Source: an uncultured Methylophaga sp.
Lineage (GTDB): Bacteria > Pseudomonadota > Gammaproteobacteria > GCF-002020875
Length of the DNA: 59,198 nt
Assembly (NCBI GenBank): GCA_937877715.1
Contig: CALEHW010000027.1
Location: 1-59,198 of the forward strand
Reading direction: 5' to 3'
In this document: piece after piece, positions 1-59,198 of the stretch
Layout: each line of letters begins with the position of its first letter
Numbering within the stretch: the stretch's first letter is position 1
Position numbers and translations under genes: made by a program
The notes under the pieces: generated by a model
Told to the model about the DNA's origin: nothing
Database searches by the model: none
Seen by the model: the letters and a program-made list of their open reading frames with translations, nothing else

Positions 1-687
1 GGCGCATTCCACGGGGGAGGGGCAAATTCTGATGGGGCCGGCGGGTTCAGCGACTTCTTCGAATCTGTTTTTGGCGGAGAGGCCGGCGGAAGAGGTTTCT
101 CTCATGGTGGACATCAACAGGGAGCGGATCAGATCCTGCGAATATCGATCCGTCTGCAGGAGTCCTATAATGGTAGCCGTCGCACCATTCAGATCCCGGA
201 GCTCTCCGCAGAGAGGGAAACTGGTTATGGTGGAGGAGCTGTTGCCCAACAGAGAAGAAAACTGGAGATCCGCATCCCCAAGGGGATCCAGCAGGGACAG
301 AAAATCAGGCTTAGTGGTCAGGGTGCCCCAGGTATTGGGGGAGGGGCACGTGGAGACCTGCTGTTGGAGGTGCAATTTCAGAGTGACCCCCTGTTTCAGG
401 CAGATGGCAGCAATATCATGACAACCATCCCCATTACCCCGTGGGAGGCTGCACTCGGGGGGAGAGTCACCGTCCCTACCTTGGGTGGCAGTGTTGAGCT
501 GAAGATCGGGGCCGGTGCACAGAGTGGACAGAAGATGAGACTCAAGGGGAGAGGGCTACCCGGCAACCCTGCAGGAGACCAGATATTGACCCTGCAGATC
601 CAGACCCCGCCAGCAGAGAACCCCGAACTTGAGAAGCTCTACAACCAGCTGAGAGAGAAGAGTAGATTTAACCCCCGCAATAATTGA
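1..687 (+). CDS. cbpA: DnaJ-class co-chaperone, C-terminal part (CbpA-like), truncated by window edge
   Basis: Frame 1 is open from the first base to a TGA at 685–687, about 228 residues. The visible part begins in a Gly/Phe-rich linker (GAFHGGG..., GGFSDFFESVFGG), followed by the two beta-barrel client-binding domains of CbpA-type DnaJ proteins: LRISIRLQESYNG, then RKLEIRIPKGIQQGQKIRLSGQG, a GDLLLEVQF strand, and the second barrel with PITPWEAALGG and GQKMRLKGRGLPG. There is no CxxCxGxG zinc-finger block, which separates it from DnaJ itself. The J domain must lie upstream of the window. CbpA-type proteins deliver substrates to DnaK in the cytoplasm. The modulator gene cbpM, often next to cbpA, is not present downstream. 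The family is secure; the symbol is a best match. Confidence 0.85.
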   Translation, partial: GAFHGGGANSDGAGGFSDFFESVFGGEAGGRGFSHGGHQQGADQILRISIRLQESYNGSRRTIQIPELSAERETGYGGGAVAQQRRKLEIRIPKGIQQGQKIRLSGQGAPGIGGGARGDLLLEVQFQSDPLFQADGSNIMTTIPITPWEAALGGRVTVPTLGGSVELKIGAGAQSGQKMRLKGRGLPGNPAGDQILTLQIQTPPAENPELEKLYNQLREKSRFNPRNN

Positions 688-796
688 GGAACGAAGTCGG
701 GCAACCCCAAACCGTAGCAACACACCCAGCCCATCTGCCGCACCCCGGATGGCACTCTCTCGCCTTTCAGTTGCGCACCTTGTAAGATTGTCAGCC

Positions 797-2185
797 ATGA
801 GACCAGAAACGAGGCCGGACAACCGAGGCACAAGATCAAGCACCCTGCTCAAACGCCATTCCGTCACTATACTACTACTTTCCCTGCTGGCGATGCCACT
901 GCATGCAGGAACCCTCCCGCTCTCCTTTAGTAGCCGTGGAGAGATCCCCACTCTGGCCCCAATGCTTGCGCAAGCCATTCCGGGAGTGGTATCAATCTCG
1001 GTAGTGGATGCGGAGAAGAGGAAAAGCAGAAGTGGCGATAGACTACCCCGTGACCCACTCAGGAGAGAGAGCTCCGGACTGGGATCCGGGGTCATCATCG
1101 ACCACTACAAGGGATATATAATCACCAACCACCACCTGATAGATGAGACCAAGGAGATCGAGGTGGCGCTGGATGATGGTCGCACCTTTCTGGCCGAGCA
1201 GATCGGCTCGGACCAGGGGACCGACATTGCATTACTCAGAATCCACGCCCCCAACCTGCAGACGATACCACTGGGAGACTCGAGCAAACTCAGAGTAGGA
1301 GATTTCGTGATCGCAATCGGCAACCCCTTTGGTCTGGGAAATACTGCAACCTCCGGCATAGTAAGCGCCCTTGGTCGCTCCAATCTCGGACTGGAGCGGT
1401 TTGAGGAGTTTATCCAGACTGATGCCTCGATCAATATCGGTAACTCTGGTGGTGCCCTCCTCAATCTCAGGGGGGAGCTGATTGGAATCAATACCGCCAT
1501 CCTGGCCCCCAACGGAGGTAGTGTTGGCATCGGATTTGCCATCCCGGTCAATATGGTACGAGAGATCACGGCACAGCTGATGCAACATGGAGCTATCCAG
1601 CGTGGTTATCTAGGGATAACTTCCAAAGAGCTCTCTGCCAATCTGGCCCGGAGCATGCGTCTCGGTGCGGAACAGGGGGTACTGATCACCGAGGTTAAAC
1701 CCAGCTCTCCCGCAGAGAGGGCCAGGGTCCAGAAAGGCGATGTCCTGACCGCGATAAATGGCCACAATATCAGTAGCCCGCCACAGCTGCAAAATGTGGT
1801 TGGACTGTTCTCGGTGGGACAACAGCTTAACCTCTCAATCCTGCGCGGCGGCCACACCCGTCAGCTAGTTGCGACCCTGATGGAACCGGCAGAGAGGATT
1901 GTAAATGGGAGCGAACTGCACCCCAATATGGATGGCGTGGTATTGATCCCGCTCTTGCCGCAACAGCAGAACCGCTACCCTTCAGGTGGAGTTACAGTCT
2001 CATCTGTAGACCCCGAGAGAGCTGGATGGCTACTGGGATTGCGGTCTAACGATATTATATTCTCTATCAACAGACAACCGGTCAACCACCTGGATGATGC
2101 CAGGAAGGCAGCTGCGCTCTCTACAGAGATGGTGATTGTACGGGTCTATCGTGGCGACAAAATTATCGAGATGATTATGCGGTAG
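797..2185 (+). CDS. degQ: Periplasmic serine protease, DegP/DegQ (HtrA) family
   Basis: From the ATG at 797 the protein has about 462 residues. It has a basic start, a hydrophobic stretch (VTILLLSLLAMPLHA, residues 23–37) that fits a signal peptide, a trypsin-like domain and two PDZ domains (about 275–360 and 375–460). The HtrA catalytic triad reads His113 in TNHHLID, Asp143 in TDIALL and Ser217 in GNSGG. DegQ-type proteases remove misfolded proteins in the periplasm. An in-frame ATG at 749 would add 16 residues ahead of the signal peptide; neither start has a good Shine-Dalgarno sequence. The loop before the catalytic serine has Ile where the usual motif has Pro (SINIGNSGG rather than SINPGNSGG). 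The gene ends 11 bases inside the convergent hydrolase gene. A second HtrA protein, AlgW, is 4 kb downstream. Positions 688–796 hold no other gene that I can see. Confidence 0.9.
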   Translation: MRPETRPDNRGTRSSTLLKRHSVTILLLSLLAMPLHAGTLPLSFSSRGEIPTLAPMLAQAIPGVVSISVVDAEKRKSRSGDRLPRDPLRRESSGLGSGVIIDHYKGYIITNHHLIDETKEIEVALDDGRTFLAEQIGSDQGTDIALLRIHAPNLQTIPLGDSSKLRVGDFVIAIGNPFGLGNTATSGIVSALGRSNLGLERFEEFIQTDASINIGNSGGALLNLRGELIGINTAILAPNGGSVGIGFAIPVNMVREITAQLMQHGAIQRGYLGITSKELSANLARSMRLGAEQGVLITEVKPSSPAERARVQKGDVLTAINGHNISSPPQLQNVVGLFSVGQQLNLSILRGGHTRQLVATLMEPAERIVNGSELHPNMDGVVLIPLLPQQQNRYPSGGVTVSSVDPERAGWLLGLRSNDIIFSINRQPVNHLDDARKAAALSTEMVIVRVYRGDKIIEMIMR

Positions 2186-2888
2186 AGGCCCCGAGCGGGC
2201 CATAGGGGGCGCTGCGAATTCTGTCGTGCAGATCCATACGGTAGTGGACGAACTCCTCCTCGCTGTCAAACTGGAGAAACGGATTGCCACTCCGCTCCTG
2301 TGCCAAAGTTGAGCTGATCTGGGTGGAGTAGTTGTGGCCGGGAAACACCGCGGTCTGCGGATCGAAACGCTCCACCAGGCCCCGCAAGGAGTGGTACATC
2401 GCCACTGCATCACCCCCCTCCAGATCACAACGCCCACAACCGTAGACAAAGAGGGTATCTCCGGTCAGTAGATTGCCCGACCTCACGCCCCAATTGCCCC
2501 CCAGATAATAGCAGGTGCCTCCTGGAGTGTGGCCCGGGGTGGCGATAGCAGTAATCTCACTCTCCCCCAAGCTGTGACTGAACGGGGCATCGAACAGATT
2601 CCACCCCATCTCCTCCAGACCAAAAAAGCTGGCATCCTGGCGACTGATATAGACCTCAGCACCGCTCTCCTGTTGCAGCTGCTCCACGCCATTAATATGG
2701 TCACTATGGCCATGGGTCAACAGAATGGTGGTGATCTTGAGCTCCCTCTCCGCGACAAGCTGGAGAATCTTCCCAACCTCCCAGGCTGGATCAACCACTG
2801 CAGCAGTGGCGCTCTGACTATCCTCAATCAGATAGACCAAATTCTCCATCGGCCCCAGCTCCAGGGTATGAATTTCCACCATCATCAA
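2175..2888 (-). CDS. MBL-fold metallo-hydrolase, glyoxalase II-like
   Basis: This 237-residue protein carries the metallo-beta-lactamase metal motif THGHSDH (about residue 58), a second metal ligand in ATPGHTPGG, an aspartate in LTGDTLFVYGCGR and the late histidine in FPGHNY. The arrangement is that of glyoxalase II and related thioester or persulfide hydrolases with a dinuclear metal centre. The C-terminal glutathione-binding domain of GloB is short here, so the substrate is open: a hydroxyacylglutathione hydrolase or a YcbL-like type II glyoxalase are the nearest ideas. Three ATGs in a row start the gene (2888, 2885, 2882), preceded by GGAGAG at 4–10 nt. It is divergent from argA and convergent with degQ. 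Confidence 0.8.
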   Translation of the reverse strand: MMMVEIHTLELGPMENLVYLIEDSQSATAAVVDPAWEVGKILQLVAERELKITTILLTHGHSDHINGVEQLQQESGAEVYISRQDASFFGLEEMGWNLFDAPFSHSLGESEITAIATPGHTPGGTCYYLGGNWGVRSGNLLTGDTLFVYGCGRCDLEGGDAVAMYHSLRGLVERFDPQTAVFPGHNYSTQISSTLAQERSGNPFLQFDSEEEFVHYRMDLHDRIRSAPYGPLGASTA

Positions 2889-2898
2889 TCTCTCCGGT

Positions 2899-2911
2899 TA
2901 TAATTTAACAG
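2899..2911 (+). promoter_or_regulatory. Candidate -10 element of a leaderless argA transcript
   Basis: A perfect TATAAT lies at 2899–2904. Transcription would start about 7 bases later, at or next to the GTG start codon of argA at 2911. There is no purine-rich Shine-Dalgarno sequence and no good -35 hexamer at the right distance, so the assignment rests on the -10 and on argA having no other usable start codon in frame. Confidence 0.4.
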
Positions 2912-4350
2912 TGACCACAAAAACCAAATCAAGGACACCCTCCAGAAAAAAAACAGGGGGGCCGTCCACTACCAGCCAGAGAGACGAGGCAAAGAGCTTT
3001 GTCTCTCAGTTTCGTGGCACTGCGCCATATATTAACGCACACCGCGGCAAGACATTCATAATCACCTTTAGTGGGGAGATGGTTATGCATGGCGATGACT
3101 CGGCCTGGGAGCAGCGACTGCATGACCTGATCAATGATATTGCCCTGCTCAATAGCTTGGGAATACGGCTGGTACTGGTTCACGGTGCCCGCCCCCAGAT
3201 TGAACAGCGGCTACAGGAGTTCGATATAGAGAGCGAGATCATCAATGGACTGAGGGTCACCAGTGATGAGGCCCTGCTTTGTGCCAAAGAGGCGGTTGGA
3301 AATATCCGCATTGACCTGGAGGGCAAGCTCTCCACGGGGCTCCCAAACTCCCCCATGTCCGGGGCCGATATACGGGTTGCCTCCGGAAACTTCGTTACCG
3401 CGCGCCCACTGGGGGTTCGTGAGGGGGTCGACTATCAGCATACTGGAGAGGTGCGACGCATCGATGCTGCCGCCATTGAGCAACTGCTTGATAGGGGCTT
3501 CATTGTGCTGCTCTCTCCGGTCGGCACCTCTCCCACCGGAGAGATCTTCAACCTCAGCAGTGAGGATGTTGCCACCTCGGCATCCATCCAGCTGGATGCA
3601 GACAAGATGCTCTCCCTGATTGATGAACCGGGGCTACTGGACAGCAATAACAGATTGATACGGGAGCTGACCCCGGATGAGGCGGAGGCTATTCTCTCAT
3701 CATCCAGAGAACTGCCAGAGCAGACTGCACGCAATCTCATCAGTGCAATCCACGCCTGCCGTGAGGGGCTTCCACGCGCGCACATCATCAACGGGGAGGA
3801 GAGTGGTGCCCTGCTGCAGGAGCTATTCACCCGTGACGGTGTCGGCACCATGGTGAGCTCCGATCTCTACGAGGATATTCGCCCTGCCACCATTGAGGAT
3901 GTGGGCGGTATCATCGAGCTGATTCACCCCCTGGAGGAGGATGGGATTCTAGTCCCCCGCTCCCGTGAACTGCTGGAGATCGAGATCGGCCACTATACCG
4001 TGATGGAGAGGGACGGCACTATAATCGGGGTGGTGGCAATCTATCCCGACCGGAGACAGAAGATGGCTGAGGTGGCAAGCCTGGCCATCCATCCGGAGTA
4101 TCAGAATAGGGGGTGCGGCGAACTACTACTGGAACATCTGGGAAGACAGTTGATGAGTGGGGATTGGGGTGAGATTGAGAGACTGTTTGTGCTCTCAACG
4201 CGCGCCTCACACTGGTTCCAGGAGCAGGGGTATCTACCGGCGAAGCTGGCTGATCTGCCGATAAAACGACAGGCACTCTACAATTACAAGAGAAAATCCA
4301 AGGTATTCATCAGGGTACTGAACAACACCAACGCAAGCGGGCAGAGATGA
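2911..4350 (+). CDS. argA: N-acetylglutamate synthase (amino-acid N-acetyltransferase)
   Basis: The 479-residue product has the two domains of bacterial ArgA: an amino-acid-kinase fold (about 35–300; PYINAHRGKTFIITFSGE, LVHGARPQIEQRL) and a C-terminal GNAT acetyltransferase domain (about 330–465; VASLAIHPEYQNRGCGELLLEHL, the acetyl-CoA loop). It acetylates glutamate, the first step of arginine synthesis, and the family is normally feedback-inhibited by arginine. The only conventional start in frame is GTG 2911; a TGA lies at 2869–2871. About 30 polar, lysine- and arginine-rich residues precede the conserved domain, more than in E. coli ArgA (443 residues). The stop overlaps the rnt start by four bases (ATGA), so the two genes should be cotranslated. 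Confidence 0.93.
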   Translation: MTTKTKSRTPSRKKTGGPSTTSQRDEAKSFVSQFRGTAPYINAHRGKTFIITFSGEMVMHGDDSAWEQRLHDLINDIALLNSLGIRLVLVHGARPQIEQRLQEFDIESEIINGLRVTSDEALLCAKEAVGNIRIDLEGKLSTGLPNSPMSGADIRVASGNFVTARPLGVREGVDYQHTGEVRRIDAAAIEQLLDRGFIVLLSPVGTSPTGEIFNLSSEDVATSASIQLDADKMLSLIDEPGLLDSNNRLIRELTPDEAEAILSSSRELPEQTARNLISAIHACREGLPRAHIINGEESGALLQELFTRDGVGTMVSSDLYEDIRPATIEDVGGIIELIHPLEEDGILVPRSRELLEIEIGHYTVMERDGTIIGVVAIYPDRRQKMAEVASLAIHPEYQNRGCGELLLEHLGRQLMSGDWGEIERLFVLSTRASHWFQEQGYLPAKLADLPIKRQALYNYKRKSKVFIRVLNNTNASGQR

Positions 4351-4970
4351 GTAAGAAATCCCCTATAGCCAGACGCTTTCGTGGTTTCCTGCCGGTGGTA
4401 GTTGATGTCGAGTGCGGCGGTTTTGACCCGAAAAAAGATGCACTACTGGAGATCTCTGCTGTGATCCTCGACTTCAATGAAGAGGGGAAGCTGGCCCTGC
4501 AAGAGAGCCATGAGCAGCATGTACTACCATTCAAGAATGCCAACCTAGACCCGAAGGCGCTGGAGTTTATTGGTCTGAATGATCCGTGGCACCCCTTCCG
4601 GATGGCGGTTGAAGAGGGTGAGGCACTGAAAAATCTGTTTGAACCGGTCCGTCGTGCGGTAAAGAGTAGCGGCTGCAGTCGTGCCATTCTGGTCGGCCAC
4701 AACGCCTGGTTTGATCTTGCCTTTCTCAATGCCGCGGTGGAGCGCACCAATATCAAGAACAACCCTTTTCACTCCTTCAGCAGCTTTGATACTGCAACTC
4801 TGGGGGGGGTCTTTTATGGTCAGACCGTACTGGCAAGAATGGCCAAGTCAGCAGAGATCAAGTGGGATCAAGAGGCAGCTCACTCTGCACTCTACGATGC
4901 CGAACAGACCGCAAAAATATTCTGCAAGATGGTCAATAAGTGGGATGAGAGCAGTCATAGGCCTCTCTAA
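4347..4970 (+). CDS. rnt: Ribonuclease T
   Basis: The 207-residue protein is a DEDD-family 3'-to-5' exonuclease matching RNase T along its whole length. The metal-binding acidic residues are visible in VDVECGGFD (first Asp and Glu), HNAWFDLAF and HSALYDAEQTA (general-base His and last Asp). Also typical are FRGFLPVVVDVE near the start and NPFHSFSSFDTATLGG. RNase T trims the CCA ends of tRNA and matures stable RNA 3' ends. It starts in an ATGA overlap with argA and converges with grxD, the two stop codons overlapping by four bases (4967–4970). Confidence 0.95.
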   Translation: MSKKSPIARRFRGFLPVVVDVECGGFDPKKDALLEISAVILDFNEEGKLALQESHEQHVLPFKNANLDPKALEFIGLNDPWHPFRMAVEEGEALKNLFEPVRRAVKSSGCSRAILVGHNAWFDLAFLNAAVERTNIKNNPFHSFSSFDTATLGGVFYGQTVLARMAKSAEIKWDQEAAHSALYDAEQTAKIFCKMVNKWDESSHRPL

Positions 4971-5290
4971 AGAGATCTCGAAACAGCTGCCTCCATCATC
5001 CTCTGCAACTCCCCACTCTCCCCCAACTCAAGGATTATGTCACAACCACCAATCAACTCACCATCCACATAGATCTGCGGGAAAGTTGGCCAGTCGGCAT
5101 AACTGGGTAGATTTTCAAAGATCTCCGGATCCTCCAGAATATTGATATAGGAGAACTCAACTCCAGTCCCCTTCAGTGCCGCCGATGCCCTGCTCGAGAA
5201 CCCGCAAACCGGGAACTGCGGGGTCCCCTTCATGTAGATAACAACCGGGTTATTCTTCACCTGCTGATCGATTCTCTCCAGTACATCCAT
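4967..5290 (-). CDS. grxD: Monothiol glutaredoxin, CGFS type
   Basis: From ATG 5290 the product has 107 residues (DVLERIDQQVKNNPVVIYMKG...). The CGFS active site sits at about residue 31–34 (QFPVCGFSSRA), with the WPTFPQIYVDGELIGGCD glutathione-binding segment typical of Grx4/GrxD. Such proteins carry and deliver [2Fe-2S] clusters, often with BolA partners. The chosen start has GGAG upstream at a suitable distance; the open frame runs 29 codons further but that extension is unlike the family. The 43 bases between it and the NIF3 gene suggest cotranscription. Confidence 0.95.
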   Translation of the reverse strand: MDVLERIDQQVKNNPVVIYMKGTPQFPVCGFSSRASAALKGTGVEFSYINILEDPEIFENLPSYADWPTFPQIYVDGELIGGCDIILELGESGELQRMMEAAVSRSL

Positions 5291-5333
5291 TATTACACTC
5301 CAAATTTCCTGACTATATTGGTTGGTAATTATA

Positions 5334-6083
5334 TCAAACCGGATTTGGCTCGTCGACGAAATGGTGCTCCAGACCAAATTCCTGGTTTATCCACCCCCCT
5401 AACGCCTGTACCCCACTCCGCTCGGTAGCGTGGTGGCCGCAGCTGAAGAAGCAGATCTCCCTCTCCATTGCCTCGTGGTAGCTGCGCTCGGAGACCTCTC
5501 CGGTCAGATAGGCATCAAGCCCCGCCTCTGCCGCATGCACAACATAATCCTCTGCCCCACCACTACACCAACCGATCCGTTTTAGGGGGCGTTGGCGACC
5601 GTTGATAACCAAGGGGAGGCGTCCGCCAAGGCCGGCTGCAACCCTCTCTGCCAACTCCTCGGCCCCCAGTGGCTCATCCAGCTCACACCAGCAGACCAGC
5701 TCGGCAGACTCCAGAGTGCCCTCCACGCTGCAGCCAAGACTCTGCGCCCACTGCGCATTGTTCCCCAGCTCCGGGTGGGCATCCAGTGGCAGATGGTAGG
5801 CGACCAGGTTGATCTCATTCTCCAGCAACAGCTTTAGTCGCTTCCGTCGGGGGCCAACCACCCGTGGATCCTCCCCCTTCCAGAAGAGTCCGTGATGCAC
5901 CAGCAACAGCTCTGCATTGCGCTCAACCGCCGCCTCAACTGCATGAATGGATGCAGTTACCGCGGTCACAATCGACCGTACCTCCTCTCGCCCTTCCACC
6001 TGCAGCCCGTTTGGGCAGTAGTCCTCAAAGCGGTCAATCTCCATAAGCTCATTGACTCTTGTTACCAGCTGCGCCCTCTCCAT
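5334..6083 (-). CDS. NIF3/YbgI-family dinuclear metal protein
   Basis: The 249-residue protein has the metal ligands of the NIF3/YbgI family: LLVHHGLFW (about residues 60–68) and, near the C-terminus, CGHHATERSGVQALG. Members form toroidal hexamers with a two-metal site. They have been called GTP cyclohydrolase I type 2, but the physiological role is not settled. The ATG at 6083 is preceded by GGAG at 7 nt; an in-frame ATG 14 codons upstream lacks family similarity. The gene is divergent from algW, and the 112-bp gap contains a 12-bp perfect palindrome at 6148–6159. Confidence 0.9.
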   Translation of the reverse strand: MERAQLVTRVNELMEIDRFEDYCPNGLQVEGREEVRSIVTAVTASIHAVEAAVERNAELLLVHHGLFWKGEDPRVVGPRRKRLKLLLENEINLVAYHLPLDAHPELGNNAQWAQSLGCSVEGTLESAELVCWCELDEPLGAEELAERVAAGLGGRLPLVINGRQRPLKRIGWCSGGAEDYVVHAAEAGLDAYLTGEVSERSYHEAMEREICFFSCGHHATERSGVQALGGWINQEFGLEHHFVDEPNPV

Positions 6084-6195
6084 TTCATCTCCAGAATCTC
6101 TTGTCGAACAGTGAGTATATAACACTACAGCAGCCTGGATTGGGTATGGAGCCGGCTCCTTGAACGAATGGAGTCATCCAAGGATAATGGGGGGC

Positions 6196-7335
6196 ATGAG
6201 CAACCCTACACCCAGCAGCGACCTGATCCGTCTGCTGACCATGGCCCTTGCGGCCATCTTTATTCTTATGCTGCTGCGTCCTGAACTCTTCATGCGCTCG
6301 GGACCTGTGGTAGAGATTCAACAGAGCCAGGGCCTGCCATCCGATAGTGGGCCCGCCTCCTACGCAGATGCGGTCAATAGTGCCGCCCCGGCAGTGGTTA
6401 ATATCAATACCGCCAAAGTGGTCACGGAGCATCGGGTAACCCTGTTTGATGATCCGATCTTCCGCCACTTCTTCGGGGACCGTCTCCAAGTTGTGCCCCG
6501 CAAACGCTTGGAAACCAGCCTGGGCTCTGGCGTGATCGTCAGTCGGGATGGATATATCCTGACCAATAACCATGTCATAGATGGTGCAGACGAGATAGAG
6601 ATCTCTCTTCATGATGGGCGCAGCGGCAGGGCCCGCCTCATCGGCAGTGATCCGGATACCGACCTGGCGCTGCTGCAGATGGAGATGGATGAGCTACCGG
6701 CCATCACCTTTGGCCACTCCAAGCCACTACAGGTTGGTGATGTTGCCCTCGCCATCGGCAATCCATTCGGGGTGGGGCAGACTGTCACCATGGGGATCAT
6801 CAGCGCCACCAACCGCAGTCAACTTGGGATCAGCAACCAAGAGAGCTTTATCCAGACCGATGCAGCCATCAACCCGGGGAACTCCGGTGGTGCACTGGTA
6901 GATGCCGGGGGAAATCTGATTGGAATCAATACCGCAATATTCTCCAAGACTGGTGCCTCCCACGGCATAGGTTTCGCCATTCCGGTGGCAACTGCACAGC
7001 ATGTAATGAAACAGCTAATTGAACACGGAGAGGTGCGCCGGGGGTGGGTCGGGATAGAGATGCAGAATCTAACCCCTGAACTGGCTGACTCGTTTGGGGT
7101 CAAAACCACTCATGGGGCAATCGTAGCCGGAGTCTACCGCAATGGACCTGCCGCAGCCGCGGGGTTGACTCCAGGGGACATCATCACCCATGTCAACGGT
7201 GAGGCGATTCAGAACGGGGAGGAGATTGCCCACCGCGCCCTAAATATGGAGCCTGGAACTGTAATTAAGCTCCAGGGGATTCACAACAGCATAGCTGCCT
7301 CTTGGAGGGTAACAATCGGCCCTAAAGAACGCTAG
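6196..7335 (+). CDS. algW: DegS/AlgW-type site-1 protease (HtrA family)
   Basis: From ATG 6196 there are 379 residues: a single N-terminal membrane anchor (LLTMALAAIFILMLL, about 13–27), a trypsin-like domain with His126 (TNNHVID), Asp156 (TDLALL) and Ser230 (GNSGG), and one PDZ domain (about 285–370). One anchor and one PDZ is the DegS/AlgW plan. These proteases sense unfolded outer-membrane proteins and cut the RseA/MucA anti-sigma factor to release the envelope stress sigma factor. AAGGA lies about 11 nt before this start; ATGs at 6160 and 6187 are alternatives. The 3' end overlaps hisC by 14 bases tail to tail. The position next to the mla–murA–his run is common in Gammaproteobacteria. 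Confidence 0.92.
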   Translation: MSNPTPSSDLIRLLTMALAAIFILMLLRPELFMRSGPVVEIQQSQGLPSDSGPASYADAVNSAAPAVVNINTAKVVTEHRVTLFDDPIFRHFFGDRLQVVPRKRLETSLGSGVIVSRDGYILTNNHVIDGADEIEISLHDGRSGRARLIGSDPDTDLALLQMEMDELPAITFGHSKPLQVGDVALAIGNPFGVGQTVTMGIISATNRSQLGISNQESFIQTDAAINPGNSGGALVDAGGNLIGINTAIFSKTGASHGIGFAIPVATAQHVMKQLIEHGEVRRGWVGIEMQNLTPELADSFGVKTTHGAIVAGVYRNGPAAAAGLTPGDIITHVNGEAIQNGEEIAHRALNMEPGTVIKLQGIHNSIAASWRVTIGPKER

Positions 7336-8398
7336 CTGTCGCCGTCAGTAGTGCCTCGATAAATTGTCTGTTTTCCTCAGGTGAGCCGACAGTCACCCTC
7401 AGGCAGTCTGTCAGCGCACCGCCGGCAGGATCCATATTCTTGATCAGCACGCCTCGCATCTTCAACCCCTCAAATAGCGCCCCTGCACTACCGGGGGCGA
7501 TCCTGAAGAGGATGAAGTTGGCTCTGCTGGGGTAAACCTTGACCACCCCAGGAATACCCTGCAGCTGCTCCAGCAGCTCCTCACGAGACTGACGCAGGCT
7601 TGCCGCCTGCTCATTCAGCACCTCCGCATGTTGAAGAATAAAGGTTGCCGCATGCTGGGTCAGTACATTGATATTGTATGGTAGCCGCACCTTGTTGATC
7701 TCGTCAACACATCGTCTCTCCCCTGCCATCAACCCAAGACGCAGGCCGGCCAGCCCCATCTTGGAGACAGTACGCATCACTAGGAGATTCTCATGCCGTG
7801 GCAATTGCCCCATAAAACTCTCTTCAGCAAAGACATGGTAGGCCTCATCTACCACCACAAAACCGGGGGCGATCTGGATGATCTTCTCGATGGCTGCTCG
7901 ATCAAACAGATTGCCGGTCGGATTATTGGGGTAGGCGAGAAAGATCACTGCTGGCTGCTGTCTCTCAATGGCCACAACCATTGCCTCCAGATCCAGCTCG
8001 AACTCCTGATCCAGCGGAATGCCGATAAAATCCATCCCCACAAACCTGCTGATCATGCTGTACATCACGAAGCTCGGTTCGGGGGCCATCACTGTGCGGC
8101 CAGGCTCTGCAACCGCCAACAGTAACATCTGGATCAGCTCATCGGAACCATTTCCAAGCACCACTCCATGGCCCTCGGGAACATCCATTATCTGCCGCAG
8201 CTGTGTGGTCAGATCACGCGCCGCAGGGTCAGGATAGCGGTTGATCTCCACCTTGCGCACCGACTCCAGCCACTCCTGCTGGAGAGGCTCCGGCCAGTGG
8301 TATGGGTTCTCCATCGCATCCAGCTTGATCCAGTCGCCAGGGTCGGGGACATGGTAGGCGGATAGTGCCTGGATTTCTGGGCGGATCCACTCTCTCAC
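7322..8398 (-). CDS. hisC: Histidinol-phosphate aminotransferase
   Basis: The product is a fold-type I, PLP-dependent aminotransferase of the HisC subfamily: LDAMENPYHWPEPL near the N-terminus, AYPNNPTGN, VVDEAYHVF, and the PLP lysine in RTVSKMGLAGLRLG. It catalyses the seventh step of histidine synthesis. The start is a judgement: GTG 8398 gives 359 residues, matches the family length, and has GGTGGAG six bases upstream. An in-frame ATG at 8500 (393 residues) or at 8554 (410 residues) would add a stretch encoded by the inverted repeat 8393–8509 and the end of hisD, with no resemblance to HisC. The chosen start codon and ribosome site lie inside one arm of that repeat. Confidence 0.9.
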   Translation of the reverse strand: MREWIRPEIQALSAYHVPDPGDWIKLDAMENPYHWPEPLQQEWLESVRKVEINRYPDPAARDLTTQLRQIMDVPEGHGVVLGNGSDELIQMLLLAVAEPGRTVMAPEPSFVMYSMISRFVGMDFIGIPLDQEFELDLEAMVVAIERQQPAVIFLAYPNNPTGNLFDRAAIEKIIQIAPGFVVVDEAYHVFAEESFMGQLPRHENLLVMRTVSKMGLAGLRLGLMAGERRCVDEINKVRLPYNINVLTQHAATFILQHAEVLNEQAASLRQSREELLEQLQGIPGVVKVYPSRANFILFRIAPGSAGALFEGLKMRGVLIKNMDPAGGALTDCLRVTVGSPEENRQFIEALLTATASVL

Positions 8399-8509
8399 AG
8401 GATGCTCCACCCTGTTTCCTGGGTACGTTCTGCAACCTCCATGTTTGCTTGGCGGTAGCCATCCCTGGCTACCGACATCCCAGGAAGCATGGTGGAGCAT
8501 CCTGTGAGA
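8393..8509. repeat. 117-bp inverted-repeat element in the hisD–hisC gap
   Basis: Arms 8393–8423 and 8479–8509 are 31 bp long and complementary at 29 positions. Inside the loop is a second perfect hairpin with 9-bp arms (8453–8461 and 8466–8474, CGGTAGCCA/TGGCTACCG) and a 4-nt loop. The element fills nearly all of the gap after the hisD stop at 8520. In the mRNA the downstream arm contains the hisC Shine-Dalgarno sequence (complement of 8405–8411) and its GTG start (8396–8398), so the folded stem would hide both. It could be a small mobile palindromic repeat or a device coupling hisC to hisD translation. I found no second copy in the window. Confidence 0.85.
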
Positions 8510-8519
8510 CTGTTCATCG

Positions 8520-9812
8520 CTATCTCTGTATCCTGTATTCGGCCGAGCGGGCATGGGCGGTGAGCCCCTCCCCTCGCGCCAGGATGGAGGCAGTCTTGCC
8601 CAGTTCAGCTGCCCCCTCTGCAGAACACATGATCAGGCTGGAGCGTTTCTGAAAATCGTAAACCCCTAGGGGTGAGGAGAAACGGGCTGTTCTGGAAGTG
8701 GGTAGGACATGGTTGGGACCGGCACAGTAATCACCCAGTGCCTCTGCCGTATAGCGCCCCATGAAGATTGCTCCGGCATGACGAATGCTTGGCAGCAGCG
8801 CCTCCGGATCCTCCACCGAGAGCTCCAGATGCTCCGGAGCAATATAGTTAGTCAGCTCCAGTGCCCGCTCCATATCCTCAACCTGAATCAGTGCCCCACG
8901 GTCGGCCAGTGCGGTACGGATAATATCCGCTCGCTCCATACCATCCAGCAGCTTCTCAATACTCTGCTCCACCTGGTCCAGGAAATCCCCATCCGGGGAG
9001 ATCAGTATCGACTGCGCATCCTCATCATGCTCCGCCTGGGAGAAGAGGTCCATCGCAATCCACTCCGAATCCGTCTTGCCATCACAGACCACCAGAATCT
9101 CCGAGGGGCCTGCAATCATATCAATGCCGACACTACCGAACACCATCCCCTTGGCGGTGGCCACATAGATGTTGCCTGGACCCACAATCTTGTCTACCTG
9201 TGGCACCGTCTCTGTCCCGTAGGCCAGTGCCGCCACCGCTTGGGCGCCACCCACCGTATAGACCCGGTCCACACCGGAGATCGCAGCGGCAGCCAGAACC
9301 AGCTCATTTACCACTCCATCCGGGGTGGGTACCACCATGATCAGCTCCTCAACCCCGGCCACCTTGGCGGGAAGCGCATTCATCAGCACCGACGATGGGT
9401 ATGCAGCCTTGCCGCCGGGGACATAGAGTCCAACCCGATCCAGCGGGGTGACCTGCTGCCCCAGCAAGGTGCCATCTGCCTCGGTATAATTCCATGACTC
9501 CATCTTCTGGTGTTTATGGTAAAGGCGAATCCGCTCTGCTGCATGCTCCAGCGCACGCCGCTGATCCTCTGTAAGCCCATCCAGAGCACGTTGCAGCTGC
9601 TGCGGTGACAGTGTTAGCGCCGCCATATTCTCTACACTGAGACGGTCAAAACGGTTGGTGTACTCCACCAGCGCCGTATCCCCACGACTGCGAATCTCGC
9701 CGAGGATCTCCCGCACAGTCTGGTTGACCTGTTCATTGGAGACCCCCTCCCAGGCTAGTAACTGCTCTAGCTCAGCCTGAAATCCACGATCTGACTGGTT
9801 CAATCTTCTCAC
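8520..9812 (-). CDS. hisD: Histidinol dehydrogenase
   Basis: The 430-residue protein is full-length for HisD. Visible hallmarks are the [22 protein letters not shown] nucleotide-side loop, [16 protein letters not shown], the GPGNIYVA strand, the zinc-associated QAEHDEDAQ and the catalytic Glu-His pair in APEHLEL. It oxidises L-histidinol to histidine in two NAD-dependent steps. The GTG start at 9812 overlaps the hisG stop as GTGA. Downstream is the inverted-repeat element that precedes hisC. Confidence 0.96.
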
Positions 9813-10459
9813 GACTGCTCACTCTCTCGCTTCTCCACCGCCTCCGCCAACAGCTGGATCAGCTCCTTCACCTGGCTGCTCTTCATCTTCATCGAGGCCT
9901 TGTTGACCACCAGTCGAGAGCTGATCTGGGCAATCTCCTCCAGCGGCTCCAGACCATTGGCCTTGAGGGTATTTCCGGTCTCCACCAGATCCACAATCCG
10001 GTCTGCCAGCCCAACCAGTGGCGCCAACTCCATCGCACCGTAGAGCTTGATAATCTCAACCTGCTGCCCCAATGATGCGAAGTAGTTCTGGGCAGAGCGG
10101 ACATATTTGGTTGCAATACGCATTCTCCCCTCTGGCTCGGCGGCACCAACCACCCCTGCCGTCATCATGCGACAACGTGCGATTTTCAGATCAAGTGGTT
10201 CATAGAGGTTCTCTCCACCGTGCTCCATCAGCACATCCTTGCCAGCCACCCCAAGATCAGCCACCCCGCGCTCCACGAATGTGGGAACATCGGTTGCCCT
10301 GATGACGACTACCTTTACATGATCCAGATTGGTATCCAGAATCAGTTTTCGGCTGGTCACCGGATCATCAACAGGACGAATGCCTGCCGCCTCAAGCAGA
10401 GGCAGGGTATCTTTATAGATGCGCCCCTTGGAGAGGGCGATAGTCAATGGCTTGTTCAT
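9809..10459 (-). CDS. hisG: ATP phosphoribosyltransferase, short form
   Basis: The 216-residue length and the absence of a C-terminal ACT-like regulatory domain identify the short form of HisG. Family segments include [37 protein letters not shown] and the phosphate loop in [16 protein letters not shown]. It condenses ATP and PRPP to open histidine synthesis. Short HisG proteins normally need the HisS-like subunit HisZ for activity and feedback control; no hisZ is in this window, so it should be elsewhere in the genome. It begins 33 bases after murA and ends in a GTGA overlap with hisD. Confidence 0.95.
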
Positions 10460-10492
10460 CCCCCCATTGTAACTGATTCGGGATCTTATCCA

Positions 10493-12539
<2,047 letters not shown>

Positions 12540-12543
<4 letters not shown>

Positions 12544-13454
12544 CTATCCTCTCCAGTCAGGGTGAGAAATACCTCTTCAAGCGTTGGTTCGCGCAGTTGC
12601 AGCTGATCCTCTGTAACCCCAATCTCACTTAGCTGCTGCAGAAACTGCTGCTGCAGCCTCTGTTCACGAGGGACCCTTATCTGGGTACTACTCCTGCTCC
12701 TCGAGATTATCGCCGTACTGACATGTTGTGGAATATTACTACCCAGCACCCTCTCAACCACACCAACTCTGTATGAATTTTGGAAGATCAACTCCTGTTT
12801 ATCACTCAGTGCGGCCACCTTTCCCCGGTCAAGGATGGCGATTCGATCACACATCGACTCCGCCTCCTCGAGGTAGTGTGTGGTCAACAGAATGGTATGG
12901 CCATCCCGGTGGAGGCGGTGGGCAAACTCCCACAACGCACGCCGCAACTCAACATCAACCCCAGCCGTCGGCTCATCCAGGACCACCACTGGTGGACGGT
13001 GGACCAGTGCCTGCGCAATCAGGACACGGCGCTTCATTCCGCCAGAGAGGTTGTGGAGATTCTCATCCCGCTTCTCCGTGAGTTTCAAGATCTCCAGCAG
13101 CTCATCAAGCCACTCATCATTCTCTCTCCCCAGCCCGAAGTATCCAGACTGAATCTTCAACATCTCCCACACCGTAAAGAAGGGGTCGTAGACCAGCTCC
13201 TGGGGAACGATGCCGATCTGGCTTCTGGAGTCCCTGTACTGTCTAACCACATCATACCCCATGACAGCCACCTGGCCAGAGGTTGCCCTCACCAGCCCCG
13301 CCATGATGTTTATCAAGGTTGATTTGCCGGCCCCATTAGGCCCCAGCAGACCAAAGAATTCGCCCTGTTCCACCCTGAAGCTAACTCCCCTCAGCGCATG
13401 GGTGGTGCCAAACTGTTTCTCTACCTGAACCAGATCTAGTGCAGGAGATGTCAT
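12540..13454 (-). CDS. yadG: ABC-2 type transporter ATP-binding protein (YadG-like)
   Basis: The 304-residue ATPase has Walker A GPNGAGKST, Q-loop region IGIVPQELVYDPFFTV, signature LSGGMKRRVLIAQAL, Walker B VVVLDEPTAGVD and the switch histidine in LLTTHYLEEAESMCDR. The C-terminal 80 residues are the extra regulatory part seen in YadG/NodI-type subunits. It is coupled to mlaB upstream and yadH downstream by 4-base overlaps, so it should be made together with the Mla proteins. Confidence 0.92.
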
Positions 13455-13756
13455 TGCATTGAGGCGGCCAAAATTTCATCCGCCCCGCTTACCCTGGCCA
13501 ATCCCTCAAACTGACGAGGAAAATTAACAAACTCTATCTCCCTCTGCTCTCCCCGCAGCCGGCGCATCCATTCGATCAACAGTGAGAGTCCGGCACTATC
13601 TGTCCGTCTCACCCCCCTCATATCAATTCTGAGATCTCCATCACCATCGAAATGGTGAACCGATTCGCCCAGTGCGGCTTTAACTGTGGAGAAGGTCATC
13701 TCCCCCTTCAGCAGAATGGTGCCTTCTGCCTGCGATATGAAGGAGAGGGTGTTCAC
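13451..13756 (-). CDS. mlaB: STAS-domain protein MlaB of the Mla phospholipid transporter
   Basis: The 101-residue product is a single STAS domain with the characteristic DSAGLSLLIEWMRRL helix after RIDMRGVRRT. In the MlaFEDB complex MlaB binds the MlaF ATPase and supports its activity. The serine in TDSAG is the position conserved in STAS switches. The GTG start at 13756 overlaps the mlaC stop as GTGA, and its own stop overlaps yadG. Confidence 0.9.
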   Translation of the reverse strand: MNTLSFISQAEGTILLKGEMTFSTVKAALGESVHHFDGDGDLRIDMRGVRRTDSAGLSLLIEWMRRLRGEQREIEFVNFPRQFEGLARVSGADEILAASMQ

Positions 13757-14445
13757 CCCTCCTCACTTACCACGGAGTCCAGAGCGCCTCGTTCATGCTC
13801 CTTGGAATCATCACGGTTGTGGGTGGATAGACGCCTGATCAGGCCGTCAAGTCCAACCTTGCGAATTTCTGCCCCAAACTGAGAACGGTAGTTCTTCACC
13901 AGACTGACGCCATCAATAATGATATCGATCACCTTCCAGTTACCACTCTTGTCTCTCTTTACCCGAAATAGTATGGGCATGGCCGGGGCACCGTCGCCAC
14001 CAATAAACTCTGCACGTACCACTGCATCCCTCCGCTTCGGGTCATGGTGAAATGGCTTGAAGGTCATAGTCTTGTCACGAAATTCAACCAGGGCACTGGC
14101 ATAGGTACGGATCAACATCCCGGTAAATTCATCTATGAATTGTTGACGCTGCTGCGGTGTCGCTCTGCGCCAACTCTTGCCAATAATCCAGCGGGACATT
14201 AGCTGCATATCTATATGTGGGACTATAAACTCATCTACCAGTATCCTCGCCACCTGATCCACATGAGCAGGATCCGTCTGCAACGCCTCCTCCTCTAGCA
14301 GGAGCTGATCCATGATGTCACTGGTCAGATTTCTGAGCAGCACATCAGGATCCTCTCCTGCCACTGATGCCCCACTAAAGAGCAGCGAGAAGAGCAGCAG
14401 AAGGTGACGATATTTTCTTACCATAGCCATTAATCTGTTATCCAT
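13753..14445 (-). CDS. mlaC: Periplasmic phospholipid-binding protein MlaC
   Basis: From ATG 14445 (GGGG five bases upstream) the precursor has 230 residues with a signal peptide (HLLLLFSLLFSGASVAG, about residues 14–30) and the MlaC fold: DEFIVPHIDMQLMSRWIIGKSWRRATPQQRQQF, TYASALVEF, and GNWKVIDIIIDGVSLVKNYRSQF near the end. MlaC shuttles phospholipid between the outer-membrane MlaA complex and the inner-membrane MlaFEDB transporter. The open frame extends 34 codons upstream into mlaD, but that extension would precede the signal peptide. The last 35 residues are charged and look like a lineage-specific tail. Confidence 0.93.
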   Translation of the reverse strand: MDNRLMAMVRKYRHLLLLFSLLFSGASVAGEDPDVLLRNLTSDIMDQLLLEEEALQTDPAHVDQVARILVDEFIVPHIDMQLMSRWIIGKSWRRATPQQRQQFIDEFTGMLIRTYASALVEFRDKTMTFKPFHHDPKRRDAVVRAEFIGGDGAPAMPILFRVKRDKSGNWKVIDIIIDGVSLVKNYRSQFGAEIRKVGLDGLIRRLSTHNRDDSKEHERGALDSVVSEEG

Positions 14446-14506
14446 GTTATCCCCAAAATACAACTGATCATTTTCCCCGTGGCGATACTCTTTAACAAGT
14501 GCCAAT

Positions 14507-15103
14507 TTAATTCTCTTTATCCACTTGATTGAAAAGGAATTGCCCAATCACCTGCTCCAGCGCAATAGAGGACTGCGTCATCCGGATCTCATCACCAGGG
14601 AGCAGAAACACCATCGCCCCCCCACCCGGCTCCAGCCCGATATACTGTTCGCCCAACATTCCAGCTGTCAGAATTGAGGCCGCTGCATCCTCATAGAGCA
14701 CGGTCGCACACTCTGGAAACAGTGCAATCTCGCTCCCCGCAGGCGCCCCCTCACCACACGGGATCAACATGGGATCTCCATCCTGATTTAGCGGCTGCTC
14801 CCCAGTCTCGGTCACCCGCTGCAGGGACAACTTCTCAGGGTCGATTTTCATCTCCACAATGGCACGATACTCAAGATTATCAAGATATACCGCTGTTACC
14901 CTCCCTATCTGCACCCCGGCCATGGTTACCGGAGCACGCACCTTGAGGCCACCAATCTCGTCAAATCGCGCCTCTAGATGGTATCCAGTATCATTGTTGT
15001 AACTGCTTAGATTTCCCACATAGAAGGCCAGCACCAGCAGAGCAACAATCCCCAGCCCCATGAAAAGCCCCACCAAGATCTCTACTGTTCTATTCTGTCC
15101 CAT
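14507..15103 (-). CDS. mlaD: Substrate-binding MCE protein MlaD, with an internal insertion
   Basis: The 198-residue protein has one transmembrane helix (about 10–30) and one MCE domain (ARFDEIGGLKVRAPVTMAGVQIGRV; SILTAGMLGEQYIGLEPGG; IALEQVIGQFLF). MlaD hexamers form the periplasmic tunnel ring of the Mla transporter. Compared with E. coli MlaD, residues about 92–137 carry an extra loop of roughly 40 residues within the barrel, holding two cysteines (Cys116 and Cys132). The rest aligns without gaps, so this looks like a true insertion and not a frameshift. The gene is separated from mlaE by 95 bases, the only break in an otherwise overlapping run. Confidence 0.92.
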   Translation of the reverse strand: MGQNRTVEILVGLFMGLGIVALLVLAFYVGNLSSYNNDTGYHLEARFDEIGGLKVRAPVTMAGVQIGRVTAVYLDNLEYRAIVEMKIDPEKLSLQRVTETGEQPLNQDGDPMLIPCGEGAPAGSEIALFPECATVLYEDAAASILTAGMLGEQYIGLEPGGGAMVFLLPGDEIRMTQSSIALEQVIGQFLFNQVDKEN

Positions 15104-15198
15104 ATCTGTTATCTCTTACCTTTAACCATTCTACACTCAACCATTCCCGGAAACGTCTCAGACTGCGGCGCCACCTTGCTCCACTAGGGACGATCCAT

Positions 15199-15978
15199 TC
15201 AAGCACCGAACATCAGTGCTGTCAGGATGAAGTCAAACCCCAATACCGCCAGTGATGCATGGACCACCGTCCTGGTGGTTGCCCGCGAGACCCCCTCCGA
15301 GGTCGGGGTTGCATCATACCCCTCAAACAGTGCAATCCAGGTCACCACAAAACCGAAAACCACGCTCTTGATGATCCCGTTGAGAATATCATCATAAAAA
15401 TCGACCCGCGCCTGCATCTGAGACCAGAATGCCCCATCATCCACCCCTAGGAGGGGAACCGCCACAAAATAGCCTCCAAATACACCCAATACAGTAAAGA
15501 TCGCTGCCAGTAGTGGCATGGAGATAAAGCCGGCCAGAAAACGGGGAGAGACGATTCTACGCACGGGATCAACCGCCATCATCTCCATTCCGGAGAGCTG
15601 CTCGGTTGCCTTCATCAGGCCGATCTCCGCGGTTAGTGCGGAACCTGCCCGTCCAGCATAGAGCAGTGCTGCGACCACCGGCCCCAGCTCACGCACCAGA
15701 GAGAGTGCCACCAGCACCCCCAGCGACTCCTCAGCCCCGAAATCGACCAAGGTATTATAGCCCTGTAGCCCCAACACCATCCCCACGAAAATTCCCGAGA
15801 CCACAATGATCACCAGTGAGTGCACCCCAACCGAGTAGAGCTGCCGCACCACCAGGCCGGGACGAGTGATCAGGCTGGCCATTCCTCCCAGTAGATGGAG
15901 AAGAAAGAGCTGCCCACGACCCAACCGTCTGAAAACAGAGAAGAGCTGCAACAGTAGTTGTTGAATCCTCTCCATCAC
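15199..15978 (-). CDS. mlaE: Mla transporter permease MlaE
   Basis: The 259-residue membrane protein matches MlaE: an N-terminal interfacial helix, then about five hydrophobic segments including [48 protein letters not shown] (the conserved coupling region) and [20 protein letters not shown] near the end. It is the inner-membrane half of the Mla phospholipid transporter. The start is GTG 15978 or the ATG right after it (15975); the stop of mlaF lies across both. Positions 15104–15198 after it contain no gene that I can see. Confidence 0.95.
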
Positions 15979-16832
15979 TCCCCCAGCAGCTCCTCTGTAA
16001 AAGGTTGCGCAGGGTAGTGGAACGGTACGGGGCCATCCGGCTCCCCCTCCACAAACTGCCTCACCCAGGCTGAGCCATCCTGCTGTAACTGTTGCGGAGT
16101 CCCTCGCCCCACCACCCTCCCCTCGGAGAGCAGATATACGTAGTCCGCTATGGCCATTGTCTCCTCCACATCGTGAGAGACGATGATACTGGTCAGGCGC
16201 AGAGTGCGGTTGAGCTCACCAATCAGCTTCATCAACACTCCCATGGAGATTGGATCCTGTCCGGTAAACGGCTCATCATACATCACCATCATTGGATCCA
16301 GGGCAATGGCTCGCGCCAGGGCTACCCGCCGTGCCATCCCTCCAGAAAGCTCTGATGGCATTAGATCACGAGCGCCTCGCAGCCCGACGGCATGTAGCTT
16401 CATCAGCACCATATCACGCACCATCGACTCTGGAAGGGTGGTATGTTCCCGCAGAGGGAAGGCTACATTTTCGAATACCGTCATGTCGGTCAACAATGCA
16501 CCACTCTGGAATAGCATACCCATCCGTTTGCGGAGAGAGTAGAGGCTCTTGTTATCTAGTGTAGGCACATCCTCACCATCCACCTGGATGGTTCCTGAAC
16601 CGGGATGCAGCTGCCCCCCGATCAGACGTAGCAGGGTTGTCTTGCCGGTACCGCTTGGTCCCATGATGGCAACAATTTTTCCTCTGTGGATATCCAGATT
16701 GATGCCATAAAACAGCCGCAGTGGCTCACCACTACGGCTCTCATGGGAAAACTCGAGGTTGCGAATACGTACCAGCAGATCCGGAGCTCTTCTCCGTTTT
16801 TGTCCTCTTCTCTGTCGATACGGTTTTTGCAC
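15975..16832 (-). CDS. mlaF: Mla transporter ATPase MlaF
   Basis: The 285-residue ATPase has Walker [12 protein letters not shown], the [23 protein letters not shown] stretch typical of MlaF, signature [15 protein letters not shown], Walker [14 protein letters not shown] and the switch histidine in VSHDVEET. It drives phospholipid movement with MlaE, MlaD and MlaB. A GTG at 16832 starts the frame; the first 18 residues are very basic and another start nearby cannot be excluded. It is the first gene of the minus-strand mla–yad–mur–his run. Confidence 0.95.
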
Positions 16833-16864
16833 CAGAAACTCTCTCTGCTGAACAAGGGGTGGTG

Positions 16865-16893
16865 ATTATCCTGGAATCGCCGGTCGAGCGCAA
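16865..16893 (-). promoter_or_regulatory. Candidate sigma-70 promoter of the mlaFEDCB run
   Basis: On the minus strand TTGCGC (16888–16893) and GATAAT (16865–16870) are separated by 17 bp. The start point would fall near 16858, about 25 bases before the mlaF GTG. Both hexamers differ from consensus, so this is a moderate call based on spacing and position. Confidence 0.35.
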
Positions 16894-16942
16894 AAAAGTG
16901 GTGTGCACTGTTACACTGGAAGTCTGTCCGAGAATAGGGAGC

Positions 16943-17577
16943 CTACTGTGAAGAGACTCCTAACAGTGAGGATATGGTCTCTACAGTTTTCAGATTTGCC
17001 ACTACACCGAGCCCTGGGGTAAAAAACAGTGTGCCAATATCCCGCTCTCTAAGCACCTCAACTACTTTTCTCACCACCATTGGGGCAAGCTCATCCGTTG
17101 CCTGAAGTAACGCCACCCCATCACCACCCTGCAGAGAGATGACCCCCTCCCCCAACGAATAATCCGCCAGCATGTCATCCACCTGAGAGAACATGACCCC
17201 TAGCTGGTCACACTCATGCCGTAGCCCATCCAGTTGTGACGGCTCCTCCCTGCCGGCGGCGGCAACAGCCATGACCCCAACCAGTTTCTCTCCCAGCGGC
17301 TCCAGTTTCTGCAGGGTACGCTGGAGCTGCTCCCCATGTTCAGAGGGGAAGCTGGATTCAAGTGGCTGGACAGCAACAAAGAAGCCAAACTGCTCATGGA
17401 CATCCTCGGCCCAACCCTCAATGCTCTCTGCATCTGCCCGGTCAAGTAGATCTGGGGTAATCACCACCCTATCCAGCTCATTGGAGAGGTAGGTTAGCCT
17501 CCACTCTCGGGGCAGATCATGGGGAAAAAAGTGGACCCCTCAAAGCCCTCACTCCAGCCCAAAGTGCCCAGTCTCAA
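16943..17577 (-). pseudogene. DUF72-like gene interrupted by a frameshift
   Basis: Two reading frames together make one sensible protein. From TTG 17577 (GGAGAGG upstream at 17589–17595) the frame reads RLGTLGWSEGFEG, the GTxGWS opening of DUF72 (YecE) proteins. After the runs of four G and six T near 17525–17540 the sense continues in the next frame as VHFFPHDLPREWRLTYLSNEL, then AEDVHEQFGFFVAVQP and so on to the stop at 16943. One extra base in either run would join them into a roughly 211-residue protein. The later part is only weakly DUF72-like. It may be a real pseudogene, a sequencing error in a homopolymer, or a gene that starts internally at GTG 17467 (174 residues). DUF72 has no settled function. 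Confidence 0.5.
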
Positions 17578-17637
17578 CAGCGGTGCCGCCTCTCCAGATA
17601 TTGGCCGATCCATCCAAAGATTCCCCAAATAATCCAG

Positions 17638-17643
17638 TATACT
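17638..17643 (+). promoter_or_regulatory. Candidate -10 element just upstream of caxA
   Basis: TATACT at 17638–17643 ends 8 bases before the caxA ATG at 17652. No Shine-Dalgarno sequence lies between them, which would fit a leaderless or near-leaderless transcript. No convincing -35 is visible. Confidence 0.35.
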
Positions 17644-17651
17644 ACAGCGCT

Positions 17652-18662
17652 ATGATTGAAAATCTTATCGCCATTATTGCAGGAATTGCACTCCTGGTCT
17701 GGAGTGCAGACCGTTTTGTAATTGGTGCAGCAGCCACTGCACAACACCTCAAAGTCTCGCCACTGGTAATTGGTCTGGTAATCATGGGGTTTGGGACCAG
17801 CGCACCAGAGCTTATGGTCTCATCACTTGCGGCCTGGGAGGGAAGTCCGGCAATCGGTATCGGCAATGCCATCGGCTCCAATATTGCCAATATTGCACTA
17901 GTGCTGGGGGCAACCGCAATAATACTCCCCATCGGGGTACGCTCGGAAATCCTGCGTCGGGAGTTCCCTCTGCTGCTGCTGGTGACCGGGGCCTGTGGAC
18001 TGATGCTGCTAGACCACTCCCTGGATCGGCTGGATGGCGCCATTCTTCTGCTTTCACTGCTACTGCTGATGGTGTGGTTGGTTCAGAGCAGCAAGAGGGA
18101 TGGTCAGAATAAGCCTTTTTCCACCGAGGTGGCTGCAGAGATCAGTGATGAAACTCCGCAACAGTTCTCGCTGCGGGAGGCTATGCTCTGGACTTTTACC
18201 GGACTAATTGTACTGCTACTCAGTTCACGACTTATTGTCTGGGCAGCGGTAGAAATCGCTCACGTCTTCGAGATCAGCGAACTGATTATTGGTCTGACAG
18301 TAATTGCAATTGGAACCAGTCTGCCAGAGCTGGCGGCATCCATTACTGCGGCCCGCAAACATGAGCACGATATGGCCATCGGCAATATTATCGGCTCCAA
18401 TCTGTTCAACACTCTGGGGGTCCTAGCACTCCCCGGCCTCATCGCCCCCGGTATGATTGATCCATCACTGCTCTCGCGAGACTTTTTGGTGATGGCCGCA
18501 CTTACGCTACTGTTGTTCCTGATGGCTACTCTGCTCAAGGGTAGAAGTATATCCATCGGCAATAGATCAGTTACCCAGAAGGCCATAGGTAGAATCGAGG
18601 GTGGAGTTCTGTTGACTTGCTTCTTCGGCTATCTGGTACTACTGTATCGACAGATCAGCTAG
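17652..18662 (+). CDS. yrbG: Calcium/sodium antiporter of the CaCA family (YrbG/CaxA-like)
   Basis: From ATG 17652 the product has 336 residues and about ten hydrophobic segments in two inverted halves. Each half carries an alpha-repeat: GFGTSAPELMVSSLAA with GNAIGSNIANI, and AIGTSLPELAASITAA with GNIIGSNLFNTLG. These acidic motifs bind the cation in K+-dependent and K+-independent Na+/Ca2+ exchangers. YrbG-type genes commonly sit ahead of kdsD–kdsC–lptC, as here. The frame is open 23 codons further upstream, but that extension is hydrophilic and unlike the family. Confidence 0.92.
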   Translation: MIENLIAIIAGIALLVWSADRFVIGAAATAQHLKVSPLVIGLVIMGFGTSAPELMVSSLAAWEGSPAIGIGNAIGSNIANIALVLGATAIILPIGVRSEILRREFPLLLLVTGACGLMLLDHSLDRLDGAILLLSLLLLMVWLVQSSKRDGQNKPFSTEVAAEISDETPQQFSLREAMLWTFTGLIVLLLSSRLIVWAAVEIAHVFEISELIIGLTVIAIGTSLPELAASITAARKHEHDMAIGNIIGSNLFNTLGVLALPGLIAPGMIDPSLLSRDFLVMAALTLLLFLMATLLKGRSISIGNRSVTQKAIGRIEGGVLLTCFFGYLVLLYRQIS

Positions 18663-18680
18663 GAAGTCCCTGAATAAGCC

Positions 18681-19655
18681 ATGAACAGTAGCACCAACCT
18701 CTCAGCATTGGGAAAAGCCGTCATTCGACAGGAGAGCCAGGCAATTGAGGCGCTGCTGGAACGTATCGACAGCAGGTTTGAGCAGGCGTGTGTAATCATG
18801 CTCAAATGCAAGGGGCGGGTGGTGGTGATTGGAATGGGTAAGTCTGGCCATATCGGCAACAAAATTGCGGCCACTTTGGCCAGCACAGGTACCCCAGCCT
18901 TCTTTGTCCATCCTGGTGAGGCCAGCCACGGCGATCTTGGGATGGTTACAGAGAGTGATGTGGTAATCGCCCTCTCCAACTCCGGAGAGACTAGCGAGGT
19001 ACTGATGCTACTCCCGGTGATCAAGCGTCTGGGGGTGCCGATGATCTCTCTGACCGGAAACCATGACTCCACCCTGGCTACTGCGTCTGATGTCCATCTG
19101 GATGTTGGCGTAGAGAAGGAGGCCTGTCCACTGGGTCTTGCCCCCACATCCAGCACCACGGCCACCCTGGTAATGGGCGATGCACTGGCAGTCGCACTGC
19201 TGGAGAGCAAGGGCTTTACCGCCGAGGATTTCGCCCGCTCTCACCCTGCCGGGGCACTGGGCAGAAGGTTGCTACTGCGGATTGGCGACATTATGCACAA
19301 GGGAGACCGCATCCCCTCCGTTCCCAGCGGTGCCATGGTGGCCCAGGCACTGCTGGAGATGACCTCCAAGGGGCTGGGGATGACCGCCATAATCGGCCCG
19401 GAGGGAGTGATTCGGGGTATCTACACAGATGGGGATCTACGTCGCACCCTCGATCATCAGATCGACATCCAGACCACCCCGGTGGATGAGGTTATGAGCC
19501 GTAACTGTACCACTGTCCATACAGAGATCCTGGTGGAGGAGGCCCTCAATATCATGGAACATAAAAACATCAATGGACTATTTGTGGTTGACGATAACGA
19601 ACATCCGGTTGGGGCCCTCAATATGCTGGATCTACTACATGCAAAGGCGGTCTGA
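18681..19655 (+). CDS. kdsD: Arabinose-5-phosphate isomerase
   Basis: The 324-residue protein joins a sugar-isomerase (SIS) domain (GMGKSGHIGNKIAATLASTG; SNSGETSEVLML; PLGLAPTSSTTA) to two CBS domains (about 205–320). It converts ribulose-5-phosphate to arabinose-5-phosphate, the first step of Kdo synthesis for LPS. It lies 18 bases after caxA and two bases before kdsC. Confidence 0.95.
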   Translation: MNSSTNLSALGKAVIRQESQAIEALLERIDSRFEQACVIMLKCKGRVVVIGMGKSGHIGNKIAATLASTGTPAFFVHPGEASHGDLGMVTESDVVIALSNSGETSEVLMLLPVIKRLGVPMISLTGNHDSTLATASDVHLDVGVEKEACPLGLAPTSSTTATLVMGDALAVALLESKGFTAEDFARSHPAGALGRRLLLRIGDIMHKGDRIPSVPSGAMVAQALLEMTSKGLGMTAIIGPEGVIRGIYTDGDLRRTLDHQIDIQTTPVDEVMSRNCTTVHTEILVEEALNIMEHKNINGLFVVDDNEHPVGALNMLDLLHAKAV

Positions 19656-19657
19656 CC

Positions 19658-20209
19658 ATGGCTCTTAAGTTAAGCAGTGAGCTGAGAGAGCGGGCCAGCC
19701 GGATCAAGCTGGTCATCTTTGATGTTGACGGGGTGCTGACCGATGGGCGCCTCTTCTTTGGGGATGATGGCCAGGAGTACAAGGCTTTCCACTCCCGGGA
19801 CGGGCTGGGAATGAAGATGTTGATGCGTAGCGGGGTTGAGGTTGCGGTAATTACTGCACGCTCCTCACAGCTGGTGGCGCACAGAATGAAGAATCTTGGT
19901 ATACGCCACCTCTATCAGGGGCAGGCTGACAAGGTTCCGGCATTTCTCGATATCGCCAAGGAGATGGAGCTATCCCACGATGAGGTTGCCTATGTTGGGG
20001 ATGATATTATTGATCTGCCGGTAATGATGCGAGTCGGCCTGGCCATCGCAGTTGCCGATGGCCACCATGAGGTCTGCTCTCAGGCTCACTGGGTTACCAG
20101 TCAGAAGGGTGGATGTGGTGCTGCGCGTGATGCCTGCGAGATGATCATGCAGGCGCAGGAGACCCTGCAGCCAATGATTGATGGTGAGCTTGCCGGGCTC
20201 ACCAACTGA
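19658..20209 (+). CDS. kdsC: 3-deoxy-manno-octulosonate-8-phosphate phosphatase
   Basis: The 183-residue HAD-family hydrolase has the nucleophile motif VIFDVDGVLTDG, a threonine in the second motif (VITARSS) and the late acidic motif VGDDIIDLPVM. The small C0-type fold and the KGGCGAARDACEMI ending are those of KdsC, which releases phosphate from Kdo-8-P. It follows kdsD directly and should be co-translated with it. Confidence 0.95.
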   Translation: MALKLSSELRERASRIKLVIFDVDGVLTDGRLFFGDDGQEYKAFHSRDGLGMKMLMRSGVEVAVITARSSQLVAHRMKNLGIRHLYQGQADKVPAFLDIAKEMELSHDEVAYVGDDIIDLPVMMRVGLAIAVADGHHEVCSQAHWVTSQKGGCGAARDACEMIMQAQETLQPMIDGELAGLTN

Positions 20210-20237
20210 CCTTCTCCCCATGTCTTGAATATTACAG

Positions 20238-20795
20238 ATGCTGAAACCGCTACTGACAAAAAACACCCTCTCTACCCTGCTCCTGGTGGTTGCCGTGGTG
20301 GTAACCTGGTACCTGAAACCAGATCCCCCAGTCAGTATGGAGAATATCGTGAAACAGGCAGATTACTTTATCGTCGACTTCAACCGCAAAAAGATGGATA
20401 GTGCAGGGGGTGTGGTTGCTGAGTTCAGTGCCGATCGAGTGGACCACTACCATGATGATGGACGTGCCGAGTTGATCCAGCCCCACGTCATCACCTACAG
20501 CCCGGATAATCCACCATGGCACCTCCACGCCGACCACGGCACTCAGTGGGAGGATGGCAACCTAGTTAACCTGCAGGGGGGGGTAATTGCCATACAGAAC
20601 CATTCCGACAGCAGCCGCTTCTCCCGGATGGAGACAGAGGGGGCTGAGTTGATGCTGGACCAGGAGTATATGAAGACAGACCAGCTTATTACCTTTACCA
20701 CCGAGCGCTCTACCACCACCTCTATCGGGGCGCAGATCTGGCTCGACAGTGGAGAGATCCGCCTGTTGAAGGACTCTACCGTTCAATATAATTAA
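20238..20795 (+). CDS. lptC: LPS export protein LptC
   Basis: The 185-residue protein has an N-terminal membrane anchor (TLLLVVAVVVTWYL, about 12–26) and a periplasmic beta-jellyroll with the LptC pattern YFIVDFNRKKMDSAGGVVAEFSADRVDHYHDD and MKTDQLITFTTERSTT. LptC links the LptBFG ATP-driven extractor to LptA in the trans-envelope bridge. No good Shine-Dalgarno sequence precedes the ATG at 20238. Confidence 0.9.
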   Translation: MLKPLLTKNTLSTLLLVVAVVVTWYLKPDPPVSMENIVKQADYFIVDFNRKKMDSAGGVVAEFSADRVDHYHDDGRAELIQPHVITYSPDNPPWHLHADHGTQWEDGNLVNLQGGVIAIQNHSDSSRFSRMETEGAELMLDQEYMKTDQLITFTTERSTTTSIGAQIWLDSGEIRLLKDSTVQYN

Positions 20796-20806
20796 TAGGT
20801 TACAAG

Positions 20807-21331
20807 ATGGTACAACAACACACAATTGCCCTACTGCCACTACTTCTGATGTTCTCGCTCAGTGGCCATGCACTCCCGACAGACAAAGATCAACCAGTTG
20901 AGATCAACTCGGACTCTGCAGAGCTGAGGGATAAAGATGGTTATGCAGTCTACAGTGGTAATGTCAAAATGACCCAGGGATCCCTGGAGATCGATGCAGA
21001 ACGCATCGAGCTATTCTTCCCAGATAAAGAGCTAACCCGCGCAATCATCTACGGAGGGGAGAGAGGGCAGGCCTATTTTCAGCAAGCTCCGAAAACAGGT
21101 GAAAAACTGGTGCGTGGCAGTGCTGATCGCATCATCTACCAGATTGATCCCGATGAGATACGCTTGTTGCAAAACGCGGTCTTTTGTCAGAAGGGGAGTG
21201 AGCAAAAGGGGATGCGCATCATCTACGATATCGAGAAAGACATTATGCGAGCAAAAGCCAGAACCAAAACCGTTTTTCGCCCAGACAATGTGCCCGGTAG
21301 CTGTGAACATATCCGTTCCGCCTACCGTTGA
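20807..21331 (+). CDS. lptA: LPS transport periplasmic protein LptA
   Basis: The 174-residue precursor begins with a signal peptide (TIALLPLLLMFSLSGHA, cleavage near residue 24) and carries the OstA/LptA beta-jellyroll (QPVEINSDSAELRDKDGYAVYSGNVKMTQGSLEIDAERIELFF). LptA subunits form the periplasmic bridge that carries LPS from LptC to LptD. It starts 11 bases after lptC. Confidence 0.93.
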   Translation: MVQQHTIALLPLLLMFSLSGHALPTDKDQPVEINSDSAELRDKDGYAVYSGNVKMTQGSLEIDAERIELFFPDKELTRAIIYGGERGQAYFQQAPKTGEKLVRGSADRIIYQIDPDEIRLLQNAVFCQKGSEQKGMRIIYDIEKDIMRAKARTKTVFRPDNVPGSCEHIRSAYR

Positions 21332-21358
21332 ACAATTACTGAATCTGCACACCTGCCC

Positions 21359-22111
21359 ATGAGCAATAGAGATAACAAAACTGAGCAGACAATCCTCTCA
21401 GCCAGACATCTGGAGAGACGTTTTGGCAAAAAACGGGTGGTGCAGGATGTCTCAATCGATGTGCGCGGGGGGGAGATTGTAGGTCTGCTGGGACCAAATG
21501 GTGCAGGCAAAACTACCGCTTTCTACATGATTGCTGGGCTGATTCAGGCCAACAACGGAACCGTACACCTCAACGGTGTAGAGCTCACCAAATATCCCAT
21601 GCATCAGCGAGCCCGGATGGGAATTGGCTACCTGCCACAGGAGCCATCTGTCTTCAGAAAACTCTCCGTTGAGGAGAATCTGTTGGCGATCCTCCAGTAC
21701 CGCACAGATCTTGATGAGGCAGATGGATTGGTCGAGATGGAGAACCTGCTGGAGGAGTTCCACCTGACCCATATCAGAAAAACAGAGGGGATCAGCCTCT
21801 CTGGTGGAGAACGCAGGCGGGTAGAGATTGCCAGGGCACTGGCGGCCAATCCAAGCTTTATTCTGCTGGATGAACCTTTTGCAGGTGTTGACCCCATCTC
21901 TGTGCTAGATATCCAGAAGGTGGTTCGCCATCTAGCAGAGCGAGGCATCGGAATCATCATCACCGACCACAATGTAAGGGAAACCCTTACCGTCTGTAAC
22001 CGCGCCTATATCCTGGATGAGGGCAAAGTTATAGCAGAGGGGGATCCAGACCATATTCTCGAGCATGACCAGGTTAGGCAGGTCTACCTCGGACATCAGT
22101 TCAAGATGTGA
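21359..22111 (+). CDS. lptB: LPS export ABC transporter ATPase LptB
   Basis: The 250-residue ATPase has Walker [14 protein letters not shown], the Q-loop in [23 protein letters not shown], signature [15 protein letters not shown], Walker [14 protein letters not shown] and switch histidine [10 protein letters not shown]. All are diagnostic of LptB, the motor that extracts LPS with LptF and LptG, which are not in this window. It is followed by rpoN, a gene order conserved in many Proteobacteria. Confidence 0.96.
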
Positions 22112-22150
22112 TATAACAATAATTATGAACCAGACAGATTCAGCCTGCCC

Positions 22151-23623
22151 GTGCTGAACCAATCACTCAACCTGCGCCTCGATCAGCAACTGAGGATGAC
22201 TCCGCAACTGCAGCAGGCGATCCGCATGTTGCAACTCTCTGCAGTGGAGCTTCAGCAGGAGGTTCAGGAGATTATGGAGGGAAACCCGCTACTGGAGGAG
22301 GGCGAGGAGGAGAGCTCCACACCAGAACATAGTGGTGACCAATCTTCCGCTGCTAGTGGGGAGGAGAAGATAGCACCTAAAGAATCCGCCACTACAGGTG
22401 AAAATACCATTCCTGAAGAGCTAGATACCGATAGTAGTTGGGAGGATACCTATGATATTCCCTCCATGCTGGGAAATGCCTCTCCAAATGAGGGTTTTGA
22501 ATCACAGGAGGTTCACAGCTCCGCCCCCTCTCTGCAGGATCACCTGATCTGGCAACTCAACACACTACATCTATCTGACCGTGACTACGCCATATCAATC
22601 ACCCTGATTGATGCAATCAATCAGAAGGGTTATCTAGAGAGCCCGCCGGAGGAACTAAGTGACTCTCTCCAGTTGGATCCCCCGGTAGAGATAGATGAGC
22701 TGACCACACAACTGCACCAGGTACAGCAGTTTGACCCCTCAGGGGTTGGCGCCAGGGATCTGCGTGAATGTCTGCTCGTTCAACTACGGCAAACCAGAGC
22801 AGACACACTCGCAAAAGTGGTCTCACTTGATCTGTTGGAGAACCATTTTGACCTGACCTCCGAGCTTGTCTCCAGCGGCAGAGGCGACAAACTATGCAGA
22901 ACTCTGAGGACTGACAGCAAAACAGTTGCCGAGGCACTTGAACTGATACGCACCCTGGATCCAAACCCAGGAGAGCAGATTGAACCCCCAGCCGTTGAAT
23001 ACGTTATCCCTGATCTGATAATCAAAAAGAGTGGTGAGCACTGGGATATTGAACTAACTCCAGAAACCAGCCCGAAACTCCGTATCAGCCCCTTCTACCA
23101 GTCGATAAAAAACAGGGCACAGAGTGGTAATGACAAGGAGTATCTAAATCGTAATATTCAGGAGGCCCACTGGCTTCTGAAGAGCCTGCAAAACAGAAAT
23201 GAGACCCTGCTAAAAGTGGCTACCCATGTTTTTCGGGTACAATCAGGGTTTCTTGAGGCGGGTCCTGAAAAGATGCAGGCGCTGACTCTGCGCACCATTG
23301 CGGATGCCATTGAGATGCATGAATCGACTGTCTCACGAGTCACTACCAATAAATATGTACAGACCCCTCAGGGGATCTTTGAATTAAAATATTTCTTTTC
23401 CAGTCAGCTCAATACAGTGGATGGAGATGGAACCTCATCAACAGCAGTCCGTGCAATGATTCGCCAGATTGTGGATAACGAGGATTCAATCAAACCCATC
23501 AGTGACAACCGCATCACCATGATGCTGGCTGAAAAAGGGGTAAAGGTTGCCCGTCGAACCGTGGCAAAATATAGGAACATTCTTTCGATTCCCCCATCGA
23601 ATGAACGTAAACGATCACCATAG
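22151..23623 (+). CDS. rpoN: RNA polymerase sigma-54 factor
   Basis: The 490-residue protein starts at GTG 22151. Region I (LRLDQQLRMTPQLQQAIRMLQLS and QEIMEGNPLLEEGEE) contacts activators, an acidic linker follows (about 50–120), then core-binding and DNA-binding regions, ending with the RpoN box (ARRTVAKYR, about 475) that reads the -24 element. A nearby helix-turn-helix is in ADAIEMHESTVSRVT. Sigma-54 transcribes nitrogen and other regulated genes with AAA+ activators such as NtrC. A strong match to its promoter consensus is present upstream of glnK in this window. Confidence 0.97.
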   Translation: MLNQSLNLRLDQQLRMTPQLQQAIRMLQLSAVELQQEVQEIMEGNPLLEEGEEESSTPEHSGDQSSAASGEEKIAPKESATTGENTIPEELDTDSSWEDTYDIPSMLGNASPNEGFESQEVHSSAPSLQDHLIWQLNTLHLSDRDYAISITLIDAINQKGYLESPPEELSDSLQLDPPVEIDELTTQLHQVQQFDPSGVGARDLRECLLVQLRQTRADTLAKVVSLDLLENHFDLTSELVSSGRGDKLCRTLRTDSKTVAEALELIRTLDPNPGEQIEPPAVEYVIPDLIIKKSGEHWDIELTPETSPKLRISPFYQSIKNRAQSGNDKEYLNRNIQEAHWLLKSLQNRNETLLKVATHVFRVQSGFLEAGPEKMQALTLRTIADAIEMHESTVSRVTTNKYVQTPQGIFELKYFFSSQLNTVDGDGTSSTAVRAMIRQIVDNEDSIKPISDNRITMMLAEKGVKVARRTVAKYRNILSIPPSNERKRSP

Positions 23624-23673
23624 CCCTGCGAATATGTTCGCAATCATCTAACGATAATTTTAAGGAGAGTACT

Positions 23674-23970
23674 ATGCAGCTGAATATTACCGGTCACCAT
23701 GTCGAGATCACCCCACCCATGAATGAGTATGTAACTGGAAAAATGGCAAAACTTGAACGCCACTTTGATAACGTAACCAATGTTCATGTCGTCCTCAGTG
23801 TGGAAAAATTGCGCCAGAAAGCTGAGGCGACACTTCACGTCAGCGGTGCAGAGATCTTTGCTGATTGTGTTGATGAGGATATGTATGCTGCAGTTGATGG
23901 ACTAATCGACAAGCTTGATCGCCAGGTAATCAAGCACAAGGAAAAGCTGGGCAGTCACCGCTCACGGTAA
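23674..23970 (+). CDS. hpf: Ribosome hibernation-promoting factor, short form
   Basis: The 98-residue protein has the HPF/YfiA fold: QLNITGHHVEITPPMNEYVTGKMAKLERHFDNVTNVHVVLSVEK and the basic DKLDRQVIKHKEKL end. It lacks the long-form C-terminal dimerisation domain. HPF blocks the ribosomal decoding site and promotes inactive 100S particles. TAAGGAGAG sits a suitable distance before the ATG. A small hairpin (23627–23642) lies in the gap after rpoN. The genes ptsN and rapZ that often follow hpf are absent. Confidence 0.95.
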   Translation: MQLNITGHHVEITPPMNEYVTGKMAKLERHFDNVTNVHVVLSVEKLRQKAEATLHVSGAEIFADCVDEDMYAAVDGLIDKLDRQVIKHKEKLGSHRSR

Positions 23971-24042
23971 TCGGCCAGCAACTGAATAGCGCCACATCCT
24001 TCAGTGGATGGGTTAATCTATGGATAGAGGGATCATGAAACA

Positions 24043-25863
24043 ATGAGCATCATGCTTCATGGAATTGGCGTCGCCAGGGGAATTGCCATCGGCAAGGCCT
24101 ACCTGATGGAGCATGGCCAGCCAGATATTGCTGAATACACGGTACCTGATTACCTTATCGATGCAGAAATCGAGCGCTACAACAGTGCACTGGAGACTGC
24201 ACGGGGAGAGTTGATCGAGGTTCGGACGCAGATCACACAACCTCGCCCCTCTGCTGCCCAGCAGGAGGGAGCAGATACTAGCCCGGCTCTAGTTTCGGCA
24301 AGAGTTCCTGGTGATGTCACTGAATTTATCGATGCCCACCTGCTAATGCTGGAGGACAGCGCCATCAGTCGTGCGCCTATAAAGACCATCAGACGCCAAA
24401 AGTGCAATGCAGAGTGGGCGCTAAAACAGCAACGGGACGCACTTGTACAGATCTTCGAAGAGGTTGATGACCCCTATCTCAAAACCAGGAAGGATGATAT
24501 TGACCATGTTGTAAATCGAATCATGAAGCTTCTGCTACAACAGGAGACCGATACCCAGGAGCTGCTTGAACCTGATGAGGAGGAGAGTATTCTGCGAATT
24601 ATTGTTGCCGATAATCTGACTGCAGCAGATATCATACTTTTCCACCACCAGAATGTGGCGGGGATCATAACGGAACATGGGGCGCCCAACTCTCACAGCG
24701 CCATCCTTGCCAGAAGCCTGCACCTGCCAACAGTCATGGGCGCAGGCAATACCCATCGCTACCTGAAGGATGGCGAGACCCTGATCATCAACGGTAGCGA
24801 TGGCATGATCCTGATAGATTCGGATCAGAAGACTGTTGACCACTACCGCGCTCTGCAGGAGAAGCTGAAACTCCATCAGGATGCACTGGCCAAACTACGC
24901 TCCCAAGCTGCCGTTACCAGAGACAATACCACCATCTCACTACAGGCAAATGTTGAACTGGCAGATGATATGGAGGCAATGCGCCAGGTCGGATGTCGTG
25001 ATATTGGCCTCTATCGCACAGAGTTTCTCTTTCTCAACCGGGAGAATATCCCTACTGAGGAGGAGCAGTATAAAAACTACAAAACCGTTGTTGAACGGAT
25101 GAATGGTGCGACCCTGACCATCCGCACCCTTGATATTGGAACAGATAAACTGATTCCCGCAATTGCAGAGATGGAGAGTGCCGATAATCCGGTTTTAGGG
25201 GTCAGGGCTGTTCGTCTCACACTAAAGAACCTCGATCTTCTGATTCCACAGATCCGCGCCATTCTACGAGCCTCTGCACACGGGAAGATTCGACTGATGA
25301 TCCCCATGGTAACCAGTATGCAGGAAGTTGTGCAGATCAAGAACCATATAGCTCAGGAGAAGATGAACCTGCGCAGCAGGCAGATAGATTTTGACAATGC
25401 ACTTGAGATAGGAGCGGTAATAGAGACCCCAGCTGCTGCACTTTCAGCGGATGGCCTGGCTCAGAGGCTGGATTTTCTCTCCATCGGTACCAATGATCTG
25501 ATTCAGTATACATTGGCCATTGACCGTACCGATGACCAGGTCAACTATCTGTTCGACCCACTGCATCCGGCTGTTTTGCGACTGATTTACAAGGTTATTC
25601 AGGCTGGAAAAGAGAGCGGAATCCCCATCTCCATGTGTGGAGAGATGGCTGGGGATGATCGCTATACGCGTCTCTTGCTGGGAATGGGGCTCAGGGAGTT
25701 CAGCATGAACCCGGCCGTACTACCAGCTGTCAAGCAGGCCATACTCAATACCCGCCTGGATATTGTAGAACCTATGGTACAACAGTTACTGCAGTCTCCA
25801 TTTCATGAGGAGATACACCGGCTATTCGATAAGATAAGTAGATCCAACCCAGATCACGCCTAA
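24043..25863 (+). CDS. ptsI: Phosphoenolpyruvate–protein phosphotransferase (PTS enzyme I)
   Basis: The 606-residue protein is a full-length enzyme I without an N-terminal GAF domain, so not PtsP. The HPr-binding region comes first, then the phospho-histidine His218 in APNSHSAILAR, and the PEP-binding barrel (DIGLYRTEFLFLNR, RTLDIGTDK, LMIPMVTS, SIGTNDLIQYTLAIDR, and the catalytic Cys in MCGEMAGD). It has a Pro/Ala-rich insert near residues 66–88. Enzyme I passes phosphate from PEP to HPr. No HPr, EIIA or sugar permease gene is adjacent, so a regulatory (nitrogen or carbon signalling) role is as likely as sugar uptake; the partners must lie elsewhere. Confidence 0.93.
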   Translation: MSIMLHGIGVARGIAIGKAYLMEHGQPDIAEYTVPDYLIDAEIERYNSALETARGELIEVRTQITQPRPSAAQQEGADTSPALVSARVPGDVTEFIDAHLLMLEDSAISRAPIKTIRRQKCNAEWALKQQRDALVQIFEEVDDPYLKTRKDDIDHVVNRIMKLLLQQETDTQELLEPDEEESILRIIVADNLTAADIILFHHQNVAGIITEHGAPNSHSAILARSLHLPTVMGAGNTHRYLKDGETLIINGSDGMILIDSDQKTVDHYRALQEKLKLHQDALAKLRSQAAVTRDNTTISLQANVELADDMEAMRQVGCRDIGLYRTEFLFLNRENIPTEEEQYKNYKTVVERMNGATLTIRTLDIGTDKLIPAIAEMESADNPVLGVRAVRLTLKNLDLLIPQIRAILRASAHGKIRLMIPMVTSMQEVVQIKNHIAQEKMNLRSRQIDFDNALEIGAVIETPAAALSADGLAQRLDFLSIGTNDLIQYTLAIDRTDDQVNYLFDPLHPAVLRLIYKVIQAGKESGIPISMCGEMAGDDRYTRLLLGMGLREFSMNPAVLPAVKQAILNTRLDIVEPMVQQLLQSPFHEEIHRLFDKISRSNPDHA

Positions 25864-25928
25864 GGAACCCCTGAACAAGTCGTGTATGATTGCCTAAGAA
25901 ACTATCCGAGATAACATCAGGAATTACC

Positions 25929-27287
25929 ATGGCAGAGACCCCAGAACAGGAGAAGCGAGAGCAGTTGATCTCATCTGTCACCCAGGCGCTCAGCCATGGT
26001 GATCTGAGTCTGATCAAACCACTTCTCGATGGGCTGCATGCTGCGGATAGCGCGCACCTGATTGAATCTCTCCCCCCCAGAGAACGCCCGCATCTCTGGG
26101 AGATCATCACCTCTGACCAACGTGCAGAGATCCTCACCCAACTCAACGATGAGGTTCGTTCAGGACTGCTTGAGGAGATGGATAGCGAGGAGCTGGCAGC
26201 TGCAGCATCCAGAATCGATACAGATGATATGGCAGATCTGTTGCAGGATATGTCGTATAGCCAGACCCAGCAGGTTCTGCAGTCGATGGATCAACAAAAC
26301 CGGCAGCAGGTCGAGAAGATACTCTCATATCCAGAGGATAGTGCTGGTGGACTGATGAACACCGACACCATTAAGATCCGTTCCGATATAGATCTGGATG
26401 TTGTATTGCGCTATCTGAGAATGTATGGGGCAATACCAGAGAGTACCGATAACCTGATGGTGGTTGACCGCGACAACACCTTCCTAGGGCTACTGCCAAT
26501 CTCTACACTACTGACCACAGATCCCGAATCAAGCGTAGAAAATGTCATGGTGCGGGATTGCGACATCATCCCCGCGGAGATGGCGGATACTGAGGTTGCC
26601 AACCTGTTTGAGAACTATGATCTCATCTCCGCCCCGGTTGTTGACCAGCAGGGGAAGCTACTAGGTAGAATCACCATCGATGATGTGGTTGATGTAATCC
26701 GTGACGAGGCGGACCACTCGCTGCTGGGAAGGGCTGGCCTAGATGAGGAGGAGGATATGTTTGCCCCGGTCGGAACCAGCGTACAGAGAAGAACTCTCTG
26801 GCTTGGGCTTAATCTCGCAACTGCCTTTCTTGCCGCCTGGATCATAGGCCTGTTTGAGGATACTCTGCAGCAGGTTATTGCACTTGCCGTACTAATGCCA
26901 GTGGTGGCTAGTATGGGTGGGATTGCCGGAGGCCAGACTCTGACCCTGGTGATCAGGGGGCTCGCCCTGAACCAGATTAGTGACTCCAATATGCGCTGGC
27001 TTATTGCCAAGGAGTCGGCAGTCGGGGTGTTGAACGGGGCACTCTGGGCTGTAGTGGTCGGGGTTGTAGCCTGGCTCTGGTTTGGTGATGTACAGATAGG
27101 TATGGTTATTGCCGCCGCCATGGTCATTAATCTGATCATAGCCGCCCTCTCCGGGGTAGTTATCCCGATCCTGCAGAAGAGGGTTGGTATCGACCCCGCA
27201 CTTGCAGGCTATGTTGTGTTGACCACAGTCACTGATGTGGTTGGATTTCTCTCCTTCCTCGGGCTTGCTACCATGTTCTTGATCTGA
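25929..27287 (+). CDS. mgtE: Magnesium transporter MgtE
   Basis: From ATG 25929, with AGGA six bases upstream, there are 452 residues: the superhelical N domain (about 1–130, with repeated Asp/Glu-rich turns), two CBS domains (ENVMVRDCDIIPAEMADTEVANLFE; SAPVVDQQGKLLGRITIDDVVDVI) and five C-terminal membrane segments (PVVASMGGIAGGQTLTLVIRGLA carries the conserved pore region). MgtE is a Mg2+-gated Mg2+ channel. A TTG in frame at 25890 is a less likely start. The stop lies 10 bases from the convergent pmbA stop with no obvious terminator between. Confidence 0.95.
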   Translation: MAETPEQEKREQLISSVTQALSHGDLSLIKPLLDGLHAADSAHLIESLPPRERPHLWEIITSDQRAEILTQLNDEVRSGLLEEMDSEELAAAASRIDTDDMADLLQDMSYSQTQQVLQSMDQQNRQQVEKILSYPEDSAGGLMNTDTIKIRSDIDLDVVLRYLRMYGAIPESTDNLMVVDRDNTFLGLLPISTLLTTDPESSVENVMVRDCDIIPAEMADTEVANLFENYDLISAPVVDQQGKLLGRITIDDVVDVIRDEADHSLLGRAGLDEEEDMFAPVGTSVQRRTLWLGLNLATAFLAAWIIGLFEDTLQQVIALAVLMPVVASMGGIAGGQTLTLVIRGLALNQISDSNMRWLIAKESAVGVLNGALWAVVVGVVAWLWFGDVQIGMVIAAAMVINLIIAALSGVVIPILQKRVGIDPALAGYVVLTTVTDVVGFLSFLGLATMFLI

Positions 27288-27297
27288 GGCTTTATAT

Positions 27298-28650
27298 TTA
27301 CTCGCCAGCAATGCTCATCCGCTCCAGCAGGATTGACCCACTCTGGATATTGCCACGCCTGTCCCGGTCACTACCCACCGCGACCAGCTGACTAAACATC
27401 TCCTGCAGCTTGCCTGCAATGGTCACCTCCTCTACCGGATAGGCTATCTCACCACCCTTGACCCAAAAGCCAGCGGCACCTCTAGAGTAGTCCCCAGTGA
27501 TGGTATTTACCCCCTGCCCCATCAACTCGGTCACTAGAAACCCCTCGCCCATCTCCTTAAGTAGCCCAGCCAGGTTGAGCTCGCCATGGGAGATTCGCAG
27601 ATTGCGCACACCTCCACCATTACCGGTGGTCTCCATCCCCAATCTCCTGCCAGAGTAGCTATTCAGCAGATAGCTGGAGAGCACCCCATCTCTCACAAAC
27701 TCGTTGTCACGGGTTGCCGCCCCCTCACTATCAAACGCCGCACTGGCAGCTCCCCATTTCAGGTATGGATGTTCGGAGATGGTGACAAACTGTGGAAATA
27801 GTGGCTCACCCAATCGATCAACCAGAAACGAGGCCTTGCGATAGATGCTCCCTCCACGGATGGCGGCAAGCAGATGGCCCAACAAGCCGCTTGCCACAGG
27901 GGCGGCGAAGAGGACCGGAGCCTGGCAGCTACCCACCTTTCTTGCTCCCAGACGATCTACTGTGCGCTGCGCTGCTACTCTTCCAATTTCCTCCGGACTC
28001 TCCAGCAACTCCGGATCACACGCCGAGCTGTGCCAGTAATCTCTCTGCATTGCTGAAGAGTCGGTGGATGAAGACTCCCTTGCCACAACCGAACAACTTA
28101 TCCCGTGGCTAGTTCCACTATGGCTGGCTAGGAAGCCGTGGCTGTTGCCGTAGACCCGGATGGAGCGGTGGCTGCTGACGGATCCACCCTCCGAATTCAC
28201 AATCCGGGAGTCTCTCTCCAGGGCCGCCTGTTCGCACGCCATGGCTACTTCGGCACTCTCCTCTACCCCAACCTCCCAGAAGTGCTCTAGCTCGAGATCC
28301 GGGAACTCGGTAGCCAACTGTTCCGGATCTGCCAATCCCGCATATGAGTCCTCTTCCGTATAACGTGCAATATCGCAGGCCGCACGCACCGCACTACGTA
28401 TCGATGCAGTAGAGAAATCACTACTGCTCGCCGTCCCCTTTCTCTGTTCAAAATAGACTGTGACCCCCATCCCCCTGTCCCGGTGATGCTCTATGGTCTC
28501 AACCTCACCCATTCGTACGGTTGTCGAGTAGCCATCTTCAACACTGCTTTCCGCCTCTGCTGCGGTAGCGCCCTGCCGCCTGGCCTCATCAAGGATCTGC
28601 TGAGTTATCTCCTCCAGCTCTATGCGTTCGTTGCTACCGGACTGGCTCAT
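27298..28650 (-). CDS. pmbA: Metalloprotease TldE/PmbA subunit
   Basis: The 450-residue protein matches PmbA/TldE, the non-catalytic partner of Tld[55 protein letters not shown] style segments and [33 protein letters not shown] at the end. With TldD it forms a heterodimeric peptidase that acts on unfolded peptides and matures microcin B17 in E. coli. Its start overlaps the tldD stop as ATGA, which fits equal production of both subunits. Confidence 0.95.
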
Positions 28651-30098
28651 ACTTCAGTACCCCCCACAGTTAGCTCACTCACCTTCAGGGTTGGTTGTCC
28701 TACCCCCACCGGCACACTCTGCCCCTCCTTGCCACAGACCCCGATTCCGCGATCCAGCTCAAGATCGTTGCCAACCATGGATATTTTCGACATCACCTCT
28801 GGTCCATTGCCGATCAGGGTAACTCCCCTGAGGGGCTGTTTCACCACTCCATTCTCGATCAGGTAGGCCTCATTAGCGGAGAAGACAAACTTGCCGGAGG
28901 TGATATCCACCTGTCCGCCACCAAAATTGGTCGCATATATTCCCCGCTCTACCGACCCGATAATCTCCTCAGGGGCATGCTCCCCCGGTAGCATATAGGT
29001 GTTGGTCATTCGTGGCATTGGCAGATGGGCATACGATTCCCTGCGCCCATTACCTGTGGTGGAGCTCCCCATAAGACGGCTGTTACTCTTGTCATGCATA
29101 TAACCCTTAAGCACCCCCCCCTCAATCAGCACTGTATTTTCTGTCACCGTCCCCTCGTCATCAATATTGAGTGACCCCCTCCGCCCCTCCAGAGTCCCGT
29201 CATCGACAACCGTACAGAGTGGGCTGGCAACCTGCTCCCCAACGCGGCCAGAAAACGCCGATGTCCCCTTTCTGTTGAAATCCCCCTCTAGGCCATGGCC
29301 TACTGCCTCATGCAGCAGCACCCCGGGCCAACCATTTCCCAGCACCACCTCCATAACTCCAGCCGGGGCATCCTCTGCCTCTAGGTTGACCAGCGCCTGT
29401 CGTACCGCCTCCTCAGCACTCTGCTGTGCCTGCCCAGGCTCCAGCAATAGGGAGAATCCGGCACGCCCACCAAACCCAGACGATCCGCTCTCGCGACGAC
29501 CACTCTTCTCCACAATTACAGAGACATTGAGACGTACCAGCGGACGCAGGTCTGCAGCCAAGGCGCCATCACTTGCGGCAATCAGAATGGTGTCATAGGC
29601 AGAGGCAACACTAGCCATCACCTGGATCACCCCGGAATCTGCAGCCCGTGCCCAGCGATCAAGATCCTGCAGCAGTGCCACCTTCTCCTCTGCACTGACT
29701 GAGAGTAGTGGATTCAGCGGTTGATAGAGAGAGGGGCGCGACCCATCGACCTCTCCGAAACCGGCCACCTGCACCCTGCCATCACCACCACCCCTTGAGA
29801 TCATGCGTGCAGAATTTGCCGCTTCCCGCAACGCCCTGCTGCCGATCTCGTCAGAGTAGGCAAAGCCGCTCTTCTCTCCATGAACTGCCCGCACCCCCAC
29901 TCCGGAATCTATGTCGTAACTACCATCACGCACTACCCTATCCTCCAGTGACCAAAACTCATGATGGCTCTGCTGAAAGTAGAGATCCGCATAATCCATC
30001 TCTCTTCCCATAATATGGTGGAGTGTAGAGGCGATATCATCCTGGGTGACCCCTCCCGGCTCAAGCAACATCTGAGTTGCCTGCATCATATGATCCAT
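28647..30098 (-). CDS. tldD: Metalloprotease TldD, catalytic subunit
   Basis: The 483-residue protein has the HExxxH zinc motif in [18 protein letters not shown], plus the conserved [22 protein letters not shown] and [17 protein letters not shown] stretches of TldD. It is the catalytic half of TldD/TldE. The ATG abuts the yhdP stop (TAG directly followed by ATG), so yhdP, tldD and pmbA form one run. The yhdP–tldD–pmbA linkage with rng is old and widespread in Gammaproteobacteria. Confidence 0.96.
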
Positions 30099-33000
30099 CT
30101 ATTGAACTCCGATCTGTTGTTGCGGGGAAAAGGGGGCGCTGACAGGTGGCGTGGCCCGAGCCTTCTCAATCTTCTCAAGTTTTGGTTCATCCCAGGTTCC
30201 GGTCAGGTTATAGCGTGTGGTGATGATGCCATCTTTCTTGAACAGCTTCTGATAGAGCATAACCACCCCACCAACGGCTGCCCCTGCCGGTCCACCAAGC
30301 AGTGCCCCTGTTGCCGGAAGACTCTCCGAAATCTTTGGGCTGACCGAAACTACCTGATCATAATCCTGAGCCACGAGACCTGTCCTTCCTGATGCCTTGA
30401 TGGTAGCTGCAGATCCATCAATCCTCAGGTCACTGGTATGTGCATGACCATTCTGTACCATGAAAGAGCCCTCGATGGTATCAAATGGAAACCCCTTGTT
30501 GGTGATATCAGAGAAGTCCAGGGTCAGACGCCGCGCCAGTGTATGGACCCCCAACAGCCCAAATACCCTGCCAACCCCCTGCTCAACATCACGCAGCTGC
30601 CCCTTCTCCACCAGCAGCTGCAGCCGCCCTTCCATGGCACCAAGAGAGAAATCTGTAGGGCCTCCAGGCCACTCCGACTTTATCTGGATAGAGGTCACCC
30701 CACGGTCTATCTCTCCCCCATAATCGAACAGTGAGAGGATTTTGCCCAGCTCATCCCCGGTTACATGAATATTGAATCTGGAGGTGTCAGACCACGGACG
30801 CTGCATCCAGCTACCCTGTGCAGACACCATCATCGCCTCCGACTCCAGAGTTACGTCATCGAAGAAGAGACCACTCTTGGTCTGGTTAGCCTTGAAATGC
30901 AGCTTGCCGAAATCGATGCCATTGATTACGGTCTTGCGGCTGTTGACCACCATTGATGGCAACTGTGTGGAGTCAATGTCAACACCTGCGGCCGAGGTCC
31001 GCCCCGATAGCTCCTCATGATCTGCTCCCCAGTAGATATGGTCCAGCTTAACTGTCACTGCCGACTCCTGATCAAATGGCACCTTGATACTACCCTGAAG
31101 TTGATCACTACTGATTCCAACTCCCCAGTTACCCTTCTGGAAGATACCATCTACTGCATTACTATGCTGGCGGTTCACCACTACCGACAGGTTATTCAGC
31201 CGCTGCCCAAGGAGCACCGCTTCCATGGCATTGAGCGCAACTCTATGCACCCCGAATCCAGGCAAGCCAATCCCCCCCTTACTCTCAGAAAACTCTCTAC
31301 GCCATGCAAGCCACTCATCCAGATCCACCCTCCCAAGTGAACCCTGGATGGATACCTCATCAGAATATCGGTTTGCCGGATCGACCCCGGCCACCTCACC
31401 CAGCAGAATCAGTCCACTCCAGTTACCGCCATCACCACCTTTTTTCTGCAAATCTGCCATAAAGTGGTCGGGAGTTGAGAGACGCACCCTCTCAAGCTCC
31501 CCCGAACTGAGTGCCATGGTCAATGTGGTTGGCCAACTCTCCTGACCCAACTTGTTCAGCGGAGCTGGTAGCAACATCTCAACCCCTTTCAGGTTTGAAT
31601 GGAGATGAACCTCCATTACATTCTCATCAATCTTCTCACCCCTTCTGCTCAATCCAACCTTGAGGCGGCCACCCCACTGCAGCATTGGTTTTGCCTCTTC
31701 TGACTCAACGCCTTTCATTGATAGCGGAAGATGCATGCTCCCCTTCTCACCACCCCCCTGTGCAGCTCTGGCAAACCACCACTGCTCAAGCTTCTCTCCC
31801 AGCAGTTCACCCTCAAGCCCAACCACTAGCTCACTCTGCAACTCATAGCCTGCAGTAAATGCGGTGACTGTTACCGGACCTCCCAACAGCTCCCCCCTGA
31901 TCCCCTCAATCGAGAACCCCTCATTGGTGAATTCGACATTGCCCCGCACCTGTTCCAGCTCTAGCTCAAGATCCTTGAGCGATAGTCTGTTGCCATGGAG
32001 CTCCACCCTCCCCTCTACTTGAACCTGGCTACCCTTCTTCAGGGGAACCTCAACCCCAAGATCGAGAAAGGCGTAGCCATCCATTGAGAGTAGTGAGTTG
32101 AATTGGGTCGCACGCTGCTGCAGGGGGGTATTTTCCAGAGTGCGGAGCAGCTTCTTGCTCTCACTAACAATCTGTCCATGAATCATCAACGGACTCTTGC
32201 CAACCTGTTCACTCACCATCACCAGATCGTGGATGGGGTGGCCATCAATCTTCCCTCCATCCATCTCCATCTGCAGTGATTCGTTATGAAAAACCAGCTT
32301 GGCCTGGCCATTGGTAATGGTGGGCCACTCTGCTGCATAGTTGAGGTAGATGTCACGAATCTGCAAATCGGCAATAAACTCCCCTCCCCCCTGATCAAAA
32401 GGGAAACGGTTCAGAGGACCATTGAACACAATCCTGCCATCACTCAACTCTCCAGAGAGCAGCCCCGCTTTCAGCCAGCGTACCAGGCGTGGGTTCATTT
32501 TTGCCTCAGGCAGTTGGGTCATCAACGCCGCAACCCGCTGGGCCGACAGTCGTGCCTGCAGATCAACCACTGGGGAGCCGCCACCTGCCGGCATCAGCAG
32601 CTGCATTTTTCCCTTCAGCTCCAACTCTCCGAAGCTCCCCTGTAGTGTTTCTGAAGAGAGCAGGAGGCCTGCAGGATATTTTCTCCAGGCTACCGTGCCC
32701 TGCTGCAGCTCAATCTGCAGTGGTTGTGGATAGAGGTCACCGGCCCTAACCACTAGCTCTCCTGCAGTCGGTACAAATACCCCTCCCTGCTGACTGACCC
32801 CCAGTTGACCATTAATGCCCGAGAGCCCCTGTCCGGCCATGTTTTTAAGCCCCTGGATCGAGATATCTTTGACCTCCATCTGGGCCTCGACCTGATTTAT
32901 CAGGCTTGAACTGGTTGGATAGGATCTAAACTGAACCTGATGGAGCTCCCCAGCAACCAGAATTCCGTTCTCCCCACTGAAAAATGTTGTGTAGAGGCCA

Positions 33001-34079
33001 GATAATGCAGGCGATGAGACCAGATGAATATGGTCAGCTGCACCGAGCAGCAGATCCTTTCCAGAGCTATCCTTCCTGCGCTCTATCAATGCAGAGGATG
33101 GATGGTTGGTGCGCTCACTCTCGCTCTTGCCACCCCATACCAAACGATCCATCTGTAGCCGCCACTCATCATCGGCCCGCTTTTTCCAGAAAAACTCTCC
33201 CCCTGCAAGACCGGGCAGCTGCAGATCCTCAGTATCACGCTCCAGGGTTCCACGGCCCTTCTCCAGTCTCCCGGACAACCACTCACCCCACCACTCCAGG
33301 TCTGCACTCCCCTGTGCCAGTGGGATCCACGGATTCTGTACCCCTCCGATAAGGTTAGTCAGCTCAACACCCTTGCCCTGCATGTACATCTGCCCATCCC
33401 AGCCATATGGGTTCAGCAGATCACCAAACCACTCCAACCGCAGCTGAATTGGGGCTGATGATTCCCCAGCCAATACCACACTACCGCTTGCCTGGTGACG
33501 GTAACCGGAACTTACCAGCGTGAGGTCAACATCCGAGAGGTGCCATTGAAGATCTGAGAAATTCTCCTCACTTATCAGAACCTCTGCATCACTTATGGTC
33601 AGAGATGGCTGGCTAAAGAGCCAACCGATAAAAAACGGGGGCATTCCATCACCTTGGCTGCCACTCTCCAGAGAGAGACTGCCATCCCTGCGATGGATAA
33701 TAGCAAGCTTGGGGCGACTGATGGATAGCGTGGTGGTTACGATCTCACCAAAACTGATGGAGGATAGAATGTCTATCTGGATGCCGCCATCCTTGAAGGA
33801 GAGCTGTGGCTCCCCGGAGGCGGGATCGAAAACCGTGACATGGTGTGCAGTTATCTCCAGAAAGCGTCCATCCAAGGCCAGAGAGATCTCCTCAATCTTG
33901 ACCGGAACCCCAGCCTCTGCCCCAATCCATGACTCCAGATCATCATGGAACATCCCCGCCCCGGGCAACACGGTGCGCAGCAGTGCCAGAGAGAGTGCCG
34001 CCACCACCAGCACGGCAGCTACCAGGATCCAGAAGGTCCCCCAGAGTCCACGCAGAATATTTTTAAACCGGGACCACAT
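30099..34079 (-). CDS. yhdP: AsmA-like envelope protein YhdP
   Basis: The 1326-residue protein has one N-terminal transmembrane helix (TFWILVAAVLVVAALSLALL, about 15–34) and a long periplasmic body of repeating beta-strands. The C-terminal AsmA/DUF3971-type region contains TSIQIKSEWPGGPTDFSLGAMEG and RVFGLLGVHTLARRLTLDFSD, which is diagnostic of YhdP. With TamB and YdbH it is thought to form inner-to-outer-membrane conduits for phospholipid; that places it alongside the Mla system encoded 15 kb away. It is slightly longer than E. coli YhdP. The start overlaps the end of rng by 17 bases. Confidence 0.93.
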   Translation of the reverse strand: MWSRFKNILRGLWGTFWILVAAVLVVAALSLALLRTVLPGAGMFHDDLESWIGAEAGVPVKIEEISLALDGRFLEITAHHVTVFDPASGEPQLSFKDGGIQIDILSSISFGEIVTTTLSISRPKLAIIHRRDGSLSLESGSQGDGMPPFFIGWLFSQPSLTISDAEVLISEENFSDLQWHLSDVDLTLVSSGYRHQASGSVVLAGESSAPIQLRLEWFGDLLNPYGWDGQMYMQGKGVELTNLIGGVQNPWIPLAQGSADLEWWGEWLSGRLEKGRGTLERDTEDLQLPGLAGGEFFWKKRADDEWRLQMDRLVWGGKSESERTNHPSSALIERRKDSSGKDLLLGAADHIHLVSSPALSGLYTTFFSGENGILVAGELHQVQFRSYPTSSSLINQVEAQMEVKDISIQGLKNMAGQGLSGINGQLGVSQQGGVFVPTAGELVVRAGDLYPQPLQIELQQGTVAWRKYPAGLLLSSETLQGSFGELELKGKMQLLMPAGGGSPVVDLQARLSAQRVAALMTQLPEAKMNPRLVRWLKAGLLSGELSDGRIVFNGPLNRFPFDQGGGEFIADLQIRDIYLNYAAEWPTITNGQAKLVFHNESLQMEMDGGKIDGHPIHDLVMVSEQVGKSPLMIHGQIVSESKKLLRTLENTPLQQRATQFNSLLSMDGYAFLDLGVEVPLKKGSQVQVEGRVELHGNRLSLKDLELELEQVRGNVEFTNEGFSIEGIRGELLGGPVTVTAFTAGYELQSELVVGLEGELLGEKLEQWWFARAAQGGGEKGSMHLPLSMKGVESEEAKPMLQWGGRLKVGLSRRGEKIDENVMEVHLHSNLKGVEMLLPAPLNKLGQESWPTTLTMALSSGELERVRLSTPDHFMADLQKKGGDGGNWSGLILLGEVAGVDPANRYSDEVSIQGSLGRVDLDEWLAWRREFSESKGGIGLPGFGVHRVALNAMEAVLLGQRLNNLSVVVNRQHSNAVDGIFQKGNWGVGISSDQLQGSIKVPFDQESAVTVKLDHIYWGADHEELSGRTSAAGVDIDSTQLPSMVVNSRKTVINGIDFGKLHFKANQTKSGLFFDDVTLESEAMMVSAQGSWMQRPWSDTSRFNIHVTGDELGKILSLFDYGGEIDRGVTSIQIKSEWPGGPTDFSLGAMEGRLQLLVEKGQLRDVEQGVGRVFGLLGVHTLARRLTLDFSDITNKGFPFDTIEGSFMVQNGHAHTSDLRIDGSAATIKASGRTGLVAQDYDQVVSVSPKISESLPATGALLGGPAGAAVGGVVMLYQKLFKKDGIITTRYNLTGTWDEPKLEKIEKARATPPVSAPFSPQQQIGVQ

Positions 34080-35535
34080 CGAATTGTTCAGAGGTATAGA
34101 AGGTCTCTACCTGGAGGCGTACCGGTTTACCGATAAACTCCTCCAGCTCTGCCAGACTTGCCGACTCCTCATCCAGCAGCAGATCTGTTATCTCCTGTGC
34201 CGCCAGAACCAGGAACTCTCTGGAGTCCTCATATTGGCGATACTCCCGAATGATCTCACGGAAGATCTCATAACAGACTGTCTCTGGGGTCTTCAGATAG
34301 CCTCTCCCCTCACAGGTCGGGCAGGTCTCACAGAGCACATGCTCCAGGCTCTCTCGAGTACGTTTGCGTGTCATCTCCACCAGCCCCAGTGAGGAGACAG
34401 CACTGACATGGGTTCGTGCATGGTCCAAATCGAGATGCTTCTGCAGAGAGCGCATAACCTGCTGACGGTGGTGCTCATCTTCCATGTCGATCAGATCCAG
34501 GATGATGATCCCGCCCAAGTTTCTCAGCCGCAACTGTCGTGCAATAGCCTGTGTTGCCTCCAGATTGGTCTTGAAGATGGTCTCTTCCAGATTATGATGC
34601 CCCACAAAGGAGCCAGTATTGACATCAATTGTCGTCATCGCCTCAGTCTGGTCGATAATCAGATAACCGCCCGACTTTAGTGGTACCTTGCGCTGTAGTG
34701 CCTTCTGGATCTCATCCTCAACCGAGAAGAGATCAAATATCGGACACTCCCCGGGATAATATTCAACCCTAGATGCCAAATCAGGGTTGAAGCGTGCGGC
34801 AAACTCCCGGCAACTCTCCCATGTCTGCCTAGAGTCGATCCGAACACGCTCCACACTATCCTTAAGCTGATCACGAATGGTGCGCTGCTCCAGTGGCAGA
34901 TCACGATGAACCAGAGAGCGGGACTTCACCTTCCTCGCAGTCTCCTGGACAGACTCCCATATCTTGTATAGAAGCTTGGCCTCATGCAGCAGATCAGCCT
35001 CAGGAATCCCCTCTCCTGCAGTACGCACAATAAAGCCGCCATATCCACCCTCAGCCACAGCCTGCTGAATCATCGCCCGCAGCCGTTCTCGCTCGCCCTC
35101 ATCCTCAATACGCTGCGAAACCCCAATGCACTGTACTGATGGCATAAAGACAAGATAGCGTGAAGGGATCGAGATCTGTGTAGTCAGTCGCGCCCCCTTG
35201 CTCCCCAGTGGGTCCTTGACCACCTGCACCAATAGTTCCTGGCCATCAGATACAAGTTTTGTAATCTGCTGCATCTCCTGGTCACAGTCTATCTCGTCAC
35301 TCACATCGCGTGGACGAATATCCGATGCGTGGAGAAAAGCTGCACGTTCGAGTCCAATATCGACAAAAGCAGCCTGCATTCCAGGCAGTACCCGGCTCAC
35401 CTTCCCCTTGTATATATTGCCAACTATTCCAAGGTGGCTTCTACGCTCAATGTAGATCTCCTGCAGTACCCCATTCTCCACCAGCGCAGAGCGGGTCTCC
35501 TGCGGCGTTACATTGATCAGAATCTCGGTGCTCAC
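34063..35535 (-). CDS. rng: Ribonuclease G
   Basis: From GTG 35535 there are 490 residues: an N-terminal S1-like domain (IVGNIYKGKVSRVLPGMQAAFVDIG), the RNase E/G catalytic core with Asp ligands in MTTIDVNTGSF and IIILDLIDME, and the C-terminal zinc-link motif CETCPTCEGRG. RNase G processes 16S rRNA 5' ends and degrades some mRNAs. It lacks the long RNase E scaffold tail. The GTG matches the family N-terminus (STEILINVTP); ATG 35562 would add nine residues. The maf gene that commonly sits between rng and rlmH is missing; positions 35563–35672 show no gene. Confidence 0.94.
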   Translation of the reverse strand: MSTEILINVTPQETRSALVENGVLQEIYIERRSHLGIVGNIYKGKVSRVLPGMQAAFVDIGLERAAFLHASDIRPRDVSDEIDCDQEMQQITKLVSDGQELLVQVVKDPLGSKGARLTTQISIPSRYLVFMPSVQCIGVSQRIEDEGERERLRAMIQQAVAEGGYGGFIVRTAGEGIPEADLLHEAKLLYKIWESVQETARKVKSRSLVHRDLPLEQRTIRDQLKDSVERVRIDSRQTWESCREFAARFNPDLASRVEYYPGECPIFDLFSVEDEIQKALQRKVPLKSGGYLIIDQTEAMTTIDVNTGSFVGHHNLEETIFKTNLEATQAIARQLRLRNLGGIIILDLIDMEDEHHRQQVMRSLQKHLDLDHARTHVSAVSSLGLVEMTRKRTRESLEHVLCETCPTCEGRGYLKTPETVCYEIFREIIREYRQYEDSREFLVLAAQEITDLLLDEESASLAELEEFIGKPVRLQVETFYTSEQFDVVPV

Positions 35536-35672
35536 AATAGATTGGTCCCTGTCACAATCCATGCAGCCATCTTCACCCCTCTTGGTGAGGTTAATGCCAT
35601 GACAATGTGTGGATAACTCTCCATCCGTAGATTCTACCCGAAACCCTGCAATCTTGTAGTTGGAATAGTGGG

Positions 35673-36143
35673 TTATGAACGGTGATATGGGTGTTTATTG
35701 ACCACGGTCCAGCCACGATAGAGCTGCTCCGCAACCACCACTCGAACCAGTGGGTGCGGGAGCGTCAAGTTTGAGAGTGACCAACTCTGCTGTGCCTGTT
35801 GCAGACACTGCTGTGATAGTCCATCCGCCCCCCCAACCAGAAGTGATACCCCAGCCCCATCCCGCAACCACCTCTCCATCTGTTGCGACAACTTCTCCGT
35901 TGACCAGGATGCCCCCTTAACATCAAGTGTGATCACCAGATCACCCTTGGGGATCGCCGCCAGAATTCGTCTCCCCTCCTGCTCCTTCCAGCGTTGCGGG
36001 GAGCCACTACGCCCCCTCTTCTCTGCCTCGATCTCAATCAGATTTAGGCTGCACTCACGTGGCATACGGCGGGCGTACTCGGAAAATCCCTGCCCCACCC
36101 AGGATGGCATCTTGCGGCCGACAGCAATCAGGGTGACTTTCAC
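35673..36143 (-). CDS. rlmH: 23S rRNA pseudouridine1915 N3-methyltransferase
   Basis: The 156-residue SPOUT methyltransferase has the knot-forming segments VSLLVGGADGLSQQ and LTLPHPLVRVVVAEQLYRGWTVVNKHPYHRS, which are signature RlmH. It methylates pseudouridine 1915 in helix 69 of assembled 70S ribosomes using S-adenosylmethionine. It starts with GTG in a GTGA overlap with rsfS, the usual order in this cluster. Confidence 0.96.
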   Translation of the reverse strand: MKVTLIAVGRKMPSWVGQGFSEYARRMPRECSLNLIEIEAEKRGRSGSPQRWKEQEGRRILAAIPKGDLVITLDVKGASWSTEKLSQQMERWLRDGAGVSLLVGGADGLSQQCLQQAQQSWSLSNLTLPHPLVRVVVAEQLYRGWTVVNKHPYHRS

Positions 36144-36478
36144 CCATCCTCTCTCTTAAAATCTGTCCAGAATTGCTCCAGGTTATAGTAGTCCCTAGTC
36201 TCCGGGAGCATGGCATGAACCACAATATCACCCAGATCGATCAACACCCACTCTCCTGAATCTTCTCCCTCCCGTCCCAGCGGTGGCACACCCACCCTCT
36301 TTGCCTCCATCACCACGCTCTCTGCCAACGAACGTACGTGCCTGCTGGAGGTTCCACTTGCGATTATCAAGCGACTGGTCACATCGGTCATCTCCGACAC
36401 ATCCACCACCGAGATCTCCCTCCCTTTTAGCTCCTCCAAGGCGTGAACTGCCAACTGCTCCAGTTCATCAATGGACAT
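36140..36478 (-). CDS. rsfS: Ribosomal silencing factor RsfS
   Basis: The conserved RsfS domain runs from SIDELEQLAVHALEELKG through SGTSSRHVRSLAESVVMEAKR to DLGDIVVHAMLPETRDYYNLEQFW. ATG 36478 gives 112 residues and aligns with the E. coli N-terminus. ATG 36523, just after the nadD stop, would add 15 charged residues and has AAGGA 11 nt upstream, so either may be used. RsfS binds ribosomal protein uL14 and blocks subunit joining under nutrient limitation. Confidence 0.93.
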   Translation of the reverse strand: MSIDELEQLAVHALEELKGREISVVDVSEMTDVTSRLIIASGTSSRHVRSLAESVVMEAKRVGVPPLGREGEDSGEWVLIDLGDIVVHAMLPETRDYYNLEQFWTDFKREDG

Positions 36479-36524
36479 CTGCTCTCTCTCTAAATCATCT
36501 CTTTCTGTCTTCTCACTTACCATC

Positions 36525-37196
36525 TCAATTACATTCCTTGTGGTTAACCTGATAACACTCAATTACATCTTCCCTGATGGAGTCGGGCAGAAGAAACCGG
36601 GGATCTCCGCCTCGACCGACTACTGCACGAATCCCCGTAGAGGAGATATCCAGTGGAGTTACTGGATGGAAAAAGATCCTGCCGCCGCCAATTGTTGCAG
36701 GGGTCTGGTGCAGCTCTTCAATTCGCTCACTCTTACGTCCCTGCAGCAGCTTCCCGATCTCACCCTCTCCAGGAGTCTGAAATCCAGGGCGGTGGGTAAC
36801 TACTATATGCGCATGGTCCAACAACTCCTGCCAGCGGTGCCAGCTCTCTATCTGCAAGAAGGCATCCATCCCCAGGATCAGAGAAAGTGGCCGCCCCGGG
36901 AACTCAGCACTGAGTGACTCCAGCGTCACTACCATCCACGACGGACTCTCCCGCTCCACCTCCCGCAGATCCACCACAAACTGGGTAACCCCCTCCACTG
37001 CACTCTGTAGCCAGTGGACACGCTTCTCTAGCGAGGCCACCGGTTGCTCACGGTGTACCGGTACCCTGTTGGGGATAAAACAGACCCGCTCAAATCCCAG
37101 CGCCTCACACAGCTCCAGTGCGGGACGCAGATGGCCAAAATGGACCGGATCGAAGGTTCCACCCATGATACCGATTGGTGCTGATGAGCTCTGCAC
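36525..37196 (-). CDS. nadD: Nicotinate-nucleotide adenylyltransferase
   Basis: The 223-residue nucleotidyltransferase starts at GTG 37196. It has the ATP-binding GGTFDPVHFGHLRP motif, the pyridine-binding FIPNRVPVHRE segment, and the late DISSTGIRAVV motif of the NadD family. It makes nicotinic acid adenine dinucleotide on the way to NAD. It follows proA by 25 bases and is followed at once by rsfS. Confidence 0.95.
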   Translation of the reverse strand: MQSSSAPIGIMGGTFDPVHFGHLRPALELCEALGFERVCFIPNRVPVHREQPVASLEKRVHWLQSAVEGVTQFVVDLREVERESPSWMVVTLESLSAEFPGRPLSLILGMDAFLQIESWHRWQELLDHAHIVVTHRPGFQTPGEGEIGKLLQGRKSERIEELHQTPATIGGGRIFFHPVTPLDISSTGIRAVVGRGGDPRFLLPDSIREDVIECYQVNHKECN

Positions 37197-37221
37197 AGTA
37201 ACTATCTAGATCACTGATGAT

Positions 37222-38478
37222 CTATTGACGAATATGGCCATCACCCAGCACGATAAATTTCTGTGAGGTCAGCCCCTCCAGACCGACCGGTCCACGCACA
37301 TGGATCTTGTCAGTACTGATGCCGATCTCTGCACCCAGACCATACTCAAAACCATCAGCAAAGCGGGTCGATGCATTGACCATCACCGAGCTGGAGTCCA
37401 CCTCAGCCATAAAGCGCCGCGCACGACTGTAGCTCTCGGTAACAATGGACTCGGTATGGCCAGAGCCGTGGTGGTGGATATGGTCCATCGCCTCATCAAT
37501 ACCTGTCACTACACGAATGGAGAGGATAGGAGCCAGATACTCCTCATCCCAATCCTCGTCTGTTGCTGCAGCAATTCCGGGGATGATACTCCTGGTCGCC
37601 TCACAACCACGCAACTCAACCCCCTCCTGCTGGTACTGCTCTGCAAGGGTCGGCAGGTAGTCTGCGGCAACATCCTCTGCCACTAGTAGAGTCTCCATCG
37701 CGTTACAGACCCCATAGCGGTGGGTCTTGGCGTTGAAGGCAATATCAATCGCCTTTGTACGGTCAGCCTGGTCATCGATATATACGTGACAGATACCATG
37801 CAGATGTTTAATCACGGGAATACGTGCATCCTCACTTATCCTCTCAATCAGCCCCTTGCCGCCTCGCGGGATGATCACATCCACATAACTGCTCATGGTG
37901 ATCAACTCTCCTACCGCCTCACGATCCGCAGTCTCGACCACCTGAACCGCATCTGCCGGCAACCCAGCCTTCGCAAGCCCCTGGTGAATCAGCGCAGCGA
38001 TCGCCTGGTTGGAGTGGAATGCCTCAGATCCTCCCCTGAGAATGGCCGCATTGCCAGATTTCAGACAGAGCACAGCTGCATCCGCAGTTACGTTGGGACG
38101 AGACTCATAGATGATACCAATCACCCCCAGTGGAACCCGCATCTTGCCAACCTGAATACCGGATGGGCGATAGTTGAGACCACTTATCTCCCCCACAGGA
38201 TCCGGCAGGGCAGCAATCTGTCGCAACCCTTCTGCCATACTGTTGACCCGCTCCTCATTGAGCTCCAAGCGATCCAGTAGAGCTGCATCCAGCCCCCGCT
38301 CCCGGCCAGCATCCATGTCTCTGCTGTTGGCGCCAAGCAGGCTCTCCATCGACTGCTCCAACAGGTCAGCCGTCGCCTCCAGCGCCCTGTTTTTCAGGGT
38401 ACTCTCTGCCCGTGCCATGGCACGTGATGCCCCGCGTGCACGTGCCCCTACTTCCTGCATGTATTTCTGAATATCCAT
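37222..38478 (-). CDS. proA: Glutamate-5-semialdehyde dehydrogenase (gamma-glutamyl phosphate reductase)
   Basis: The 418-residue protein matches Pro[44 protein letters not shown], and the catalytic cysteine region [14 protein letters not shown], with [15 protein letters not shown] near the end. It reduces gamma-glutamyl phosphate to glutamate semialdehyde in proline synthesis. The proA–nadD–rsfS–rlmH order is widespread in this phylum. Confidence 0.96.
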
Positions 38479-38491
38479 CTCTTGTTCCTGT

Positions 38492-39493
38492 CTAAGCTAT
38501 TGTGGCACGAACCACAAAATCCTCTAATCCACTCCACGGATCACCATCGTGCATCCCCTTGCCTGCACGCTCGATCAACCCAAGTTGTCGGACCAATGCA
38601 ATAACTCTTTTTTCCCCTAGGCGGTTGAGGGTTGCAGTAAACATTGGCTGCCGCTTTCTCCACATTGGGTTGTACTCCAGGGGCTGGTGGGCAGAGGGGT
38701 TCTGCTCCACCGCCATTGCCGCCAGCTCACGGAGGTCACGAATTACGCTCCAGAGTACCACCTGGATCGCCGCCCCCTCCTCGCGTAGCCCGTGGAGAAT
38801 GCACAGCGCCCGCGCACGCTCCCCTGCCAACAAGGCGTCCGAGAACTTGAATACATTGAAACGTGCGCTATTGGCCACCAGAGAGACAACCATCTGCTCA
38901 TCAACAGAAGTTCCCGGCTCGACCAGCAAAGTCAACTTCTCGATCTCCTGGAGTGCGGCCAGCAGATTCCCCTCGACCCGTTCTGCAATCAACTCGGTAG
39001 CTGCGGCAGTCGCCTCCAATCCTGCACTCCTCATCCGCTGCATGATCCAGCCCGGCATCTGCCGAATCTCCACCGGCCAGACCTGAACAGTAATACCGCA
39101 CTGCTCGATACTCTTGTACCACTTCGATTTTTGCGCTGAACCATCGAGCTTACCGGAGATAATCAGCAGCACCTTGTCATTCGGCGGAGTCTCACACCAC
39201 TCCGTCAACGCCTTGCCCCCATCACGCCCAGGCTTTCCTGTGGGCAGACGCAGATCAACTACCTTTTTTTCCGCAAACAAGGAGAGCGCACTCCCCTCTG
39301 CATTAAGCTCATCCCAGCGAAACCCACTTCCCACAGTAAGAACTGTGCGCTCGTCAAAACCTTTTTTTCTGAAGGCCGATCTCGCCTGGTCTGCCAACTC
39401 ATCAAGCAGCAGTGGTTCATCCCCGCTGAATAGATAGACCGGGGCGATCTCACCCCTTAGCTGGTTTGCCAGTGCCTCCGACTTTAGCCTCAT
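38492..39493 (-). CDS. holA: DNA polymerase III delta subunit
   Basis: The 333-residue protein matches Hol[19 protein letters not shown] (degenerate nucleotide-binding loop), [37 protein letters not shown], and the C-terminal collar domain. Delta opens the beta clamp as part of the clamp loader. The ATG at 39493 overlaps the lptE stop as ATGA, the standard lptE–holA linkage. Confidence 0.94.
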
Positions 39494-39984
39494 CGGCGGC
39501 GCAGTGCACGCAACAGGTCACGCACGGTCTCTCGGATCATCACCTCACGCAGATGCTTCTCCTCCTGCTCCTTACCAAGCACCTCGGTCCCACTGTATTT
39601 GTAACTCTCGCTCTGTTTGATCTCTCCCTGATCAAGAACTGCACCATCCACCGATCTCAGCTTCCACGCTACCCGATAGCTCAGCGCATACTCACTAACC
39701 TTGCCGGTACTACTGTCTACAGTGGTAACCCGACGGGAAAAGGTCTCGCTACTTAGCTCCAGGGTCGAGGTTGCTGACGACTCATGCTGTACAATAGCGC
39801 CATTGGTGCGACGCACCCCATCCTCGACCGCACGGATCAACTCAGTCGAGACTCCAACCCCATCAATCCGGGTGGCCTCCATCTCATCAGGCAGGATGAC
39901 CACCCCACGTAGATGAAAGCCACAACCTTGCAACAGCAGAAGGGTGAGCAATGAGGAGATGAATAGGGTTTTGATTGCTTTCAT
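39490..39984 (-). CDS. lptE: LPS assembly lipoprotein LptE
   Basis: The 164-residue precursor has a lipoprotein signal (LFISSLLTLLLLQGCGFHLRG) with the lipobox LLQGC, so it would be acylated on Cys21. The mature part resembles LptE: GFHLRG, then ATRIDGVG, and a C-terminal helix. LptE plugs the LptD barrel that places LPS in the outer leaflet. Together with lptCAB at 20 kb, four Lpt components are encoded in this window. Confidence 0.92.
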   Translation of the reverse strand: MKAIKTLFISSLLTLLLLQGCGFHLRGVVILPDEMEATRIDGVGVSTELIRAVEDGVRRTNGAIVQHESSATSTLELSSETFSRRVTTVDSSTGKVSEYALSYRVAWKLRSVDGAVLDQGEIKQSESYKYSGTEVLGKEQEEKHLREVMIRETVRDLLRALRRR

Positions 39985-39989
39985 TGGCT

Positions 39990-42539
<2,550 letters not shown>

Positions 42540-42565
42540 TCAATTTTGTCGATCAGGAGTCAACC

Positions 42566-43075
42566 ATGTCCTCAGAAAAAGAGTCTGCCCTTATCCACCT
42601 CTACCACTCCATGCGCAACCATATCCAGGATGCGGTCAATGAGGGTAGAGAGCATCTACCCTCAGTCAAGCAGTTGGTAGATGATGCAAAAGAGAAGGTG
42701 TCAGAACTGGATGAACGGACTCGTGAGGAGGCCGAGGAGATCGGCGAATATCTGCAGCGTGATCTGGAGACGGCAGGCAACTACCTGGCCGAGACCGGCG
42801 AGGATCTGGGGCGCTGGTTCCATATGGAGGAGACCCTGATTGAGGATCGACTCAGAGATCTATTTGCACAGATTGCCGATCCAACTCAGATTGCACTCAG
42901 GCGCTTGGATGCGGCCGCCCGTCACGCCCAGAACTACCATAGCGGTGAGATTATAGGGATGGGGAAACTGGAGTGCTTGCAGTGTGGTCATGCCATTCAA
43001 TTTGACAAGACCTCCATAATTCCGGAGTGCCCAGAATGCAAAGGAACCACATTCCGTCGCCCGGAGGGGAAATAG
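42566..43075 (+). CDS. ybeL: Zinc-ribbon protein of the YbeL family (DUF1451)
   Basis: The 169-residue protein is mostly a charged, helical, probably coiled-coil region (about 1–130) followed by a C-terminal zinc ribbon with two CxxC pairs (CLQCGHAIQF and CPECKGTTF). E. coli YbeL, a protein of unknown function near leuS, has the same plan. The CAGGAG Shine-Dalgarno sequence is well placed before ATG 42566. It is divergent from leuS; the 113-bp gap contains a TATAAT at 42483–42488 but no clear -35. Confidence 0.85.
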   Translation: MSSEKESALIHLYHSMRNHIQDAVNEGREHLPSVKQLVDDAKEKVSELDERTREEAEEIGEYLQRDLETAGNYLAETGEDLGRWFHMEETLIEDRLRDLFAQIADPTQIALRRLDAAARHAQNYHSGEIIGMGKLECLQCGHAIQFDKTSIIPECPECKGTTFRRPEGK

Positions 43076-43090
43076 CCGGCAGAGCAGCAG

Positions 43091-43543
43091 TTACCGCTTA
43101 CCCTGCCTGGTAAGTATTTTATCCAGCTGATTGGCAAAAGCCTGGCGGTCATTATGATTAAGAGATGGCGGCCCTCCTGTATCAACCCCGCTTGATCGCA
43201 AGGTATCCATAAAATCCCGCATCCCGAGCCGAGCCTTGATATTATTGACAGTGTAGAGTTCGCCACGTGGACTGAGGGCCTGCCCCCCCTTCTCGATTGC
43301 ATCCGCAGCCAGTGGAATATCACCGGTAATCACCAGATCACCGGAACTCATCCTCCTGACAATCTCATTATCTGCAACATCAAAGCCGGAGGAGACACGG
43401 AGAAAATTGATCTGTGGTGAGCGTGGTATCCGTATGGGCTGATTTGACACTAGTGTCAATTCCAGTTTTGTGCGCTCTGCCGCCCGAAAGAGGATATCCT
43501 TGATCACCACAGGACACGCATCCGCATCTACCCATATTTTCAT
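43091..43543 (-). CDS. yaiI: DUF188 protein, YaiI/YqxD family
   Basis: The 150-residue protein is full-length for the UPF0178 (DUF188) family, a PIN-like fold: [17 protein letters not shown] at the start, [31 protein letters not shown] in the middle and the [19 protein letters not shown] tail. The conserved aspartates suggest a nuclease-like metal site, but no activity is established. Its ATG and that of dbpA face each other 16 bases apart, so each promoter must lie inside the other gene. Confidence 0.92.
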
Positions 43544-43559
43544 AACGCAAGTCTACACC

Positions 43560-44936
43560 ATGAACAGAACCAGTTTTTCGACACTTCCCCTCTCTGAATC
43601 GATGTTGCACAACCTTAATGATCTTGGTTTAAAAGAGATGACTCCCGTACAGGCCCAGAGCCTCCCACAGATACTGAAAGGTCACGACCTCATCGTACAA
43701 GCAAAAACAGGGAGCGGAAAAACCGCAGCATTCGGAATCGGCATGTTGAGCAGATTGAATGAGAAAAAATTCAGGGTGCAATCACTCATTCTCTGCCCAA
43801 CACGAGAGCTGGCAGACCAGGTTGCAAAAGAGCTGCGTCGTCTGGCCCGACTCACCGATAACATTAAAATATTGACACTCTCCGGTGGAATGCCATTTGG
43901 ACCACAACAGGGATCTCTGCGCCACGGCGCCCATATCATTGTCGGAACACCAGGACGAATATTAAAACACCTTGAGAAACACTCCCTCTCACTGAATGCT
44001 CTTGAGTCGCTGGTGCTGGATGAGGCAGACCGTATGCTGGACATGGGTTTTATCGAAGATATCAGCAAGATTATCTCCCGTACCCCAAAAAAACGTCAAA
44101 CCCTACTCTTCTCGGCAACCTACCCCGAAGAAATCATCGAGCTAAGCAGTTCTATACAGAAAAACGCCCTCCACATAGAGACCATCTCCAGTGAGGGCGC
44201 CAACAGAATCACGGAATATTTCTACGAAGTCTCTCCAGATGACAAGCTCTCCACACTGATCAAACTACTGACCCACCACAAGCCCAAGAATGTCATTATT
44301 TTCAGTAACACAAAAGTAGAGACCAGAGCTATTTCCAGAGAGCTGCAAAAGAGAGGGGCAAATGCCCTGGCACTTCATGGAGATCTGGAACAGTATCAAC
44401 GTAGTGACGTACTGGTACAGTTCTCAAACCGCAGCTGCTCCATCCTGGTCGCAACCGATGTGGCAGCAAGGGGGCTGGACATAAAGGAGCTGGGAATGGT
44501 GGTGAACTACGATATACCCCATGATGGGGAGACCTACACCCACCGCATTGGACGCACCGGTCGTGCCGGTGAGAAGGGCGTGGCAGCCACTCTCTTTACC
44601 CCCGCCGAGGCGATGACAGCCGACAACTATAATAATAGTGTTCGACGATTTGAAAACAGCAATACCTTAACCGGTAACGACCTCTCCACCCTGATACCAA
44701 AAAATCTCACACTGGTAATTGAGGGGGGGAAGAGAGACAAGATGCGGCCCGGTGACATCCTGGGCGCACTGACTGGAGATGCCGGAATTGCGGGAAAAGA
44801 GGTCGGGAAAATCGATATCTACGACCGCCAGAGCTATGTTGCCATTAGTCACAACATGGTTGATAAGGTCTACTCTCGTCTCAAAAGGGGAAAGATAAAG
44901 GGACGAAAGTTCTCTGTATGGATACTGAATCGATAA
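43560..44936 (+). CDS. dbpA: ATP-dependent RNA helicase DbpA
   Basis: From ATG 43560 there are 458 residues: Q motif (TPVQAQSLPQIL), Walker A GSGKTAAFGIG, DEAD box in VLDEADRMLDMGF, SAT motif (FSATYP), HRIGRTGRAG, and a C-terminal DbpA RRM-like domain (about 385–455; IDIYDRQSYVAISHNMVDKVYSRL) that binds hairpin 92 of 23S rRNA. DbpA remodels 50S precursors. The gene reads more A/T-rich than the clusters on either side. A 30-codon upstream extension of the frame crosses yaiI and looks unreal. Confidence 0.94.
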   Translation: MNRTSFSTLPLSESMLHNLNDLGLKEMTPVQAQSLPQILKGHDLIVQAKTGSGKTAAFGIGMLSRLNEKKFRVQSLILCPTRELADQVAKELRRLARLTDNIKILTLSGGMPFGPQQGSLRHGAHIIVGTPGRILKHLEKHSLSLNALESLVLDEADRMLDMGFIEDISKIISRTPKKRQTLLFSATYPEEIIELSSSIQKNALHIETISSEGANRITEYFYEVSPDDKLSTLIKLLTHHKPKNVIIFSNTKVETRAISRELQKRGANALALHGDLEQYQRSDVLVQFSNRSCSILVATDVAARGLDIKELGMVVNYDIPHDGETYTHRIGRTGRAGEKGVAATLFTPAEAMTADNYNNSVRRFENSNTLTGNDLSTLIPKNLTLVIEGGKRDKMRPGDILGALTGDAGIAGKEVGKIDIYDRQSYVAISHNMVDKVYSRLKRGKIKGRKFSVWILNR

Positions 44937-44985
44937 CAACCATCCATAACAGCAACAGGTTGCTCTATATATATCTGGTATTGAT

Positions 44986-45582
44986 TTAACCCTGTTCCTC
45001 TGCAGAAACTGTCCGTCTGCCGGCATCTTCCAGAATACGGATTACCCTGCCCCGCCACATCTCCTGAAACTGTTGCCGAACAGGGTCTCCTCCACTTCCC
45101 TGCAAGGCCTGCTGCATGAAAGCTGGCATCTTAGGATCTGGCGTAATGGCTGAGGAATCATAGGTGACAGTTACCGATTTGCCATTATCTGTACGCTGAA
45201 AGATAAACGCCCCATTAGGCTCGGAATGGAATTCCATCAATCCGTCACGTGCATACTGCCCACCAAGACCATGAAATCCATTTTCAGCCGTGGCACCGGT
45301 CAGCATGGTAAATATCTGACTGATAGGACCATTTACCCCCTGATCTACCGATCCTGGAAGAGAGACACGAACCCCTCCACGTACAGGAATATCATCCCCA
45401 TAGAGAGCATGCATTGCATGAATAACCATCAGGAAAGATCCTGCAACCGTTGGGCAGGCATGGCCAGAAAGTCTTACTACATCATCAAATGTATAGTGAA
45501 AAACACCATCTCCAGCGCCAAGAAATTCTGCCAGTGGATCAAAAAAGGTGATGGATGGTGTGGTGGGGAATTGAGTTGTCAT
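44986..45582 (-). CDS. FmdE-family protein of unknown role
   Basis: From ATG 45582, with AAGGA seven bases upstream, there are 198 residues. The segment DDVVRLSGHACPTVAGSFLM with a His-Ala-Cys-Pro core, followed by VRGGVRVSLPGSVDQGVNGPISQIFTMLTGAT, resembles the FmdE domain first seen in formylmethanofuran dehydrogenase subunit E, here without its C-terminal zinc ribbon. No other methanofuran or tungsten/molybdenum enzyme gene is in the window. The His/Cys core could bind metal; the function is unknown. It is convergent with dbpA and divergent from the response regulator. Confidence 0.65.
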   Translation of the reverse strand: MTTQFPTTPSITFFDPLAEFLGAGDGVFHYTFDDVVRLSGHACPTVAGSFLMVIHAMHALYGDDIPVRGGVRVSLPGSVDQGVNGPISQIFTMLTGATAENGFHGLGGQYARDGLMEFHSEPNGAFIFQRTDNGKSVTVTYDSSAITPDPKMPAFMQQALQGSGGDPVRQQFQEMWRGRVIRILEDAGRRTVSAEEQG

Positions 45583-45740
45583 AAAGCTTTCCTTATTGAA
45601 GAGCACATCTTGGCAGATGAAAATTCAAGCGCCAGCCAGTATATTAGAAAACCCTACTGAAGATCCAGTCCTGACGTGTAATATAGACATGCACCATAGG
45701 TGAATATTTGTGACATTTCCAGAGAAAATGGACTATATTA

Positions 45741-45769
45741 TTGACAAGAGCTTTAGTGCTCGCTAATAT
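45741..45769 (+). promoter_or_regulatory. Strong sigma-70 promoter upstream of the response regulator
   Basis: TTGACA (45741–45746), a 17-bp spacer, and TAATAT (45764–45769). The -35 is perfect and the -10 differs from TATAAT at two positions. Transcription would start near 45776, leaving a leader of about 120 nt before the gene at 45895. Confidence 0.75.
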
Positions 45770-45774
45770 TAGCG
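45761..45774. promoter_or_regulatory. 14-bp palindrome covering the -10 element, candidate operator
   Basis: CGCTAATATTAGCG is a perfect 14-bp palindrome that contains the -10 hexamer. A protein bound here would block RNA polymerase. A second perfect palindrome, TGTTGATCAACA, follows at 45781–45792 just after the predicted start point, and a third with 7-bp arms (ACCTGCA/TGCAGGT) at 45811–45826. Confidence 0.5.
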
Positions 45775-45894
45775 CAGGATTGTTGATCAACATAAGAGAC
45801 ACTCCAATCTACCTGCATCTGCAGGTCTATAACCAACATACATACTCCTCGGTTTGGCTACGAGACCAGAGAGGCAGACACCTAATATATATTT

Positions 45895-46584
45895 ATGAGC
45901 AATCAAATCCTACTTGTTGACGATGATCAGAAGTGCAGACGCTTGCTCTCTCAATATTTGAGTGTGCAGGGGTGTCTCGTGGATGCGGTAAATGATGAGG
46001 ATGGGATGAACCTAGCACTCGCCGAAAGCTCTCCTGACCTAGTCATTCTGGATCTCGCCTTCTCCGGGGGAGATGAGCTATCCATCACCCGCCGCCTGCA
46101 AGTAGAGGTTGGGGTGCCAGTCATCATTATCAGCAGCAAGAGTGATGAGATGGAGCGGATTATAGGGCTGGAGATGGGGGCGGATGACTATATTATAAAG
46201 CCGGTCAACCCCAGGGAGCTACTGGCACGGGTGCGCTCTGTACTACGTCTTACCAAGGATGATGAACTCCCTGTTGACGAGAATATCATTACCTTTGGGG
46301 GGTACCAGATGGATCTAGGCCACTACTCACTGACCTGTGATGGTGAAACAGTCCAGTTGAACCATAGCGAATTTGAGTTGCTCCGGCACCTTGCAGAACA
46401 TCCAAACCATACCCTGAGCCGCAACCATCTACTCTACCTGCTGGATGATGATAGCGGAGAGTGGCATGAGAGAAGCATAGATGTCCGTATCACCAGGATA
46501 CGCAAGAAGATCGAGAAAGACCCTCACCATCCCAAATTCATCAAAACGGTACGGGGAGAGGGTTACCTCTTTTCAGCGGCGTAG
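45895..46584 (+). CDS. OmpR/PhoB-family response regulator, orphan
   Basis: The 229-residue protein has a receiver domain (about 1–120; acidic pair in LLVDDDQ, phosphorylated Asp53 in VILDLAF, Lys102 in IIKPVNPRELLARV) and a winged-helix DNA-binding domain (about 135–228; LNHSEFELLRHLAEHPNHTLSR, ERSIDVRITRIRKKIEKDP, TVRGEGYLFSA). It should be a phosphorylation-controlled transcription factor. No histidine kinase gene is next to it. The promoter region carries three palindromes, so self-regulation is possible. The start codon lacks a visible Shine-Dalgarno sequence. It converges with lnt. Confidence 0.93.
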   Translation: MSNQILLVDDDQKCRRLLSQYLSVQGCLVDAVNDEDGMNLALAESSPDLVILDLAFSGGDELSITRRLQVEVGVPVIIISSKSDEMERIIGLEMGADDYIIKPVNPRELLARVRSVLRLTKDDELPVDENIITFGGYQMDLGHYSLTCDGETVQLNHSEFELLRHLAEHPNHTLSRNHLLYLLDDDSGEWHERSIDVRITRIRKKIEKDPHHPKFIKTVRGEGYLFSAA

Positions 46585-46612
46585 CATCCCAACCATCAAT
46601 AGCAGACCTTAA

Positions 46613-48019
46613 TCAGGATCTCCCTAGCCAAGAGAGATATGGTGTTTCACCTTTCATGGGCTGGATTGTCGCCTCCAGAATTCCCAACCTGGAGCGGGGA
46701 ATCTGTTTGATGATCTCCCCATCTGCATCAATGACTGCAGTAATGCCGGTATTGGTTGCACGTAGCAGAGGGCGTGCCGACTCCAGCGCCCGCATCTGCG
46801 CAATCTGCAGGTGTTGATAGGGGGCCAGAGAATCACCAAACCAGCCATCGTTACTGACTGTAACTAACAGCTCTGCTGCCGGCAGCTGGGAGAAGGTCAA
46901 TTCAGGGTAGGCGATCTCATAACAGATAGTTGTTGATAGAGGGTGGCCATCCACTATCAGCACAGTCTGCACATCCGCTCCCTGGCTAAAATCGGAGAGT
47001 GGTATCTGGATAAAATCGAGCACCGGCCCCAGCAGCTCACGTAGCGGCAGGTACTCACCAAAGGGGACCAGATGACGTTTATGGTACTCCCCCTGTTCCG
47101 CCCCCATCATGACCAGGCCATTCAGATAGCCGCCGCCATCCACCTCCCTTAGAGGGACTCCAGTCAACAGAGATCGCCCCTCACCCTCCAGCTGCCCCAC
47201 CAGTGGCCGGAAAAAACTCTCCTCTACCTGATGACGGAATGCAGGGATAGCGGTCTCTGGCCAGAGCACCAGGCGCGCCTCCTCTGCCCGTTCGGTTGCC
47301 AAACGATATAGATCCATGGTTCGCTGCCGATTTTGCGGCAACCACTTCTCGCTCTGCTCGATATTACCCTGCACTAGGGCTACGGACAGCGCGCCTCCCG
47401 ATGGCTCCACCCACTGCATCAGACCACTTCCCCAACCAGAGAGCAGGAGTATTGCGGCGAGCAGCAGAGTGGTAATGCGCCTCTCTGGCCTCCGTATGAA
47501 TTGCACTATCAGAAGTGCAATTAGTGCGATAAAGAGCGAGACCCCCAGGGCACCAACCAGTGGGGCCAGACCTCGGTAGAAGGTCCCCGGGGCAGTATGA
47601 CCCAGCAGCATCCAGGGAAAGCCCCCAAAGATGGTGCTGCGAATCCACTCAAACAGCACCCATAACAGTGGAGGGGCCAAGGCGTATCTCTTTAGAAAGA
47701 AGATGGCCCCACCCTGCAGAGCGATAAAGAGCGCCATGAACGCAACAAATATCAGGGTCAGGAGAATAGAGATGGGGAGATTGACCCCACCAAACTGCTG
47801 AATGCTGACCTGTACCCAGCTGACACCAACTCCGAATTGGCCAATACCGAAAAGGAATCCAACCGTGGCTGCAGAGCGCAGATCACCACACTTCTGCCAT
47901 ATGGAGAAGAGAAGCGCCAGTGAGATCGGTGCAATCCAGTAGAGCTCGAAGGGGGCAAATGCAACAGGGAGAAGTGCTCCCGCAACCAACGCCCCCCCTT
48001 TCAACCGAAAGTTAGTCAC
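46613..48019 (-). CDS. lnt: Apolipoprotein N-acyltransferase, apparently missing its last membrane helix
   Basis: From GTG 48019 there are 468 residues (ATG 48049 would add 10). Several N-terminal membrane segments are followed by a periplasmic nitrilase domain with the Glu-Lys-Cys triad: VLWPETAIPAF, KRHLVPFGEYLPL and TTICYEIAYPE. Lnt adds the third acyl chain to lipoproteins such as LptE. E. coli Lnt (512 residues) ends with an eighth transmembrane helix after the nitrilase domain; here the protein stops at TPYLSWLGRS, where that helix would begin, 29 bases from the end of the response-regulator gene. It is unclear whether the enzyme is stable without it. The start overlaps corC by 8 bases. 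Confidence 0.9.
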   Translation of the reverse strand: MTNFRLKGGALVAGALLPVAFAPFELYWIAPISLALLFSIWQKCGDLRSAATVGFLFGIGQFGVGVSWVQVSIQQFGGVNLPISILLTLIFVAFMALFIALQGGAIFFLKRYALAPPLLWVLFEWIRSTIFGGFPWMLLGHTAPGTFYRGLAPLVGALGVSLFIALIALLIVQFIRRPERRITTLLLAAILLLSGWGSGLMQWVEPSGGALSVALVQGNIEQSEKWLPQNRQRTMDLYRLATERAEEARLVLWPETAIPAFRHQVEESFFRPLVGQLEGEGRSLLTGVPLREVDGGGYLNGLVMMGAEQGEYHKRHLVPFGEYLPLRELLGPVLDFIQIPLSDFSQGADVQTVLIVDGHPLSTTICYEIAYPELTFSQLPAAELLVTVSNDGWFGDSLAPYQHLQIAQMRALESARPLLRATNTGITAVIDADGEIIKQIPRSRLGILEATIQPMKGETPYLSWLGRS

Positions 48020-48905
48020 CTTGGGAAGATACAAATCCCCTGTCGCCATCCAGAGGCAGCACGTTCACCTGCATCAGGTAGACTCTACGGTTATCCGCAC
48101 GCAACACCTTGAAGCGAAAACGGTCGATCTCGATAGTCTCACCCCTCATCGGCATATGTCCAAGACGACGAATCACCAGACCGCCCACCGTATCCACCCC
48201 ACCTTCTGCAAGAGATGAGGCAAAATATTCATTAAACTCTTCAAGGGTAGTAACCGCTTTCACTGTATGACGAATCGCAGTATGTCTGAGAATCAACCCC
48301 TCCTCAAGATCATGCTCATCCTCGATATCTCCCACAATCTGCTCCAGCACATCCTCGATAGTCACCATTCCAGCAACTCCACCATACTCATCCACCACAA
48401 TGGCTATATGGTTGCGACTGGAACGGAACTCCTTGAGCAGCACATTGAGACGCTTGCTCTCAGGAATAAATAGTGCAGGGCGGAGATTTTCACGCAAACT
48501 GAAGTGGCTCTCCTCCTCCCGCCATTCGCCTCGCGGGCGACCCGCTGGACGCCAGTGGAGCACATCCTTGGCCAGGAGAATACCAACAATCTCATCCCGA
48601 CTCTCTCCAATCACCGGAAAGCGAGAGTGTGCCGATTTGATGATAATGGGAAGGAACTCTTCCGGAGAGTCATCAAGCCCCACCACCACCATCTGTGAGC
48701 GGGGAATCATGACATCACGCGCCTGCATCTCGGAAAATTGCAGTGCACCCTCAAGCATCGCCAGGCTGTCAGAGTCAAGAATCTGCCTCCAGTGGGCAGC
48801 CCTTAGCAGTTCGATAAGTTGTTGTTTGTTTGCCGGCTCCACACTGTGCTCTCCTGAAAAGAGAGACCTGAGTCTGGAACCGATGCCGGATCGATCTTTG
48901 GTCAT
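48012..48905 (-). CDS. corC: CorC/HlyC-family CBS-domain protein
   Basis: The 297-residue protein has two CBS domains (about 65–190; MIPRSQMVVVGLDDSPEEFLPII and HIAIVVDEYGGVAGMVTIEDVLEQIVGDI) and a C-terminal CorC_HlyC transporter-associated domain (about 215–290). It has no membrane segment, as in the short CorC (YbeX) proteins. A polar insert (RPAGRPRGEWREEESHF) lies between the CBS motifs. CorC proteins are linked to Mg2+/Co2+ efflux and ribosome quality under the ybeZ–ybeY–corC linkage, but the exact role is not settled. Confidence 0.93.
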   Translation of the reverse strand: MTKDRSGIGSRLRSLFSGEHSVEPANKQQLIELLRAAHWRQILDSDSLAMLEGALQFSEMQARDVMIPRSQMVVVGLDDSPEEFLPIIIKSAHSRFPVIGESRDEIVGILLAKDVLHWRPAGRPRGEWREEESHFSLRENLRPALFIPESKRLNVLLKEFRSSRNHIAIVVDEYGGVAGMVTIEDVLEQIVGDIEDEHDLEEGLILRHTAIRHTVKAVTTLEEFNEYFASSLAEGGVDTVGGLVIRRLGHMPMRGETIEIDRFRFKVLRADNRRVYLMQVNVLPLDGDRGFVSSQGD

Positions 48906-48954
48906 ATATGATTTTGTTGTGGTTCAGGCTCTCAGTATAGTCAATATCAGACTG

Positions 48955-49410
48955 CTACGCATAGGGATCTGCAAAACCGAGAGCGGCAAGAATCTCTATC
49001 TCACGAGACTCCATCGCCTCAGCCTCTTCAGCATCAAGGTGGTTCAACCCCAGCAGATGGAGAACTCCATGGATAATCATATGGGCCCAGTGGGCCTTGA
49101 TACTCTTCTCCTGCGCCTCTGCCTCATGCTCAATAACCGGCGCACAGAGCACAAGATCACCCAAAGGCGGCTCAAGCGGCACCCCAGGTGGCGCCTCGAA
49201 GGGAAAGGAGAGCACATTGGTTGGGTGCAATTTTTTCCTATAGTTCTCATTAAGCTCTGCACTCTCCGCCTCATCTACAACCCGAATCGTAATCTCCCCA
49301 GCACTGTTCTCTTTCATCTCATTCAGTGTCGTGGATATCCACAGACTCAGTTCCACCTCGGAGGGGATGGTGCTGCTCTCTGTTGCCTGCTGAAGGATAA
49401 TCTCAACCAT
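48955..49410 (-). CDS. ybeY: Endoribonuclease YbeY
   Basis: From ATG 49410 the protein has 151 residues. The metal motif HGVLHLLGLNH (three histidines; the family usually has Asp or Asn before the last His) and the VLSFPFEAP strand identify YbeY, which takes part in 16S rRNA 3'-end maturation and ribosome quality control. The ATG overlaps the phoH stop by 8 bases. The open frame extends 38 codons upstream into phoH but has no similarity there. Confidence 0.95.
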   Translation of the reverse strand: MVEIILQQATESSTIPSEVELSLWISTTLNEMKENSAGEITIRVVDEAESAELNENYRKKLHPTNVLSFPFEAPPGVPLEPPLGDLVLCAPVIEHEAEAQEKSIKAHWAHMIIHGVLHLLGLNHLDAEEAEAMESREIEILAALGFADPYA

Positions 49411-50386
49411 CCCCGCGCTCCGCCTCATAGGCGCGAACAATCTTCTGTACCAGCGGGTGACGTACCACATCGAAGGACTGGAAAAAGGTGAAGCCGATCT
49501 CATCCACATCGCGCAGCACCTCAATCACATGACGTAACCCAGACTGTCTCGTATTGGGCAGATCCACCTGGGTCACATCCCCGGTGACAACCGCGGTAGA
49601 GTCAAAACCAATTCTGGTAAGAAACATCTTCATCTGCTCTACCGTTGTATTCTGTGCCTCATCCAGAATGATGAAGGCATCATTCAGGGTGCGGCCTCGC
49701 ATAAAGGCGAGTGGTGCAACCTCGATCACATTACGCTCAATCAGCTTGGTAACCCGCTCAAATCCCAACATCTCATAGAGTGCGTCATAGAGTGGGCGCA
49801 GATAGGGATCAATCTTCTCCGCCATATCTCCAGGCAGAAACCCCAGTTTCTCTCCCGCCTCTACTGCAGGCCGCACCAGAACCAGTCGCTTTACCTCCTC
49901 CCGCTGCAGGGCATCAACCGCACTGGCAACGGCCAGATAGCTCTTGCCAGTACCTGCTGGCCCAATCCCGAAGATCAGATCATGAGCGACCATCTGGTGC
50001 ATATAACGGCGCTGACGTGGGCCCCGTGGGCGGATAACCCGATGGCGGGTATTGACCACAATCTCGGGGACTGAGCGCTCGGCCTCCGCCTCCTCCTCTT
50101 CCTGGGCGCGCCGATCCAGCTGAACCTCCTGTAGCAACAGATGGATACCATCCGCTGTCACCTCTCCATCCCGGGTCTCTCGGTAGAGTGATTCCAGCAC
50201 CTGAACTGCAAGCTCTACCGGTTGATGCTCTCCAACAAACCTGAACTCGCCACCACGGTAGTTGATCTCAACCCCCAGGCGACGCTCAATCTGGCGCAGA
50301 TGGCTGTCCGCCTCTCCACAGAGTGCAGAGAGACGCTGTAAATTCAGAGGATCCAGGGTGACCTCATGTACGACCGGCGTTGTCAC
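49403..50386 (-). CDS. ybeZ: PhoH-like ATPase (YbeZ)
   Basis: The 327-residue protein starts at GTG 50386. It has an N-terminal KH-like region (about 10–95), then a PhoH P-loop ATPase domain: [36 protein letters not shown], Walker [22 protein letters not shown] and [12 protein letters not shown]. It works with YbeY in ribosome metabolism and is coupled to miaB upstream (GTGA) and ybeY downstream. Confidence 0.95.
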
Positions 50387-51741
50387 CCAGACCTTGAGGC
50401 AAGAGCTGCTGCCTCCTCCACCCGCTCACCACGCAGGGAGTTTGGCAGCGCCTCGGTAATCAGTAGATTAACAAATTCTCCAGTCAGGATGAGTGAGCCA
50501 TCAAAATTGACCACCCGGTTATTCTCGGTACGCCCCGCAACCTGGGTACCTGGCCCCTTGCGTGCCGGCCCCTCAACCAGAACCCGCTGCACCGTCCCGA
50601 CCATCTCCCGGCTAATCTCCATCGCAATCTGGTTGAGCCGCTCCTGCAACCGCGCCAACCGCTGCTGTTTTTCCTCATGCGGCACATCATCAGGCAGGTC
50701 TGATGCTGGGGTGCCGGGGCGCGGGCTGTAGATGAAGCTGAATGACCTATCAAAACGCAACTCAGCAATCAGCTCCATGGTAGCCATGAAATCCTCCTCC
50801 GTCTCTCCGGGAAAACCGACAATAAAGTCCGACGACAGGCTCAGTTTTGGTCGTACCCTGCGTAGCTGACGAATGATCGAACGGTACTCAAGGGTTGTGT
50901 GACCACGCTTCATCATTGCCAGAATATGGTTGGAGCCACTCTGTACCGGCAGATGGAGATGGCTGACCAATTCAGGCACCTCTGCATAGCTCTCAATCAG
51001 TGCCGCTGTCATCTCTATCGGATGCGAGGTGGTATAACGAATTCGTCCCAGCCCATTCATTGCAGAGAGGTAGTGGACTAGGGTTGCGAGGTCGGCAATC
51101 TCCCCATCCTCCATCTCGCCACGGTAGGCGTTTACATTCTGCCCAAGCAGGGTGATCTCCCGCACCCCCTGTGCAAGTAGTCCCGCCACCTCCGCCAGAA
51201 CATCATCAAATGGACGGCTCACCTCCTCACCACGAGTATAGGGGACCACACAGAAGGTACAGTACTTGCTGCACCCCTCCATGATGCTGACGTAGGCAGT
51301 AACCCCATTGGCCTGTGGCTCTGGCAGTTGATCAAATTTCTCGATCTCTGGAAAGGAGACATCCACCACTGCCTGCTGTTTCTCCACGGCGGAGTCAACC
51401 ATCTCTGGGAGACGGTGGAGGGTCTGGGGGCCAAATATCAAATCAACAAATGGGGCTCGCTTGCGAATTGCCTCCCCCTCCTGGCTGGCCACGCAACCCC
51501 CAACCCCAATCAACACCCCGGGTCGGCTCTGCTTCAGTGGCCTCCACTGCCCCAACTGGGAAAATACCTTCTCCTGCGCCTTCTCACGCACCGAACAGGT
51601 GTTGAGCAATAGCAGATCGGCCTCCTCAGGGTTTTCAGTGCGCAGATAACCGTGAGAACTCTCCAGCAACTCCGCCATCCGTGCGGAGTCGTAGTCATTC
51701 ATCTGGCAACCAAAGGTTTTGATCAGAACTTTTTTGGGCAT
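50383..51741 (-). CDS. miaB: tRNA-2-methylthio-N6-dimethylallyladenosine synthase
   Basis: The 452-residue radical-SAM methylthiotransferase has the N-terminal cluster-binding domain ([34 protein letters not shown]), the radical-SAM CxxxCxxC motif ([18 protein letters not shown]) and a C-terminal TRAM domain. It adds the 2-methylthio group to A37 of tRNAs reading UNN codons. It is the first gene of the miaB–ybeZ–ybeY–corC–lnt run; positions 51742–52010 upstream hold a palindromic element and the amtB terminator. Confidence 0.97.
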
Positions 51742-51764
51742 TAAACTGTATATAGCCTATTCAA

Positions 51765-51933
51765 TAATAGTCGAAATCTCTTTTTGACGAATTGGCTGCG
51801 CCCTGTTTTCGGGCTGTTTTTCAGAGTGGGCCTGTCGGTGTTTGAGCGCAGCGAGTTTTGACAGGCTCTGAAAAATGGTCTGAAAACAGGGGGGAAAGCA
51901 GCCTCTGAGGAGAGAAAGAGATTTCGACTATTA
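51765..51933. mobile_element. 169-bp palindromic MITE-like element
   Basis: Perfect 19-bp terminal inverted repeats (51765–51783 and 51915–51933) begin and end with TA, as expected if a TA target was duplicated (IS630/mariner style). The inside is also palindromic: the segment from CCCTGTTTTC (about 51801) to GCCTGTC pairs with GACAGGCTCTGAAAAA through GAAAACAGGG, so nearly the whole element could fold into one long hairpin. It encodes no protein. It lies between the divergent end of miaB and the amtB terminator. I saw no second copy in this window and do not know which transposase would move it. Confidence 0.75.
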
Positions 51934-51951
51934 CGTATGCAATTACCTATT

Positions 51952-51986
51952 AAGAAAAAAGGGATGGTGCAATTTTACACCATCCC
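51952..51986 (-). terminator. Rho-independent terminator of the glnK–amtB operon
   Basis: On the minus strand the amtB stop is followed within about 25 bases by a perfect 9-bp stem (GGGATGGTG/CACCATCCC, arms 51978–51986 and 51961–51969), an 8-nt loop, and then TTTTTT CTT. This is a textbook intrinsic terminator. Confidence 0.9.
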
Positions 51987-52010
51987 AGTTTTGGTAGTAG
52001 AAAAAGAGGA

Positions 52011-53309
52011 TCAAAGATCGTAACCACGCTCCTCATGAGAGGCGATATCCAGCCCCTCTGTCTCTTCCTCTGCCGAGACCCTAAGACCACCAGTCATCAT
52101 CCCAACCAGTTTCAGGATGATCCAGGTTGCAACTGCTGTATAGAGTGCAGTAGCAACCACACCAACAAACTGAACCCAAACCTGTCCACCAATTGAGTCA
52201 CCAGCTGCACCAACCTCAGCAAGACCCTGACCACTGAAGATCCCCAGTTGATTGGAGGCAAAAACGGCAGCCATCAAGGTGCCGATAATGCCGCCAACTC
52301 CGTGAACCGGGAAGACATCGAGGGAGTCGTCAATCTTCAATACCCGCTTGATCACCAGTACCGCATTGAAGCAGACCGCTCCAGCAACAATGCCGATCAC
52401 CAGTGCGCCTGCTGGACCGACAAAACCGGATGCCGGGGTGATGGTGCCGAGACCAGCGATTATTCCTGTAACCGTGCCTAGAGCTGTTGGTTTGCCAAAC
52501 TTTTTCCACTCATAAAACATCCAGGTGATGGCACCCGCGGCAGCCGCGATATGGGTTGCCAGCATCGCCATTGCCGCATCACCATTGGCGGCCAGTGCAC
52601 TTCCACCATTGAAGCCAAACCAGCCAACCCAGAGCATTCCCGCACCCATCACCGTCATGGTCATGTTGTGCGGGGGCATTGCAGTGGTGGGAAAGCCCTT
52701 GCGTGGGCCGAGCACTATAGCCGCTACCAGTGCAGCAACACCAGCCGTGATGTGGACTACGGTACCGCCGGCAAAATCGAGCAGCCCCATCTCACCCAAC
52801 CAGCCACCACCCCAGACCCAGTGGGTTATCGGGGAGTAGACTACCAATAGCCAGATTGCAGAGAAGAGCAGTACTGCTGAGAACTTCATGCGCTCCGCAT
52901 ATCCACCAATAATCAGTGCCGGGGTGATGACTGCAAAGGTCATTTGGAAGAGAGCAAACAGAGACTCGGGAATATCACCACTCAAAGTCTCCTCCTGAAC
53001 CCCTGCAAACATGACATTGGAGAGCCCACCAATAAAGCCGTTACCCTCAGAGAATGCAATACTATAGCCAATCACTAGCCAGAGGATGGAGGAGACGCCG
53101 GCAATGGCAAAGCACTGCATCAGGATGGACAACACATTTCTGGAGCAGACCAGGCCGCCATAGAAGAGCGCCAATCCCGGCAGGGTCATGAATAGTACCA
53201 GTGCTGTAGAGGTCAATATCCAGGAAGTATTGCCGCCATCAAGTGCAGCCCCTTCAGCAAATGCAAGCCCCGGAAAAAGGGCAAATATCACTATAACTGT
53301 TTTCAACAT
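52011..53309 (-). CDS. amtB: Ammonium transporter AmtB
   Basis: The 432-residue precursor starts with a signal peptide (TVIVIFALFPGLAFA) and has eleven membrane segments. The twin pore histidines are visible in GTVVHITAGVAAL and FPVHGVGGIIGTL; GLALFYGGLV is the conserved first-helix motif. It conducts ammonium into the cell and is blocked by GlnK when nitrogen is plentiful. The ATG follows AGGTAAAAAA, 50 bases after glnK, and a clean terminator lies downstream. Confidence 0.96.
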   Translation of the reverse strand: MLKTVIVIFALFPGLAFAEGAALDGGNTSWILTSTALVLFMTLPGLALFYGGLVCSRNVLSILMQCFAIAGVSSILWLVIGYSIAFSEGNGFIGGLSNVMFAGVQEETLSGDIPESLFALFQMTFAVITPALIIGGYAERMKFSAVLLFSAIWLLVVYSPITHWVWGGGWLGEMGLLDFAGGTVVHITAGVAALVAAIVLGPRKGFPTTAMPPHNMTMTVMGAGMLWVGWFGFNGGSALAANGDAAMAMLATHIAAAAGAITWMFYEWKKFGKPTALGTVTGIIAGLGTITPASGFVGPAGALVIGIVAGAVCFNAVLVIKRVLKIDDSLDVFPVHGVGGIIGTLMAAVFASNQLGIFSGQGLAEVGAAGDSIGGQVWVQFVGVVATALYTAVATWIILKLVGMMTGGLRVSAEEETEGLDIASHEERGYDL

Positions 53310-53359
53310 TTTTTTACCTGCTAGTTCTGTCTGTTTGATACGAATAGAGGTTGGGTGTG

Positions 53360-53905
<546 letters not shown>

Positions 53906-53919
53906 TTATCGATATCAGT

Positions 53920-53925
53920 TATACT
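53920..53925 (+). promoter_or_regulatory. Candidate -10 element just upstream of mscS
   Basis: TATACT ends 8 bases before ATG 53934, with no Shine-Dalgarno sequence between (CTTCCTCTGT). This fits a leaderless or near-leaderless transcript. No convincing -35 is visible. Confidence 0.35.
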
Positions 53926-53933
53926 TCCTCTGT

Positions 53934-55019
53934 ATGACCGATACGCTACCCATAATACTGGAACAACATCACTGGATCTTCCAGGCCTTTGCTATCATTC
54001 TGGCCGCTCTGACCATTGATCTGATTCAGCGCATCATCCTCAACCGTATGCAGTCACGCGCCGAACAGAACACACAAAACCTCTGGGATGACGCCATCCT
54101 GCGCGCCCTGCGACGCCCTCTGAGTCTACTCATCTGGATTACGGGAATAGCCTTCAGTGCAAAGATTGCGCAACATGAGGCCCCGGCCATTATTTTTGAG
54201 GCGATAGATCCACTCCGTGATATTGGCGTCATCAGTGCTCTTACCTGGTTTCTGCTCCGTCTCTCCAGAGAGGGGCAGCGTGCCTATATAGAGGGGCAGA
54301 AACGCAGACATGAGGAGGTCGACGAGTCGATGGTGGACTCCATCAACCGTCTGCTGCGCAGCTCCATCATTATCACCGCCGCCTTGGTAATATTGCAGAC
54401 TCTGGGTTACAGCATCTCCGGAGTGCTCGCTTTTGGTGGGCTCAGTGGCGTGGTGGCGGGCTTTGCTGCCAAGGATCTGCTTGCCAACCTCTTTGGTGGT
54501 CTGATGATCCATCTGGATCGTCCATTTTCTGTTGGTGACTGGATTCGCTCCCCGGATCAGAATATAGAGGGGACCGTTGAGCAGATTGGCTGGCGCCTGA
54601 CCAAAGTATGGACCTTCGACAAGCGTCCACTCTATATCCCCAATGCCACCTTCTCCAACATCAGTGTGGAGAACCCACAACGCATGTCCCATCGACGGAT
54701 CAAGGAGACCATCGGTATACGTTACGAGGATAGCGGAAAGATGGACTCCATCATCAACAAGGTACGCACTATGCTGGAGCAGCATCCGGAGATCGACACC
54801 AGCCAGACTCTGATCGTCAACTTCAACAGCTTCGCCCCCTCCTCTCTCGACTTCTTTATCTACACCTTCACCAAGACTACCAACTGGGTGCGCTACCACG
54901 AGATCAAACAGGATGTGCTGTTGCAGATTATTGGAATAATCGAGAACGAGGGTGCCGAGATCGCCTTCCCCACCTCAACTTTCCACCTTCCGGATCCAGT
55001 AACGCTATCCCAGAGTTGA
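53934..55019 (+). CDS. MscS-family mechanosensitive channel
   Basis: The 361-residue protein has about four membrane segments. The last is the MscS pore helix (LAFGGLSGVVAGFAAKDLLANLFGGLMIHLDRPFSVGDWI), followed by the beta domain (GTVEQIGWRLTKVWTFDKRPLYIPNATFSNISVENP) and an alpha/beta vestibule domain. Extra N-terminal helices put it nearer YnaI-type channels than the three-helix MscS. It would release solutes on osmotic downshift. The stop shares one base with the hrpA ATG. Confidence 0.92.
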   Translation: MTDTLPIILEQHHWIFQAFAIILAALTIDLIQRIILNRMQSRAEQNTQNLWDDAILRALRRPLSLLIWITGIAFSAKIAQHEAPAIIFEAIDPLRDIGVISALTWFLLRLSREGQRAYIEGQKRRHEEVDESMVDSINRLLRSSIIITAALVILQTLGYSISGVLAFGGLSGVVAGFAAKDLLANLFGGLMIHLDRPFSVGDWIRSPDQNIEGTVEQIGWRLTKVWTFDKRPLYIPNATFSNISVENPQRMSHRRIKETIGIRYEDSGKMDSIINKVRTMLEQHPEIDTSQTLIVNFNSFAPSSLDFFIYTFTKTTNWVRYHEIKQDVLLQIIGIIENEGAEIAFPTSTFHLPDPVTLSQS

Positions 55020-58000
55020 TGCTGCCGATCGATTTTGACCCCTCACTGCCGGTCAACCAGCGGCGCGAGGAGATTGCGGCCACTATCCTGAAGAACCAGG
55101 TAGTCATCCTCTGTGGAGAGACCGGCTCTGGCAAAACCACACAACTGCCTAAGATCTGCCTCTCGATCGGTCGTGGTGAGAAGGGGAGAATAGCCCACAC
55201 CCAGCCCCGACGGATTGCCGCCCGTACCGTTGCCAGCAGAATTGCCGAAGAGCTAAAGAGCCGAGTTGGTGAGCTGGTTGGATTCAAGATACGTTTCAGT
55301 GACCACAGCAGCAGGGATAGCCAGATCAAACTGATGACCGACGGCATCCTGCTGGCGGAGATTCAATCCGATCCTCAACTCAGACAGTACGACACCATCA
55401 TCATTGATGAGGCACATGAACGGAGCCTCAATATCGACTTTCTGCTGGGCTATCTGCAACAGCTGATACCTCGACGCCCCGATCTCAAACTAATCATCAC
55501 CTCAGCAACTATCGACCCTCAACGCTTCTCGAAACACTTCTCCAACGCCCCCGTGGTGGAGGTCTCCGGCCGCACCTACCCGGTAGAGATGCGCTACCGC
55601 CCCATGGGAGATGAGGAGGCAGTAGAGAGGGGCAAAAACCAGCAGCAGCAAAATCTGGCAATTCTGGAGGCGGTCAGTGAGCTCTCCCGGGCTGGCCCCG
55701 GAGATATCCTTGTTTTTCTCAGTGGGGAGAGGGAGATCCGGGAGAGTGCTGAATTTTTACAGAAGTCGAAACTCCCGCAGACAGAGGTTCTGCCGCTCTT
55801 CTCCCGACTCTCTGCCAAGGAACAGAACCGGATATTCAACGCTCACTCAGGGCGTCGCATCATCCTCTCCACTAATGTGGCGGAGACCTCACTGACGGTT
55901 CCTGGAATCCGTTATGTGGTCGATACTGGCAGAGCGCGAATAAGTCGCTACAGCCACCGTAGCGGTATCCAGCGGCTTCCGGTCGAGAAGATATCCCAGG
56001 CATCCGCCAATCAGCGCAAGGGGCGCTGTGGACGGGTCAGTGACGGAATCTGCATTCGTCTCTATAGTGAGGATGATTTCCAGTCTCGCCCCCTCTTCAC
56101 CGATCCCGAGATCATGCGCACCCACCTGGCCCCGGTAATCCTGCAGATGGCTGCCCTGAGTCTAGGCAGACCAGATCAATTCCCCTTTATCAACCCCCCG
56201 GACCTGCGGCTAATCCGTGATGGATACAGAGCTCTCCATGAGCTAGGAGCGGTAAGCAAAAACAGCCAGATCACCCCTCTGGGAAGAAAAATCTCCCGCT
56301 TCCCGGTTGACCCACAGATTGCCCGCATGCTGCTTGCGGCGGAACGGGAGGGGAGCCTGCGAGAGATCCTGATCATTGCCGCGGCACTATCCATTCAGGA
56401 CCCCAGGGAGCGGCCGCTGGATGCACAGCAAGCAGCCGACCAGAAACATGAACCATTTCAGGACGAGAACTCTGACTTCCTCCTCTACATCAACCTCTGG
56501 AACTTCTACGAGGAGCAGAAGAGAGAGCTCTCCAACAACCAGCTACGCAAGCTCTGCCGCACCAATTTTCTCTCCTGGATGCGGATGCGGGAGTGGCGTG
56601 AGGTCCATACCCAGTTGAGACAGCTCTGCAGAGAGATGAAACTGAAAGAGAATAGCCAGCCTGCAGACTACGGAATGGTCCACCGTGCACTATTGAGTGG
56701 GCTGCTCAGCCATCTTGCCACAATTGGGGGTGAGCGCTATCTCTATGCCGGGGCGCGGGGGGTAGAGATGAGAATATGGCCCGGATCGGGGCAGTTCAAG
56801 AGCAGTTCAAAATGGATTGTGGCTGCCGAGAAGGTGGAGACCTCGCAACTCTATGCCCGCACCGTGGCTCGCATCGAACCACAATGGATCGAACGTATCG
56901 GCAGGCACCTGCTGAAGAGGAGTTATGCAGAGCCCCACTGGGAGAAGAGACGGGGACAGGTCGCAGCCTTCGAGACGGTTACCATCTACGGGCTACCAAT
57001 CGTCTCCCGGCGCAGAGTCAACTACGGTCCTGTAGATTCGGTTGAATCAAGAAAGATCTTTATCCGCTCTGCACTTGTAGATGGAGAGGTGTTCACCCGT
57101 GGACAGTTCCTGCAGAAGAACCGGAAACTGATTGAAAATATTGAATCGCTGGAGGCGAAATCTCGGCGGCGGGATATTCTGGTGGATGATGAGACGTTCT
57201 ACCAATTCTATGACGAACATATTCCGAAAGATGTATACAGCACACCAGCATTCGAGAAGTGGCGCACTGCGGCCGAGAAGAGCAATCCAGATCTGCTGAT
57301 CCTGACCCAAGAGGGGCTGATGATGCACGATGCCACGAAGGCCAGCGACACTGCCCAGTTTCCCGACCACATCACTATTGGCCCGGCAAGAGTTCCTCTT
57401 CACTACCATTTTGAGCCAGGCAGTGAGGATGATGGGGTAACCATGACGATCCCTACAGAACTGCTGCCACAACTCCGGATACAACAGTTTGAATGGCTGG
57501 TACCAGGCCTATTGCGAGAGCGTATCATCGCCATGATTCGTGCATTGCCAAAGTCGTGGCGTAGAAATTTTGTCCCCGCAGCCGATTTTGCAGATGCAGT
57601 TCTGCCCTCACTGGATCAATCCAAGGGGGCGCTGGGCGGTCAGCTCTCCGCCAAGCTGCGGCAGATGACCGGGGTTACCCTGCCAGCAGGGATATGGGAT
57701 GGCCTCTCACTGCCAGACCATCTGCAGATGCGTTTCCAGGTTATTCGGGCAGATGGGGCAACAGAGCAGGTTGGCAGGGAGCTGTCACAATTGCAGAGGA
57801 GAAATGCGCCCTCCCCCGAACCTACTGCCCCCTCCCTCTCCTTCACAGCAGTTAAGGCCCATCCGCTAGAACGAGAGGTTGTGGAGCAGTGGGATTTCGG
57901 CCCTCTACCAAATGAGCTGGAGGTGGAGCGCCACGGCATTGTGATGAGCCTCTACCCCGCACTGGTCGCAACCGAAAAAGGGGCCAGCCACACACTATCC

Positions 58001-58729
58001 CTGCAGTTACTGGAGACCCCGGAGGATTCTGAGCGGGAGAACAGAAACGGAGTCACCGTACTCTTTCTCAAGCTGCACAAGGGGCTCCTTCGCAAGATGC
58101 TTCAGGAGCAAATCAACAAGCAACAGCTCTGCCTTCACTACCTCTCCATTGGAAACTGTGATGCACTTACCGGGGAACTGTTGCTTATGACAGCAAGGCA
58201 GTCTCTGTTTCAACGCCATGATGATATTCCCAGAGATCCCCAACAGTTTCAGCGGCGTTCAGACAGTGTACTGCAAGAGATGCCATCTCTATTGAAAAAG
58301 CATGCAGTAGTGATTGAGGATATTTTACAACAACACCATACACTTATGCGTCAACTGAATGGGAACATCCCGCCAACCCAATTGCTGACCTACGCAAAGA
58401 TCAAGTCCCATATCGAAACCTTGATATATCCCGGATTTCTCACCCGAACCCCAATGGATGAGCTCTCTCAGCTCCCTCGTTATCTACAGGCTGTCGAGAA
58501 AAGGCTGGAGAAGCTCAGGCTGGATCCGCAACAGGACAGAAAACGGGCACAATTGCTTGCCCCCTTCTGGGACCCTCTAGAGAAGAGGATAAACAGCGGC
58601 AGATCACCACAATTTATCGAATATCGTTGGCTACTGGAGGAGTACAGAGTCTCCATCTTTGCCCAGGAGTTGGGGACAAAAAAACCGGTCTCTGCAAACC
58701 GGCTCAAGAAACTATGGCAAAAATTGTAG
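55019..58729 (+). CDS. hrpA: ATP-dependent RNA helicase HrpA
   Basis: The 1236-residue DEAH-box helicase has Walker A GETGSGKTTQLPKI, the DEAH motif in IIIDEAHERSLNIDFLLGYL, SAT (ITSATID), STNVAETSLTVPGIRYVVDTG and QRKGRCGRV, then winged-helix, ratchet and OB domains and the large C-terminal DUF3418 region specific to HrpA. HrpA acts on mRNA processing and stalled or collided ribosomes. The protein begins at the conserved LPVNQRREEI segment, so it lacks most of the roughly 60-residue N-terminal extension of E. coli HrpA. TTG 55016 is an alternative start. Confidence 0.95.
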   Translation: MLPIDFDPSLPVNQRREEIAATILKNQVVILCGETGSGKTTQLPKICLSIGRGEKGRIAHTQPRRIAARTVASRIAEELKSRVGELVGFKIRFSDHSSRDSQIKLMTDGILLAEIQSDPQLRQYDTIIIDEAHERSLNIDFLLGYLQQLIPRRPDLKLIITSATIDPQRFSKHFSNAPVVEVSGRTYPVEMRYRPMGDEEAVERGKNQQQQNLAILEAVSELSRAGPGDILVFLSGEREIRESAEFLQKSKLPQTEVLPLFSRLSAKEQNRIFNAHSGRRIILSTNVAETSLTVPGIRYVVDTGRARISRYSHRSGIQRLPVEKISQASANQRKGRCGRVSDGICIRLYSEDDFQSRPLFTDPEIMRTHLAPVILQMAALSLGRPDQFPFINPPDLRLIRDGYRALHELGAVSKNSQITPLGRKISRFPVDPQIARMLLAAEREGSLREILIIAAALSIQDPRERPLDAQQAADQKHEPFQDENSDFLLYINLWNFYEEQKRELSNNQLRKLCRTNFLSWMRMREWREVHTQLRQLCREMKLKENSQPADYGMVHRALLSGLLSHLATIGGERYLYAGARGVEMRIWPGSGQFKSSSKWIVAAEKVETSQLYARTVARIEPQWIERIGRHLLKRSYAEPHWEKRRGQVAAFETVTIYGLPIVSRRRVNYGPVDSVESRKIFIRSALVDGEVFTRGQFLQKNRKLIENIESLEAKSRRRDILVDDETFYQFYDEHIPKDVYSTPAFEKWRTAAEKSNPDLLILTQEGLMMHDATKASDTAQFPDHITIGPARVPLHYHFEPGSEDDGVTMTIPTELLPQLRIQQFEWLVPGLLRERIIAMIRALPKSWRRNFVPAADFADAVLPSLDQSKGALGGQLSAKLRQMTGVTLPAGIWDGLSLPDHLQMRFQVIRADGATEQVGRELSQLQRRNAPSPEPTAPSLSFTAVKAHPLEREVVEQWDFGPLPNELEVERHGIVMSLYPALVATEKGASHTLSLQLLETPEDSERENRNGVTVLFLKLHKGLLRKMLQEQINKQQLCLHYLSIGNCDALTGELLLMTARQSLFQRHDDIPRDPQQFQRRSDSVLQEMPSLLKKHAVVIEDILQQHHTLMRQLNGNIPPTQLLTYAKIKSHIETLIYPGFLTRTPMDELSQLPRYLQAVEKRLEKLRLDPQQDRKRAQLLAPFWDPLEKRINSGRSPQFIEYRWLLEEYRVSIFAQELGTKKPVSANRLKKLWQKL

Positions 58730-58741
58730 GCTATGAGCCCC

Positions 58742-58960
58742 TCAATCATCTCCCCACGGGATCGGCTCTCGCTCCGTTGTTAGCAGCTTTTCACCTGCCT
58801 TCTCATTAAAGGCGTGGATTATCTTTATCTGATAGTTGTCAGAAACAGTCAACTCCTGGCGAAGGAGACGGGCACGGGCACGGGCATCACGATAGTTATC
58901 GTGGCGCTCAATTACCTCAACCTCACGACTGGGGAACATCTTGAACAGAAAATAGGGCAT
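58742..58960 (-). CDS. Small conserved-looking protein of unknown function
   Basis: This 72-residue open frame runs from ATG 58960. The protein is charged, with a helical middle (RDARARARLLRQEL) and an ending EREPIPWGDD. It has no membrane segment or cysteine. It fills the space between hrpA (convergent, 12 bases away) and the lysine-rich gene, and its composition reads as coding. I do not recognise a named family. Confidence 0.6.
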   Translation of the reverse strand: MPYFLFKMFPSREVEVIERHDNYRDARARARLLRQELTVSDNYQIKIIHAFNEKAGEKLLTTEREPIPWGDD

Positions 58961-58984
58961 ATCTGAAACTCTTGACAGATAGAA

Positions 58985-59012
58985 CCCATACCACCATCTC
59001 TGGCGGTATAGG
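58985..59012 (-). terminator. Possible terminator after the lysine-rich gene
   Basis: Arms 59002–59012 and 58985–58995 form an 11-bp stem in the minus-strand RNA (two G-U pairs) with a 6-nt loop, 28 bases after the stop at 59040. It is not followed by a clear U-run, so it may be a structured spacer and not a true terminator. Confidence 0.35.
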
Positions 59013-59039
59013 CATTGGGTAATGACAACAGCTTAAACG

Positions 59040-59198
59040 TTACCGTTTAGATTTCTTTTTCTTAGGTGCAGCCTTCTTCTTAGGTGCAGCCTTCTTCTTA
59101 GGTGCAGCCTTCTTCTTGGGAGCTGCCTTCTTCTTGGGAGCTACCTTCTTCTTGGGAGCTACCTTCTTCTTGGGAGCTGCCTTCTTCTTAGGTGCAGC
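59040..59198 (-). CDS. Lysine/alanine/proline repeat protein, C-terminal end only
   Basis: The minus-strand frame enters from the right edge and ends at TAA 59040–59042. The visible 52 residues are eight copies of a six-residue unit (AAPKKK or VAPKKK) followed by KSKR. Such tails occur in histone H1-like and AlgP-like DNA-binding proteins, in some DNA topoisomerases and in other nucleic-acid proteins. The globular part is outside the window, so the identity cannot be decided. The tail is strongly basic and disordered. Confidence 0.8.
   Translation of the reverse strand, partial: AAPKKKAAPKKKVAPKKKVAPKKKAAPKKKAAPKKKAAPKKKAAPKKKKSKR
59055..59198. repeat. 18-bp tandem repeat encoding AAPKKK units
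   Basis: Eight 18-bp units are visible and continue past the edge. Three DNA variants occur (ending GGTGCAGC, GGGAGCTGC or GGGAGCTAC on the plus strand) in the order A, A, A, B, C, C, B, A from 59055 rightwards. The first unit has TTTTTC in place of TTCTTC. The pattern implies duplication of blocks of units. Confidence 0.9.

Follow-up and report, generated by a model that had tools for sequence, protein, structure and literature searches.

The palindrome at positions 51765-51933 of the window (the whole 59,198-nt stretch of DNA from an uncultured Methylophaga sp. that was analyzed) is best read as an old member of a non-autonomous hairpin repeat family that is dispersed between genes; this copy probably entered the miaB leader, and an IS66-type element is the likeliest carrier here. 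We put the probability of this reading at roughly 0.75. The repeat unit is an asymmetric hairpin in which the loop TGTYTGAGCGNAGCGAGTT sits on strongly covarying stems: the loop is conserved, and the stems change on both sides together. It forms a multi-copy family in its own genome and in two sister species. As judged from covariance model matches, its core is shared by many gammaproteobacterial genera, and it is absent from Rfam 15. Its membership in a class-wide hairpin repeat is of greater interest than its standing as a single MITE would be. Whereas bacterial repeat families are mostly recognized by their ends, this one keeps its loop while its stems drift complementarily, and a core shared by many genera provides a concrete starting point in the search for the protein that reads it.

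The palindrome in the window and its copies in the genus

The preliminary description of this DNA reported a full palindrome with perfect 19-nt inverted arms. The arms were confirmed (Table 1), and inside the palindrome a second pair (51801-51826 and 51866-51891) with a complementarity of 85% was found. As single-stranded DNA, a 189-nt stretch folded at -48.4 kcal/mol, compared with -20.7 ± 3.1 kcal/mol for 200 shuffled sequences, and was thus 8.8 SD better; none of the 200 shuffles folded as well. The palindrome is real and strongly folding, but it is not full, since pairing is missing in a loop of approximately 20 nt and in two asymmetric stretches, a left one (GACGAATT) and a right one (CCTCTGAGGAGA). 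Furthermore, the TA thought to flank the arms belongs to them, as the dinucleotide with which they begin and end, and is not a flanking duplication.

Table 1. Features of the window at and around the palindrome
Feature	Positions	Strand	Basis or remark
Probable whole element, ~198 bp, degenerate GTAAC-type ends	51752..51949	+	MAFFT alignment with GTAACTACTCA-ended copies; box-to-ATG distance
Left outer arm, 19 nt, copy-specific	51765..51783	+	
Core hairpin matching covariance models R1 and R2	51777..51921	+	R1, 149.3 bits (the window copy is a member of this model); R2, 100.5 bits
Terminal-loop motif TGTTTGAGCGCAGCGAGTT (class-wide form TGTYTGAGCGNAGCGAGTT)	51839..51857	+	
Right outer arm, 19 nt, fully complementary to the left one	51915..51933	+	
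miaB (452 aa; name from the preliminary description)	50383..51741	-	Inferred end of the element lies 10 nt from the start codon
amtB, ammonium transporter	52011..53309	-	NCBIfam TIGR00836, E 1e-135
Hairpin GGGATGGTGTAAAATTGCACCATCCC plus T run, contains the TAAAAT box	51961..51986	-	

A DNA search of the genome to which the window belongs (G000) yielded the window copy, eight further places and a short partial one (self matches aside). With the covariance model R1, which was built from nine places in this genome and has a core of 144 model positions, we detected 12 full copies and one partial copy in G000, four copies in G004 (the closest relative) and two in G003, but none in G001, G002 and G005, 150 candidates per genome being scored in each case. 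Nine of the 12 G000 copies match R1 by construction; the other three and all six of G003 and G004 lie outside the model.

The genes beside the copies are ordinary (thrC/hom, tpiA/glmM, glmM/folP, yebC/nadA, bioF/bioB, ffh/rpsP, clpB, ribF, radC and others), and the copies occur in both orientations relative to them. Mechanically called open reading frames overlap some copies, and for one flanking protein (L148:10283-10726) the NCBIfam search gave no match. At the bioB-bioF site, copies are present in G000 (L149 13675-13820) and in G003 (L157 2948-3095), but the two face opposite ways with respect to the genes; inversion and independent insertion are about equally compatible with this (alignment scores 99.5 and 96.0).

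The yebC-nadA site of G004 is clearly empty, and the two genes nearly touch there. Because this empty site lacks a palindrome, we rejected the idea that the core had been inserted into a pre-existing terminator hairpin, which would now be the outer stem. The tpiA-glmM site of G004 retains a left end and half a core together with a foreign GGGGTCAGG-type hairpin, and we read this remnant as a decayed repeat copy (L191) with a GGGGTCAGGTCTTTAC palindrome inserted in it. A recognizable element was absent at ffh-rpsP in G004, G001, G002 and G003 and at the site of copy C46 in G004 and G001, the exact junctions not being clean at either site. Thus, the term MITE-like is appropriate insofar as the feature is a dispersed, non-coding repeat with 12 full copies and at least one clearly empty site, but its assignment to the IS630/mariner type is not.

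Loop and stems within and beyond the genus

In alignment A1, 90.8% of the pair cells were standard pairs, and both sides had changed in 29 of the 49 pairs, compared with 14.4 ± 2.5 after shuffling (0 of 500 shuffles as high). Alignment A2, which comprises 26 matches outside the genus and was fitted to the structure of R1, revealed covariation in 47 of the 49 pairs, with 362 double-changed cells versus 112 ± 9 in shuffled data. The outer arms vary from copy to copy and are complementary within each copy, and none of 20000 permutations reached the within-copy match summed over the 18 copies. When each 36-nt arm was ranked against its possible partners, ties included, the own arm came first in 15 of the 18 copies, the exceptions being C36a (whose best partner was its ortholog), C66 and C46; addition of six core bases raised this to 17 of 18.

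Double compensatory changes were also found between G000 and G004 orthologs: five in the pair C36a/G4C19 and six in C59_54/G4C25, where hand arithmetic from the single-site rate predicts about two and about one double changes of any kind, respectively. The window pair C27/G4C16 had none. The possibility that stems are unique to each copy, as in a barcode-like system, was rejected: in genome G116, the copies form two sub-families and are alike inside each, and the stems are therefore not randomized per copy.

Among 369 sampled genomes of the class, 25 (including G000 and G004) had R1 matches; the class label, Gammaproteobacteria, rests on named MiaB relatives such as Sedimenticola. A second model, R2, was built from 26 matches outside the window's genus. 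It is not fully independent of R1, since the members of A2 were found with R1. R2 gave one match in the window, at 51777-51920 (100.5 bits; E 1.9e-30), and matches in 25 of 398 sampled Pseudomonadota genomes, a phylum sample whose split among classes is unstated; one of the 25 was G000, and all were Gammaproteobacteria. Class-wide copy counts are lower bounds, eight candidates per genome having been scored. Judged by eye, many folds of the relatives have on their 3' side a mini-hairpin that is CCC-GNA-GGG-like. Outside the genus (122 matches in 24 genomes, at most eight scored per genome), 20 of the 26 neighboring pairs no more than 400 bp apart were arranged minus-then-plus.

The Rfam search of the window yielded only SIB_RNA, below the gathering score and outside the element, and that of 16 relatives yielded no repeat family. 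An unrelated SAH riboswitch, the one Rfam match in these relatives, adjoins a hairpin copy at L273 1749-1823, in a gammaproteobacterium. The plasmid search with the window gave no match, and with the hairpin pair of a relative it gave short matches in 12 records, none of which covered 80% of the query; the phage search gave no match. In viral contigs, the loop motif was present in 87 stretches, and many of the 80 examined were not hairpins of the repeat family, showing that the motif alone is not diagnostic. In literature text searches for the motifs of the repeat, the papers listed were all unrelated by title.

These data would be compatible with a tentative and broader idea, which is possible although the odds are against it: one ancient hairpin element of the whole class, without a name in the sources searched, that would be defined by a fixed loop of approximately 19 nt on freely changing stems. 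Some protein would read this loop in the extruded single strand or the cruciform, and the same core would be packaged into different carriers in each lineage, with GTAAC ends here and head-to-head pairs elsewhere.

The miaB leader, the element ends and the candidate carrier

Five of the six genomes of the genus, among them the relatives G002, G003 and G005 (L141, L140 and L139), have a TAAAAT box upstream of miaB with a pyrimidine tract after it. The distance from TAAAAT to the miaB ATG is 39 nt in G005 and G003 and 37 nt in G002, but 236 nt in the window and 237 nt in G004. The leader excess in the window is thus 197-199 nt, matching the 198 nt of 51752-51949. Since the two lengths agree, a copy of ~198 bp was probably inserted downstream of the TAAAAT box and ahead of the miaB start codon, and the window element probably extends to about 51752-51949. 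In G001, amtB adjoins miaB across a 36-nt gap that contains neither box nor element. The miaB site offers a natural before/after comparison for a long hairpin placed behind a promoter-like box and ahead of a start codon. We call the box only promoter-like, because the scan of 51650-52060 gave no sigma-70-like promoter. This result, together with the location of the box upstream of the element, weakens the suggestion that the element carries the miaB promoter.

The hairpin at 51961-51986 had been assigned to amtB as its terminator. It does scan as a minus-strand terminator, but three relatives that have no amtB at this place carry the hairpin or its TAAAAT box immediately before miaB, and it is absent in G001, where amtB adjoins miaB. 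Sequence comparison thus suggests that the hairpin may belong to miaB.

Between G000 and G004 the element is 95% identical, while the identity of miaB is 79% over the whole gene and 43% at fourfold-degenerate sites. The plateau of high identity, 51660-52139, includes the ends of both amtB and miaB. Because the plateau continues into the two genes, we did not take the 95% identity to prove purifying selection; exchange between lineages explains the plateau as well as constraint does. The preliminary description named uniqueness together with conservation in place among relatives as what would speak for a fixed regulatory structure. The sequence is not unique, and its conservation in place in G004 falls inside this same stretch. 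Two further stretches of 90-100% identity lie inside miaB and amtB (51120-51299 and 52680-52739), most of the surroundings being 60-90% identical.

Ends resembling GTAACTACTCACCC were detected 25-28 nt from the core at both ends of copy C59_62 and at one end of C61, G4C19 and C36c (p < 0.01). Copy C59_43 had both ends with p below 0.01, at 26 and 21 nt from the core, and G4C9 had a GTAAC-type end on one side at a different offset. The ends of the window copy were no better than shuffles when compared with the GTAAC consensus (p about 0.5 at either end). GGTAA is nevertheless present at the expected offset of 26 nt, and together with the length argument at miaB it supports reading a GTAAC-type end here. 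An 8-bp duplication was not visible at the window copy or at C59_62, the best-preserved one.

The motif GTAACTAYTCA occurs 43 times in G001 and 34 times in G005, compared with 5 and 7 occurrences of the reversed control. Short elements with GTAACTATTCA ends in these two genomes (L240-L251) have variable interiors that differ from the repeat core, which suggests that GTAAC ends and hairpin core may be separate modules. By eye, five of the 11 pairs listed for the GTAACTAYTCA MITEs had exact 8-bp flank repeats. A C-terminal fragment of an IS66 transposase (PF03050; E 6.4e-12) was detected at a contig end of G001 (L259 1-340; G001:C69), and its stop codon overlaps TGAATAGTTAC, a terminal repeat of the GTAAC type. 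Beside the C46 copy of G000 (L152 near 3195-3240; G000:C46:145394-145439), a palindrome, GGTAACTATTCATCATTCCCGCGCAGGCGGGAATGATGAATAGTTACC, has the same end type and a different interior. Mobilization of the IS66 type is likely in this genus, because the GTAACTACTCA ends of several copies are of the type used by the 8-bp-duplicating MITEs and because of the IS66 transposase fragment, and it may also have produced the window copy. No PF03050 match was present in G000, and no transposase carrying the core was found: R1 had no match around the two PF03050 loci, the three IS-end loci or eight Y1 loci.

We propose that a transposase acting in trans moves the copies and would recognize the folded unit or its ends; the GTAACTACTCA-type ends of several copies make IS66-type transposition its likeliest form in the genus. 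After insertion, the arms could be kept matched if the folded form were selected or if one arm served as the repair template for the other. The ~198-bp copy would have entered between the promoter-like box and the miaB ATG before the split of G000 and G004 and would by now form a long hairpin in the miaB leader transcript, where, speculatively, it might affect mRNA processing or translation of miaB.

Alternative explanations and comparison with known systems

The first proposal for the palindrome was an IS630/mariner-type MITE with 19-bp terminal repeats and a TA target duplication, which would account for perfect arms that begin and end with TA. However, in the copy alignment these TA-ended outer arms are private to the window copy and its G004 ortholog and absent from every other copy. 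Ends are shared only between orthologs and within the GTAAC subset, recognizable ends elsewhere are of the GTAACTACTCA type, and a single-TA empty site was not demonstrable, the empty miaB site not being alignable base by base. We consider the label wrong and largely refuted, and such an origin very improbable. A fixed, non-moving regulatory structure of miaB, such as a leader or attenuator RNA, would agree with the position of the element between the TAAAAT box and the ATG and with its retention at the same place in G004, at an identity far above that of the miaB fourfold sites. It is nevertheless unlikely, given the paralogous copies beside unrelated genes, the miaB genes of G001, G002, G003 and G005 that lack the element, the absence of compensatory double changes in the window pair and the plateau over both gene ends, which recombination explains equally well.

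Spread of a long REP/BIME relative by Y1 (RAYT) transposases acting on a single-stranded DNA hairpin would be in line with the minus/plus arrangement of the neighboring pairs outside the genus, which is like that of REP dimers, and with five PF01797 matches in G000. Three of these matches (L366 C36, L369 C36 and L371 C59) have identical scores and lengths and 157-aa frames and are probably one IS200-type element. The core was found in none of the eight Y1 loci (matches plus up to 1.5 kb on each side; G000, G003 and G004), and the units are 110-200 bp long, in comparison to 20-40 bp for REP units in an excerpt of PMC3733652; we hold this origin to be unlikely. A structured RNA family (sRNA or cis-RNA) that is copied by duplication and kept for its RNA function is quite unlikely, too. 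The strong covariation and the conserved loop would fit it, as would the class-wide alignment, in which G-U outnumbers A-C (45 to 19; p 0.0016; one loop-closing column left out), but that alignment was fitted to an RNA model, which favors G-U. In the pairs supported from both strands in 18 copies, G-T and A-C mismatches numbered 32 and 23. Moreover, the copies show no fixed orientation with respect to genes and have no Rfam match.

Like MITEs, including ERIC and Correia elements (the latter two compared by description), the repeat is short, non-coding, dispersed, intergenic and hairpin-forming and has an empty site in a relative; unlike in MITEs, its ends vary between copies, and the constant part is the central loop. 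According to a part of PMC10969869, MITE-like elements alter mRNA stability and promoters. With IS66-family MITEs the repeat shares the GTAACTACTCA ends of several copies in its own genome, and MITEs of the genus with GTAACTATTCA ends show duplications of 8 bp; a table excerpted from PMC3281130 contains two IS66 elements with 8 in its last size column. It departs from them in the degenerate ends of the window copy, the 8-bp duplication not seen and a G000 genome without PF03050. REP/BIME palindromes (GTAG/CGTC), as far as they are described in the excerpted source, are similar in their head-to-head dimers, covarying stems and intergenic position, but differ from this longer repeat, which has a conserved loop of ~20 nt and no adjacent Y1 gene at any of the eight loci. 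Finally, the Haemophilus intergenic dyad sequences, which are said in an excerpt of PMC4144887 to aid gene-cluster mobility and were compared by description only, are likewise intergenic dyads.
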